NCBI GenBank assembly: GCA_900095095.1
Contig: FMBT01000293.1
Location: forward strand, 186,001 to 250,000
Reading direction: 5' to 3'
DNA length: 64,000 nt
Source of the DNA: Fragilariopsis cylindrus CCMP1102
Taxonomy: Eukaryota; Bacillariophyta; Bacillariophyceae; Bacillariales; Bacillariaceae
The notes under the pieces were generated by a model that did no database searches, was not told where the DNA came from, and saw nothing but the letters and a program-made list of their open reading frames with translations. This document shows, piece after piece, positions 1 through 64,000 of the stretch (position 1 is its first letter; every line of letters starts with the position of its first letter). The translations under genes were made by a program, and so were the position numbers.

Positions 1-1517
1 TCAGATAGCTTATAATATCCATCTTGATATATGAATTGATCTGCTTTTATATCTGTATGAGCCATGGTAGGTCGACCTTCTTCATCTATGTGATGCGCAT
101 CATGGATACTCAGTGACACATTGTAGGCGATACGCAATATATCTAGTTTGGTAGGTTCTGGTGAATCTTCGTCGTATATTCTGGTTAGGTCTCCCCCATC
201 GGCGTAATCAAAAATTGCTGTATTAGAACAATGTCCGTATATATCTACAACCAACGAACTCTTATGTAGTTCGTCGAATGCTATCGCATCTCGCCGATGC
301 CGATCATGATTTCGTAGGTCAAACTTTTTCTCCTTCGATCGTAGTGAACGGAGTGTTTTCATAGCTCGTTTCGTAACACCATCATGATCTCGAATCATCC
401 ATACATGTCGAAATGCGCCTTGATTGACTAGACGCATTTGTTCATTTTTATCACGATCAGGATCGATGAGATTGTGTTTTTCGATTCTTTTTTTTTCTTC
501 CCATTCCAATTCCATCGATTTTGGATCAATTCCTGTTAATAGATTCGATGGGAGTTGGTACAATTGTTGCCATCCACTAGATTCCTCATGGATTGTATTA
601 CATGTTGGATTATGACTAAGTTGCCAAGATGGTGCAACTGGTTGACAATCACCTTTATCTAACGATTCTGCCTGATGGAGATATCTAGGATTCGTCATTC
701 GTATCTCTACATAGGATTGTTTTAATTCACGTAAACCCCATTGTTTGATATCAAATAATTCTTCATCATTAACAGCGGCAAATCCAGGTGCCATTGATAA
801 ACGAAATGTATGATTCTGATCAGTAAGTTTCACTACTCGAGGTTCTCGCGGCGAAGGAAATGTCGTTCTATGGAAGAATCGTTCGAAAGAAGTATTGTTT
901 CGGTCGAACTTTAGTGAAAGTGGTTGTTGTTGTTGTTGTTGTTGTTCCTCGTCGTAATTGTTTATAAAGATATCATTCACTTGAGGATTACTAATTTTTC
1001 TTAAATTATTTTTGGCATCGGATCTTTTTCCTTTATTTCGTCTTATACGAGATTGTGTTTCGGATGATATACCGTTTCCGTTATAATATGATTGATCCAT
1101 TGTCCATATCATTGTTTGTGACGATAACGATGACGACATCAAATATATTGTTGGTGGCAGAAGCAACGCCAAAGATATTACAATGAGTACCATAATAACT
1201 TGTGATGTTCGTGTCAATGTTAAATATCTTACAATCCATCGTTGCCAAGACAATGATAGTATAGATCTTGGCGCTTTCTTCTGAAATCGTCGTATCGGCT
1301 GTTGTTGTTCGTATGACAATGACGATGATGATAACGATAAGTTCGACGATGACGACATAGTATCAGTATTACTTAAACTTGCGCTTGTTGTACGATTGGT
1401 CGGTTCGGTCGATATCGATGTCGATGGCAATACTAAACGATGTCGTCGAAGTGTATTTGTATTATTGTTACTATTCAATATATCATCATCTGTATTATTA
1501 TTGTTTTCGTTCTTCAT
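1..1517 (-). CDS. Membrane-anchored protein kinase-like protein, 3' end beyond window
   Basis: About 505 residues are visible; the C-terminal part of the kinase fold lies off the left edge. The start at 1517 is the first ATG after an in-frame TAA. A low-complexity cytosolic N-terminus is followed by one hydrophobic segment (about residues 104-125, VIMVLIVISLALLLPP), giving a type II topology with the kinase-like domain outside the cytosol or in the lumen. The catalytic loop reads HTDIKADQF near residue 486: the catalytic Asp and Lys are kept, but the usual Asn of HRDxxxxN is Gln. An upstream block, DRHRRDAIAF, recurs in the kinase-like gene at 7760-9828, so the two are paralogues. No intron is needed. 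Activity is uncertain because the DFG region is not visible. It is divergently arranged with the gene at 2102. Confidence 0.75.
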   Translation of the reverse strand, partial: MKNENNNNTDDDILNSNNNTNTLRRHRLVLPSTSISTEPTNRTTSASLSNTDTMSSSSNLSLSSSSLSYEQQQPIRRFQKKAPRSILSLSWQRWIVRYLTLTRTSQVIMVLIVISLALLLPPTIYLMSSSLSSQTMIWTMDQSYYNGNGISSETQSRIRRNKGKRSDAKNNLRKISNPQVNDIFINNYDEEQQQQQQQPLSLKFDRNNTSFERFFHRTTFPSPREPRVVKLTDQNHTFRLSMAPGFAAVNDEELFDIKQWGLRELKQSYVEIRMTNPRYLHQAESLDKGDCQPVAPSWQLSHNPTCNTIHEESSGWQQLYQLPSNLLTGIDPKSMELEWEEKKRIEKHNLIDPDRDKNEQMRLVNQGAFRHVWMIRDHDGVTKRAMKTLRSLRSKEKKFDLRNHDRHRRDAIAFDELHKSSLVVDIYGHCSNTAIFDYADGGDLTRIYDEDSPEPTKLDILRIAYNVSLSIHDAHHIDEEGRPTMAHTDIKADQFIYQDGYYKLS

Positions 1518-2101
1518 GCTGGTTGCTTGTATTGTGGCGCCTACAGTACTAGTACTTTATCGTTGGTGTTCCGCCGATCTCCTCCAAGTCTACGCTTGTT
1601 TTCTCTCACTTACGCCAATTAGATTTTTCGTTGTTTGTCTAGTATCGAAGTGTGCGTATGACGAAAGTGAAGAATTCTTCAAATGCAAAGACAAGTAGTC
1701 ATCGTGTTCGACTCTATTACCGGTTACATTGAAATACAAATTTGAATTACAGTATCGAAAAATCGAAAAATCGAAACTTCTTCTTCTTCTCATTATTTGT
1801 TTTTAGTATTTTGATTACCGTGCTTTCGCTCGATACTCAATACGATGATTCAAAAAAGTTTCCTAGTCCGTGATCAAATCCAGTCACTTCATCCTTCGCG
1901 ATCATTTTTTTTATGTCATTTAAAATCATACACACAATCTTTAATGTTCAATGTACGTATAGTAGTATCAAACATCAATCAAGTCAATCAATCTAGGCCG
2001 TCGACTTTTTTGATTGTCATAAAGTATCTATTGCGTTTCTGCATCCAACAAGGCAAGCAAGAGCTCACCATTCATTAATAACCGTAGAATATATAAATAA
2101 A
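1518..2101. promoter_or_regulatory. Shared upstream region between two divergent genes
   Basis: These 584 bases separate the starts of the kinase-like gene (minus strand) and the TMEM42-RING-MYND gene (plus strand), so they must contain both promoters. I see no clear TATA box or other defined element; the short open frames inside lack credible coding features. Confidence 0.4.
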
Positions 2102-3877
2102 ATGTGGCAGCATCGATGGGCTCTATGGAGTGGTTTTCTCGCATCAACCGCTTCCTGTTTCATCAAATTGGGATTATCGAAGGAATCACCATTGTTACAA
2201 CTCGTTCAAATTCATATCTGTGAACGCTTTATATATTCTCCATCATCATCATTATCATCATCATCAGCGCCCCTTTCATGGTTAGTCGACCTAGATGAAT
2301 TTCTATTGGGTGGAATACATTACGTATTAGGAGAACTAATGATTAAATATCGTATCAATCTAATGCCGTATTGGAAAAGTATACGAACCAATGTTATTGA
2401 AGATATTGCGATCCGATTGCATCTTTTCGAGGTGGATTATGTCCAACTGTTTATTTTTTCACCTATCCGATTGATTTGTATCGTCGCTATGATTATTACA
2501 AATGCATATATGATTGCTAGCTTTTTAAGAGGATTAAAAGAAAGTGGAACAGTTGCTGGATCGTCACTTTCGACTGCAGCCAATTTTGCTGTTAGTGCTA
2601 TGTACGGGAAACTCTTGTGGGAGGAACCGATGAATGGGAAATGGTGTATCGGATTTTCGTTTGTATTGCTTGGTGTTACGATCCTATCAAATGTACAGTC
2701 GACCAACGACTTCGATGTGACCGCTACTACTACTACTACTACTACTACTAGCAATGCTAAAAAAGTATATGATGGAAAAATTAAACACACCAGAACAATG
2801 TACCCGTCATCGTCTCCAGCAGCAGCTCCATCTAATAATTCTATGACGACGAACATCAAGAAAGGCAAAGTCGCAAATATGAGGAAATCTTTTACTGATA
2901 TAGGGTCTCCTACAGAAAATATTTCCACGAGTAGCAGTAAGCCTGTGATACCGGTGACGCCTTCACCCAGACAGACCAGTCGATCATCAATACCGTTCAA
3001 AACGACGACCAAAAAAACAAAAGTGAAAGAAAATCTAAAACCAGAGTCTTCTTTGACACAATACTATCCTCAATCTGTACTCAAATCTAGCGACAAAAAA
3101 TCATCATCAGTTTTGATCAATCGGAGTTTTCTAAATGAATGTGCTTTGTGTGAGGGCCCTCTATTTGACGAAATTACAGGAATTTCTACAGACTCTATTG
3201 CTGACTTGTCAACCAATACGTGTTTCCATTTGTTCCATTCCAAGTGTCTCAAACAAACTAGCAAATCCTACGGAAATGCTTGTCCTCTTTGTGAAAAACC
3301 GTTGGCAATGTGGAATTCATCCAAACAAGCTGCTCACTTTCCTGGTTTTTGGTTAGAACGTGTTGAAAGATACTTACATGCTATGGGTAAGGCACCTCAA
3401 GATCCGACGTCTGGAAAAGAGATTTGCTTACCTGTGTCGACGATCAGAAATTATTTCCTAAATCATGCGAACGACGAGAAGGAAATTCAATCCTTGACAC
3501 AAGCTCAGAAAGAATACATAAACGATGATCCAACTGGGATGGGTAAAGGATTAATTTCCGCTTTAGAATGGGGTGGATCTATAGATTACAATATAGCACC
3601 AAAGAGTCATACGGGATTTTCTAAAGCGTTGCGTACTCGGGGAATATGGAAGTACGATCAAAAGAAGGATGATATATGGTTTTGGGAGTGGGGATCAGTC
3701 CATCCTCGACAACGCTGTGATCAATGCCAATTGATCAAACGGCCACTTCCGGTACAATGTCAGGGATGCCAGGGCTCGGCAGAAGCCGCTTATTACTGTA
3801 GTGAATCATGCGCAAAACGGGATAAGCAACGGCATAAACAGACCTGTGAAGAATGGTCAAAATATTCTCAACAATAA
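2102..3877 (+). CDS. TMEM42-like membrane protein fused to RING and MYND zinc fingers
   Basis: Intronless, 591 residues, starting at the ATG at 2102. Residues 1-205 resemble TMEM42, a small EamA/DMT-type membrane protein: an N-terminal WALWSGFLASTASCFIKL helix, then AMIITNAYMIASFLRGL, the SLSTAANFAVSAMYGKLLW helix and a final LGVTILSN helix. After a basic Ser/Thr-rich linker (206-345) comes a RING-like finger (about 346-404) with CALC, CFHLFHSKC and CPLC. The stretch 405-535 is Trp-rich and unassigned. The C-terminus (about 538-585) fits a MYND finger: CDQC, CQGC, YCSESC, then HKQTC. By family knowledge RING suggests E3 ligase activity and MYND protein binding; a membrane-tethered ubiquitin ligase is my inference. 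I know of no standard protein with this combination. Confidence 0.8.
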   Translation: MWQHRWALWSGFLASTASCFIKLGLSKESPLLQLVQIHICERFIYSPSSSLSSSSAPLSWLVDLDEFLLGGIHYVLGELMIKYRINLMPYWKSIRTNVIEDIAIRLHLFEVDYVQLFIFSPIRLICIVAMIITNAYMIASFLRGLKESGTVAGSSLSTAANFAVSAMYGKLLWEEPMNGKWCIGFSFVLLGVTILSNVQSTNDFDVTATTTTTTTTSNAKKVYDGKIKHTRTMYPSSSPAAAPSNNSMTTNIKKGKVANMRKSFTDIGSPTENISTSSSKPVIPVTPSPRQTSRSSIPFKTTTKKTKVKENLKPESSLTQYYPQSVLKSSDKKSSSVLINRSFLNECALCEGPLFDEITGISTDSIADLSTNTCFHLFHSKCLKQTSKSYGNACPLCEKPLAMWNSSKQAAHFPGFWLERVERYLHAMGKAPQDPTSGKEICLPVSTIRNYFLNHANDEKEIQSLTQAQKEYINDDPTGMGKGLISALEWGGSIDYNIAPKSHTGFSKALRTRGIWKYDQKKDDIWFWEWGSVHPRQRCDQCQLIKRPLPVQCQGCQGSAEAAYYCSESCAKRDKQRHKQTCEEWSKYSQQ

Positions 3878-3907
3878 ATGGAAACCATTTATTCCTGAGA
3901 ATATTTT
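3859..3907. repeat. Long hairpin spanning the stop codon of the RING-MYND gene
   Basis: A 23-base left arm (3859-3881) pairs with a right arm (3885-3907) around an AAA loop. Twelve plus nine bases pair perfectly, separated by a 2-base mismatch. The stop TAA (3875-3877) lies within the left arm. In the transcript this would be a strong stem at the 3' end, 31 bases before the next gene on the same strand. Confidence 0.8.
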
Positions 3908-3938
3908 CAATGAGGATAAACATGGGTCTTTAATTTAA

Positions 3939-4514
3939 ATGTTAAAAAACCAAGAATCAAGTCCATGCATCAAAAGAAACACGAAGAATCATTACAACAA
4001 CAGTAGCAACAACAACAACAACAATAGCAGCAGCAACGAAAGCATTAAACGTGAGTGCCGTTACATGTTGAACAGTTTGTATTCCAGATCCAATGCCGAA
4101 CATGTCATGGCAATGTTTTCTTCCTGCAACGATGCGATAGTAGCAGCAAAAGCCTGTGATCTACAATCGAATTGGGAAACGTTCATGTTGTCGATCTATC
4201 GAAACGTCATACAACAAAACAATACGGAATACATGATGACTTTGCATTCTACTTCGGTTTCTTCTTTGCCTGCAATAGCGTTTGAAGAATTAAGTGAAAG
4301 ATTTTTAAAAGATAAAAATCGTGCTAAATATTTTCATGCGTTTAAAAAAACAATTCAAGTCTTTTTAGAAAAAATTGTCACTAATTTAGAAGACGTGCAG
4401 GTAGTGTTGCATTCGATTGCAGGCGACAACAAATTGAAAGCTATGGGGTTTGATGATTTGCAAGTGGAGACAAATGTGCGGTTGCAAATAAAAATGAATA
4501 ATACCAAACAGTGA
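3939..4514 (+). CDS. Unknown 191-residue protein with Asn-rich N-terminus
   Basis: Open frame from ATG 3939 to the stop at 4514, only 61 bases after the preceding gene's stop and in the same direction. The first 35 residues are Asn/Ser-rich; from about residue 38 the sequence is non-repetitive and predicted mostly helical, with blocks such as ECRYMLNSLYSRSNAEHVM and FHAFKKTIQVFLEKIV. It has no transmembrane segment and no signal peptide. I recognise no domain. Amino-acid composition and non-repetitive length support a real gene. It could alternatively be a separate 3' cistron or an exon of the upstream gene, but no splice path joining them was found. Confidence 0.55.
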   Translation: MLKNQESSPCIKRNTKNHYNNSSNNNNNNSSSNESIKRECRYMLNSLYSRSNAEHVMAMFSSCNDAIVAAKACDLQSNWETFMLSIYRNVIQQNNTEYMMTLHSTSVSSLPAIAFEELSERFLKDKNRAKYFHAFKKTIQVFLEKIVTNLEDVQVVLHSIAGDNKLKAMGFDDLQVETNVRLQIKMNNTKQ

Positions 4515-4698
4515 AGCTTACTTTTAAAATAATTTGCATTTACTTTAATTTAAACTTTTAGAAATATACTCATTAGACTACCTTCTATATCAAAAAACTA
4601 TAAAGAAATGATCTATATGCTATATTAATTTACTATTTTTAAAATGTCTACCAGGTACCTTTTATCTAATTTAGGGTTACCTATCTTTAAAAAAGTTG

Positions 4699-6148
4699 TC
4701 ATGTCTTGCGACGTTTAGTTGTTCGCGACGATGCTGCTTGACTTTTTTTTTTCTTTTTCTTTCCTTTTTTTGTTCTAACAAATGCTTCTTCTTCACATTT
4801 CATATTAACTGCTACAAGATATTCTAATTTCTGACCATGCCTGATACCAGTTCGATCGTTCCATGCATTATGCAAACCAACGATTTTACCGGCTTGATTA
4901 AACAACGGTGCACCTGAATGACCCCAATACGTCCAACAACTATGTTTCAAAAACATACCTTTTTCTACATTTTATATATTACTCCCGCTGCTTCCATATA
5001 TTTTTTCTTTTCTCCTCTCGCTGCTTCCATATATTTTTTCTTTTCTCCTCTAGTTGGGGCTCGTCCTCTGTCCGAAATTTCTTGATTTAATGCGTTAACA
5101 ACAGGATCAACATAACCCTCACAATAGCCTACAGATACATGAAAGCAAGGCGGACTAAATTCAATTGTACCTGGATGAATGCTTTCTAAATTAATACTAG
5201 ATGGATTTCCAACACAAAACAATCGTTCACCCACTTTGACTGCTTCTTTTGCTACTGTTGCAAATGGTAAAGATGTCATCGATTCAGATTCATCAGTTGA
5301 TTCATCCGCATCCGTTAAATCAATAGTATTTCCATTACTGGTCATCGTTGGTAAAGATTGCAATGGGATTTCTGCACCTAAAACAACGATTGCCACATCT
5401 TGTGTTCCATCTAATGTTTCACACGTTGCTGCACATTCAGTAATAAAAACTCTTCCAGAACTAAACATCACCAGTTTTTGTCGACCTACCCTTGACCTTG
5501 TAGGAATGATATCTATTAATTCTTCATCCGCACGTGTGTCGATGACATGACTACAGGTTAATATTTTACCATTTCCTATATGCACACCGGTTCCCGAACC
5601 TCCTTGTACAAAATGAACGACTGCATCAAATGTTGTACTACTAGTAGTTGTCTATGAAGGAAGCCACGGTGTTGTTTTGATGCCGCTTGGTGCTTGCCAG
5701 AACGAACTCGAATTCTTTTGTCGTAAAGGTGGCGTTGCTTGTTTGGTTTGAAACAAAACAGCTGGATGTGTCTGAGTGGTTGGACAACACTCATTAAAGA
5801 ACTTCGATAGAAAAGAAAAGGATTGTACAATTCTTCGATGATTTGATTGACAAGATCGTCGACGTTCTCTTTGATCTTTTGGTTGCATGATATCCAAGCA
5901 TCTGGTAATCCTGCTAAAATAGCCAGTTTTTTGCGTTGCTGGTTAGAACAGGACAACAGAAAAGCGATGGCATTTGTTGAGATGGAAGTGGCATATAGAG
6001 ATGAAAGGAGATTGGTCATGTTGATAGCCGCGGACGAAGAACATGAAGTTCTGGCAATAGATAGATTCGAATTTAAATTGTTTGATGACGACGACGACGA
6101 CGACGACGACGATGTAGACGACGATGACGACGATGTAGACGAAGACAT
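4699..6148 (-). CDS. Trypsin-like serine protease domain protein, frame interrupted
   Basis: The C-terminal two thirds match the S1 trypsin-like peptidase fold. His is in TCSHVID, Asp in QDVAIVVL and Ser in WGHSGAPLFN, with the HTCWTYWGHSG-type block and a GLHNAWND follow-up known from eukaryotic HtrA/DegP-like proteins of protists. A Ser-rich N-terminus and a helical segment (ILAGLPDAWISCNQK) come first. A Lys-rich tail ends the protein. The coding path changes frame near 5830 and near 4970, each time with the sign of a one-base deletion, and has an in-frame TAG at 5652-5654. The catalytic triad is otherwise complete, so an assembly error is as likely as decay. An 11-codon tandem duplication lies between the catalytic Asp and Ser. 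Confidence 0.7.
4986..5051 (-). repeat. 33-bp in-frame tandem duplication in the protease gene
   Basis: Two identical, directly adjacent 33-base copies (4986-5018 and 5019-5051) encode the 11-residue unit RGEKKKYMEAA twice. Perfect identity means a recent event. Confidence 0.9.
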
Positions 6149-6560
6149 GTCTAAAATAAAAACAAAGAATCGTCTCTAAATTATAGTATGTTACATGCCT
6201 CTCAAGATCTAGTCTTACAACCAATCACACATAGTAATGATATTTGAAAGTAAGTTCAGTAGTTGTTGAACAATAAATCAACTACAGTAGTAGACAATCT
6301 TCATAGATAGGCAACTTGGAGGTGATATAAGCTTATTCGTATACATTTTTATCCACGTCTGAACGATAAAATGCCAGAGTTCACATCACATAAATCACAC
6401 ATCTCGATCGTTCACCGTTGCATAAAAACTCCAGAAGATCTTCTTTCATAATGCTATTTGACATCACTACATTTCTTTCGAAACGGTATCTATTTCGCTT
6501 TTGGGGAAGAAGTTTTCTGGCTAGCTATATTGAAGATAAGTGGTAGACCTTACCAGAATT

Positions 6561-7692
6561 ATGTCCAACAAGGAGCAACCTAGAATACATTCACTCGAAG
6601 ATATCCAGAAGGCCATATCTACGCCTGGATTTCAAAATGAACTGATTGAAGGAATAAAAAACGGTTTCGTAGCTTATGAAAAAGGTGAATTCTATGCAGC
6701 CCCGATACAAACCCTTGGTCTACCACCATTCCCGTTCTTAAATGTGGATAACTATGTGGCTCAAACTTGTGTTAAATCAGGATATTTCAAAGGTCACGAT
6801 CATTATGTGATCAAGGTCGCAAGCGGAGGACATCCAATGCCTAGTGAGTAGTATGTGTAGGAGTATCATTATTCTTTTTCAAGATATTATTTCAAAATTG
6901 TTTCTAAACTAATAAAAACTGTACGTTTATGTTAATACGGAATTAATTGTCCAATAATTCGCTCTATATATATCAATAGACAGCGGCCTTATGCAGGTTT
7001 ATTCGCAGAAGACTGGTAGGTTGGAAGCGCTCCTTTTGGATGAGGGCATCTTGACAGAATTAAGGACAGCTGCAGTTGGTGCTTTAGTAGTAAGAATATT
7101 AGCTGCGCCAAAAATCGATATGATCGGTATCGTAGGAACAGGCGTACAGGCAAGATACCAGTTGGAAATGCTTTCTGCTGTTACAGATTGCCGGAATGTA
7201 CTTGTATACGGACGAACACCACAAAAGGTAGATCGTTTTATTTCGGAAATGACGTCAAAGGGCTGGAACATAAAAGGAACAGATTCACCCGACAACTTAC
7301 TACAGGATACTGATGTAATTATAACAACGACACCCTCTCGTGAAGCGATTCTTGGAAAATCGAACTTAGAAACACGCAAGAGTGGCCTAACGATAATCTG
7401 CATTGGAGCGGATGCTCCGGGAAAATATGAGATCAACCCTAATTTAGTTGCCAAGGCAGCTTTGTTGGTTGCAGATAGTACCACCCAGACGGTACAGCGA
7501 GGCGAATTCCAGAAAGCGGTCAAAGATGGTTTAGTTAAAAAAGAATCCTTAGTTTCTCTTGGACACCTTATCGAAACAAAGGATTTGCATCGACGAAAGG
7601 AAGGAGATAATCGCTTAATTATATTTGACTCATCTGGTGTCGCTTTACAAGATTGTGTTGTGTCATCATTGGTAGTGAGAAAGCTAAATTAA
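6561..7692 (+). CDS. Ornithine cyclodeaminase / mu-crystallin family protein
   Basis: Two exons (6561-6843 and 6980-7692) give 331 residues. The intron of 136 nt has GTGAGT and AATAG sites, and splicing restores the codon AAC in MPNSGLMQVYS. Family features are clear: the substrate-side N-terminal domain (KVASGGHP), then LRTAAVGALV, the Rossmann dinucleotide-binding loop GIVGTGVQARYQLEML, and DVIITTTPSREAI. Known members convert L-ornithine to proline or act as NAD(P)H-dependent imine (ketimine) reductases; the exact substrate cannot be read from the sequence. The start is ATG 6561, just after a short leader with no upstream ATG in frame. It is convergent with the kinase-like gene, with 67 bases between the stops. 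Confidence 0.88.
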
Positions 7693-7759
7693 GATATGAA
7701 TGCTCGTTTCAGCCAACCAAATAATAATAATAATAATAATAATAGTTATAATATAGCTG

Positions 7760-8977
7760 TTAATCTTCTTTCACTCCCAGCTGTTGTAGTTTAGAGATAA
7801 TGAATTCTTGAATCTCCCTTGCTGAAGCTCGTTTTATGGGGTCTTGAATCCAACACATTTCAATAACCTTTAACATGGCATGATCAAATGGATCAGCAGA
7901 GTCTTGAACTGAACTTGGAATATCCGGTCTTTCTCCATCTTTAATTCGTGATTGTGCCTTCTCGCTTTTTTCATGTGCAAATGGAATCCCACCAGTCAAT
8001 ACGGAATAAAGGATATTTCCGAATGAATAAATATCTACAAACAAGGAAGAATGAAAAATGCGTCAGAAATTTCAGTTGAAATTTTACAACTACAGTAGTA
8101 ATAATTGCACGAAAGAACTCACCAATCTTCTCCGTTTGTGGAACATATTGATACTCTTCTGGAGATCGAAACTGAATACAATACATGCGGCGAAATGAAA
8201 GAAACAAAAAAGTTGAGGCAGTTGCCGTAAAAATAACACAAGTACGATTTTTCCAAATTGAAATCAAAATCCAATCAGTGTGTACCGGTATACGCAATAC
8301 AATACAATACAATACAATATAACATATGTACACACGCAACACATACCGTTCCTGGATTATTTCCAACCTCGTATTTACATATCTCATTTGTTTTTTTATT
8401 TATGGGTAAAAATCGAGCACGATTAAAATCATTAAGTTTATACAATCCAGTCTCCTCAACATAAACAAATTGTCCCGAATGTATATCAGTATGAGCAATA
8501 CTCGGTACACCTTCCTTTGCAAAATTGTGTAAATCGGCAATACCCGATATAGCTTGATACGCAACCACAAGGCGTTCTTTTGATGACCATGGTCTGAAAT
8601 TGTCCTTTTTTCGATGATGTTTATTGTAATATATACTATCTTCAAGTGACCCCCCATCAGCAAATTCAAATAAACCTGAATTTCCACATGCAGCATAAAT
8701 TTCCATAACAAATGCTGATGATGTTAATCGTTCCATAGCAACCGCATCTCGTCGATGTCTATCATAATTTCTTGGTACATAATCATGGGTATATCTCATT
8801 GATTTCAATACGAAAGTTTCTACGTTGTTGTTATTGTTGTTGTTCTTATCATCATTGCCATTGTCATTGTCATTGTGTTCACTACGAAGTGAATTTTTAA
8901 CACTCCATACGTCTCTCCAATATCCTGCTGCAAGATATTTTGAAAATGAATGCGCCGAAAAGAATTCGTTTTTATTG

Positions 8978-9032
<55 letters not shown>

Positions 9033-9828
9033 CAGATACTACCGGAAATGGAATAAGATTAGTCATGTCAATTTCCATTATATGATTACATGTTGGAAAT
9101 GACTTTTCTTGCCAATCATATTGTGCTATACAATCTTCACCCATATCTTGTAATGTATCAGCTTCACCATGTCTATAATCTCTTGAATCAAGAAGAGCCT
9201 CCTGTGCTCTCACCTCAGATTTTGTCATAAATTCATCACGAACAATTCGAATACGTGTATTGTCATTGTATAGAAATATCCGATTAGGATCAAGATGTTC
9301 TATTCCTATATAAGAATCTGAATCAGTAACAGCGAAATAATATCCAACGGTACGTGGTTTATTACTATTCTTAAAATTGTCACTATTATTATTAGCAGTA
9401 TAAGAAGATGATGGTGATATTATTGACTTCCGATCCATTTTATCTACAATGATGATAGGTTGATAAAGTACTCGTTGCTGCTGTTGTTGTTGTTGGTTGA
9501 AACTATTGACATTAACATTGTTCGAATCGATGCCGAATCCAACGCCGCCGCCGACATCGTTGTTGTTGTATTGCAAAATAACGTGCCGAGTTGCAAGGAT
9601 ATATATAAAGACTAAACAAGAAATTAATATCATACCTATCATTCGAATAATCATCAACTTTTTACTAATCGAACGTCGTTTAGTATTTCGATGTAGTAGT
9701 ACTGGATGGTTGTTTCTGCTGCTGCTGCTGCTGCTGCTGATATCCGTTAGCGGTAGTAGCCCTTCGTCATTGTTCCCTTCAACGGGACGAAAAGATCGAC
9801 TGGTGGTCGTCGTTCCCGTTCTCTTCAT
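7760..9828 (-). CDS. Membrane-anchored protein kinase-like protein
   Basis: Three exons: 8347-9828, 8123-8171 and 7760-8034, giving 601 residues. The introns (175 and 88 nt) have GTATGT...CAG and GTGAGT...TAG sites, and splicing gives the clean kinase stretch TEKIDIYSFGNILYSVLTGG. One membrane helix lies near residues 59-80 (IRMIGMILISCLVFIYILA), so the topology is type II. Motifs: FVLKSM (VAIK-like Lys), catalytic loop HTDIHSGQF near residue 446, NDFNRARF in place of DFG, SPEEY in place of APE. As in the paralogue at the window's left end, Gln replaces the usual Asn and the block DRHRRDAVA is conserved. A 20-residue Asn run comes from an ATT/AAT microsatellite. Catalysis is possible but not assured. 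Confidence 0.85.
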
Positions 9829-10450
9829 TTTGGAGATTTAGTATTACTTTTTAAACTTTCCATCGATTACCCCAAATGGCTTCAGATACGTAACGTGAAG
9901 CGTTATGAAGGAAAAATGAAGACAGTTAAACAAAGTTGTAATTCTTGTGATAGTCAAATAATGGATTTCAAATTTCGAAAGATTGAGAAGAAGGATACAT
10001 ACATAACTAACGTTAGATTTAAATAAAGGCCTTTTTCAATATTAACTATAATCCTAATAACTGAACAATAGTTTGATTTTTTTAAATTTCATGAATATTA
10101 TCACCTTACTTTGAGCACCTCGACAGAGGGGCATAAGTAATAACATTAAGTGTATAATTTTAAATATATATATTGTTCAAATCTCGTATAAATAATGTAA
10201 TTGAGTACCAGGACCAATTTATGTTTGTGTATCCTACTGTATCCAGCAGACACAAAACATCAAATTTTTGCCTTTTAAAGTCAAAGTAAAATTCCATCCA
10301 TGGCTGTACTCCTCTAAGATAATATACAAGTCAGCGACTAAACAATACGCATATTGGCGGATCGATAACACTTCTAATCGTAAGAATCTCGGGCCGGAAT
10401 TCCTTGCTGGCTGAGTGTCGAGACTATGATATAAAATTGCAATTAGCAGC

Positions 10451-12549
10451 ATGAAGGGAGCAATAAATGAAATTGATTTTGATTTGATGCCGATATCGAT
10501 ATCGATAATAGGCAACGACGACGAGAGATCATCTCTCAATGTTTGGAGAAGGCGATTTGTCAACTAAATAATTCATATTGTCTTTGTCAAGAAAATAATC
10601 GTCACAGTGTAATTGGGTCATCAATTTGTTTTCCAAAAAATAACAATAATAGTAGTAATACAAGTAAAAGCAAAAGCAACAACAACAACAACAACAAGGG
10701 CAATAACGGAAAACCCCATGATATTGAGACACGAATCGCTCTCACATTATTCCATCAATGGAAACGTGATGCTGTAACTAGAATCAAAAACCACAAAAAT
10801 GCAATCAGCCATAATAATAATACGAATATAAATAGCAATGATTCTAACTGCGAAATCAAATCATCATCATTATCATCATCATTATCATCATCAAATAAGT
10901 CAACAATAGCAACACCTAACGAGGCTGCTGCTGATTCTATGCAACCACCACCAAATCCGTCGTCTATGTCTATTGTTACTATCATTTCTGATTTGGGTTT
11001 ATCACGAGATGTATCTTCTCCTCGACAATTGGCTGATTTGATATGTCCAATATTAGAAGAAGAATTTAGAAATAATCCACAATGGGAAATTGCACCCGAT
11101 GTTCGATCACAATCATCTGGTATAATATCTATGATAACAATAAATCGGTCACAATTATTACGACAAGCTGGTAGATTACCATGTCCATTTTGTATCCAAT
11201 GGTGTAAGGGTGAAAAAGGACTTTGGTGGCATCAACAACAATATCATCTCGTAGTGCATTCACAGGCAGCCGCTGTAGCTCAAGCTACGATTATTAATTC
11301 AGATGCCATCATTCTATACGGTGAAAAAAATTACTTTCCATCGGGTTTGGTGGTCGGTAATAACAACACGTCGGATACCACTAATACTAATACTAACAAC
11401 AACAACAACAACAGCAACAATCTACATCTTCTATCGGATCCTATAGAATGTATACGCCAGGGGGACTTAGATGGTCTAAAAAGAGCGATAATAGAGAATC
11501 GCGGTTATGAACCATCAACAATATTCGATACCAAAGGTGCAACACCTCTTATGTGGGCAGCAGGAGGTGGTCATCTAGATATAACTTGTTATCTCATAGA
11601 ATATTGTAAATGTGATCCAAGTCAATCACAAAGGGGGAAACGATCCTTTGCTGGTCGAACAGCATTGCATTGGGCTGCCCGTAATGGACACTTAGATATT
11701 GTTCGATATCTTCTGACGTCGACAAGTTGCAGCAGTGGCAGTGACACTGTAATGATGGATGGTGATAGTAACAATCCTGTACCATCTAAAGAATCAACAA
11801 CACCAACGCCACCACCACCAACAACAACAATCAATAGTAAATTGCTTGAAGCAAAGACTCAGGATGGAACGACAGCCTTTGGATGGGCCAGCTGGCAACG
11901 ACATATAAACGTAATGGAATTTCTGTATGAAAGTGGTTGTGATATTCACGTATTAAATATCTTTGGTTGTTCTCCTGTATTATGGTGTAGTCAGGGAACT
12001 AACGGTGACGGTTTACTTGCTTTACAATGGCTTCGAAATATGGGCTGCAATATGAGACTAGTCAATCACAATGGACATGGTGTACTACACAAAGCTGCTC
12101 AACGAGGTCAACGTAACGTTGCCGAGTGGTTTGTCAGAGAGGAATGTACAGGAATAATAAATGCGATGACTACGTCAAGTATAGCTGCAACAACCGGCGA
12201 TAATACTATTACTACTACTACTACTACAATCACCACCACCACCACCACCGAACGTGACACTCTTCTTGCGTTAATTGGACCGGATATTGAAGGATATTGT
12301 CCATCTGATCTTGCGGGTATGGACGGTCATAGCAATAATGAAGAATTTGCAAAATGGTTAGCAATGATAGAGATTCAGATATGTCAAAATCTAAATTGTG
12401 TACCAATGTATGAAATACCAAAGGAATATTCATATTCAGACAATATCAATAGCAATAGCAATAGCAATAGCAACAACAGTAAATACAGTTGGGAACAATA
12501 TGGTGGCTTACGACGTATTAGGTCTGCACTAGAATCACATAAACCATAG
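10451..12549 (+). CDS. Ankyrin-repeat protein with a zinc-finger-like motif
   Basis: The main frame is open to the stop at 12549. An N-terminal Asn-rich region is followed by a Cys/His motif (CPFCIQWCKGEKGLWWHQQQYH) typical of a degenerate C2H2 finger. After another Asn run come about five ankyrin units: TPLMWAAGGGHLDITCYLIE, TALHWAARNGHLDIVRYLL, TAFGWASWQRHINVMEFLYE, SPVLWCSQGTNGDGLLALQW and GVLHKAAQRGQRNVAEWFV. These are protein-protein interaction repeats; the partner is unknown. No ATG begins the main frame near its 5' end. An ATG at 10451 opens a plausible start (MKGAINEIDFDLMP...) that reaches the main frame only after a one-base change near 10550, so the true N-terminus is uncertain. 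Confidence 0.75.
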
Positions 12550-12610
12550 ACCATAGAATGTAGGCTGCGCAAAAACTACTATGATCGATAGATAGACGCC
12601 AGGACCCAAG

Positions 12611-12738
12611 TGTTTCGGCGAATTAAATTTCCATTGAATATAAAGGAACTAATTTATTTAATTTGTGCCGCCGCACAAATTAAACAGTCGTAATTAACAA
12701 GCTCAACTTTATAAATAAGTTAGTAAATTCGCCGAAAC
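12611..12738. repeat. Foldback (MITE-like) element with nested inverted repeats
   Basis: The outer arms TGTTTCGGCGAATT (from 12611) and its complement (to 12738) bracket 128 bases. At the centre is a perfect 12-bp hairpin (12657-12668 with 12673-12684, loop CGCC). Between them pairing is imperfect, so the whole segment folds on itself. No coding capacity; no clear target-site duplication. It lies in the gap between two convergent genes, so a shared terminator structure is an alternative. Confidence 0.6.
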
Positions 12739-13003
12739 AAGATGGGGTGAGCGAACACTCCAGTTGAATCAATGCTATCATTTCAGAGAACAAAAATAGC
12801 ATCACGTATTCTTCAATAGCACAGCTCATCATGCAGCTTCTGTGCTTGCATATACGCGTATAGATAATAATAAAAATAAAATTCATGCATAGAAAGGCGA
12901 TTGAGTCAAGTCAAGTCGAATAGAGTAAGTTATATGTTCAAAAATTTAATTCATTCTATGTTGTTAATTTTTATATTAAAGTAACTATATAGTTTCTATT
13001 CAT

Positions 13004-14425
13004 TTATCCATGACAACGAATAATATCTCTACAACCTTTTCGTGCTGCCTGTCCACCTTTATATAAATATTGTTGATGTTGATCTTCAGCATTATAAAAT
13101 ATATTTGCTGGTAATAATTCAACATCACAATGATAACGATTATTCATATTGTTAATACTTGTTGATAGTAATATAAATTCATTTGCTTGTTGTTTTTGTT
13201 GTTCATTATGAAAATATATTCCATGCTTATATTGTAATGAATCTTCTGTTGTTGTTTTTGCATTTGGGCTATTATCATCTTCATTGTCTTCATCATCTGT
13301 TTCATCTTCTGCAAATATATCAAGTTTAAAATATTCTGGTGCAGTTGCTACTAATCTATCATTATATATAGTAAGTATATCTTTATATGATACAATACGT
13401 GAATCATATATGACCATAACAGCCTCCCGATGCTTAGTAGAACCTTCTGATATTTCCTCATAGGATGGATTTGAAACGATACCTTGTGAATATCCAGCTC
13501 TTGTACCTACTATACCATTTGTTCTCATAAATGCTAATTCTAATCCCCAAAAACAACCAGCTGCGAATGTTGCGATTTCATATGGTGATGATGTACTGCT
13601 TGTTGTTGTTATTTTTGTTTGTGATATATCTGCAGCTTCTTCTTCTTCTTCTTCTTCTTCTTCCTGTAGTTTATGTATTGGGAATTTATCAATAGATAAA
13701 ACTTTAAATGAACATAAATAAGATGATCCTGCCAATGGATGATTCGCATCGACTATAATAGTATCTTTTGTTACTTCGAGAACATTTACTTGTATACCAC
13801 CTTGTAAATTTAATGTAGTATTTGGTTGTATTTTTTCAATATGTTTAACCTTTTTTAAATTTGTTTTAGGAACTTCTATTACCATATCAGGATTATGTCG
13901 TCCAAATCCTGCATCAATTGATACGTTCTTAATTTCATCATCAACTATCATACCACCACCACCACCACCACTATTAGTATCAGATGATCCATTGAGTAAT
14001 AATAGTTCATGCAATCCAGGTAAATAATTACCCCATCCAAGTACAAATGTAATTTCACCAGATGAATCAAATAAATGTTCAGGTACAAAGCCATCTTCTG
14101 GTGTCAGCTGTATATTCAGTGTTACAATATCACCAATACATGCAGCCGATGATGCTGCTGTTCTCGTACTTGATTCATTATCAACCAGCATTGTTTGTAC
14201 GGATCGTAATGAACGTTTCTTTCCCAACGATGACGATGATGGTGATGATGTTTCCGTGTCCTCCGTTCTTGCCATTGTCATTGTCACTGTTCTTATCAAC
14301 TTATTACTATTGTTATTGTTATTATTATTTGAGTAGATATTGATAGTATTAAATGCAGTTATCACAAAAAGTAATTGACCACAGAAGATGAAGATGATTG
14401 TTATGATGCTTAGTAATCTGAGCAT
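13004..14425 (-). CDS. Plastid-targeted FKBP (SlyD-like) - MsrA fusion
   Basis: Single exon of 473 residues. The N-terminus is a signal peptide (LLSIITIIFIFCGQLLFVI) followed by TAFNTI; a Phe after a TA/SA motif is the diatom plastid-import signature, so a stromal location is likely. Residues about 95-245 form an FKBP-type prolyl isomerase of the SlyD class: GEITFVLGWGNYLPGLHELL, DAGFGRHNPDMV, and the insert-flap end NHPLAGSSYLCSFKVLSI. After a Glu run, residues about 282-460 are peptide-methionine (S)-S-oxide reductase MsrA, with the catalytic GCFWG (Cys about 291), the GTRAGYSQG block and YHCDVELLPA near the C-terminus. MsrA repairs oxidised Met; the FKBP part could help refold the substrate. 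The linked architecture is seen directly; the cooperation is inferred. Confidence 0.88.
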   Translation of the reverse strand: MLRLLSIITIIFIFCGQLLFVITAFNTINIYSNNNNNNNSNKLIRTVTMTMARTEDTETSSPSSSSLGKKRSLRSVQTMLVDNESSTRTAASSAACIGDIVTLNIQLTPEDGFVPEHLFDSSGEITFVLGWGNYLPGLHELLLLNGSSDTNSGGGGGGMIVDDEIKNVSIDAGFGRHNPDMVIEVPKTNLKKVKHIEKIQPNTTLNLQGGIQVNVLEVTKDTIIVDANHPLAGSSYLCSFKVLSIDKFPIHKLQEEEEEEEEEAADISQTKITTTSSTSSPYEIATFAAGCFWGLELAFMRTNGIVGTRAGYSQGIVSNPSYEEISEGSTKHREAVMVIYDSRIVSYKDILTIYNDRLVATAPEYFKLDIFAEDETDDEDNEDDNSPNAKTTTEDSLQYKHGIYFHNEQQKQQANEFILLSTSINNMNNRYHCDVELLPANIFYNAEDQHQQYLYKGGQAARKGCRDIIRCHG

Positions 14426-15906
14426 TATTCTTTTCTGTGGCTGTCAGTTGATAGATGGCTGAGAGGAACTACAGTGGTATTATTGATTCGACGATGATCG
14501 ATCGTTGATGCTATTTTTGTCGCTTCAACCTACACAAGACTAGAACTATTATTACTGTATCAAAAGATGTGTATTAAATAAAAAGTAAGTGAATGGTGGT
14601 AAGCACGCGGAAACCCATGGAAAGATACCATTTAAGGCCTTAACTCTCCGTAACCCTCCGTAAAATATTTTAGTAAAATATTAAAATATATTTTACTGAC
14701 ACAGCAAGCAATGCGCTGACACGCCCAATACATATTCTGTACCCGCTACCAAATGTAGGACGAGATGACGCTACGGGTTCTATCTGGTTCCCAACCTTTC
14801 CTCTTTGACGCCGAAAACACGAACTTCGACTAAGATAAATTTGGGCTCATGATTAAAAGTTTGTCAAAATAGCATGCGCGCGACAAACAATAATATTAAT
14901 AATATTATTATTATTATAATGCAATTACACTAAAAGAAAACCTTTCAGACCCGCGAAAAATTAAACTTTCGACCTCTTACTATTGTGTGTTTGATCGACA
15001 TACCGCAGTACTGTACAGTAGGAATCAATCATTCTTGCTACTGGTACTTAGTGGAGTGTCATGTATGTATGTATGTATGTATGTTAAGTATTACTGCATG
15101 TACAGTACATTATAAATACTGTAGTTAACTGCTGACATGGATCATACTATGTGATGGCATGATTGCACTTTCGAAAACATGCACTGGTGTTCCTTAATTA
15201 TGGATTGTTCCTGTCACAGCCTTTATGTTTTCAACTCCAAGTTGTTGCTTAATTAAATCTTAATATGCTCAACTCTCTATTACTACTACTACCACTACTA
15301 CTGCTACTTATCCGACAAATACAACAGAGGAATTGACATTTAGTGCTGGTCAGATCCACCCAAAATGTAACAATAGTAGCTCTGGAACTTATTTGCTCAC
15401 TGGATTTCTTGCGGCATATCATGATGAGTCTTCTCTATTCTATAAATAAGTCATCTCTAAACCTACCAGTGGTTGTGGTTGACTATAATATGTTGAAGCA
15501 TAAGTAGTTGATTAGTGGTACCAGTAAGATTGAGATGCTACCACTACCAAATAGTATCACACACCATATAATGTATTACTAGCACTGAGGAAATTTGGCA
15601 AATCTTTCCTCAGAATTCAACTCATCACATACATACTGGACCATCTTCCGTTCATACGGACTTGCTAGCTAACAAGTCGGGACTTGTTACAGTATGTGTA
15701 GACTAAAAAATTTATCTAGAAAAATAAATGAAATCGCGCGGTTGTGGGATGCGATTGTTTTTTATTAAAAAAAAATTCTTCGATATTTTATGACGTGTTA
15801 AAATATGAGGTGGTATACGAACACGTACGCACATATATATTACTACGCGCAAAAAAGAGACCACTCCTTCAAGCGAAAAAACTATCTCCACCGTGCGCGA
15901 ATTCCC

Positions 15907-15926
15907 ATTCGTCGTAAGCGACGAAT
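15907..15926. repeat. Perfect 8-bp hairpin
   Basis: ATTCGTCG and CGACGAAT flank a TAAG loop. It lies about 1.1 kb upstream of the bZIP start. Confidence 0.7.
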
Positions 15927-16169
15927 AAGATCAAATTCGTAAGTTTTTATGTGTATTACGTTAAGCGATTAGTTTTAGTGCCATACGCAAAATAAATACA
16001 ACAAGTTCTCTCTCAACTGCTTTAGCTAAATAACTCTTTGTCGACGTCATATGGCGCGTGCCTATGAGAGTTAATTAAAAAACTATTTGAAGAACATGAC
16101 TGTCAACGAATATTCTTTTTTAAACTCTATTTTGTTCCGTAGGTATATCACCCTTGTGGTTCAATATTT

Positions 16170-16202
16170 GAAATTGTGTGGTCGTGACGACCACATAATT
16201 TC
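16170..16202. repeat. 33-bp near-perfect palindrome
   Basis: Sixteen-base arms with one G:T mismatch around a single central base (core GTGGTCGTGACGACCAC). Could be a dimeric transcription factor site or a cruciform; no repeat family recognised. Confidence 0.75.
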
Positions 16203-16795
16203 AAGAAATCATCACAAGCTTGCGGCCGCGACTACCACTTTCAAGCTTGTCGCAACACCACTTTAAAACTTGTACTGTACTGCAGCTTTGTATTGCACGC
16301 GGCCGCATCACAATAAACAATAAGCAAATCAATCTCACATAATAGGTCTAACATTCTCATCGAAAATAAGACAGGAAGAAAAGATTTAATAGTAGTAAGG
16401 TATGTAAGAGGTTCATCTCTCTATTTGAAACCAGCTCTCTTTCCTCGCGATACAATCTACCATCTCCGTTAATTTCGTTCGGCGTTGTTGTATTTTGCCT
16501 AGCTAGTGATGTAGTCTTTTACGCTTGGGGACTTGGTACACTACAAGTGATATTCAGTATCATTTATTTATCGTTTTGTTCACATCACACCACAGGACAG
16601 AAGCCAAATTGTTCTGCTTTTGGAAATACTCTGATTGCGTAGCATCGTGTCGCAATATTCTGGTCCATTAGTTATGCGGTATGTGGTGTGCCGGTGTGTC
16701 CCCTTGCTGTCTTGTCATACGCATATAATAGGGCTTGCTTATTCGTCGTTTCTCTTTGTCTTTCATACACGCACACGCTACCCCCCCCTCCCTCC

Positions 16796-16904
16796 TCCTC
16801 GAAAACAAGCACATCTTTAACATGGCAAATACTGAATGCTTATTCGTCCCCCCCCCCCCCTCCTCGAAAACAAACACATCTTTAACATCGCAAATGCTGA
16901 ATAC
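16796..16904. repeat. 65-bp tandem duplication with poly-C tract
   Basis: The 44-base segment starting TCCTCGAAAACAA at 16796 recurs at 16861 with four differences. A run of 14 C precedes the second copy, and a shorter C run precedes the first. Confidence 0.8.
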
Positions 16905-17052
16905 AGTATTTTCATATACATGTGCGTTTCCATTTCTTTTCTAACGTTGGACATTGGTATGCTAGCGTTTTGCGAACGTGGATTCTCTCTCACACACGCA
17001 CACGCCTCTCTCTCTCTCTCTCTCTCTCTAAAGCATACACTTCATATTAGAC

Positions 17053-18549
17053 ATGACAAAACATCCTAAACAAAAGATACCGGTCGGAGACGAAGAAGAG
17101 GCAAATGGATCATCAACTTCTTCAGGTGACAGTACTGATTTGGTTGAAGAAAAGGTGGAAGGTTCTACAAGTGAGAGTAAAGAAGAAGATGAAGGAGGAG
17201 GTATCGGTGCGGCTGTTACAAATGGTACTACAGATGGTATTGGAGGAGTGGTTACAGCAGCAGCAGCAGCAGCAGCAGGACGAAAACGAAAACAAAATCA
17301 AACAGGGGAATCTGATGCCAGTTGTGAGGAGGATCGTAGTAAACGTCAAAAACGATTAGCAATGAATCGTGAATCTGCACGATCTCGTCGCAAACGTAAG
17401 AAGCTGTTACATGGAACTCTTACAAATCAAGTATACGAACTTAAATGTCAACTAAAAGAAGCAGAAGAAATGGTTATAAGATTAAGAGAAAGAAATAAAC
17501 AACTCGAATCTCAAGTGATGGAAGTAAGTCGTTATATACCACCCGAATCAGATTCTAGAAGTAAAAATGGAAACGATGGAGGAGGGACTAACAGCTATAC
17601 ACAATCAAAATCTCAACCACCATCACAAACAAGTCAAGGTCAAGGTCAAGGACAAGGACAAGATCAAGGACAAGGTCAAATAAATCAAGAACATTCTTCT
17701 CAAGAAATTTTGCTGCAACTCACGCAGCACCTCCAACAACAAGCACGTCAACAGTCGGCCACCGTATCGTCATCATCTTTGCCTCAACAGCAGCAGCAAC
17801 AATGGACTACTAATGCGGATAGTAACCTAATGAGGATGTTACAAGAACAGCAACAATCGTCGCTTATCACAGCTAATAAACCTACTTCTAATGCTACTGA
17901 CTTGAGTGGGATGATGACGGCGCTGGGCACAGCATCGCAACAGCAGCAGCAACAAGATTCGTTACGATGGATTTTGGCTTTGCAGCAGCAACAGCAACAG
18001 CAACAATCGGGATTGAAACAACAGTCGCAACCACAATTACCAACACAGCAACAACCTCAACCATTGAATCATGTCCAACAGTTACAACAACTTCAAATGA
18101 TGCAACAAGCGTCTTCGCCACCACAACAGCAACTCATTGGACAAATCCAACAGCAGCTACAACAGCAGCAGCAATACCCTGTCGGAAATAGCAGTAACGG
18201 CATCATCAGTAATAATGGAATAAATGCAGCAGCATTTCAAGCAAGAAATGACGATTTACCATCGGTACGCTTACTTAACTAATGTTTGAACGATTCAGAA
18301 GAAAAATTGAAAGCGATAAACAAACGAAACTTAATACGAAAATCCACCACGAGCTTTTTCTTGTTTTGTTTGAATATTATTTGAGCACGTGTGCAGGCTT
18401 TGATTCAAGAACTCTAGAAGAATAACTGAACCATTACTCACCGCCTTCTTCTTTCTTTCCACTTCTCTACTATCTTTTCATCTGTCTGCTTTTTGTTTTA
18501 GTCGCAGCAGCAATTTGATCAGCAATATCAACAACAGCGTGGAATGTAA
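17053..18549 (+). CDS. bZIP transcription factor with poly-Gln C-terminus
   Basis: An acidic Ser/Glu-rich N-terminus leads to a bZIP domain at about residues 94-155: basic region NRESARSRRKRKK, then a heptad zipper (LTNQVYELKCQLKEAEEMV). The rest is Gln-rich, as in activation domains. Unspliced, the frame ends at 18282 (SVRLLN). A GTACGC donor at 18265 and a TTTTAG acceptor at 18500-18501 instead join exon 17053-18264 to 18502-18549, adding SQQQFDQQYQQQRGM. After that TAA the same frame stays open for a further 38 Gln/His-rich codons to about 18666, so the stop may be a CAA-to-TAA change. The protein should bind ACGT-core sites in the nucleus; the GACGTCAT about 1 kb upstream could allow self-regulation (inference). 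Confidence 0.85.
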
Positions 18550-19160
18550 GCCTCACAACATCAACAAGGAGTGCAGCAACAACAGCAACAACGCACTATA
18601 GGTGATAACAATGGTAACAGCTCCTCACAGCAACATCAGCAGCAGCATCAGCAGCATCAGCAATAACGTAATGAACAAGACGACCTACATGAAGGGCAAC
18701 TATAACTATGTAAGCTCGGCAGCTGCTGGCACACAGTCTGCTGTTAATGGAGTGTGGTGTCTTCTCTGTTCTTCAATCTGTTATAGCTACGCGGAGCAAG
18801 TATCGTAGCTGGGAAGCGTCAGTTGAAGAGAGAGGGGAAAAAATAATGCTATTCGGAGAAGAATGTGTCTATTACAACAACAAAAGGAAGTAACACATTG
18901 CCATTGTCATCTAGGCTATGTTCATAAGAAAGTAAAAACGTCACGTCAATTACAGTTTAATTAGAAAACCGAATTTTTATAAAAAACATATATGTTGTAC
19001 CACGCGTTAGAATACACAATCAATAATTGATCTTATCTATCTACATCCATCCAGGTAATTTATAGGATGATATTCTTCTTTATTCTTTCTCAGGAGCAAC
19101 AGCGTTAGCACAATAGTAATAACAACACAAAAAAAGGTCAGTTTTTTGGAGGAGGAGTGA

Positions 19161-21066
19161 CTACAGTATTTGCGTATCGTCGTGTAGTGAACCTCCATCC
19201 CGCTGATTATACAACTTGTACTTGTCATCCTGCAATATGGATAAATTATCAAGAAAGCCAATATTTTTTTCTGTCGCAATAAATATTGGATCTTTTCGTT
19301 CTAGACATGCTTTACATGATGGATTTGCACATGTTCTATAATCATGATCAGCATTTTCCATCGTTACATTATATTCTTCTGGTAGTGGACGACCTTCTTG
19401 AAATAGATCTTCATCATTCACAACATTAGGATCATATTCCATATCATCTTCTGAATCCAATTCTAATTCATCAATACATTTCGTATGTTCTTTGTACGCA
19501 CGATGATTCTTCTTTTTTCGCATTACAACAAAGAAAACAACAAATGATAGTACCAGCGCAGAAGCCACAATAATAATCACACCAAATGTGATATTATTGG
19601 ACCACCATCATTTGATTGCGCATATGATGATCCCATAAATGCAGCAGTAGGTGTAATACCAACATCTTGTGGTTGTTCCATTACCGTACCATCAAATCCA
19701 TTAATATTGACAAAACCTTTGAATATGCTGCTTGCAATACAACTCGAGCTCCAGTAGTTCCTGCAGTATCGGTGTCAGTATTATTATTAGTCAAAGAATC
19801 GAACGAATCCTCCATCCAACTTACAAATTCATTATATGCCTCTCTATCACCGAATGGAGTTGCACCATTATTAGAGCTCTGAAGTTGACGTTGACGAAGT
19901 TGACGACGACGACGACGACGAGGTGAGAACCACATTGTTGCCTCAAGTTGTCCCCATACCTGATAACAGGATGTCGCGTTCGTATTAGCGTCGCCTTCGT
20001 TTTTTTCGATTGGACAACGTGTACCACTCACTGTATCTCGTCCATTAGAGGAAAGATATATCATTGTATGTTTCGAACTAACAAAGTCAGTACCACGACA
20101 ACCCATTCCATGATCAACTAATGAATTATGTAATTTAGGTTCTACTAATGAATCAACAATATCTTGTACAGTATCAATATCGATGATTGTTTTTTCTTCA
20201 CTGTCACTGTCACCGTCACCGTCACCACTAAGATAAATAAAATATTCAATATCAAAAATTTCAGTAACGTATGTTCCAATAGATGGTAATAACATACATG
20301 CTGTTTCTATACCACCACCATTATTTTCATCATATATTGTTGTATTTAAATATCCTACCACTTGTTGATCAGTTGTTGGAGCTACGATTGTAGGTCCTGT
20401 TGCTTCCGAAACAAGTTGTTGTTGTTGTTGTTGTTGTTGTTGTGTAGTAGTAGTAGGTGGTAGAGTCGGTACCGATATCGGTAGATTTAGTATACCGGTG
20501 GTGGTGGTGGCGGGTACAGGTTCAGGAGCAATGATAGCAGGTACAGGAGCAACAGTTGTTGCTACTATGACAACAGGTACAGGAGCAACAGTTGGAGACT
20601 TCGTTGGTGATAAAGTTGTTTTGATAGTTGGTGATGGTGGTGCCGTTGGATTCATGGTTGTTGGCGATTTTGTTGGATATTTCGTGGGTGTATTAGTGGT
20701 GGGAGATTTTGTTGGAGATGTTGTTGTAACGACGACAACGACAGGAGATGGTGTTGTTATTGTGACGGCGGAAGGATTTAATGTAGGAGACGATACAGGA
20801 ACAACATCTCTCCATGGAGGTATCCATTCAGTTTCTTGATAATTTCTATTCTTCCATTCGCTCATTTTTGTAACACGATGCTGATTATTCTGATGTTGCT
20901 GATGCTGCTGACGAGTGGATAATGATGGTATCCTATTCTGCTGCTGCCGTTGCTGCTGTGTAATCTGACTCGTCGCTGCTATTACTCCATAATCAAGAAG
21001 AACTACAAACGTTACTGCGATCGCTATCGTTCCATGAAGAAAAGGTGACATTTTCTTCTTCTTCAC
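19161..21066 (-). CDS. Secreted/type I membrane protein with SPT/PT repeats
   Basis: The N-terminal hydrophobic segment (FLHGTIAIAVTFVVLLDYGVIA) is a signal peptide. Next comes a Thr/Pro-rich region with SPTKSPT, NPTAPPSPT and TKSPTVAP repeats, a feature of diatom surface and wall-associated proteins, likely O-glycosylated. A non-repetitive ectodomain (about residues 250-440) contains an Arg-rich RRRRRRQLRQRQLQ stretch that could be a processing site. The frame then shifts near 19700 and again near 19597; past these the sequence continues into a membrane helix (VIIIVASALVLSFVVFFVV) and an acidic cytosolic tail ending at 19161. Each frame change has the sign of a one-base deletion, the second inside CCAATAATAT. 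The function is unknown. Confidence 0.7.
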
Positions 21067-21958
21067 TCTACTTTCTATGGTTCAAAGTATAATCTTTCGG
21101 TACAGTGTATTCAATAGTATTGGTAGGTCCTAAGTTTTGAGTATGTTGCTTACAGGTCTCTTGTTCGTTCGCTACTGTACAATTATCTTTGAATATTGAG
21201 AACATCAATCAACACATACATAATGATATACTGTATAACTTGATACTACTACTGCATGCAGAGAAGACAAAATTGTTCCTTGCTTTGAATTTTGCCTGTG
21301 TTAGCGTAGCCGACATTAATTAAAATTCGAAATCGCATTCAGATCGTGTAAAATTGATCTCGATTATCGGCGGTGAGCGTTCAATCATCGATAGATGATG
21401 GCGGGAGAATCGAGCATGTCATCCCTTGAAATCGCCGTTCGATAAAATTTTATTAAATATATGTTTTGGTATGCCCCTCGCGCAACGCTAACAGCGTTGA
21501 GAACTAACTGTTTTGGGGGTACATATCCCCAGAATACTGTATATACTTTTCATGTTTTTGACCTATCATTAGAGACTAGCTACAGTGGGTGTATACCTGT
21601 AAAAGAACTAGAAGCATGACTTTTGGGTGGTATTTCTAGAATTGCAATAGACCTGAAACTATGACTTTTATTCGATTAATTGAAATAGTAGAACAGATGA
21701 TACTGTACTAGTAGAATGTAGAATACAGTACAGATGACAAATAATCCAATAAATTGGATGAACCGAAACCTTAACATTCTTACTAAAGTTTTGAAATGAA
21801 AACGTGATGCCAATTTTCAAAAAGGGGACACACTTATTATTAGCTCTTCCTACAGTATGTACTAGCTAGACACCAGTAATTTCAAAAGTAATACATTAAG
21901 TTAGCATTTCACTTTTACTTTGAGTTGAAACGTTATTTCTAAAAGATAAGGTATAATT

Positions 21959-21991
<33 letters not shown>

Positions 21992-22007
21992 TGTTTCATT
22001 CGTCAGT
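21067..22007. other. Intergenic region, no gene seen
   Basis: About 940 bases without credible coding sequence. It contains a (TA)n tract at about 21964-21988 and at least seven copies of TACAGTA/TACTGTA (for example 21173, 21229, 21535, 21701, 21724, 21851). Confidence 0.5.
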
Positions 22008-23002
22008 TTAGTTTGTTGTTGAAGATGATGCTATATTCCTAGCTTGTTCCTGTACCATAGACTCATAATGGTCCAACTTTTGTAACCATCGAACTGGAAA
22101 CCATCCATACGTATCCGTTGATATCGATAATGATGGATGTGATTCTAATTCTGATTCTGATTCTTCTTCATTTGCACCACTTGATGATGATGATTCTTTA
22201 GCTGGTAATCTACACAAATTGTATTGTCGATCTGGTCCAACTCCCTCCTTTAAAAATAAGAAAAAGAAGCGTACAGATAAAATATAACAAGTTAGGTAGA
22301 GTTAGTTCTCATCCATGTTGTTTTTTGTTTTACGTGTTTCGAAGAAAAAGAAAGAAAGAAAAGGATCGTATTGTAATGCTTACCTCTAAAACTTCAACTA
22401 CATCTAACAATTGTACTCCTGATAGACAATGAATAAATCCAGTATCTCTTCGTATTACACAATGGAAAAGGGTCGGCTTTTTTTCTAGCACCGTTAAATA
22501 ATAATCATCGTCGTCGGCGTCGTCGTCGATTATGATTATAATTATTTGCTTTTTGATGATTAGCGGTAATAGTAGCAGCAGCTATGAACTCCTTCCTTAA
22601 TCCTTCATTAATACCTTTTATTTTATTCCCAAAAAACCAATCGGAGGCACCCCATGCAGCAAACATAACAGGTACAATCAACATCGATACAACGGCAGGC
22701 CATCTAGGAATTGGTTTAAAATTTTCATCATCATCATCATGCTGTTGTTGTTGTTGAGAGACTTTTTGTTTTGCTTGTCGTCGTTTCGACAGCCGCTTAG
22801 TATTCGAGGATGATGATGAAGAACTCAAATGACGATGTTGTTGTTGTTGTTGTTGTTGTTGTTGTCGAACCAAATGATTGATACGTTGACTATTAATAAT
22901 ATTCAATTTGTTGGCAAAACAACTGATATTATTAGTCGAGACAGGAAAGGAACATCGTAACGATGATATAATTCGTTTTGTAAAGAGAGTGGTTACAATC
23001 AT
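22008..23002 (-). CDS. Probable mitochondrial single-pass membrane protein, unknown function
   Basis: Starts at ATG 23002 with a basic, amphipathic N-terminus (VTTLFTKRIISSLRCSF) that fits a mitochondrial presequence, then Gln and Ser runs. One hydrophobic segment follows (WPAVVSMLIVPVMFAAWGASDW). In a CGA/GAC repeat near 22520 the frame changes; the continuation reads YYLTVLEKKPTLFHCVIRRD. An intron (22248-22382, GTAAGC...AAAG) then joins to EGVGPDRQYNLCRLPAKE and an acidic tail that ends at 22008. I do not recognise the family. The Trp-Phe-rich motif after the helix and the conserved-looking IRRDTGFIHCLSGVQLLDVV block support real coding sequence across the frame break. Confidence 0.6.
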
Positions 23003-23391
23003 CGTTCATGAAATAGTAGTGACTTTGTGACTTTAAAAAAGACCCATCGTCGTCATACGATATATTTGTAAGAGAACAATCTTTTCAAAATACAAGATGG
23101 CGGCCAGAATGAAATATTTTGATGATTTTTGATTTACGCGCGCATTTACTAGCCGTGAACTATGATGGCGCGAAAAATCTTGACCGTCGATTTTCACCGC
23201 CTTTGTCGTCATTGTTACCATTTTGATTTTGCTATTCGCTAACCTTGAACATAACCTGTTATCATTACAAGGACTGTCTATCTATTAATAAGTATTAATC
23301 ATCCCTAGCTAGAACCTGAACAGAACCAACACAATTTTTGTACCCCGAACGAACGCTTCTTAATTCAAAAAAAAACGGAATCTTTTACATC

Positions 23392-24477
23392 ATGGCAACC
23401 ACTAATACAACCGACGCTACTACTACTACTACTACTGCTACTGCTGCTACTGATAGCAACAGAAACAACAAAAGGAATCGGATGTGTATGATCGTCAGAT
23501 TCGATTATGGGGTGCGGAAGCACAAAAGAAGATACAAAATTCGAAAGTTTTATACCTTCATGTGACGGGAAGTTCCTCGGAGGTTCTGAAGAATTTATGT
23601 TTAGCAGGAATTGCTGCCACAATTTGTGATCCACGTCCTGCATCAGCATTAGATTCTCACCTTGTTTCTTTACTCATCCAACTAACAATAACAATAACAA
23701 CATGACGAAGATCAAGAAAATCCAACCAAAAAACAAAAGATTAAATATGATTCGGTCGCACATGCCGTACGACCATTAGTAGAAGAATTGAATCCACTAT
23801 TAGGATCTTGTCCAATCCTAACAAAAGATATTTCTACATTGACCGGGGAGGATTTAATAGATTTTGCTGTAGTTATCGCATCACAAATTCCACTGGAAGA
23901 ATCCGTCCGGATTTCGAAGTTAGTACCAATGGATGTATTTTTTATACTATTGATTGTTTCGGGATGAGGGGTGCATCAATAATTGATTTAGGTGGAAAAG
24001 AATTCAAATATCGACCAGAACAGGGAAAGAAATTATTAGATCCGATACCTATTAAGGATTATGTTTCGTTGCCTGATATGGTGGAAGTTCCACTCCATAA
24101 AGCTATTAATCGATTTCATAAAAAAGGTCCACCACCTACCTGGGTTATGTACCGTTCATTATTAGAATATCAACGACAAACCACACGGTGGTTGGGGGAT
24201 GGTGGAAATAATGATGATAACGCTGGCTGCTGCTGCCAAGAAGATAATCCAAGAATTTTTGAAGAATGAACAAGTTACGATGACAGAGAATGACCTTAAC
24301 GATTTAATTACAGCTGGTATGGCACAAGTTGCTCCGGTTTGTGCGGTGTTGGGGGGTATGGTAGGTAATGAAATCATTAAGATTATTAGTGGTAAGGGAG
24401 AACCGGCAAATAATACAATATTGTTAGATGGTGGAGCTTGTAAAGCATGGACATTTTTGGTCAAAGCCAAAGAGTAA
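23392..24477 (+). CDS. SAE1: SUMO-activating enzyme subunit 1 (SAE1/AOS1), frame interrupted
   Basis: Family blocks in order: YDRQIRLWGAEAQKKIQ (start of the ThiF/E1 fold), LKNLCLAGIAATICDP, EELNPLLGS, FFYTIDCFGMRGASIIDLGG, and near the end APVCAVLGGMVGNEIIKII, the hallmark Gly-rich helix of E1 pseudo-subunits. AOS1 pairs with UBA2 to activate SUMO in the nucleus. As expected for this subunit, no catalytic Cys domain is present. The coding path moves between frames near 23470, twice in the AAC/AAT repeat at 23685-23705, near 23940 in a T run, and near 24225. Each of the first four fits a one-base deletion. The protein otherwise has nearly full family length, so it is probably functional in the organism. 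Confidence 0.75.
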
Positions 24478-24760
24478 AGTCGTCTGTAATGCATATATTA
24501 ATATAGTCCTATACTGTATATATATACATATATATATATATAATATTATGACGTAAGGCTTAAGAAAGAAGTATGATTTGTAATAAAGAGCGCATATTTT
24601 CGATCCACGTTTTATTCAATAGTCTCAATTTGTTTTCATCAATTAACTTAATATTTTCGTGGAACAACTACAATTGTAATTTTATTTTACTTTATTCGGT
24701 ATTTGTTACTACAAGAAGTAAAAGTAAAAATTACACTATCACTGTCGCAAACCATAGTAT

Positions 24761-27020
24761 TTAGCCAATAGGAAGCGTTTCGCCCGCAAGTTCCAATGGA
24801 ATGCCAAACAGTCCTGGTGCATATCGCGTTTCTTTCAATTCTAACACTTGCTGCGGACCGGGACCAGTCAATGAAACGTATAGGTTCATTTCCCGTAAAC
24901 AAACCTCCTCTACCATTTCTTTCAAAATTTCAAATCTTTCCGTCTTTATTCCTTCTAGCATCTCCAACTGTTCCTTTATTTTCTTCAACGACTGATGAGA
25001 TGCACCAGCGATACTCAGTTTCATTTCAGCTCGTCGTATTTCTTCAGGAAGTTCTTTCTGGTTTTTGTGCAATAGGTGCTGCCTATCGACGATAGCAAAC
25101 CAATCAAGCAATTGACATTTTAATAGTTCAGGATCGTATTGTTCCGTACATCCCTTTGTAACGGAAGAACTTAAATCGATATTTAATGCTGGTGGTAAAT
25201 CATTAGTACAAGGAGATACTAAATTAGAAAGGATGGTTAACTCCGAAAGAAATTGATCGATACGTTCTTCTAGAGTAGTCGATGTCCTAAAGGACAATGC
25301 ATCGAAGATACCACCCTTCGTGGAAAATGCATCATCTCTCGGTACCATGAGAAGATCCAAAAAGATCGGTCGAATTCCAGTGGATGTTTCCGAACCAACT
25401 GTTCGACATAGCACATATCCGAGTCGCTATTTTTTGTTTAGTAGGAAAAACGTTGGAAAAAAGAATAGTATGTTTGAGCGGCAAATCGATTCAAAAAAAA
25501 TTATAATACAGTCATCAATCAGTGCACAAAATACAAATAATATTTTAAAGATCAAAACTTACTCGGACTGTTTCACGCAATGATGGCAATTCGCTAAGTT
25601 CAACTATTCCTATCACAGAATCGAGACTAATTCGTTTATGAGAAATAGTTCGTGCAAGTTCCGAAAAAGGAAATAGAGCCTTGCCCATATCTAACTCTAA
25701 TTTTTCGGCTTCCATTTCGAGGGACAATAGCTCGACTAATTCTGGGGTTTTCAATTTGGCCATTAATTCTGCTTTAATATCTTCGGGCGATGAAGGAGAA
25801 GATTCTTTGTTACTCGAAGAATTATCCTGCTGCTTCTGCTGCTCATTCAGATAACAGTCTACCAGTTCCATGGGAGGTGCTCGCAGAAGATTTTGATGGG
25901 ATTCCAGTAAGGATCGAAAGGGTGCTCTATATTCACACTTAACTAAGTACAAACGTTTAGTAACGACTGCCTCGGCCTCCATCGCCGCTTTGAATTGATA
26001 CAGTCGAAGGGGTAAATCCTGCTGGACCAGTTTCACCAATACAAGGACATGATTTTCTAATTCTACCCAACTTTCACTAACTTTCGGGCGCAATTTCCAT
26101 TGCTGTGAAGGACGTTCTTTTTCCTCCTGTTCTTGCTTTCGTCGTCGTCGCTGTTGTTGACCACGTTGAGGATGATCTGAACTAGTATTATTACTATTTT
26201 TGGATGATGATTTCGATTTCGATCCTGATCCTTTGGTGCTCTTGCTGCTTGTACCGGTATTTCCCTGAGGGCTTGTATCTGTTAATATCGATGCTGGGTC
26301 TATCACGGAAGGATTATCCCGATGTTTAATATAATATGAAATCTCTACTAACGGATGCTTATCTATGTTGCGAATCCATTTTTGACAGGCAAAGTAAACA
26401 TCATCTGCCCATACAAAATCGGGACAATATATACGTGGTGATTCCCAACAATCCTTCCGACGTTGTATTGTGGGCTGACGCCGACCAGTCTCACATCTTT
26501 CCTTAGATTCTAAAATTCCATTGCGAATACCATGTAGACCAACACCAGTAACATTACTACCCTTATCAGAATAAAATAAATTATTGCTACCACTGTGATG
26601 AGCAGTGTTACTTACAGCTGATGTTTTCGTACTCTCATAGGCATCACTCAAATTAGCAGCCGCTGCCAGTCGATCTGTACTTAGTCGTTCTATAGCATTG
26701 CATGCCGATTCCAGACATTGCCAACCAAGTGTTTCGTATGGACTCGAACATCCATCAGTATTGTATAAGTATTGTTTTTCTTTGTATAAATCCAACACAA
26801 TTCGTGCTTCGTGTTTGATATCCAACCAACAAGCCAAAAGTGAATGACTGCTAGCGATAGTTCCAGTCAATTGTCCTTCGACAGAACGAAAAAGAGCGAC
26901 ATCGAGAAGCGTAGTTAAACCCGGTACAGCCTTTAAAGGCAAAGGATTGTCTTCAGTTTGTCCTCTCTTCGCAGGAAAAAGCAAGGAAATAATAGACGAC
27001 AGCATGGCTGTGGTCGCCAT
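24761..27020 (-). CDS. Unknown 707-residue protein
   Basis: Two exons (25563-27020 and 24761-25426) join at a 136-nt intron (GTAAGT...AAATAG) in phase 0, giving RETVR-RLGYVLCRTVGSE. The frame is fully open. No signal peptide or strong membrane helix is visible. The N-terminal half has helical blocks around LLDVALFRSVEGQLTGTIA and FVWADDVYFACQKWIRNIDK. A basic Lys/Ser/Arg-rich low-complexity insert lies at about 250-300. The C-terminal half is helical (AMEAEAVVTKRLYLVKCEYR, SLKKIKEQLEMLEGIKTERF) and ends in an apparent globular motif, YVSLTGPGPQQVLELKET. I do not recognise the family; it is presumably a stramenopile-conserved cytosolic or plastid protein. Confidence 0.75.
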
Positions 27021-27460
27021 AGTATTTATGCAGTATTGGATAATGAAAAGAATGTAATACTTCTCTAAATCGGGGTTTTCTATTGCTGTTGTTTCGACTC
27101 TCTCAACTTCAATTTGTACGGTATTTATTTTTTATGTTTTATGTGGAAGTTCAGGCTTTACTAAGCACGGTAACAGCTACTAGTTGCTGTATCTACTCAA
27201 ATACTGTACCGCTCGCAAGCATAGCACGAAATTCGGGGGAATATTCAATATAAGGGTTAAGGGGCGTAATCGTTGGGAGATCCGAGATACCTCCACGATT
27301 TCGAGATTTTATTAAGCAATGCAAAATTTAAATTTAAATATACACAGTACCGGTAATTATACAGTATCAAATAATTGATGAAGGAGAACACATAAGTGTA
27401 ATAAGGACGTATCATATTGAACATTATCTTAGGAAAACCCCAACTATATACAGTACAATA

Positions 27461-28514
27461 ATGGAGCCATTCGGTGTCAAAGCAAGTTTTGTGGCTACGG
27501 CAATGTCGAGTTTCCTAGCACTTCGTGCGTATAAACGAAAATCATTGACATCGGCAGGATCCGTCGTGGCCTTTGTAGTTGCATTCTTGTTGGTCGGTAC
27601 TGGACTACGTGGTCTAAATCTGTTTACCTTTTATTTTATTTCTATGAAGGCTACCAAATAAAGGTATGTATTATACACATAGGTACTCGTATCTCTACTT
27701 TCTCTTTAATGGTATTATCGAACTCTTAATACTAACGTATTATATTATATCATTACATAAATATCGTTTTTCACAGAAAGAATACAAAGCAACCATTGAT
27801 GGAACCATCGCCTCGAATGGAAGTTCGATAAGGGGGGCTAGTCAGGTCCTGGCGTGTTCTTTGTTAGCAACCATTCTCAGTTTGGTACATGCATTTCATT
27901 GCGGAAGTGAACGAGCTGTCGTCTTTAATGATGATTCGTCCGATATAGTTTTACTTTCTTCGCGATTAACATGTGGTATTATAGCGCATCATGCAACATG
28001 CTTGGCTGATACATTAGCTAGTGAATTGGGAATTTTAAGCAAATCATCACCAAGATTAATCACTACGTGGAAGTCCGTTCCCTCTGGTACTAATGGAGGT
28101 GTTACAGGGACAGGATTCTTTTGGAGCGCTATGGGTGGACTTATAATTGGTATTACGACTCTTCTGCTCGATTTTATTTCAGGGATCGACTTTAGTGAAA
28201 CAAGAACCAATGTCGACAATATTTCATATGTCATTCGTATGCTAATGTATTCACTCACTTGCGGATTACTAGGATCCATCATTGATTCTTTACTAGGAGC
28301 TACCGTACAGCAATCATATTTTGATCCAGACACAAAAAAAATCTATCAAGAAGAAGATCGTCGACCAAAAACGGCCGCATTGGTTGTGACCTCTTCAGCC
28401 AATCTATTAACAAACGAATTAGTGAATTTAGTTAGTGTCGTTGTGACAACGTTTTTGGGAGGTTTTGTTTTAGCACCCCTATTTTTTGGATCGGCATTGG
28501 TAGCAATAAGATGA
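27461..28514 (+). CDS. TMEM19 family (DUF92) membrane protein
   Basis: The sequence matches the TMEM19/DUF92 family: KSLTSAGSVVAFVVAFLLVG at the start, then LADTLASELGILSKSSPRLI and VPSGTNGGVTGTGFFWSAMG, and GLLGSIIDSLLGATVQQ. These Asp/Glu- and Gly-rich motifs are the family signature. Some plant-type members are phytol/phytyl-phosphate kinases, but the TMEM19 branch has no settled role. Exon 1 (27461-27663) and exon 2 (27777-28514) are separated by a 113-nt intron (GTATGT...CACAG). The last codons of exon 1 (ACC AAA TAA AG) need one more base to read on into KKEYKATIDG, so a one-base deletion near 27658 is implied. Six to seven membrane helices are expected. Confidence 0.8.
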
Positions 28515-28742
28515 CCCGTTTGCATTATTTGACCACCAAATATAAAAACCAATAAAGTAACCTTTATGAACTGTACTATATAAGCTTTATGAATTATATT
28601 ATATGGTGTATATATATATATATATATAATATATATTAGATTCGCTCGATTTTCAAGAAGTTATGCATACTTATTGTACATATGTGACATGAACTATCAT
28701 CATAAATGAATATTGGCTTGTTAAGGAAAGAAAGGAAGTAAC

Positions 28743-30387
28743 TTAGCTGGCTGTTCTTTTGAATACCATTAATCGTTCTAGATTGTCATCTCCCATTGTA
28801 GACGCCAATTGCTCCATCAAATCTTTTTGATCTTTTGCTGTGTCTTCTTCTTTGAGCTTTGCAATTACAACTTGGTACAAGAACGTCAGGTACTTGTACT
28901 TGTCCTCATCAGTTTCAACTACATCCTTGATTATTTGCTGAAAGATCCCAATAGCATTGTTCCATTCATGGTGCTTTGCGTAGGAAACTCCAAGACTATG
29001 CAAAGCTGGTAGAGCCGTAGGATTTGCTTCTAACGACTTTTCAAAGTACGTATTCTCAATATCTTCTCCATGGTGCATTATACCAAGATTGCAGTAAACT
29101 TGACTGAGGACACGATTAGATACACCGGGCGCTTTGATAATTTTGAAATATATTTCCTTCTCCTTTTCTTGGTCACCAATATTTGCGTAGCATTGTGACA
29201 TAGTAAAGAGAGCATCTCCATCGGCGGGGTCGATATCAAGACAATTTTGTAGGAAGGCAAGCCTCATCATATTTTCCTTCCTGGTAATGCGTCGATCCAA
29301 GAGAGTAAGAGCAAGAGGTTGATTTCGGATTTGCTAAAAGTAGGCAATCTTCGTTTACCTTTTTAGCCTTACTGTTATAACCCAAAGCCTCGTAAGCACT
29401 TGCTAAAGGAGGAATATGCCATTTCGCATTCAGGGTTCAGCGCAACGGCGCATTCTAGTGCAGATTTTGTTTTTTCCAGGGAATCTTGTGTCGGACAATT
29501 GTTCACTAGTGTCGGACATGCTCTACCCTGCGTTTATTCATACAGAATCCACCGATTATATATCGCGATCCCTTTGTGAGAGGATTACCACAATGACGAA
29601 TCCCACCCGGCCTAACAGTACAATGTCCTACATCCATTTCTATAATTCGTCCATGTTTGGGTCGTCATAGAAGATAGTCCCTCCACCCAAGTTCCACCTC
29701 CTTCGTATTCTTCTTTCGGGTTCAATGAGAAAGTAAATGACAGACACCCAGCATCGGTATGGATTTCGGTTCTTAGACCAGGTTGAGGTGTATATTTGAA
29801 TAAATATGCGTTTCTACTACCAAATCTTCAACGTCGTCGACGAAATCAGGGAATTGTTTTTTCAACAATGGGAATATACGACTTTTACATTTTTCGACGA
29901 ACCAATCACGGACAGGTTCCACATCTTTTAACCAAAAACCTTCGATGTAGTATTGACCTGATTCTAATTCTGCTGGTTTGTCCATTCCAGCGAAATAACC
30001 ATCCGCCATTTCGACAATATCTTTGCATTCTTCTTTGAGAATAATGGTGTATTCTTATTGGTGACAAAAAGTGGATTTCCCTAATTCATCGTGAAAATCT
30101 GGTATTTTCCCGGGTGCATTGATTCGAAATTCATCTAATTGTAGATGATCAACGATATCATTTTCTTCTTCTAGCTGTTCTTCTGTTAATGTCGTAGGAC
30201 CAAGAGTATTATAATCTTTGAGAGCCGACAAAACAGCTTCCTTGTGCCTTTCTTCAGCGAGAGCTTTGTATTCTTCCAATCTGGATGTATCCACATGAGA
30301 AAGCCATTCTGGACGATTAACAATTGCAGATGCAAATGATACGACCGCTAGGATAGTCGATATTTGTAGGTATATAGCCCTCGCCAT
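28743..30387 (-). CDS. Secretory-pathway 2OG-Fe(II) oxygenase with C-terminal TPR region, frame interrupted
   Basis: ATG 30387 opens a signal peptide ([21 protein letters not shown]). A coiled, charged region leads to a prolyl 4-hydroxylase-type 2OG-Fe(II) domain: iron ligands in EIHTDAG (His, Asp) and [17 protein letters not shown] (His, with the Arg that binds 2-oxoglutarate), plus [16 protein letters not shown] between. Downstream are TPR-like repeats ([62 protein letters not shown]) up to the stop at 28743. The path has an in-frame TAA at 30055-30057 and frame changes near 29775, 29670, 29425 and 29250. All iron and co-substrate residues remain. It may hydroxylate secretory proteins; the TPR part may bind the substrate (inference). 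Confidence 0.65.
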
Positions 30388-30954
30388 TATGCAAAAATAT
30401 AAGTTATATGCTTTTATGTTGTTGTTCGAACGTCGTCGTTGTCGTCGTCGTCGTTGCAGATAATACGAAGGAATAAATTCCGGTATTCGCAAGTGGCTCT
30501 ATTCTACTAGTCTATTCGGAAGTTGTCGTCGTCGTTGACATACTAGTACTTCAAGTAGAGATTAAGAATAAAATAGAAATAATTACAAATTACAGACTAA
30601 AAACTAAAAACTAAGCACGCGTTTTTGTCATCTTGTCATCATCTGTCATCAAATAATAATGTGAAATGTGTAACTTGCAGAAGATCTTGTGATTTTTTCA
30701 TCCACGAATGGCAATGTCCACGACTGAATAAGCGCGCCAAAAGTGTGTTCTTCTTTTGAATTCACTTGACAATTCAACTAACGTTACAGTTACGATCGGC
30801 GATATCGGACACAAAATAAGGTGTAATAGACAAACAAACACACTACAACCACTAATCGACTTTACATGATCCAGACAAACAATTGTATTAGATACGATAC
30901 TAATCAAGTACAACCAGTCATGTGCTAGCAGCTGATCAGCGTCTTGTACTCACG

Positions 30955-32244
30955 ATGTATCCACTCAATGTCGTCCTAACCTTACTTGGAATGATCATAT
31001 TTGGTTCAGGTAGGATTGTTGCAATTAAGCTTTACTTTCAAATGGAAGAAGATGAATCGAGAACAGTTACTCCACTTTTTGTGACATTATTGTATTTAGT
31101 AGGTCAGACACTATCGCTACTCGTGTATTTCATCCAAACTCGGTCAAAAAACTGCATCAGCCAGGATGAAATTGATATTGACAATGACATCATTGATTAC
31201 AATACAATCGAAATGGCCGCTAGAGAATTAGATGGGGAGAAGGGGGCGACCATGATAATGGATGAGGAAGAAATCCTTGATGACCAAGATGGTAGAAGAA
31301 TAACCGACAATGAATTGATTCAAGAAGAAGAAGAAGAAGAAGAAGAAGAAGGAGGACACATACGCCATAATGGTGATCATAGAATAGTAATAAAGAATGA
31401 TGGAGAGTCAATTCCGAACTTAGTACCACAGCAGAAAAGAATGATAAGACGAGGTTCAAAGACAGGATTAACGTCAGAATCAAATGGAACTATCGCGTGG
31501 ATCCATCACATACCTTGGTATTTAAAGCCACTGATACCAGGATTTTTCAATCTTTGTAATAGTGCCTTACGATGGGGATGTTTAGTATATGTCGCAGCGT
31601 CGACAGCTGAAATATTAATATCAGGAATAGAACTAATTCTAAGTTCCTTTGCAGCTCGCATAATAAGAAAGAGAATAATCTCTACGAAGCGTTGGTTTGG
31701 TATATCTATTGTTACTTTGGGAATTATACTTGTCGGTTTTGCGAAAGTAATAGAAAATAAAGAAAATGAATCGGATGGACAAAAATTCTTCATTGGAAAT
31801 ATACTAATTCTCGGTCAATGTTTCTTCTCTGTCCTACAAGACCTATCGGAGGAAATATTCATGCAGGAAGCTAATTTTCCTGCAACTCTTCTGTTGGGTA
31901 TGGAGGGACTATTTGGTCTTATTTTTGGTATACCCATCTACCTATTGTTCTTTCCTCCAGAGCAGATTTCATCGACACCATTCAATATTGGATATGAAAT
32001 TATGCTCGTCTTATTGGTGGCTATAACTGGAATATTGAACATCCGTACAACGGAAGTTACATCGTCGATGACTCGAAATGTGTGGAAGCAATTTCGAATT
32101 ATTTTGGTATGGATTTTCGGACTTCTTCTATACTATGTAGGACAGAATGATAGACTGGGAGAAGCGTGGGTAATACCTGGCTCATTTTTTGTCCTTGGTG
32201 GCTTTTCTGTTATTCTTTCTGGAGTTTACTTTTATTATTCATGA
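30955..32244 (+). CDS. SLC35F6-like drug/metabolite transporter superfamily protein
   Basis: Intronless, 429 residues from ATG 30955, the first ATG of the frame. About ten hydrophobic segments are visible, with a Glu-rich loop (about residues 75-165) inserted after the second or third helix. Family blocks: WGCLVYVAASTAEILISGIE, KRWFGISIVTLGIILVGFAK, FIGNILILGQCFFSVLQDLS, LLGMEGLFGLIFGIPIYLL and TSSMTRNVWKQFRIILVWIF. These fit the SLC35F6 (nucleotide-sugar-transporter-like) branch of the DMT superfamily. Human SLC35F6 is lysosomal/mitochondrial; the substrate here is unknown. It is divergent from the oxygenase gene, sharing about 570 bases of upstream sequence. Confidence 0.85.
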   Translation: MYPLNVVLTLLGMIIFGSGRIVAIKLYFQMEEDESRTVTPLFVTLLYLVGQTLSLLVYFIQTRSKNCISQDEIDIDNDIIDYNTIEMAARELDGEKGATMIMDEEEILDDQDGRRITDNELIQEEEEEEEEEGGHIRHNGDHRIVIKNDGESIPNLVPQQKRMIRRGSKTGLTSESNGTIAWIHHIPWYLKPLIPGFFNLCNSALRWGCLVYVAASTAEILISGIELILSSFAARIIRKRIISTKRWFGISIVTLGIILVGFAKVIENKENESDGQKFFIGNILILGQCFFSVLQDLSEEIFMQEANFPATLLLGMEGLFGLIFGIPIYLLFFPPEQISSTPFNIGYEIMLVLLVAITGILNIRTTEVTSSMTRNVWKQFRIILVWIFGLLLYYVGQNDRLGEAWVIPGSFFVLGGFSVILSGVYFYYS

Positions 32245-32866
32245 CTATACATTGCAGTAATAATAAACCAATCATATTAATTTCCATCTCGTTATGCTTA
32301 TATTTTAATTAGAAATAAAGGTCCTCGAAAGCAATGCGTGCGTTTGCTGTTGCCGTTTTTGTCACTACCATATATACTTGAATTAGGACCAGTATTGTGT
32401 GTTGTCAAACAATGCATGGTTCTAGTAGGCATCATTAAACTGTTGTTGTTTCTTGGAGTAAATGAACTCATCATCAACGAAGAGGATACCGTAGATTTAT
32501 TTGCCGCGCTATGAATTCCACGCCAGGACATGATGCTGCCTATACTTGATCAAGCATCATTGCTGAAGTAGCCTTCAACAAGCTAGCGTCCCCTGCATGG
32601 ACTGGAACAGTCCTGGCCAATCCTCCGTTTCACGTCTCCATAAAATCTACTCCCTAGTAGTGTCCCCTATTATTTGCGGACTTGGTGGCTGCCTGCCTTC
32701 CGTTCGACCTATTCTATTCAGGGTATGAGACCTACGATAGGAGGCTGTCCTCGTCTACTTTCCGAAGCCAAGTTACGCAGAAAAGCAGATATCTTAGAAA
32801 ACTGCGACGCATTCATCGCATATAACGATATGGTATGATCCTGCTAGAACTAGTATATATAACTCT

Positions 32867-35170
32867 CTACACTTGTGCCGTGACTACCGCTCTGGTGCTG
32901 GAAGGTGCAGTCGGCGTTTGAGCAGAAGCGGTACTCGGATTCACACTGGCACCGTAGTACATGGTCCGCCCAGCACGAGAAATTGGACGACACAATGCTG
33001 TACAAAATTTCCGATTGTTGGTAAGAAATTCGGCCAGGCCAATAATTCCCATTCCAATCAATATAGAGAAGGTCGCTCCAATCAAATCGTCGACGTAACG
33101 TCCAAAGAAAGGCCACAGCAGGAACCAAAACACGCCAACAAGCACACTCGCAAAGCCAATAAGATGGACGATGGGATGCTCCAGAATAATGCCGGTGAGA
33201 CCCAGGTACACCAACGACAAAATGAAGACACCCGAAGGCTCTCCCCATATAAGATCTAGAAAGAAATACGCCAAAATCCAACTGTACAAGGCCCAGACGT
33301 ACATGTCTCGGCCAATCCAGGATGGCAGGTGACACATCCTTCCATTATTACAACACAAAACACAATGGAAAAAAATGAAGCCACCCGTCATGCAAAAAGC
33401 AGGAACCCCATTTTCGTATTGGTCACGCCCCAGCTGCCAAGTTAGGATGGCGATGGCAAACATGATGGGAGTCACGCCCGCAGCGACACCCTCTCGTAGC
33501 ACAAGCCAGGCCCCGCACAATCCAAGGACTAACAGAGCGGCAATACCACTAAAGACTTGCACTTTCTCATACACACACCGGGCAATTTGCATCCCATCGC
33601 GTCCATAATCGTTGTATTCATTGCCCATGCTAGTAGTGAGGTGATAGACATTCTTTTTCTCCATCGTACTCGGATTGATTGAGACTACCTCTTGAAATTT
33701 ACTTTGACCATCATCGTTTCCAATGTGAGAAATCAATACAAGACCGCCTGATGAAGCGGCAACAAGCTGTGGCCCACGCTGAGTCTTGTCCGTCCACACA
33801 ATCATGGTATCCAAATGAGAAAAGGTAGTATTCGTCCCTCCTCCACTTGTCACAATACAATGGATGTATGAAGTTCGGATCATAGCATCCCAAGATCGTC
33901 GTTTCTTCTTCTTGTCACTCTCCTTTGTAAGCAGGAAACAATACTGTGTGGCGATTTGGTTGCCATTGTTGTCATAGTCAATAGTATTCTCGATGGGAAT
34001 ATCATGCGAGGCTTCCGAAAATCCAATGATACTTAGGCGCATCGCCACTTGCAGAGCTTTCCACCAAGACCATCTGTTTAGACGCAGAAGAAGAGCCATT
34101 CCCGTCAGTAGTGTCATCTTTGTTGTGGGGTGGCTGCGCCGCGAAAAAGATAGTTCCATCTGTCATGGCCGCAAACGATCCGTAGTCGTACTCGGAAGCC
34201 GTTGGAAAGCTGTAGACTTCCTCGTCGTTGCCGCCTTCGTCGAAACGATCATCGTCCACCATCATATCATTATAGCTCCGATAAGGCTCACGATCTTCAA
34301 CGATCCACTCCTGTACGTCGGATGGAAAATCACCCATGTCTTGAAAGTCTTCCGGGTGGCCGTCGCCGCCTGTGGAGTTGGCTAATGGCAACTTCGATCG
34401 ATCGCATTGGGCTTCGTAATGTTTTCCCAACAGGGTCGCCGTCCCTAGAAAGACGGCAATTCCAAACCCCAAGCTCCAAAGAGCGTACGACAAATTCACC
34501 AGGCCACTCGTCCCTTCCGGTAGGGACGCAGCAGCCGTCTGTTTTTGAAAGTATCGATCCAGTTTTCGGGATGCTTTACCGTACAGATGGTCATAATTTG
34601 GGGAAAAGGGTGCGGAAAAATCTCCTGATCTTCCGTCGTACTTCCTTGTTCGTAATGAGCCATATGATCGACCTGCTGGACATCTCGTTCCACCACTTTG
34701 GCAGATAGATACAGCCAAACAGCCGTGGCCATCCAGGTGGCCGCCAACAGTCCACCCTTCCACGTATCCACAGGCCAAATACCATCGTAGCCGAAATAAT
34801 TGGACTTCAAGCAAATACTAAGAGTCACGGCATTCGCAATCGCAACCAGAAATATCCACTTCATAAAGACACATCCATACTTTACGTAGGCGCAGTAAGA
34901 AATTAACGGAGGAAGCTGGGGAAGATCTTCCGCTTCCGCAAAAGACGCACCACCATTTGCATTCAACGACGGTGCAATTTGGCCTGAGGCGCCTGTGTCG
35001 GTCAAATGCAAATCATGGGGCTCTCGCATGGAGGCATGACCGCCCATCGTAGCAGCAACACTGGCTTGTTCTGCAGGCGGCGCATATGCGCCCATCCGGG
35101 GCCCAGCAACTGGACCTTCGTCATCCCTCAACAGTGGTTGAATATTGCGCTGTGGGCTGCTTCCTTCCAT
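32867..35170 (-). CDS. GC-rich gene for a polytopic membrane protein of unknown function, frame interrupted
   Basis: Reading from ATG 35170: a Pro/Gly-rich cytosolic N-terminus, two helices (WIFLVAIANAVTLSICL and GLLAATWMATAVWLYLSA), then a third (LSYALWSLGFGIAVFLGTA) after a frame change near 34580. A soluble, beta-rich segment of about 280 residues follows (DGTIFFAAQPPH, TMIVWTDKTQRGPQLVAA, HIGNDDGQSKFQEVVSIN), crossed by a second frame change near 34010. At least eight helices close the protein (VFSGIAALLVLGLCGAWLVL to FSILIGMGIIGLAEFL), ending at 32867. The alternation of helices and a soluble domain suggests a receptor or sensor; I do not recognise the family. GC is clearly higher than in neighbours (a sampled 60-base line in this gene is about 57 percent). 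Confidence 0.6.
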
Positions 35171-35465
35171 ATTCTGTTTGGGTTAGTGGTATTGGTTGTC
35201 AGCTATCTATGGTATTCGTCGAGAGATGAATATGAACGCAACTGGCAACACACTTTTGCTTTGTTGCATTTGCTGCGGAGTATGAGTATATTATCATCAC
35301 ACCCCATCGATACCATCTCCGTCTCATCGCGTCTGGATTTGAATATTGTTTAATTTTGACTATTTCGATTGATTCGTTGATTGATTCATTCGGCTTCTTG
35401 TTTACTCGTGCATGCGTGCGTGCGTGGTGCGCGAACATAAATGGAGGAATGAATGAATCAGAAGA

Positions 35466-36897
35466 ATGACAGTAAGGAAGATCGATCTTTTATCGATATA
35501 TGATAATCATCACAGTCTCGGCTTTAATTCAGGGGGAAAAATGCAAGCAACAAGGTTAGCACTACCAAGTTCGTCCGCTGGTATTCTTGCCAACGACAAA
35601 CCCAGCGTTGTTGGTTCAGGAGCAGGAACAGGTGGAGGAGGTCCAGCAGCAGCAGCAGCAGCAGTACCAACGACGGCATCAACACGACGTCTTCCGAATA
35701 CTACAGCTTCCCTTCCAATTGTTTACGGTAGTATCGCTTTGTACCTTGGGAAAAAAGCTGATGAAGCACAAACACATGAATGGACACTTTTTATTCGTGG
35801 TCCTAACCAACATGACGATCATCTAAGTAGTGTTGTTATATCTAAAGTCGTTTTTCATCTTCATCCATCTTTCGCGCAACCGATACGAGAACTTACAGAA
35901 CCTCCGTATGAAGTTACAGAACGGGGTTGGGGTGAATTCGAAGCACAAATTCGTATCCATTGGAAGGATCCAACCGAACAAACAACGATACTGAACCATA
36001 CAATTAAATTATATCCACAGGGACGCCAGCTCCCAACAACAGCAATGCATTGTTACAACAAAGTACGGAGAAACCTGTACTTGCTGAAATGTACGACGAG
36101 GTTGTTTTTACTGATCCAACCGAATCATTTTTTAAGTCATTGACTCAATTACTGCTGTACCTGTTGAAAGTGAAGTAGTAGATGATAAAAGTAGCAAGCA
36201 GGAGGAGGATGATAGGACATCCCCTTGGAAAAAACACTTGAACGTTGTATATTCTGATCAAGAAGACTTTTTAGCCTTGATTGGTGCCCAAAAATTCCTT
36301 CAAGATGAATTATCTAAAGTGAAGCAACGGTTTCAGCTTGTGAATGATGATATTACGACTGTAGATCAAAAGTTACTACTTGTACAACAACAAAAACAAA
36401 GAGAGGCTGCTGCGGCTGCCATTAGTGGAGCTAATAGTCGTGCTAATGCCGGTGGTGCTACATTATCCTCCGACGGACGCAAAAGAACAAAGAAGGCTCG
36501 ATCAACGTCACAAAATAAGAAATCTAGAACAACAAGTAGTAGTAAAACGACATCGGTACCAGCTGTTACTATTTCTTCTAAATCAACAACCTCAACAAGT
36601 AGTGGTACCAATAAAAGAAAGACAACGTCAACGACGACGACGATGTCAAATAAAACAACCACTGCGATGACAGCAGCCGCAGTAGCAGCAGCAGCAGCAT
36701 CATCATCATATACCCCTACTACTACTACGGCTACTAACGTTACCGCTACTAAACCAGCTTCTACTACTACTGCTACAGCTGCTGCGACTACGACTACTAC
36801 AAGCAGTAATAATACAACAAGCACAAATAACAAGGGGGGTAATTCAAATAGCACTGATGTCAACATTCAGGCTGATTCTTCGAATACTAAAAAATAG
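35466..36897 (+). CDS. YEATS-domain protein, GAS41/YAF9 type, frame interrupted
   Basis: The YEATS domain begins with PIVYGSIALYLGKKADEAQT and runs through HEWTLFIRGPNQHDDHLSSV, VVFHLHPSFAQPIRELTEPP and YEVTERGWGEFEAQIRIHWK, all diagnostic. These domains read acylated or acetylated histone H3 lysines; GAS41/Yaf9 belongs to SWR1 and NuA4 chromatin complexes. The C-terminus has the expected coiled coil (FLQDELSKVKQRFQLVNDDI), followed by a Thr/Ser/Lys-rich tail. Two frame changes, near 36020 (after a CAGGG run) and near 36145, both have the sign of one-base deletions. Start ATG 35466; a second ATG at 35541 is an alternative. The GC-rich membrane protein gene lies divergently, 295 bases away. 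Confidence 0.82.
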
Positions 36898-37417
36898 GAA
36901 GTATAATCATATTTAAGAAAATAACTATACAACATTAACAAACAAATCTAAGAAAAAGGTATACAATTTATTCTCCTCCTCTTTAAAAAAAAATATCTGT
37001 TATCATCTTCTATGGATCTTTTTCCTTTCTTTGGAAATGGTGGAAAGAGAAATAGAGATAGAGTCGTTTCGTCACACCAACGATTTCGTCTCTTTGGATG
37101 AGAAGATCGGTTGATGATGCAATACATTATACCACGAATATCTAGTACTACTGGAATGAAAAAGTAAACAAATGCGTCATTTGTAATTCTTTAATGATGC
37201 ATACAGTCTAGCTAGTTCCTATAAATTATATCCTATACAGCAATACTAGAATTTCATTTTTAACTTCACACATTAAAGAGTTTTTTTTTTCCTTCTATTT
37301 TAAATCTTGAAGCACTACAATACTCAAGGACGATGGGGGTGCTTTGATTTGATTTGCTTTTGCTTAGTGCATTAATTGTTTCTTTCTTTTCTACTATTAT
37401 TTTTATCATTATTATAA

Positions 37418-38190
37418 TTAACGATACCATGTCATTCCCTTTAAATAATTATCAAGTGTTACCTCAAAGTTTGTTGATTTAATTGCATTATCATTATCTT
37501 TATTATTACAATTTGGTTGATACATCGGTGATCGGATAACATATGCAACCCAAATATGTTCATATATATATTTCAATGAGGAACGTATATTTGCTGTCTG
37601 TGTTGGGTTTGTTGTTCCCGCCGGTTGTTGTAGTATTACCATGAATACTGCTACTGCTATATCGTTCAATTATTCATACCTGATGAGTTCGTTCCAGCAG
37701 TTCCTGAAGTACTTGTTGGACCACCACCAATTAAAGTGGGATTAGTAGTAGGATTTCCGTGAGAACTTGATTGTGGTGTCGTTGTTGCACTAGTTGGATT
37801 GGTACTATTGGTATTATTGATCGGTTGGCGGGATGATGTGATATTATCATTATTTGTTGTATATAATACAAAACGTAAACCTGATACTGTCTCATAATTG
37901 TACACATTTGATGCACCAGTTTTCATAAATTGTAAATCACCTGGTCCATCTACTGGACTAAGACTACTTGATAATTCACGAAGACTATATAACATACCAA
38001 AAACAAGTTTACGCTGTTCAGAAAGTCGTTCTTCTTCTTCTTCTTCTGCTGCTGCTTCATCATCATTCTTATTATAGGCGTCGGACTCGTCCTTGTTATT
38101 GTTATTGTTATTGTTTTTTTTAGGAACGTATCGTTTCGTAAATAGAGTTTTACCTCTTCTATCAAATATATGAAATGAATGAACCGTCAT
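37418..38190 (-). CDS. TRAPPC1: TRAPP complex subunit 1 (TRAPPC1/Bet5)
   Basis: The N-terminus MTVHSFHIFDRRGKTLFTKR is the longin-type start of TRAPPC1/Bet5; LVFGMLYSLRELSSSLSPVD and MKTGASNVYNYETVSGLRFV follow the family exactly. The C-terminal helix pair is IYEHIWVAYVIRSPMYQPN and STNFEVTLDNYLKGM. TRAPP tethers ER-derived vesicles at the Golgi. Diatom-style inserts expand it: an Asn/Asp/Glu block after residue 24 and a Thr/Ser/Gly linker before the C-terminal helices. Near 37668 the frame changes once (one-base deletion sign), within a low-complexity linker, so little conserved sequence is affected. Confidence 0.85.
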
Positions 38191-38651
38191 AGTCTCCCTT
38201 TTTCTTTCTTTCCTGCCTCCCTAACAAACTTTACTGATTCCTTTACTTCAATGCTTTTCTTTTTTGCAATCGTTACGTGAGCCTTTTTTGCTGTCTTAAG
38301 TCTTCCAAAATGCATTAAATATTATTTTAAAATCCTTGATTATTTTTTTATTTCTCTATTAAAAGCAGAACCTAGTAGAAAGTATGTAGGTTTCCACACA
38401 TTCCGGATTTGTGTAACATTTTTTTCTGCTGCCAGGTGAACTCCTGAGAATCACAAAAACAAAAAACAGCACATCATACCGTACAATTTGTACGGTAGCC
38501 ACGAAAAAAATGGCGAAGTTGTCAAGATTGAAATAATATGTCATGTAGAGGAGCACTATACATTGTCGACTACATTATATTTATTCTACCTCCAATCTTA
38601 AAAATCGATACTTTAATTGATAATAGTAATAAGATAACAAGAATAAGAATA

Positions 38652-40110
38652 ATGACGGGTTCTGCTTTACTATTCAACTTTTGTTCCTGGCTTGTTCTTG
38701 TGATTTCAACTGCTTCTACATTAGCCTTGTCGATAAGCAGCAGCAATAACGGAAACCGAGTAAAAAGAATTTCTATTGTAACTGGTGCTAATGGTTATGT
38801 CGGAAGAGAAGTTGTTAACGTTCTATTAAATACTAATAATGATGCCAACAAAAACGACGGCAACGACGAAGAAGATGTGGACGAGATACTGTGTCTGGTA
38901 CGTTCTCATCGTGTGGAATCAGAAACGAAGTACTGGTCAAGATTTAAATCTTCACTACTAGCATCAACAACAGGAACATCACAACGCCTACTATTAAAGT
39001 CCTCCCATACGATATGTTAGATGGTGGAAAAAGTATCACGGATGCTCTTAACGCTGCGGTAAATAATGATAATGATAGTGATAGTAGTTCAACCGAAAAC
39101 AACAACGACATAGATCCAGAAATTTGTGTTTATCATATAGCTTCTGTATTTGGTCCCAGTGAAGATCATATTAAGGTAGCCAAAGAAAATGTTCAAGGAA
39201 CTAAAGACTTGGTATGTGCAATTGGTGAATTTCCAAAATCTGCTTGCTGTCGATTAGTTGTAACATCTAGTATGGCAGCAGTTAGAGGAAGTGGTCAAAT
39301 ACCAATGAATAATGAATATTATACCCACCAGGACTGGAATACACAGTCTAAGCTAGAAGATAATAATTGGGGTGCAAGTTACCAATGGTCGAAGGCAGAA
39401 TCTGAACGAATAGCTTGGAAAATTTCTAATGATATGAAGATAAAAATGACATCCATTTGTCCATCTTTTGTTTTTGGTCCACCAACATCAATTCCATTAT
39501 CAACGACAAAAACAGACTCTAATGAAGTCGATACGACGACGAATCTGTCTAATTCGTTCTCTATTACATTATTTGGTCAATGGGTACGAGGCACCTCTCC
39601 AATCCAAAGTCGATTGTTTGTCGACGTTCGAGACGTAGCTAAGGCACATGTTGCAGCGGGAACAAAATCTGATGCTATCGGGGAACGAATCATCGTTTCT
39701 ACAGAGGCAAGGATACCATCCAAAGAAATGGCTGATATACTTAAAGATGTGTGTACAGAAAGTGGATTGAGTGATCCGGATGGTATATCTTTTGATAGTA
39801 CCTTTAAAGGGGTGCTATTCCAATCGGAAATCAAGAGGCCGAATCGACTGATCGATTATTTTCACTACTAGGAATAACATTAACGCCTGTTCACGAAACG
39901 TGAGTATTTTCAATAATCGAATCGGATCATCCCAAATTATCTGGTAACTTCGTAAATTTTTCAACTCTTGTTTTTTAACTCAACTCAACTCATCCTTATT
40001 TTTTAATCCTATTATTTTCATGATACACGCACAGAATCCGGGACATGGGTCGAGCACTTTTACTCGTCGAAGGTGGTAATAATTCTAAGGAATCAGCTGC
40101 AAAAAAATAA
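38652..40110 (+). CDS. NAD(P)-dependent epimerase/dihydroflavonol-reductase-like enzyme, frame interrupted
   Basis: An extended short-chain dehydrogenase: the Rossmann loop is ISIVTGANGYVGREVVNVLL, with HIASVFGP, LVVTSSMAAVRGSG and the active-site pair in WGASYQWSKAESERIAW (Tyr-x3-Lys), then SICPSFVFGPPT and RLFVDVRDVAKAHV. The N-terminus from ATG 38652 is a hydrophobic signal peptide, suggesting secretory or plastid routing; an upstream ATG at 38538 is an alternative. Frame changes near 38985 and 39834 both have the sign of one-base deletions. A last intron (39900-40034, GTGAGT...GCACAG) joins TPVHET to IRDMGRALLLVEGG and the stop at 40110. Known relatives reduce flavonoid-like or steroid-like carbonyls; the substrate is unknown. 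Confidence 0.75.
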
Positions 40111-40264
40111 TAATGATTCAATGCTAGTATCTATAATAAGTAGAAGTTTACTAAGTTTGCGCTCGTTGGAGAAGTAATAAAATAAATAAATGGAGATGGG
40201 ATTTTGATGCAATACAGCCTAATATCGATTACGTTTGAAAAGTAAGTTGTTGTTCTCTAATACT

Positions 40265-43062
40265 TCAACAATTAGATCTGATTACTGTTGTTACCATTAG
40301 CTCTCTGAGAAGCATTGTAGCGTAACAACCCTTTGGTAATTCAAATGAAAGCTTCATACTAGTACTACATGAGTTGGAGGACACAATGTCTGCGCTAAGC
40401 TTTCCGGGATGCACTATCAATTTGCGATAGCTTCCCTTCGCTGTGGACTCTGGGACGGAGTTCTTCTCGAATCTGATATTATCTGTTAGTAGAAGATCTT
40501 TGTATAGCTGCCCGATATCATTCCCTGGGTATTGAACGTCGTAGCCGGGAAGAGGCAAAACTACTTGTGTTATTTCGATTGGTGGTACTTCATTACAATT
40601 TACAATCTTGATGCTGTCTCGACAATGATCTCCATCCGTATCAAAGTAGATGTCGCCTTTGATACTGTATCCCCATACAATTTAATTCGTTGAGATGCAA
40701 CTGATTAAAAATATAAGATTGGTACGCGTTTATGTAAAACATTCTCATTTGATGGCTCAAAAACCGAAGAGATTCAAGTGGGTTGTTGGGATATCTTTTC
40801 AATCCGCGAAGCACTGCACGTTCACGAGGCATGATATCTGCGTTCCCAAACGCCTTGATTGTTGTAGAAGGATCTCCATTACTCTCTTTCCAGGCTTGAC
40901 GTACTCGACGAACGTCATCATTCTCGCGATGTCTTGTTCCTTCCATTAGCATTTTAATTGCCTCCATATAATCTTTTCGTAGCATAGCCTGGCCAATCTG
41001 AAATCCCCTAACACCAACTTGTTCTGAACTTCCCGGATGACCTATACGCTGCTCTCCATAGAAATTGATGAAGCCGTGTTTTTTGATCCGTTCTACCATT
41101 TGGTTAATATGCAGCTATCACATTCTACGAAAGATTCTTCCAAAGATTCAGAAGCATCAGTCTCTCCGTCGGGATGTGAATGTTGATCTACCTTGATTCG
41201 TTTCAGGTTGCGTACCATGATCTCAAAGAAATTACCTTTCAAGTCTCCAACATTTAAGGCAAAATCAACATTGGAGTAAATAATCTTCAGTTCTACGTTT
41301 TGTTCACCTAACTGATTGATATTTCTTTCGACATGCTGTTGCCCCATGTCGCGGAGAGTTATAAATTGGTACGTAATTGCCTGCATATCTTTTATAGATG
41401 ATAAAAAAAAAAAGCAATGGTTAGTGATGAGTTAGAAGAGGAAAACAACAAGAGATAACATTATGTCTGATCATTATGTGTATGCAATTACCTTTAATTC
41501 CCGCAAAGCCGATATCTGATTGACGACATTTAAGGATACGTGATAGTATCTGCATCGCTGTCAAATGTTCTTTTTGGGTCTTCTTTAAAACACAAAGAAG
41601 ATTTTTATCATTGTTTCTGTGCTTCGAATTATCGCTTCCACCCCCATCATTGCGAGAATTATGTTTTCGTTTGTTATTCTTTCTCGCATCTTTCGCCAGT
41701 GCTTGTCTCTTCCAAGTTACCACTATCGATTTTAAACTACTATCATCCTGCTTCGATGATCCTTGATGGCGCATACTCGATTCAAAGTTTCTATTCTTAA
41801 GGGATATGATATGATGTACCGTCCTACGATCATCTTTAGATACATCCGATCGAAGTCGAAGAAGAGTGGATGAAATGGTAGATGCGCCATCAAAGCCCCG
41901 ATTTCGAAACAAAAGAAGTCGCCGCAAATCATCTCGTGGTGCGTTAAGGTGTTCAATCATCCCATCAAAACAGTCTTCTACTGTTACCTTAATCCAATGT
42001 TCATCATTGGTACTGGTGTTGGTATTCGTACTTGTAACTCTATCATTAGTGTTGGTACTATCAGTTGTATCTTTAGTAGTGATTGTAGTATATTATTCTT
42101 TGTCGTTGTCGTTGTCATTGGTGATGTGCCTTATGGAACTCACAGTTTTGAGGAAGGGAAATTTAATGCTGATAGCTCGATGGAAATCTCTTCTATTGGT
42201 TCTAAATTTGAGACCAAGATTGTCATTATCTTCTTTCAATAGTCGAAATGGAGGGATCCAAACTTCAGTATTATGAATACTATCATCTGCTACTCCTTCA
42301 CTGTTGCTGCTCGTCCCTACAATATTGTCGTGGCTTAATGGAATACGATTGATGACTCTCGCCTCCAATTCCTCCAATGATTGTCGCAACACTGTTGCTG
42401 GATGCTCTAGCGTAGCCACATGTTCTAAGTATATTTGGATGATTTCTTCTTCCGTCAATGGTTCTGATGAAATGGTAGTAGTACTACTAGCAGTGGCATT
42501 TTCACCTGAAGAAGAAAAAGAAGAAGGATTGGAATTGATACATGACGTTGTCGATATCGTCGTTGTCGTAGTCGTCAGAGAAGGAATTTGTTGTTGCTGT
42601 TCCCCAGACAATTTTTCCTTTGGTAGTTCCTTCCCCTCCTGGTCTATAGCAGTTTCACTTTTGAGTGGACTTGCTTTAGATTCTTGGCAATCAGGGGGTA
42701 ATTCAATCGGTGACACCGTTGGAATGCATGCGATTAAAAAAGCGTCGTCGTCGTTGTTGTTGTTGTTGTTGTTGTTTTCATTGACGGCGACATCACCACC
42801 ATTTTTATCATTAGTGTTGCGTGTACTGTTATAATGAGAAACGATCTTTGCTATTTTTATGTTGTTCTTTGGTAGGATTTCTCGTACTACAAAATCTTCT
42901 GGCTTGTCTTTCACTACACCTGTAATCTCCCATGAAATGAACGGCGGCGATGGATGACGATGACGAAGAAGATCGTGAAAGATAACTGGATGGTAAAGGA
43001 TGGGTAGGACCGTCGATAAAACCTTCTATCCCGATCGTGGAATAAGGACGCAATCCATCCAT
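40265..43062 (-). CDS. PUS7: tRNA/mRNA pseudouridine synthase PUS7 (TruD family), frame interrupted
   Basis: The TruD fold is clear: EITGVVKDKPEDFVVREI near the start, LSRILKCRQSDIGFAGIKD with the catalytic Asp, QAITYQFITLRD, GDLKGNFFEIMVRNL, the hallmark GFINFYGEQRIG, and QSYIFNQLHLN near the end. TruD enzymes convert uridine to pseudouridine in tRNA and mRNA. An intron of 103 nt (41389-41491, GTAATT...AAAG) splits the catalytic Asp codon. Long Asp/Thr/Ser/Asn inserts lie between the N-terminal domain and the catalytic core. The path has an in-frame TAA at 42093-42095 in the insert and frame changes near 42945, 41095 and in 40560-40690. All key motifs survive, so the disruptions may be consensus errors. 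Confidence 0.75.
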
Positions 43063-43279
43063 TTTATATACCTCTTCTTTTTGTATTGGTGTATAAATAA
43101 AGTTGTTCGAAATGCTGTTTTAATAATAGTTCGTTTTTTTTTTTTTAATTGTTTTTCTGAATTTAATTTAAAGTTGATGGCTTCATTTTTTCATTTTTTT
43201 TAGTTCCTTTCTGTCTGTCCTTCGTGCACATTTTGACCTCAGATAAACAATTAGATTCTCAAAAAATTAGAAGAATTGT

Positions 43280-43490
43280 GTATTTCATTTCTATTTAGGC
43301 TCACTGGATTCATTCATGTAATAAATGTACAGTATCAACATCAGTTTCAAAGCTATGAACCAAATTTGTGAAAAAGAAAAAACTGGGTATTTCATCTCTA
43401 GTTATGGCTCACTGGATTCATTCATGATGTAATAAATGTATCAACATCATGCAGTTATAAACAGAATTTTGCGAAAAAGAACGAACAGTC
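43280..43490. repeat. Diverged 107-bp tandem duplication
   Basis: The segment beginning GTATTTCATTTCTA at 43280 recurs at 43387 with substitutions and small indels; the strongest shared core is GGCTCACTGGATTCATTCATG. Both copies lie in the non-coding gap 43063-44117, where I found no gene. Confidence 0.75.
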
Positions 43491-44117
43491 AAGAAAAGCA
43501 GAGGATTTCCTTCCAAAGTTGATAGTCTACATAAAGGAAGCAGTAATGGCGATACCAGAAGGAAACCGCCGTAATAAACTCAACAAGGTAGTGGTTTGCG
43601 CCGCTCAATCAACACCTTCGATGGTTTACTCACAGCTGAAACAATAGCTACAATATACAATACACATTATATTGGCACGAATGAAATATCATGTGTACGT
43701 CTGACAGGACTTCGATCGACATTGAAAACATCTTAGAACACATTCGAACATAATGAGAACACATAATGAAATGAGAAGTGTAACACTGAAGTGAGAAGTG
43801 TTGCTGTATCACACATGAAGAACAATTGCATACGGAAAAGAAAACAATTGCATTCGTAAAGAACAATAGTGTAAAAAGGAAATAACACAATGTAGAAAAA
43901 CCAAAGGTTCACAACTTAGGAATAATGTATATGAAAGTAAAATAAGGAAACAAAGTTAATAAGAAATATACATTCTATAGAAATAGGTACCTGTAACGGA
44001 TCATTCCAACACATTAAACATAATTTAAGAAGTCCATTGATTATTTGATCAGCATTAGTTAGCAAGATTATACATCCACCTTTTTCTCTTTTTCTCTTTC
44101 TTTCTTTCTCTCTCTTT

Positions 44118-46025
44118 CTAAATAACCCAACAATCACCGTCACTTTCGTAGAATTCGTGATCGTCATCTTCGCATTCAATTTGATCCTCTTCGTCGTCGA
44201 TAACAATGATGGTGTCTGTGGGAGGAACTTCTAGTAGGAAAGGAACGGAAGGAGCTGCACATACAACTTCACTGTCGCCGTTCTCCTTCTGTGGTAGCAG
44301 CGAAATCATTGCAGGTACGTGACTTTGTTCTACCAGCCATTTATAATCCAGCTTTTCCAATGCACAAATTCGTTCTTTTGTCATCGAGCTCCGTTTGTTT
44401 TCTTTATAGAGCTTACAGTAATGTCTCTGGTTGATAAGCCAAATTCCAAGGTTACCAAATCCATAACCTTTCTTAGGAACATGACAGTCGCCAAATTTTT
44501 GCTTGTAATCGGCAAGCTGTGCCAATCTATCTTCAAAAGTAAAATACAATTTCCATTCAAAATCAAGCTTTTCCAACGCACTAATCCGTTCTTTCGTCAT
44601 AGGGCTCAGTTTGTTCTGTTTACAATGCTTGTATTGTGTTCTCATGTGGGAGACCCAATCAGCAAGATTTCTGTATCCTTTATAGCTCCGAGGAACATTA
44701 CAATGGCCATTATTCTTCTTATAGTCAGCAAGCTGTGCCAATCGTTCTTCAAACGTATGCTTCGGTTTGTCGGTTATCGGTGCCGTAGATACAGTCGTAT
44801 GTTGGTCAAATGCCCGTCGTCTCTTGACGATACCTCTTTTCCTTTGAAGATGATGTTACTTCGCGAATGCATCTCTTTTTAGCGGAGGAAGGACGTTCTT
44901 GTCTATTGCATAACGCTCGTTATCATCACTGTCATCGTCACGAAGGATTCTTTTCATGCGCCATGATGGTGGCGGTACTTGTTGACCACCACGGCAACAC
45001 AATACATCGACGACATTCGTATTCGTAGTAGGATGATGCTGCTGTTGACATATCGTTGCTGCTGTTGCTGCTGTTGCTGTTGCTGCTGCTGCTGCTGTTG
45101 ACGATATTGCTGCTGCTGCTGCCTGCTGTTGACGATATTGCTGCAGCTGCTGTTGCTTTTGCTCTTGCATTTCTTGGTAGTAATGTTTGTGAGTTGATTG
45201 AAATACTTGTATGATTCGATCACGAGCTGTATGAAAATCAAGAACGTAAACTTCAACTTCTTCCTTTTCTTCCGTCGAATCATCATCATCACGATAATGA
45301 TGATGACGAATTAATTTGATAAATCGACCATTATTTGTAGTAATCCTTAATATGATTTGTTCAACAGTCAAAATCTGTTCCTGTATTGTTTTAGCATGAT
45401 GAAAAAATCGTTCATAATTATGCATAATAATATCTTTCAAATTACTATTTTCGTTATAGCTTGTATTGACACCAAATAATACAACATCACGATCACGGGT
45501 ATAAGCGGTAGCACTTCCGCCGACCAAGGCTGTTGATGGTGATAACGATGGGAGAATCGAAACTGTGGAAACGTCATCTTCGACGACGACTTCTCCTACT
45601 TCTATTGTTGTGACTTTTTTCTTCTCGTAGATCATGACAGCATTGTGGTGGTGACTGATGGAAGAACACTTTACATTGTTATTTGTTGGAGGTGGTAAAC
45701 CACAAGAATAAATCGTTTTTTTAGACGATGACGCAGTAGATAGAACTACTTCGTCGTCATAGTCGTCGTCAGCAGTAGTACCTTCGTTATTGGTATTATG
45801 AAACAATTTGAGAGATGATAATGATAAAATAGCAAGAGCAGAATCAATAGCTGATGATGATAATGATAATGATGTTTTCTTCTTCATCATCACGCCAACA
45901 GCGATGGCAGATGACCTTATAAAAGATGATGTTGATTTCTTTGTTGCTGTTGATGTTGAAACCTTAGCAGTAGGAGCGGTGTTGTTATTCTTCATTCTCG
46001 CGGAAGCGGCAGTAGTATTCTTCAT
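44118..46025 (-). CDS. DUF6824-like protein joined in frame to helicase-associated (HA) domains
   Basis: ATG 46025 opens a Ser/Thr-rich N-terminus. A block at about residues 180-285 fits diatom DUF6824: DVVLFGVNTSYNENSNLKDI, then a YERFFHHAKT helix and VYVLDFHTARDRIIQVFQ. A Gln/Ala-rich stretch and a Lys/Arg-rich region follow to a TAA at 44856-44858. The same frame continues without any other stop through RKRGIVKRRRAFDQ into HA domains: FEERLAQLADYKKNNGHCNV, YRNLADWVSHMRTQYKHCKQ, then a second copy, RLAQLADYKQKFGDCHVPKK, ending in an acidic tail at 44118. HA domains are thought to bind nucleic acid or chromatin. Either one gene with a TAA replacing a Gln codon, or two adjoining genes. Confidence 0.7.
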
Positions 46026-48289
46026 CTTATGTTTTGCTGCTGCTGTTTTGTTCTGTTCTGTTGCTGTTGTTTATTATATTATGATATTGATCAGTGGAAA
46101 TGATAGTGATAGTGAGTGAGTTAGTGAGTGTGGAGGATTGAGAAATATGAGGATCTAATGAAAATTAACACAGGTCCAGTTTTGTGAGAGCATACAGATA
46201 GGCCCCTTTTCATGCCAGTATTTTTACTATGGTATGAGGGTTCGTGTTTACTTATAGTAAAAAATTATGGTGGAATGCTGAAGATAAAATATTATATTAG
46301 TCGTAAATGTCAGCCGTTAATCGTAAAAGTCGGTCGTTGTTGGTAGAAGAACAAACCGAGTATCGCCGGTATGTTAATTGTAATGTTTTTTGTTGATTGA
46401 TCATGCAGCACTATCGCACGCGCTAATAGCTAGCTAGTTTAAAAAAGCAAGACTACGACAGGTATATATAAGTTTACTTACTTATCTATTGTTATAGTTA
46501 TTTTTACTGTGCCACTATTTTTGATACTTATTATATTGAATAATATGGTAAGCGTAGTTAAGTTAGTCTTGATCCCAACCCAAAGAAAGCAATCAGAGAC
46601 ACTCTTAGTTATATAATACATCCTCTTGTAATCTCATCTCATAGGGTTAGGGCCCTAAGTCTCCATTGGTTAACACAACACAACAAAACAAACATATTAG
46701 CCTAATTCTATCTCCATCAAGAGCAGTTGGTAGAGAGGGGGGGGTTAGCCAACACACATCAAATTAGCACAATAATGATAGGTCAGAGAAACTGTATAGA
46801 ATAGAAATTTAGATATCTCAATTCATAGGTGCAGTCTTGATGTAATTATACTATCACTTTGTGTTGGTGGTGACATATAGCATACTCTCACTGTTGTTAC
46901 ACTTCAATGCTTTGGTTCTGTAAGCTTCAGCAGTCATAGCAAGGAAACTAAATGTATATAAATATATATATATATATATAATAAATAGCTAGATGGCTAT
47001 TTGAAATCTTTGATATCTTAAATTCAATTAAGGCGCCTTAAGAAGATTACTACTTGCATGCGGTTACTCCACTATCATCAAAAGGCAAGAGTCGGTAGAT
47101 AGGGAATATGCCGCTTATTTGGCATCATCACATCTGTAGGAGACCCAGTTTGGGTAACAATTCTTCTCCATCCTCTCTCCAAAGATCTCAAGAAGAAGAA
47201 CCTTTAACTAACAGCTTTTTATTAATATTATTACTATGATATTGGTATTGTTGTCTGTCAAAATTTCCTATTGTATATTTGTGGTATGTTTGATCTTCTG
47301 CCTTATCTTTGTTTTATTCACTCTTTCATTCACTACTTCTATCTGTATTTTTAGCCCAACAGTTGGTTAAGCTATATGCTAGTAAATAGGATGAATGAAA
47401 CATACCCCCCCCCCCCCCCACACCACACACACCCCTCCCTCTCATTTGAATGAACATTGAAACACCAGCTTTGATTGCATACAAAAGGCTCCATCAGTAC
47501 TAAGGTAGAATATAGAGGGACATCATAGGACCTAATAGTAGTTAGTTAGGCATATACATTATTGATACATTGTAGTTTACAGTAATAATGTATTCATGTG
47601 ATCTTTAAAACAAGGTTAAAATTCAGCAAAAAGAAAACAGACCAAAGCCCAGCATGATAAAAAATAAGACAATGCTTACTAGCATCTTTGGCCCATGATT
47701 AACACACAGATTGAACCCTGCTGGGTGACATTGCAGATCACTTTGAAATAGGAACATAAGAGCTACTACATTTATTCTAAGTTACTGGAAAGATGTGTGT
47801 GTGTGTGCGTCTCTCTTTCCTGATATGATGTTATCTGCATACAATTGTGATTAAATCACAAATACTATGTGTCAGTGGGTGGGATGTCTCTATATTATAT
47901 TTATACAGGATAAAGCCTTCCAATATATGTACTCAATTAATGCAGGAGCTCATTTGATTATTATCTGATGCTTCTTCATTTATAACTAGCAATGAGAACT
48001 GAGCTTTTTGACCTGGCATATCTTCTTGTGTTGTCTGTCTCACACATAACAAACTCTGTAATTAATGGGAAGCAAGTTTTCAATTCTACTTTTAGAATTG
48101 TTTCTGTGTAATTACATAACAGAGTCAGTCTATTCACAATTAAATTAAGTTTGAAGATAATTCAAGCTTGTTATATCTTAATTTGATTGATTGCGTCCAA
48201 AAAGAAGAGACCGAGTTCAGAATAGCTTATGAACTAACGTAGTAATTACACAACAATCGTTTTTACGTTTTATGCATACCTCTGTACCG
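46026..48289. other. 2.3 kb gene-free region
   Basis: No credible coding sequence on either strand. It holds low-complexity tracts: (TA)n at about 46962-46980, a G run near 46736, a run of 14 C near 47405 and a (TG)n tract near 47796. I see no tRNA-like cloverleaf or transposon ends. Confidence 0.5.
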
Positions 48290-49739
48290 CTACAGCCCAA
48301 AATCTTCCATCATGGACGCCATTTTAATAATGTCAACATTACCGCCGCATAATATAATGCCAACATTATTAATGCCGTGACTTTTTTTGTACTTCGTATT
48401 AAATTCCAAACTGTTTGCGACTGCAACTCCAACTCCAGCGGATGGTTCAATGACAATTTTAAGTCGTTCCCATACTAGTTTCGTAGCTTGTAGAATTTCC
48501 TTCTCGGAAACAGTAATTATCTCATCTACAAAATCTCGTACCTGTTGAGATACATAGAATCGAATTGGTACAAACGAGAGAGAATGTGACCGAGTGAGTT
48601 AGCATTTAATATATTATATGTATTATTATTGCTGCTACTGATAAAGCTTCGATCGAAAATAGAGAAATCATATTTTAGTAAACGTACAATCGGCCAGGTG
48701 TTTGTACCAAGAGTTGTTCGTAGCCCATCCGCAACGCTATCGAGTACATTCTCGGGGTTATGCTTCAAAAGTTTTCCTTCTGTGAATGAACGCTTCGCAT
48801 CGTCCAATGTTTCTGGTTCCGCTAGGATGATTTTAACTTTATCTCCTAGCATTCCACGTATACTATTATAAAAATATGTGATAAATACAAATGATATTGA
48901 ATATTACGTCGTGAGTCAGTCAGTGCGGTAAATTGATCCAGCAGAGTGATTTTGCAAAGACGATGACAGTGGCACGGCAGCGATACAATTTAGTATATAA
49001 CTTACCACATACAATTTCCAGATGCTAAACCACCACCACCAACTGGAATTATTACAGCATCCAAGTCGTCTACCCCCTTTAATAACTCCCGAACCTGTTC
49101 TATAAACTCCAGACACACAGTACCTTGCCCAGCAATAACTTTTGGATTTTCACTTGGATGAATAAATACAGCTCCAGTAGATGAAACAATCCGTTCTGCT
49201 TCTTCTTTCCGAGCTTCGTTGGTGTTGTCGACTGTTACAATAGTGGCACCAAAATCTTGGACTGCCTGTTTTTTCACAAGTGGAGCAGTATTTGGCATAA
49301 CAATAGTTGCCATAACCTTTGTGGTATTATTAGATGCTAATTTCGAAGCCAATGCTAGTGCTTGAGCATGATTTCCCGAACTGTGCGTGACAACTTGGAT
49401 CGTCGAAGTTGGTATTGTTGGTGTTTCTTCTTCTTCGTCGTCTATTTTATTATTATTATTATTATTGAAAGTCTCCAATAATGCCATCACAGCATTTAAC
49501 GCACCACGGAATTTGAACGATCCAGTTTTTTGCATTGCTTCAATTTTAAAGAAATAATTTTTCCCATCATCGTGATAAGATGTTGTCATGAGTGATCGAC
49601 ATGTCATGACAGGAGTAACATGAGCTATTCCTTTGATACGATCAGCAGCCTCCTTCACATCTTCAAAGGAGACACAATACTGTGGCGATGACGACGACGG
49701 CGACGATGATGATGTTATTGAAGATTCCATCTCTTTCAT
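48290..49739 (-). CDS. Threonine dehydratase / serine racemase family PLP enzyme
   Basis: Three exons (49006-49739, 48688-48862, 48290-48541) give an intact 386-residue protein. Fold-type II PLP motifs: KTGSFKFRGALNAV with the Schiff-base Lys, HSSGNHAQALALASKL, the PLP-phosphate loop VGGGGLASG, and IEPSAGVGVAV and ILCGGNVDI at the end. It lacks the C-terminal regulatory ACT-like domain of biosynthetic threonine deaminase, so it resembles the short serine racemase/catabolic dehydratase group. The introns are 143 nt and 146 nt; the second belongs to the introner-like family described separately. Asn and Glu runs form a surface loop insert. Activity (serine racemisation or threonine deamination) cannot be told apart from sequence alone. 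Confidence 0.88.
48542..48687 (-). mobile_element. Introner-like intron, copy A (threonine dehydratase intron 2)
   Basis: This 146-nt GT-AG intron (GTACGTTTACT...CTCAACAG) is about 94 percent identical over its last 115 nt to the intron at 54138-54301, in an unrelated gene. The bases GTACG occur both at the start of the intron and at the start of the following exon, as expected if insertion made a 5-bp target duplication. Confidence 0.8.
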
Positions 49740-49951
49740 AATTAATATTCCTCTGAAAATTTCATTCAGTTACGTTACGTCTTTTTGTCGTCGGTGTAGC
49801 TTATCCTCGTACGTCTTGATTCATTCGTCAATAATTCTGTGAATTATTGATTTAAAATTTAAATCAAGCTTATGAAATAATACCGGTAACTTAGAGATAA
49901 TGTAGAAAAGGATTTAAAAACAAAACCTACCGCGCGGTTTTATATTTATTT

Positions 49952-50172
49952 TTAACCAAATGCTAAAGAGCAAAGTTCTCGTGATCGAAGATCCATTTGC
50001 GTGCGCGTCGTGTGTGTTCTTGCAAAGCCGAGCGAACGCTCCGTAACTTTACCTACAGTACGTTCTGCATGATGCTCTTGAATTAATTTTTGGACTTGCT
50101 CTACAGTAGACACAAACACCCAGTTGACATCATCGGCATCTTGCAATTTACTTGAAGCAATCTTACAGAGCA
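49952..50172 (-). CDS. Possible 3' exon of a small unknown gene
   Basis: An open stretch in normal coding composition (DDVNWVFVSTVEQVQKLIQE, then HHAERTVGKVTERSLGF) ends at the stop at 49952. No in-frame ATG precedes it before a stop upstream, so it would need a 5' exon between here and the DDX6 gene; a CTGTAAG acceptor at about 50173 is one option. I do not recognise it. It could be a relic. Confidence 0.3.
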
Positions 50173-50546
50173 GAATAAGGTGATAGCGGATCAGTAAAGA
50201 AAAGAGTATATTTTATAACTCAATTGATTTCATCACAATTACGAAGTATTATATTATCAAGTAACAAAACAAGCCAACAAAAACTAGAAACGAACGAAGA
50301 GGTCCTACATTAACATTTCAAATTTCAACGAAGAAGGCTGTTTTAAGAATTTCGCGGACATATAGACAGACGATTTCAGTACACTTTCTACGTAAGATCG
50401 AAAGCAGTGGTATTCACAAAAAATCGTGTCAAAAACAAAAACAAAACAAAACAAAAAAGAGATTGAATACTAATAACTAATATTAACAATCAATTATAAC
50501 GAACAAGAGGTTTAAAACACCACATAAACATCACATTATTATAAAG

Positions 50547-52239
50547 ATGGCATCAATTCAAAAGAAAGCCTCACATCAGCAGAACGGAAACAGCTCCAAG
50601 AATACTGTTATTGAAGGAACTGGAACATATAAGGATGGCCTAGTTGAACCAACGAAAGATACACGATACAAGACTGAAGATGTAACAGATACGAAAGGTA
50701 GAGAATTTGAAGATTTCTTCTTAAAGAGAGAATTATTAATGGGAATTTTCGAAAAAGGTTTCGAACGACCATCACCGATCCAAGAAGAAGCAATTCCTAT
50801 CATCCTACAAGATCGTAATGTCTTGGCACGAGCCAAGAATGGTACTGGAAAGACCGCAGCTTATATCATTCCATGCCTAGAAAAAACAGACACTGAATCA
50901 AAAATTATTCAAGGTAAATAAAATATGCTCATACATACGAACGAACAAAAGTGAAAATGTACTTGCTTAATCCACATACATACATCCAAACAAACAAACA
51001 AAAAAGAAGGAATTAACTTTACAAAACTTCTTTTCTTCGCGACGAAATATATAATGACTCTGAAAAAACTCCACCGGATTTACTCACATACAGTACTAAC
51101 ATTTATCCCCCTTTCATGCTTTCTCTTTCATTTTGTACCTGTTAGTTTTGATTTTAATCCCAACACGAGAACTGGCACTCCAAACATCTGCCATCGTGAA
51201 AGAAATGGGCAAACACATGGGAATACAATGTATGGTCACTACTGGAGGAACATCACTAAAAGATGATATTATGCGTCTCTACAACACTGTGCATATTGTT
51301 GTAGCTACTCCTGGACGTATTCTTGATCTTGCATCTAAAAAAGTTGCTGATTTAAGCGACGTAAAAACAATCATCATGGATGAGGCAGATAAGCTTCTAT
51401 CGCCTGAATTCCAACCTGTTTTGGAACAAATTATTAACTTCTGTAACAAGGACCATCAAATCTGCTTGTTCAGTGCAACCTTTCCCGTCACCGTGAAGGA
51501 TTTTTGTAAACGGTTCGTACCGAACGCATACAGTATCAATCTAATGGACGAACTTACACTTCGTGGTATCACTCAATTTTATGCCTACGTTGAAGAGAGA
51601 CAAAAGGTCCATTGTCTTAACACACTATTTTCGAAACTCGAAATCAATCAAAGTATCATCTTTTGCAATTCTGTCAATCGTGTTGAATTATTGGCCAAGA
51701 AAATTACCGAACTTGGCTACTCTTGCTACTACATCCATGCCAAGATGCAACAAGCTAATCGAAATCGTGTTTTTCATGAATTTCGTAACGGTGCTACGAG
51801 ACATCTAGTAACCTCTGGTAAGTTTATTACTATTATTATTATTATTCCTCGCCCATATATCCCATACACAACTGCGACTGGATGTATGAGGCGATTCTAT
51901 ACCCTCTTTCAATATTCATACAATATCATCTTTACTAATTTCCATCCTCTACCTTTATTTGTTATTGTCTTCTTATTTAATTTTCTTTGTTTTTAAGACT
52001 TATTTACCAGAGGAATTGACATCCAATCAGTCAATGTTGTCATCAATTTTGATTTCCCGAAAAACAGTGAGACCTACCTACATAGAATTGGTCGATCGGG
52101 ACGATTCGGTCATTTGGGACTCGCTGTCAACTTAATAACGTCCGAAGATAGGAACAACCTTCGACGTGTGGAACAAGAATTGGGTACAGAAATCCGTCCC
52201 ATTCCTCCTTCCATTGATCGTAGCCTGTACGTTGGCTAA
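50547..52239 (+). CDS. DDX6: DEAD-box RNA helicase DDX6/DHH1
   Basis: Three exons (50547-50913, 51146-51817, 51998-52239) give 426 residues with no interruption. Introns: 232 nt (GTAAAT...TTAG) and 180 nt (GTAAGT...TTAAG); joined codons give [17 protein letters not shown] and [17 protein letters not shown]. Helicase motifs: [13 protein letters not shown] (Q motif), AKNGTGKT (motif I, about residues 96-103), [15 protein letters not shown] (motif II, near 200), LFSATFP (III), [13 protein letters not shown] (VI, near 374), and the typical C-terminus [13 protein letters not shown]. The close match to DHH1/Me31B/Rck indicates a role in mRNA decapping, translational repression and P-bodies. The N-terminus lacks the long Gln-rich extension of animal DDX6. 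Confidence 0.95.
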
Positions 52240-52700
52240 ACTAGCTATTTAGGGGTGGAGCGAACTATTGGTGGGGGTTGGACCTGAACGTTTTCGTTGT
52301 CAATAGTTTTGTAAAAGAAAGTTACTCGATTACGAACTATAATATGATTATGAACGGGATCATCTCCTACCAAGAACTCTCCATCCTTTTTTTTATTTCT
52401 TTTTCTTTTTGGCCTCTTTGTAATGGGATATGATACTATGGAAGATATCAATGCATAATAATACGAAATGAACAATATACATGAACAATAGGATAATACG
52501 AGAGTTGGTGTAAAAATAGAATGAAGACATTACAAGGCGCTACATTTTTTTTCTTCTTTCAATATTGTATTTTTTAGTGCATTGCAATAGCATAGGCAAT
52601 GATCTTCCACTTGTTATCTCTATTAACCGTTTGCCGATTGGATTATATTATGAAGATGTATGTATATTCATTTATCTGAGATATGACTCAGTTCTAAATT

Positions 52701-54700
52701 TTAACCAGGAGGCCAGTTGAAATCACGTCCACCCAACACGTGAACTTAGATTTCATTGTAGCAGTAAGCAATCATGTAAGCAGTATTGATAATGGAAGAT
52801 TAGCAAACGATGGTAAATGAAACGGCATCAAAAACAGAATAATTTTAAAACACACAAAAGCACCCGCATTAATGGCGTAGAGAGAGAGAGGGATCAAGGC
52901 TTGCATACACACACACACACACACGCACACACACGTACCATGTAGATGAAAAACTTCTTGGCCTGCCTTCGCACCGTCGTTAATCACAATACGTGCACCG
53001 TCTCCGAAGCCAAGAGATTCATCTTTAGCAATTTCACCCGCTGCCACCATTAGCCGTCCAAGGATCTCGTAATGCTCTGGTGTTGACTTACTAAGACGGG
53101 TAAGACCATCACGATCCTTAGGAATGACAAGAACATGTGCCGGTGCCGCTGGATTGATATCCTTAAATGCTAATATTTTGCCATCTTCTTTGACAATAGA
53201 AGCGGGGATCTCCCCAGCTAATATTTTATTAAATAGTGTATCTGGTTCGTCATCTCGAAGTCCAGCCAACCAAATTGTATCCCAACGACCCTTTTCATCC
53301 CATTTGGCAAGACCACCGCTGATCTATTGTTTGTTTATTTGTTGGTGGGTTAGGATAGTATTGGTACAATCTCATTCCAGTGATGATAATGATATGCCCA
53401 TTTACATACGACAAGATAGGTAGATGGTGAGAAAAGACACGTATGTTGAGAGCATTTTCCCAGACAGGGTTATTTGAAAAACTCTAATAGGTACACGGGA
53501 TAGTAATGAAATCCGCACATAGTACATTCCAGTATCAATATTTCAACGTACCTCTTCATAGACCTTTTGAAATGCAACATCCGTGTCGATCATACGTTGA
53601 AACCATTCCTCGATCTTTTTTGGTACGAGTTGTTGCTGCTGGTCGTCCATTAATTCTTTTTGATCAAATTTGGGAAACATAAAGGAAGCAAAGACGACAG
53701 AGGGAAATACGCTAGCATCCGCTAATGAAACTTCCTTTCCACACAAGTATGGACCTTCATCGTCCATCATATTAGAAATAATGTATAATTGTTTCGAATA
53801 TTCCTTCAGTGCATCCTTACGAGTACCAAATATACCAAATGGTGGTACAGCTCTATACAAACAAGTTTGAATGGTTGTTAGGTACATGTCGTGAAAGCGT
53901 GCGATTTCGTTACTTAATGGATTATCTGGTTGGAAGGATGGACCAAGATCAGAATACGACGACATTAGGTATCTACAAACTGTATCACTTTCTGCGATAG
54001 TAACTCCCGTAGTTTGACATTTCAATGATGGAATTTTTCCCTGGGGATTAATAGAAAGATATTCCTCCGATTTAAATCCACCAACATCCATAACACTGAT
54101 TACTGCACATTCCGATTCTGGAATTTCTTTTTTATACCTGTCGAGATACATAGGATCGAAATTGGTAAAACGAGAGAGAATGTGACCGAGTGAGTTAGCA
54201 TTTTAATATATTTATATGTATTATTATTGCTGCTACCGATAAAGCTTCGATCGAAAACAGAGAAAATTCTGTCATTTCATTGATTTTAGCATCTAACGTA
54301 CATAATGATTCGTGTCCTCGCACCATTATTTGAAACGGGAAGGTCGAACTGAAAATGGGAGAATAAAAAATGGGATACAAAACACAGGGGATGAGACCGA
54401 GTAAGTGAGTCAAGTCTTCGTATTGCTTCTAATTCACTGCTACCGATACAATAAAGTTACGATCGAAGACCGAACAATCCTATCACTACTTTGATTCCAT
54501 TCATTCTAACGTACAAGTAGATTCTTGGCTGGTGGTGGTGTAATACTGCTGCTGCTGCTACTGCTGCTCGTAGTAGTGCTATATATAGCAGTACTGGTAG
54601 GCATTGCCTTTAATCTGATACCACCTGTAAGTGCGTGTACTCGTGAAGAAGTCGTTGCTATTAAGGCACATTTCAACATCTTTAACGAATAGTTGAACAT
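52701..54700 (-). CDS. Glutathione S-transferase - HIT (HINT-like) fusion protein
   Basis: Five exons (54515-54700, 54302-54348, 53552-54137, 52939-53323, 52701-52744) total 1,248 nt, giving 415 residues with every junction in phase. The N-terminus is Ser-rich with possible organelle targeting. GST domain: FDLPVSNNGARTRIIMYKK, LSINPQGKIPSLKC, IAESDTVCRYLMS, and C-terminal helices (LCGKEVSLADASVFPSVVFA). After KWDEKGRWDTIWLAG comes a HIT domain from about residue 302: TLFNKILAGEIPASIVKED, FKDINPAAPAHVLVIPK, and the HLHVHVLGG histidine triad across the last intron. HINT proteins hydrolyse purine nucleoside phosphoramidates. Introns 1 and 2 belong to the introner-like family; intron 4 begins with a (GT)n tract at the donor. 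Confidence 0.9.
54138..54301 (-). mobile_element. Introner-like intron, copy B (GST-HIT intron 2)
   Basis: A 164-nt intron, GTACGTTAGATG...CTCGACAG. It shares TTTTCGATCGAAGCTTTATC, the GTAGCAGCAATAATAATACA tract and GCTAACTCACTCGGTCACAT with copy A, differing over the last 115 nt by about seven changes, four of them single-base indels. Confidence 0.85.
54349..54514 (-). mobile_element. Introner-like intron, copy C (GST-HIT intron 1), more diverged
   Basis: A 166-nt intron starting GTACGTTAGAATG, with TCGATCGTAACTTTAT, TATCGGTAGCAG and GACTCACTTACTCGGTC in the same order as copies A and B but otherwise diverged. It lies one 47-nt exon away from copy B. Confidence 0.65.
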
Positions 54701-55267
54701 GATAACTTATGAGTATAATGTTAGCGTCGTCGACGAAACAAGACAACTACTTATATTTTGTTTACATTGATTCATTGATTGATTGTTGTAGCGTTCTCAA
54801 TTCTCATCTCCTCATTTTTTGAGGATTTGTCGGATGTTCAATGTGTCAAGAATGATTTCAGTCGAGTGAGTCACACTTGCAAAGCGCGCGCAAAAACAAA
54901 ATACGAAAGTCGCAAATGTACTATAACGCCTATTACAGTAATAATCATTCGTTTCTGACTCTGTCTCATTCGATCTTTGTTTGTGCTCCCCCATAACTAT
55001 TTTTCTAATTTGCAAATCATTGTCTTCCTGAGAGGAATCCGATAGCAGTAGACACCGGATTACGTTTTATTTATTTCACATTTGCATACTGTGCGATATA
55101 CGTGTCGTACATAAAAGCATGATATATAAATTCACCACAAGAACTGCACTTGGATTATTTGCTACCATTGGGAATACTATACAAACTGGATTATCGTTAT
55201 CAATTGGTGGTGGCAGCGTCAGAGTAACATTGGCCTACATACTGATTCTTACTTCCGGCAATTAGTT

Positions 55268-57293
55268 TTGGACAGAAGAACAAGAATCTCACCTGAATTT
55301 TTATCATTATCGTCTTCGACGAGAACCACTAGAAGAAGGAAGCACGATTTCGTATTGTCAGAATCGTCATCGCTCAGTTTTGCGCCGCAAGAAAAAGAAG
55401 AGGAAGACGACGAAGCATTAGCTCGATGGGAACAATTGTACAAAGAGGGAAAAGAAGATAAACAAAAGCAAATATCTTATATGAAGGCGATGTCGATGAT
55501 GAACGATAAAGATAACGAAGTAACAAACTTAACAACCGTCCCATTGGTTCTCATGTTCGTGTCGTAACATTCGATTTAGATAATACGCTATGGAAGACAT
55601 CGGAAACAATTAGTGCTGCCAACGATGCATTAGCGATCTACCTATCAAAATCAGATGACGGTGATGGTAACCCTATTAAGGTACCAGAAAGAATCGAAAA
55701 GATAATGGGAGAACTATTTCGTGCCGATCGACGAAAATATTGTCCCCTTGTTAGTAATGGTGGCGCACAGGAGTACGAGGACGAGGATGAACTAGAACAA
55801 CGTTGCAAATCACCCGTATTGTTGACACAATTACGAACCGATGCTATATGTTACGTTCTCGAAACGGAAAATGGGTTCTCTACCGAACGAGCGTTATCCT
55901 TTGCGGAACGTGCCTTTGACGAGTGGACACAGGCACGACATGGGGCAATCCTTGATCATTTGGCACCTCGAGTAGTAGAAACGTTAGATAAGATTCGAAC
56001 AACTATTAGTTATAACAACATTCCGGTATTGATGGGAGCAGTGACTGATGGAAATTCTGATCCTTCACGTATCGAAGCCTTGGCACCATATTTTGATTTC
56101 TGTGTCAACGCCGAATCGGTAGGTGTGTCAAAACCCGATAGTCGTGTTTACCTGGAAGCTATCCGACGGGCAGTGAAGGTGTCCCAGTCTAAAAGTCTTT
56201 CCTTACAAAAGTCATCACAGGAGAAGCAACAGCCACATCTTTTCTACGATCTAATACCACCGGAAATATTGAACGATAAGATAATAACAAAAATGGGTAT
56301 TTCAATATCGATGACATCGACGACGAAATCTTAGAAGGAATTATCGGCCCATACTGGATTCATATAGGTGATGACTTTCTTAAAGATATTGTAGCTGCGA
56401 AGGAAATGAAAATGCGTACAATTTTTGCCGTCGGTCTTGTTCGAGATAAACTACTCGACAATACAAATACGGAGAAGGACGACAGCAACAAAAAAGATGC
56501 AAAGATGGATATGGCTGAATTTTTACAAAAAGTTTCATCTCAAGTTTCAACTCAAATGTTCTCACTCTCGAAATTGGTGCTAGTGATTACCTAGCTAAAT
56601 CACTTCATGGAGAATTTGTGGATGCGGTTGCTCATGAATTTTTTGATATCAGCACAATTCTTGAGGACTGGCATGCAGAAGCCATCACTTCTAGAGAAGG
56701 GGAAAAAATGTTATTGAACCATCACCAACTTCACCGGTGATTAATGTTAGCGAACACCACTAACTTCACCGAAAATAACGCACCGGTAATAAATGATACC
56801 AAACCACCACCAACTTCACCGAAACCAGCTCCAGCCAACAGTGGTATAGAAGAACTAGAAGGTATTTTAGAAGTTATCGAACCATCCTCTGATAGTGATG
56901 GACTTTCTGTAACGCCTATAGCGAAGAAGAACGAAGAAGGGGAAGTGGACTTTCTTCTACCAAGAGCATTTCGCATCATTCGAGAAGACTGCAGTATGGA
57001 TATTCCTGCACCCCTACGAAATCGAGAGAAAGAACGATGAAGGATGTAATGGGCATGGCACAAAGGGATAAATCATCAGGCGTATTTGCATTTAATCCCG
57101 ATGATGTTGCTTCCCTAAAGACGGAAAACAAATATTAATGATTCAAATTGGTGACAAAGACCTGAAGTTTTCGAGAGAAATATTTTCGGAGATGTCTGTA
57201 CAAGAAGTATTGGGTCTCACGGATGAAAATCCAATGAAACTTTCACTTTATATGGCAGAGGCATCCAAACAACCATCGTTCGATCTTTTCTAG
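55268..57293 (+). CDS. HAD-superfamily hydrolase, frame interrupted, start uncertain
   Basis: HAD motifs: VVTFDLDNTLWKT (motif I, nucleophile Asp), VLMGAVTDGNSDP (motif II), SVGVSKPDSRVYLEA (motif III Lys) and IHIGDDFLKDIVAAKE (motif IV). These place it in the HAD phosphatase group with an alpha-helical cap (LSFAERAFDEWTQARHG). The N-terminus before motif I is Ser/Glu-rich and its ATG is not clear; an ATG at 55120 opens a different frame that stops before 55268. The path changes frame around 55560, 56310, 56555, 56720 and 57040-57130, with the C-terminal part (MIQIGDKDLKFSREIF, ending FDLF) stopping at 57293. All four catalytic motifs are intact. The substrate is unknown. Confidence 0.65.
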
Positions 57294-57738
57294 CTAAATG
57301 TGTGGTGAAGAGAGCAATCTTTTTTGATAGTAGATATTCTACGTTGTCGGTCGTTGTTGTTAGTACTACGAAGAGAGTGAGTCTTATATATCTGGGCGTT
57401 CTTTTGAGCATATTGATGCAGGTCCGACTATATAGCCAGCTATCTTACATTATTACATTAATTATGAGATAGATCACCAGTTATTCAACTCAATCCTAGG
57501 GCTCACAGAAGAATCCTGATTATTTCTCATTCAGATAGTTTTGTAAAGGTATAATATAGCATTCATAAGGCAATCTGTTTTATGGGATTGTTACAGATAT
57601 TTTTGAAAATGTTCAGACTATGAACTATGCTACGTGCACACATTATGCATTCAATTGACTTGATATAATAGGGTTAGTGTCACATCTATATTCACCCACC
57701 CATACACCCAGCAAAGCGAAGCGCAGAAAATCGACATA

Positions 57739-60326
57739 CTAAAATTCGGCCATGGTCTCACTGCGTCGATTCATATTTTTCACTCTATGAACAATCTTTT
57801 CGATCTCTTCAGAATATTTGTCTCTCTGGTCGCTTAAGTCGCTAGTTCTCAGTAGATCGTTCGCCTCATTTATACATTCTATTGATTTCTTCGTTGAATT
57901 AGTAATTAGTACAATTTCCCCCATAGCAATTAACGAAGCTACCAGCTGTTGTTTGGCATTTTTCGTATCTCGGTTTTCTTCCTCGAGCTTCGCTATAACC
58001 GTTCTTTTCATGTCTACTACGACATCTATTGTTTTCGTACAAGCTTTGTAGTCTCTTATTTTCTTCGACATCTCCACTTTTTCTTCTAATCGAGATATAG
58101 TGGCTTCGTAGCCTTCAATGCATCCAATTTCAGTTACTGACACGGGATATTGTTCTTGGTGCATTTTACTTGCAGCAAGATGAGATTTTTCCCATATCAT
58201 GTTGACAATCGGATGGGAATCAGGAAACCCTTCTTTTCTGATATAGAAAAGAGCCTGGTTGAAGCTCTTAAAGGCATCGCCTTCTTTGTTTCGTAATAGT
58301 TCTATAGAGCCAATACCTGCAAGGCACATAGCACAGTGGACATAATTTGATCGATTCTCAGCTTTCCGCTGTTTATCACTAGCCTTGCGGAGTTCCAGAG
58401 ATTCGCCATATAGTTTTGCGGCTTCAGTATATTTCTTGTCAGTTAGTTTCACTTTTGCTATGTGATATAAAACACATGCGATCTCGTCCTGGCGTTTTTG
58501 TAAGTCGATTGTTGGATTGAATTTAACAATTTCTTGAGCAATACTGAAGTCCGCCTGCAAAATTGACAGCGCCTCTAGGAATGAAGCAATAGCTAGGTCG
58601 AACTTCGATTCAGCAGCAAGACTTTTCCCTAATTTTTTCAATGTCAGTGCAATGCTAGAATTACTGATCAAGCCAGGTATTTTTCCAAGGTCTTTCGCTG
58701 ATACATCATACTGTTTCCTTTTGTCTCTCTGAATACGTAGAGCGTTTCTCGCTGCATTCGTAGCCAATTCGTGCTCTTCCTGCAGACCATAGCATTCAGC
58801 CAAATTCGCCCACATTTGAATGTGCTTGGTTGAAGTATAGTCTGATCCTTCTACGAATCCTTTTACGAAGTCCTCCTCGTATATATGGATGGCATCACTC
58901 AACTTCTTGACGGCGACATTATATTTTTTCTGTTGAATATACAAGACTCCTAAGTCATTCAATATGGAGCATTTTCTTTCAGAAATATTTCCCTCCCCCC
59001 TTTCAAGCGTTGCAATAGCTTTTTCGTATAAATCAATAGCCTTTGCAACGTTACATATACCACCAATGTGTTCATAAAGCTTGGCTGCTTCTTGATACAT
59101 GATTCCAGTTTTGGGGTGCGAGTCTCCAAGTGCTATTTCGCAAATCAAAATAGCATCGTTCATTGCTCTCAGAGCTTTCTCGTTCTGTCTAATTTCGCTG
59201 TAAAACACGCTCAACAAGCCTTTCGTATAAGCAATTTGAGGATGTGACTCTCCAAGATACATCAGCTCGAGGGAAAGAACGGTTGAAAGCTTATCAAAGA
59301 TATCTTCGTAGAGAAAACCCCGACTTGTTTCGTCCATCGTTGCTGCAATTTTTCCGCGTATCCGTTCCACCGTTTGATGCAATGATTTTCGTATATATTG
59401 TGACTCCATCGCCTCCTCGATTTTTTCCACCATCTCTTCCATCGAAGATCTTTCCTCACGAGCACTAGATCCCTTCTTATGATGCCGTTTATCAAAAATT
59501 GCCTGGCGTTCATATATAGCTCTTGCTTCTTCGCAGCAGCTTATTGCTTTATCGTATTCTTCCTGTCTTTCGTAGATAAGTGCCATCATCTTTCTAATTT
59601 CTGCTATGACTAAAGCAATCTCTGTCCATTCCTCATGTAAGATGATAAATAACGCAGTTTTTCGAATTTTGGTTGCTTGACGCTGCATTTTCCATCTGTT
59701 CTGATATCCTCTTTATTCCTTGTCTTAAAATACGTAGTCCGTCCTTATAAATTGCAACAGCCTTTTCTTCATTTCCTTGTGATGCTCGATGTGATGCGGC
59801 ATCGATCAATAATTGAACTTCCACGATAAAATTACTGTTGCTACCCGTAATAGGGTAGAAAGTGGTCGAATGTGTGATGATATATCATCATCATCATCAT
59901 CGACTGGAAAACATACATCATACCCTAAACATTTCCCATGTATAGATGCATCTTCGCCTTCTTCTTCCTTTTCTGGATACTCTTGTATTGGTGACAGAGA
60001 ATTTTCATAACTCTTCCTTTCTTTTGTTGCCTTCGTAATCTCGATGCATGTTTTCCTTCTTTGTTGTCCCTCCTAGTAAATACGGTAGGAGGAGCAGGAG
60101 ATATAACACCGACATTCGTAGTAGGAATAGGAATTGTGGTCCTGGTAGAGTAGTCCCGCACTTCACGATCCGTTATTGAACTGTCTTCTCGACTTTCTAG
60201 TGATTTCTCGCTTACATTTTCTGGAGCATTTCCTAGTTGTGGTGATTGCAATGTTTTCAAGATTGCCATACTGCTTTTTTCATTTGTATTATCGATAGGG
60301 ACAACAGCAAGATCCCACTTCTCCAT
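57739..60326 (-). CDS. Kinesin-light-chain-like TPR protein
   Basis: The main frame (57739-59688) is open for 649 residues and filled with TPR units of about 42 residues, the kinesin light chain/NPHP3 spacing: SHPQIAYTKGLLSVFYSEIR, SHPKTGIMYQEAAKLYEHIG, CSILNDLGVLYIQQKKYNVA, IQMWANLAECYGLQEEHELA and EIACVLYHIAKVKLTDKKYT. Coiled-coil segments lie near both ends. The sequence upstream is also coding but in other frames: MEKWDLAVVPIDNTNEKSS from ATG 60326, an Asp-rich stretch, and a TPR-like helix AASHRASQGNEEKAVAIYKD; frame changes fall near 60020, 59825 and 59690. Possible further 5' coding sequence (to 60472) begins at a CTTTTACAG acceptor. It is likely a cargo or scaffold adaptor; partner unknown. 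Confidence 0.75.
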
Positions 60327-60808
60327 TGCTTATTTACGATATGCAGATGCTGTTGTTGACGTAATGGTTTTAGTTGGTTGGTTAGTTGGTTAGCCACCAT
60401 GCAATACTTCTTGATTAACCGAACTCCTAAACACATGCGATTAATTCCATTAATATCCTGTTCTCCCTCCACTGTAAAAGAGAATAATAATGATTTCTTA
60501 ACGTATCCTACTTAAAAGTATTGACATATTATTATGTATTGCCCCGAAAAAATGATCGCTGAAATAATTTTGTATGGTATGGTATGATTACTACGTACAA
60601 TGTATAAGTAGTACTCGTAGTATGATACGCCTATTATTTGGAGCTCGCTCTGCCTTCTTTACTTCGTACTTTAACTGAACAACACCAACAATAACAACAA
60701 CAACATCACATCAAGAATCACAACAACATAATCATCACAGATAGAGCAACAAACAAGCTCTCTTTTCAAACAACATCGAAACTGTAGAGTTCATTATTTG
60801 TCAATACC

Positions 60809-60920
60809 ATGAGCGTCCGACCAGATGTAAACTTTGTTCCCAAGCAGGAAATGGGCCCTGCGAGTGGTTGGGCCCATGGGAAGGTGAGTGTGTGTGTGTG
60901 TGTGTGTGTAGCCCTCGTTC

Positions 60921-60951
<31 letters not shown>

Positions 60952-61422
60952 GTTCTTTTTTAACTGCATGAACCATAATGCCATATGTATAGTATTTATT
61001 TACAGCATGCTGATTATACTGACTAAATTGATACTATCATTTCTGTCATCTTCCTTATTCTTCGTCATTTCTACTTCTAGTCAATTTTTGAATTTACGAA
61101 AGGACGTCGTGGTCCAAAGGGATGGCAATTATTCATGGGAGCATCGGTTGCAATTTTTTGGGGTTTCTCTAGATTGGGAGCCGGAAATAAAAAACGAGCG
61201 GAACAAAAACTTTTTGAGCGTCAGGAACGGTACACACTAGTATCACTATTACAGAATGAGGCTGATCGTGAATACATTATGAGAGAAAAGAAATTACAGA
61301 ATCATGAGGCAAATATCATGTCTGAAATTCCAGGTTGGGTTGTTGGAAAATCACAATATTATGGATCCCGGTGGACACCTGAGCATGTTATGGATGCGAA
61401 CAAGAGTAATCAGAAGAAATAA
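60809..61422 (+). CDS. NDUFA13: Mitochondrial complex I subunit NDUFA13/GRIM-19
   Basis: Two exons (60809-60883 and 61081-61422) give 138 residues. Splicing at GTGAGT...TTCTAG joins GWAHGK to SIFEFTKGRRGPKGWQLF in phase 0. Family features: KQEMGPASGWA at the N-terminus, one membrane helix (FMGASVAIFWGFSRLGAG), then a charged helix (LFERQERYTLVSLLQNEADR) and the C-terminal IPGWVVGKSQYYGSRWTPE block. GRIM-19 anchors the membrane arm of NADH:ubiquinone oxidoreductase in the inner mitochondrial membrane. The intron starts with a (GT)n tract that merges with the donor, followed by a (CTG)n run. Length agrees with plant and animal homologues. Confidence 0.92.
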
Positions 61423-62607
61423 ATAAATATTATATACTTTTTATGATGACAATATTGTCACGATATAATAATATCTGATGTCGATATACAGTACGAAAGA
61501 AACAAAAATTAATCCGAAAGAAATAATAATAACCTGCTGAAAGAAACAGTACGCTCAGCAACAACAAAAGAACAACGACGGTCAATAGATAATAGAGATC
61601 CTTCTTCAATTAATAGTTTAAATCGATTCTAAATTATTACGGTAATGCATTAAAAAACGTAGCTATGAAGGAGGATATTATTGTTTGGCATATTGTCAAG
61701 CAAAAAAAATCCTCCTCTTTGATCGAACTTGATACTATATACGTATATTATATGCATGTGCAGATATTATCATATAGTATGTAGTACAATGCACAAAATA
61801 TAGTACTATCATAATCGATAGCAGTTAACAATATGAGACGATGACAGTACGTTTTGGAAAAAGAAACCTTAATATATAATGAAGAACTTGAGAAACATTT
61901 CTAGTGTAGTTCCGCTTACTTCGATTGAGATGATTCAGATCTCTTCGATGAATTCAATAATCATGCCAAGCTAATTTTTAAGTAATTAGAAAAAATCAAA
62001 GACGGATGATACTGAAAAGTATTCAAGATTAGCCCGACGATTACATAGAGTTAAAAAAAATGGTGACTTGATATACCGATGCCAAGACCAAAAAAATGGA
62101 TATAGGCCAGTCCAAATCTAATCCCAGCTAGATAGAGGAATGCTTGTAATAGACATACATAAGAGCTGATCTAGTACTATAGCGACTGGAGCAAGACCAA
62201 ACCGACTATTTTAAATAGTTCGAATTTATATGCGTACAATTACTAAAGTGATTCAATCACGACCTAAACGAAAATGTAGAATGAATCCCATGGATGAGAT
62301 ATTATTTATAGTGGTCCGTCTAAAATTGTCCTTGGGATTGTGCATAAATACTATCGCAATTCAAAGATCCTCTGGTTTTCCTATTTTTCATAAATACTAC
62401 GTATATGACTAATCAAATCAAAGTAGAGTTGTCATTATTATAGCTAATTTTTGGTATTATTTAATCGTATCGGCCATTGATCTCTGATTGGAAAAGTTTC
62501 CTTTCTTAGTCTTCATACGCATACAGACACGAACGCACACAAGGAATATTTAAAAAGAGATACAGACACGAACGCACACAAGGAATATTTAAAAAGAGAG
62601 ACTATAC
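61423..62607. other. Intergenic region, no gene seen
   Basis: About 1.2 kb of AT-rich sequence between convergent genes; no credible coding sequence. It includes (AATA)-type low complexity and the 39-bp duplication listed separately. Confidence 0.5.
62522..62599. repeat. Perfect 39-bp tandem duplication
   Basis: Two adjacent identical copies (62522-62560, 62561-62599) start with TACAGACACGAACGCACAC. They sit just 3' of the stop at 62608 of the minus-strand gene, probably in its 3' untranslated region. Confidence 0.9.
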
Positions 62608-63971
62608 TCAGAAATTCTCTAGGTATTCCATCATGACCTTGTTCTTCGCCTGTTTTTCAGTTAGAGAGTTTGTGTTCATCAGCCACTTCATACGATCCAC
62701 CGCGGGGTAAAATCTAGAATAATCAGTACCTAGTACAATATTCGGATTCCATACCATATCTTCAATATCTTTCTTCGTTGATGGTTGACTTAATTTCATA
62801 TTATCGTCAGCGCTCTTGGTTACGGCGAAATAATCCACAGTCGATCGAATAATGTCTTTACATTGGGTAACACAGTTATCCCAATCAGCCGATCCCGATT
62901 TTGTCGCGTCACATGACCAATCGTCCTTCACATCTTTTAGATTATCGGCGGCACCGAATTATCGGTGTGAGATTTCTGAAGATTTCTTGCTGCAATATAG
63001 GAGCCAAAGCTTCCATTAGCAGCAGTGCAAGCTGTACCCCACCCACTACACTTTCCTACCAGTTTGTTAACGACAGCGGGTAGTTGTTGAGAAATAATTC
63101 CATTTTGACTCACGCCAGCAATAAATGCCAACCCCAATAAGCATATTTGTAAGTACAAAGAGCATCACGTCTTGGCATCGTCATTCTATTTTTCATGTAG
63201 ACATTGTTTATCTGTTTGTCCAGTCGGCCCTCAATATAGCCATCCTCAGTGTTCAACACACCAGCAGGGGGTGGTGGTTTCGAATCCTGTAACATAAGAT
63301 CAAATTGACTGTCGTATTGACGGGCGTTGCTGGACAGTCCTTGGCACCGTTGCTGGAAGAGCTCCAACGATCTCTTTGAATTTGACTTGGCGGAAGTGTA
63401 CGTTGCCGCTTGGGCCCGAAACTTGTACACTTTTGCCTTGATTGCTTGCGATGTGGTAAAACTACGTACCATGTTCTTGATTTTGTTTTCATTGAGTAGC
63501 CACTTTTTTACAAATGGGACGGAACCGATAGGACACATACCAAAGAAGGACACCCCCGTTTTATACTGGACCGGAAGCTTTAAGACTGCGACTTGTGAAA
63601 AGGCAGCTGCCGCAGCCAATACTAGGGTAGTGACGCGTCCGAATTCGACCTGTCTCCGTCTCATTTTTGATACTCTTGACCATCATCGATGCCGTTGCCA
63701 TTGGACGTGACGATCCGTTCCGTACGTTTACTACTTGAATCGTCGGGATCATTGTCGGTTCTATCAAAGCTGAGATCTGTTAATGTTATTATACAAAGAA
63801 TAAACCGAAACAATTTGATTCGTTAATGAAATGAGAAACTTCAGAAGAACACAAAATACCAATACTGCAATGGTTCTGATGTTGTTTCGGAACGGATGAA
63901 AAAAAGAGTCGAGTATCTTGCTTATTACATACATGCTGTACGGTGCAACTCTGAATTGGGGATCGTGCCAT
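62608..63971 (-). CDS. Unknown Cys-containing membrane protein, frame interrupted
   Basis: The clearest part begins at ATG 63664 (MRRRQVEFGRVTTLVLAAAA) with a hydrophobic segment, then a helical region, a second hydrophobic block (LQICLLGLAFIAGVSQNGI) and a Cys-containing C-terminal domain (VKDDWSCDATKSGSADWDNC, CKDIIRSTVDYF) ending at 62608. Frame changes near 63140 and 62945 have the sign of one-base deletions. Coding sequence seems to continue upstream (LSFDRTDNDPDDSSSKRTER), in frame with the main part if the AAAAATG at about 63664 lacks one A. A 5' exon is possible: ATG 63971 (MARSPIQSCTVQH) with a donor near 63930 and a TTAACAG acceptor near 63776. GC is raised, as in the gene at 32867-35170. 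Family not recognised. Confidence 0.5.
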
Positions 63972-64000
63972 CGCCCCTATTTTTACGAATTACTCTACTA

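Follow-up and report, generated by a model that had tools for sequence, protein, structure and literature searches.

The origin of introns is a long-standing question, and recent intron gains with a source that is still visible are few. We asked how three similar introns came to lie in two genes within 6 kb of each other in the diatom Fragilariopsis cylindrus CCMP1102. The window analysed comprises 64,000 nucleotides and is part of contig C679. The original prediction delimited these introns, hereafter A, B, and C, with borders of the form GTACGTT...CAG, and its coordinates, strand, and splice sites were correct (Table 1). Judging from the intact joined exons, A, B, and C all appear to be spliceable.

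Table 1. Features of the locus and their allelic counterparts (positions in the window unless a contig is named)
Feature	Position	Strand	Description
PALP gene, host of A	48290-49740	-	Threonine-dehydratase/serine-racemase-like; joined exons fit PF00291
Intron A	48542-48687	-	146 nt, phase 0, PALP-family gene; 5' GTACGTT, 3' CAACAG
GTACG, first copy of direct repeat	48683-48687	-	5' end of intron A
GTACG, second copy	48537-48541	-	Start of exon after intron A
GST-HIT fusion gene, host of B and C	52940-54680 (approximate)	-	Joined exons fit GST/HIT Pfam families
Intron B	54138-54301	-	164 nt, phase 2, GST-HIT gene; 5' GTACGTT, 3' CGACAG
GTA	54135-54137	-	Start of exon after B; the same 3 nt open B and the exon after A
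47-nt GST exon	54302-54348	-	Separates B from C; not detectably similar to flanking exon sequence
Intron C	54349-54514	-	166 nt, phase 0, GST-HIT gene; 5' GTACGTT, 3' TTTTCAG
A', allelic counterpart of A	C662:22091-22235		DNA search
Allelic counterpart of B	C662:27686-27849		DNA search

The claim that the host genes share nothing was borne out. The joined exons of the PALP gene matched PF00291 (residues 41-367), and those of the GST-HIT gene matched PF13417, PF13409, PF01230, and PF11969 above their cut-offs, with GST_C_2 below its own. The hosts of A (PF00291) and B (PF13417, PF01230) are not paralogous, and B and C occupy one gene. A DEAD-box helicase-like gene in the opposite orientation lies between the two hosts. 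The intron phases, as read from the joined exons, also differ (0 for A, 2 for B, and 0 for C). In distant paralogues in the same genome, the coding sequence is uninterrupted at all three intron positions. These paralogues are located on C462 for the position of A (102 of 322 residues identical, 32%) and on C652 (25% identity) and C41 (23%) for those of B and C; the C652 and C41 sequences are apparently allelic. These paralogues fit intron gain, although gain and loss are not separable at 23-32% identity.

The local alignment of A and B contained 140 identities, 5 mismatches, and 20 gap columns (score 597; 96.6% identical outside gaps) and spanned the introns from the first nucleotide to the last. 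That of B and C contained 109 identities, 32 mismatches, and 23 gap columns (score 304; 77% outside gaps) and started at the first nucleotide, with at most 14 nt of B and 11 nt of C left unaligned at the 3' end, while the alignment of A and C contained 99 identities, 32 mismatches, and 35 gap columns (score 242). Under either scoring scheme, none of 1000 dinucleotide-preserving shuffles reached the score of any pair; the shuffle maxima were 181 for B-C and 175 for A-C. The 3144 other tiles of the window (166 nt, both strands, step 40) reached at best 205 with A, 206 with B, and 191 with C. Because these scores exceeded those of all shuffles and all other window tiles, C is truly related to A and B, and is the diverged relative that had been proposed.

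The predicted near-identity of A and B was confirmed up to the 3' splice site. Strong identity starts at TTTCTCT and continues for approximately 125 nt to this site, whereas the first 20 nt or so before TTTCTCT match only weakly (25 of 2000 shuffles scored as high). B and C have a 5' part in common (7 of 2000 shuffles as high), and A lacks it (601 of 2000 for A against C). In the 100-nt flanks and the 47-nt exon, similarity never rose above that of shuffles. Therefore, the copied unit was the intron, and the duplication of an exon or segment was rejected. The window does contain a tandem duplication elsewhere, with copies of approximately 205 nt at 44337-44541 and 44553-44757 that are 71% identical and also present on C662.

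A shared part of this kind may also reflect a small RNA gene (snoRNA-like) or another conserved element inside the introns, and a few blocks of B and C are better kept than the rest. However, the similarity covers the introns including their splice sites, A, B, and C had no Rfam match even at E values up to 5, the introns folded no better than shuffles (z -0.81, 0.58, and -0.33), and the consensus fold had no positive covariation support. A small RNA gene was rejected on the Rfam, folding, and covariation results, and we regard this explanation as very improbable.

The borders read ATT/GTACGTT...CAACAG/GTACGAG for A, TAT/GTACGTT...CGACAG/GTATAAA for B, and CTT/GTACGTT...TTTCAG/TTCGACC for C. 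The boundary direct repeat is 5 nt long (GTACG) at A and 3 nt long (GTA) at B, and is absent at C. GTACG is present at both boundaries of A, as originally described; it may be read there as a target duplication that supplied the donor, but the three introns show no consistent one. In our preferred view, the donor came with the intron, because GTACGTT is common to all three and a plain duplication should differ by site. GTACGT is an ordinary donor at this locus: as read, the other two introns of the GST-HIT gene begin likewise, so that all four start with GTACGT, and intron 1 of the PALP gene starts with GTAAGT. No terminal inverted repeat was detected in A, B, or C. Their end-to-end complement scores were ordinary, and a terminal inverted repeat as good as the one observed occurred in 737, 330, and 320 of 1000 shuffles of A, B, and C, respectively.

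These findings bear on the original proposal that A, B, and C are introners, namely, the detectable members of a low-activity, non-autonomous, transposon-like intron family in which target duplication gives the donor. According to the excerpted text of an introner survey (PMC9860276), introners show similarity to both intron borders, have unrelated hosts, and form families of at least four members; many, but not all, of the families carry terminal inverted repeats, and aquatic species more often carry introners. The present introns resemble introners (PMC9860276, PMC3879977, and PMC7789003, in excerpt) in their border-to-border similarity in unrelated genes and short direct repeat at one copy; they also differ in phase and are clustered locally. 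Under a strict limit of 10 intronic bases, similarity reaches both borders for A-B only. On the other hand, the inconsistent repeat, the shared GTACGTT, which is unlike a site-specific duplication, and the lack of a detectable terminal inverted repeat argue against a spreading introner family, as does the copy number. Introners occur in tens to thousands of copies genome-wide in these excerpts, whereas we found three positions, all inside 6 kb and on two allelic contigs.

The copy number was assessed in the 67.9-Mb, 818-contig assembly. DNA searches with A, B, and C returned only these introns on C679 and the allelic contig C662. C as a DNA query returned neither A nor B, showing that the search falls short of 77% identity; sensitivity is limited below approximately 85%, and most copies as diverged as C would escape. 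Diverged distant copies may, thus, exist. Patterns made from the shared blocks pointed to the same places. The first had four exact matches (B and C) and the second had six, each against none in the reversed control, and the third had six exact matches, again the three introns on C679 and C662. When mismatches were allowed, the third pattern matched 94 times and its reversed control 70 times, and another pattern matched 127 times and its control 131 times; A, B, and C account for six of the pattern matches in each case. No excess of other copies was confirmed with these mismatch patterns, for which 24 of the 88 and 24 of the 121 remaining matches were profile-scanned. The two family patterns searched for in the viral contigs had no exact match there.

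A profile search returned nine further weak matches, the best with 14.6 bits (E 0.0064), and 13,638 other 170-nt tiles, covering approximately 214 kb of the genome, scored no better than reversed controls. One candidate, L064 on C674, matched the profile from a GTACGTTA start almost to the end of the model and beat 1000 shuffles of itself. It was rejected as a probable fourth copy, although not absolutely: its combined score of 413 was equalled in effect by reversed controls (406) among the 13,638 tiles, its genomic relatives comprise only a stretch of approximately 41 nt with a TAG repeat, and visual inspection places it downstream of the stop of a reading frame. Therefore, the genome-wide search that the original prediction called for yielded no members beyond A, B, C, and their allelic counterparts. 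The similarity was found only in these two genes, which is half of the outcome that the prediction itself had set against its claim. We consider the introner explanation to be improbable.

Other repeats and families were also noted. A 90-nt element is present on two contigs (L030:1360-1447 and L035:2079-2169; 89% identical); it was rejected as an intron because, on visual inspection, it resembles a tRNA gene. No tRNA genes were found in the window. L008 and L034 showed a weaker match of about 74%. The genome contains 27 matches to the silicon-transporter family PF03842 (best E 1.1e-226), which marks it as that of a diatom.

The second allele provides information on age and direction. C662 matches the left part of the window at 96-97% and the right part at nearly 100%. 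In the segment 46380-48280, taken as non-coding, the alleles differ at 81 of 1901 positions (4.26%). In contrast, there are no allelic differences over 6.1 kb from 48672 to 54810 (against C662; L005, L006), and 60 are listed from 54811 to approximately 60923, many of them single-base indels. Both alleles carry A, and an empty site was not seen. In the part that begins with TTTCTCT and ends at the acceptor, A and B differ at 4 of 125 aligned bases, A' and B at 7 of 128, and A and A' at 3 of 126. The A-B divergence of 3-6% is similar to the allelic divergence beside the gene (4.3%). With so little divergence, A is unlikely to be ancient, unless its likeness to B was restored by gene conversion. 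Since B and C share the 5' part that A does not have, the simplest reading of these sequences is that A is the derived copy and has been shortened.

Gene conversion could mimic the youth of A. If A, B, and C were all old and A and B had recently been homogenised by ectopic gene conversion, their divergence would say nothing about age. The high identity over the 3' 125 nt or so, next to a start of A that is only weakly like B, suits such an event. In addition, the last allelic difference to the left of the 6.1-kb stretch is inside A, so that the stretch without differences, which includes B and C, starts within this intron; this stretch may be due to gene conversion, loss of heterozygosity, or contigs sharing reads. 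However, an earlier copying event would still be required, and the strong identity ends exactly at the acceptor. We consider homogenisation of old introns to be rather unlikely.

Taken as a whole, local copying of whole introns of some kind is likely, and we consider it fairly probable that A, B, and C descend from one intron by short-range copying of this type. A was probably copied recently from B or an intron like it, located on the same strand at a distance of approximately 5.5 kb, and B and C would be an older pair within the GST-HIT gene. By simple arithmetic, an insertion landing at random in 67.9 Mb would fall within 5.6 kb of its donor with a chance of approximately 2 in 10,000. We lean towards templated copying at the DNA level, rather than reverse splicing or a transposon family, because of this proximity and the GTA(CG) matches at the junctions; the DNA-templated version is a real possibility that we place slightly below even.

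By this DNA-templated route, a B-like intron would have entered an exon of the PALP gene with its own donor, branch region, and acceptor, and, thus, A would have been spliceable at once. Templated copying would occur as a DNA break in the target was repaired. The target end ...ATTGTACG left by the break would pair with the GTACG of the donor intron, the intron would be copied through to its 3' end, and synthesis would rejoin the target at the GTA that lies 3' of the acceptor in both places. The outcome would be a GTACG repeat around A, with no need for a transposase. The weak point of this mechanism is that a 5-nt match at a single site, which possibly arose by chance, is weak evidence.

RNA-level transposition would also copy exactly an intron. 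In this process, a spliced intron reverse-splices into another transcript, which is reverse-transcribed and recombines into the gene; it has been proposed for the near-identical introns of Oikopleura and the introners of Micromonas (PMC3879977, in excerpt). However, it predicts neither a landing site 5.5 kb from the source, in a separate gene beyond a helicase-like gene, nor the GTACG and GTA matches. Moreover, the PALP gene retains intron 1 only approximately 175 nt upstream of A, although partial recombination could have spared it. RNA-level transposition appears unlikely. We tentatively propose, as a possibility clearly short of even, that introns are born by DNA-templated local copying into a neighbouring gene, steered by chance matches (GTACG at entry, GTA at exit), with neither a transposon nor reverse splicing, and probably so recently that empty-site alleles may persist in the species.

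Whole-intron copying has parallels in known systems, described here from excerpts of the sources. The seven routes of intron gain proposed in a review (PMC3443670) include break repair and intron transposition, for which 14 events are listed, in Mycosphaerella and Oikopleura. As in intron transposition, a pre-existing intron here would give the new one all of its splicing signals; however, A lies beside its source and the junction matches suggest a DNA route. Oikopleura dioica has four near-identical intron pairs among approximately 75,000 introns, each pair in one gene (PMC3879977). The present case is similar in that a whole intron was copied, near-identical introns are few per genome, and B and C share a gene, but the near-identical pair A-B is split between neighbouring genes and the same-gene pair B-C is only 77% identical. 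Intron gains in Daphnia carry short direct repeats of 4-12 bp at one intron end and the adjacent exon (PMC4202315), a range that includes the 5 bp at A. However, those gains are described as unrelated to one another in sequence (PMC3879977), whereas the insert at A is a neighbouring intron. None of the papers retrieved on introners in diatoms or stramenopiles reports introners in a diatom in its title or the opening of its abstract. The present case combines features of these systems, with a pre-existing intron as the likely source and a short repeat at the new site, and we classify it as a variant of whole-intron copying and not as an introner.

The three introns look like a small local family produced by recent local intron birth rather than a genome-wide swarm. 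Within 6 kb of a diatom genome lie an intron that is the likely source, its likely copy, and an older relative. Since A and B differ about as much as alleles do, the presence or absence of A may be tested in living strains. If the DNA-copying reading is true, introns would have a further, simple way to arise, and one that is passed over by surveys requiring at least four copies.
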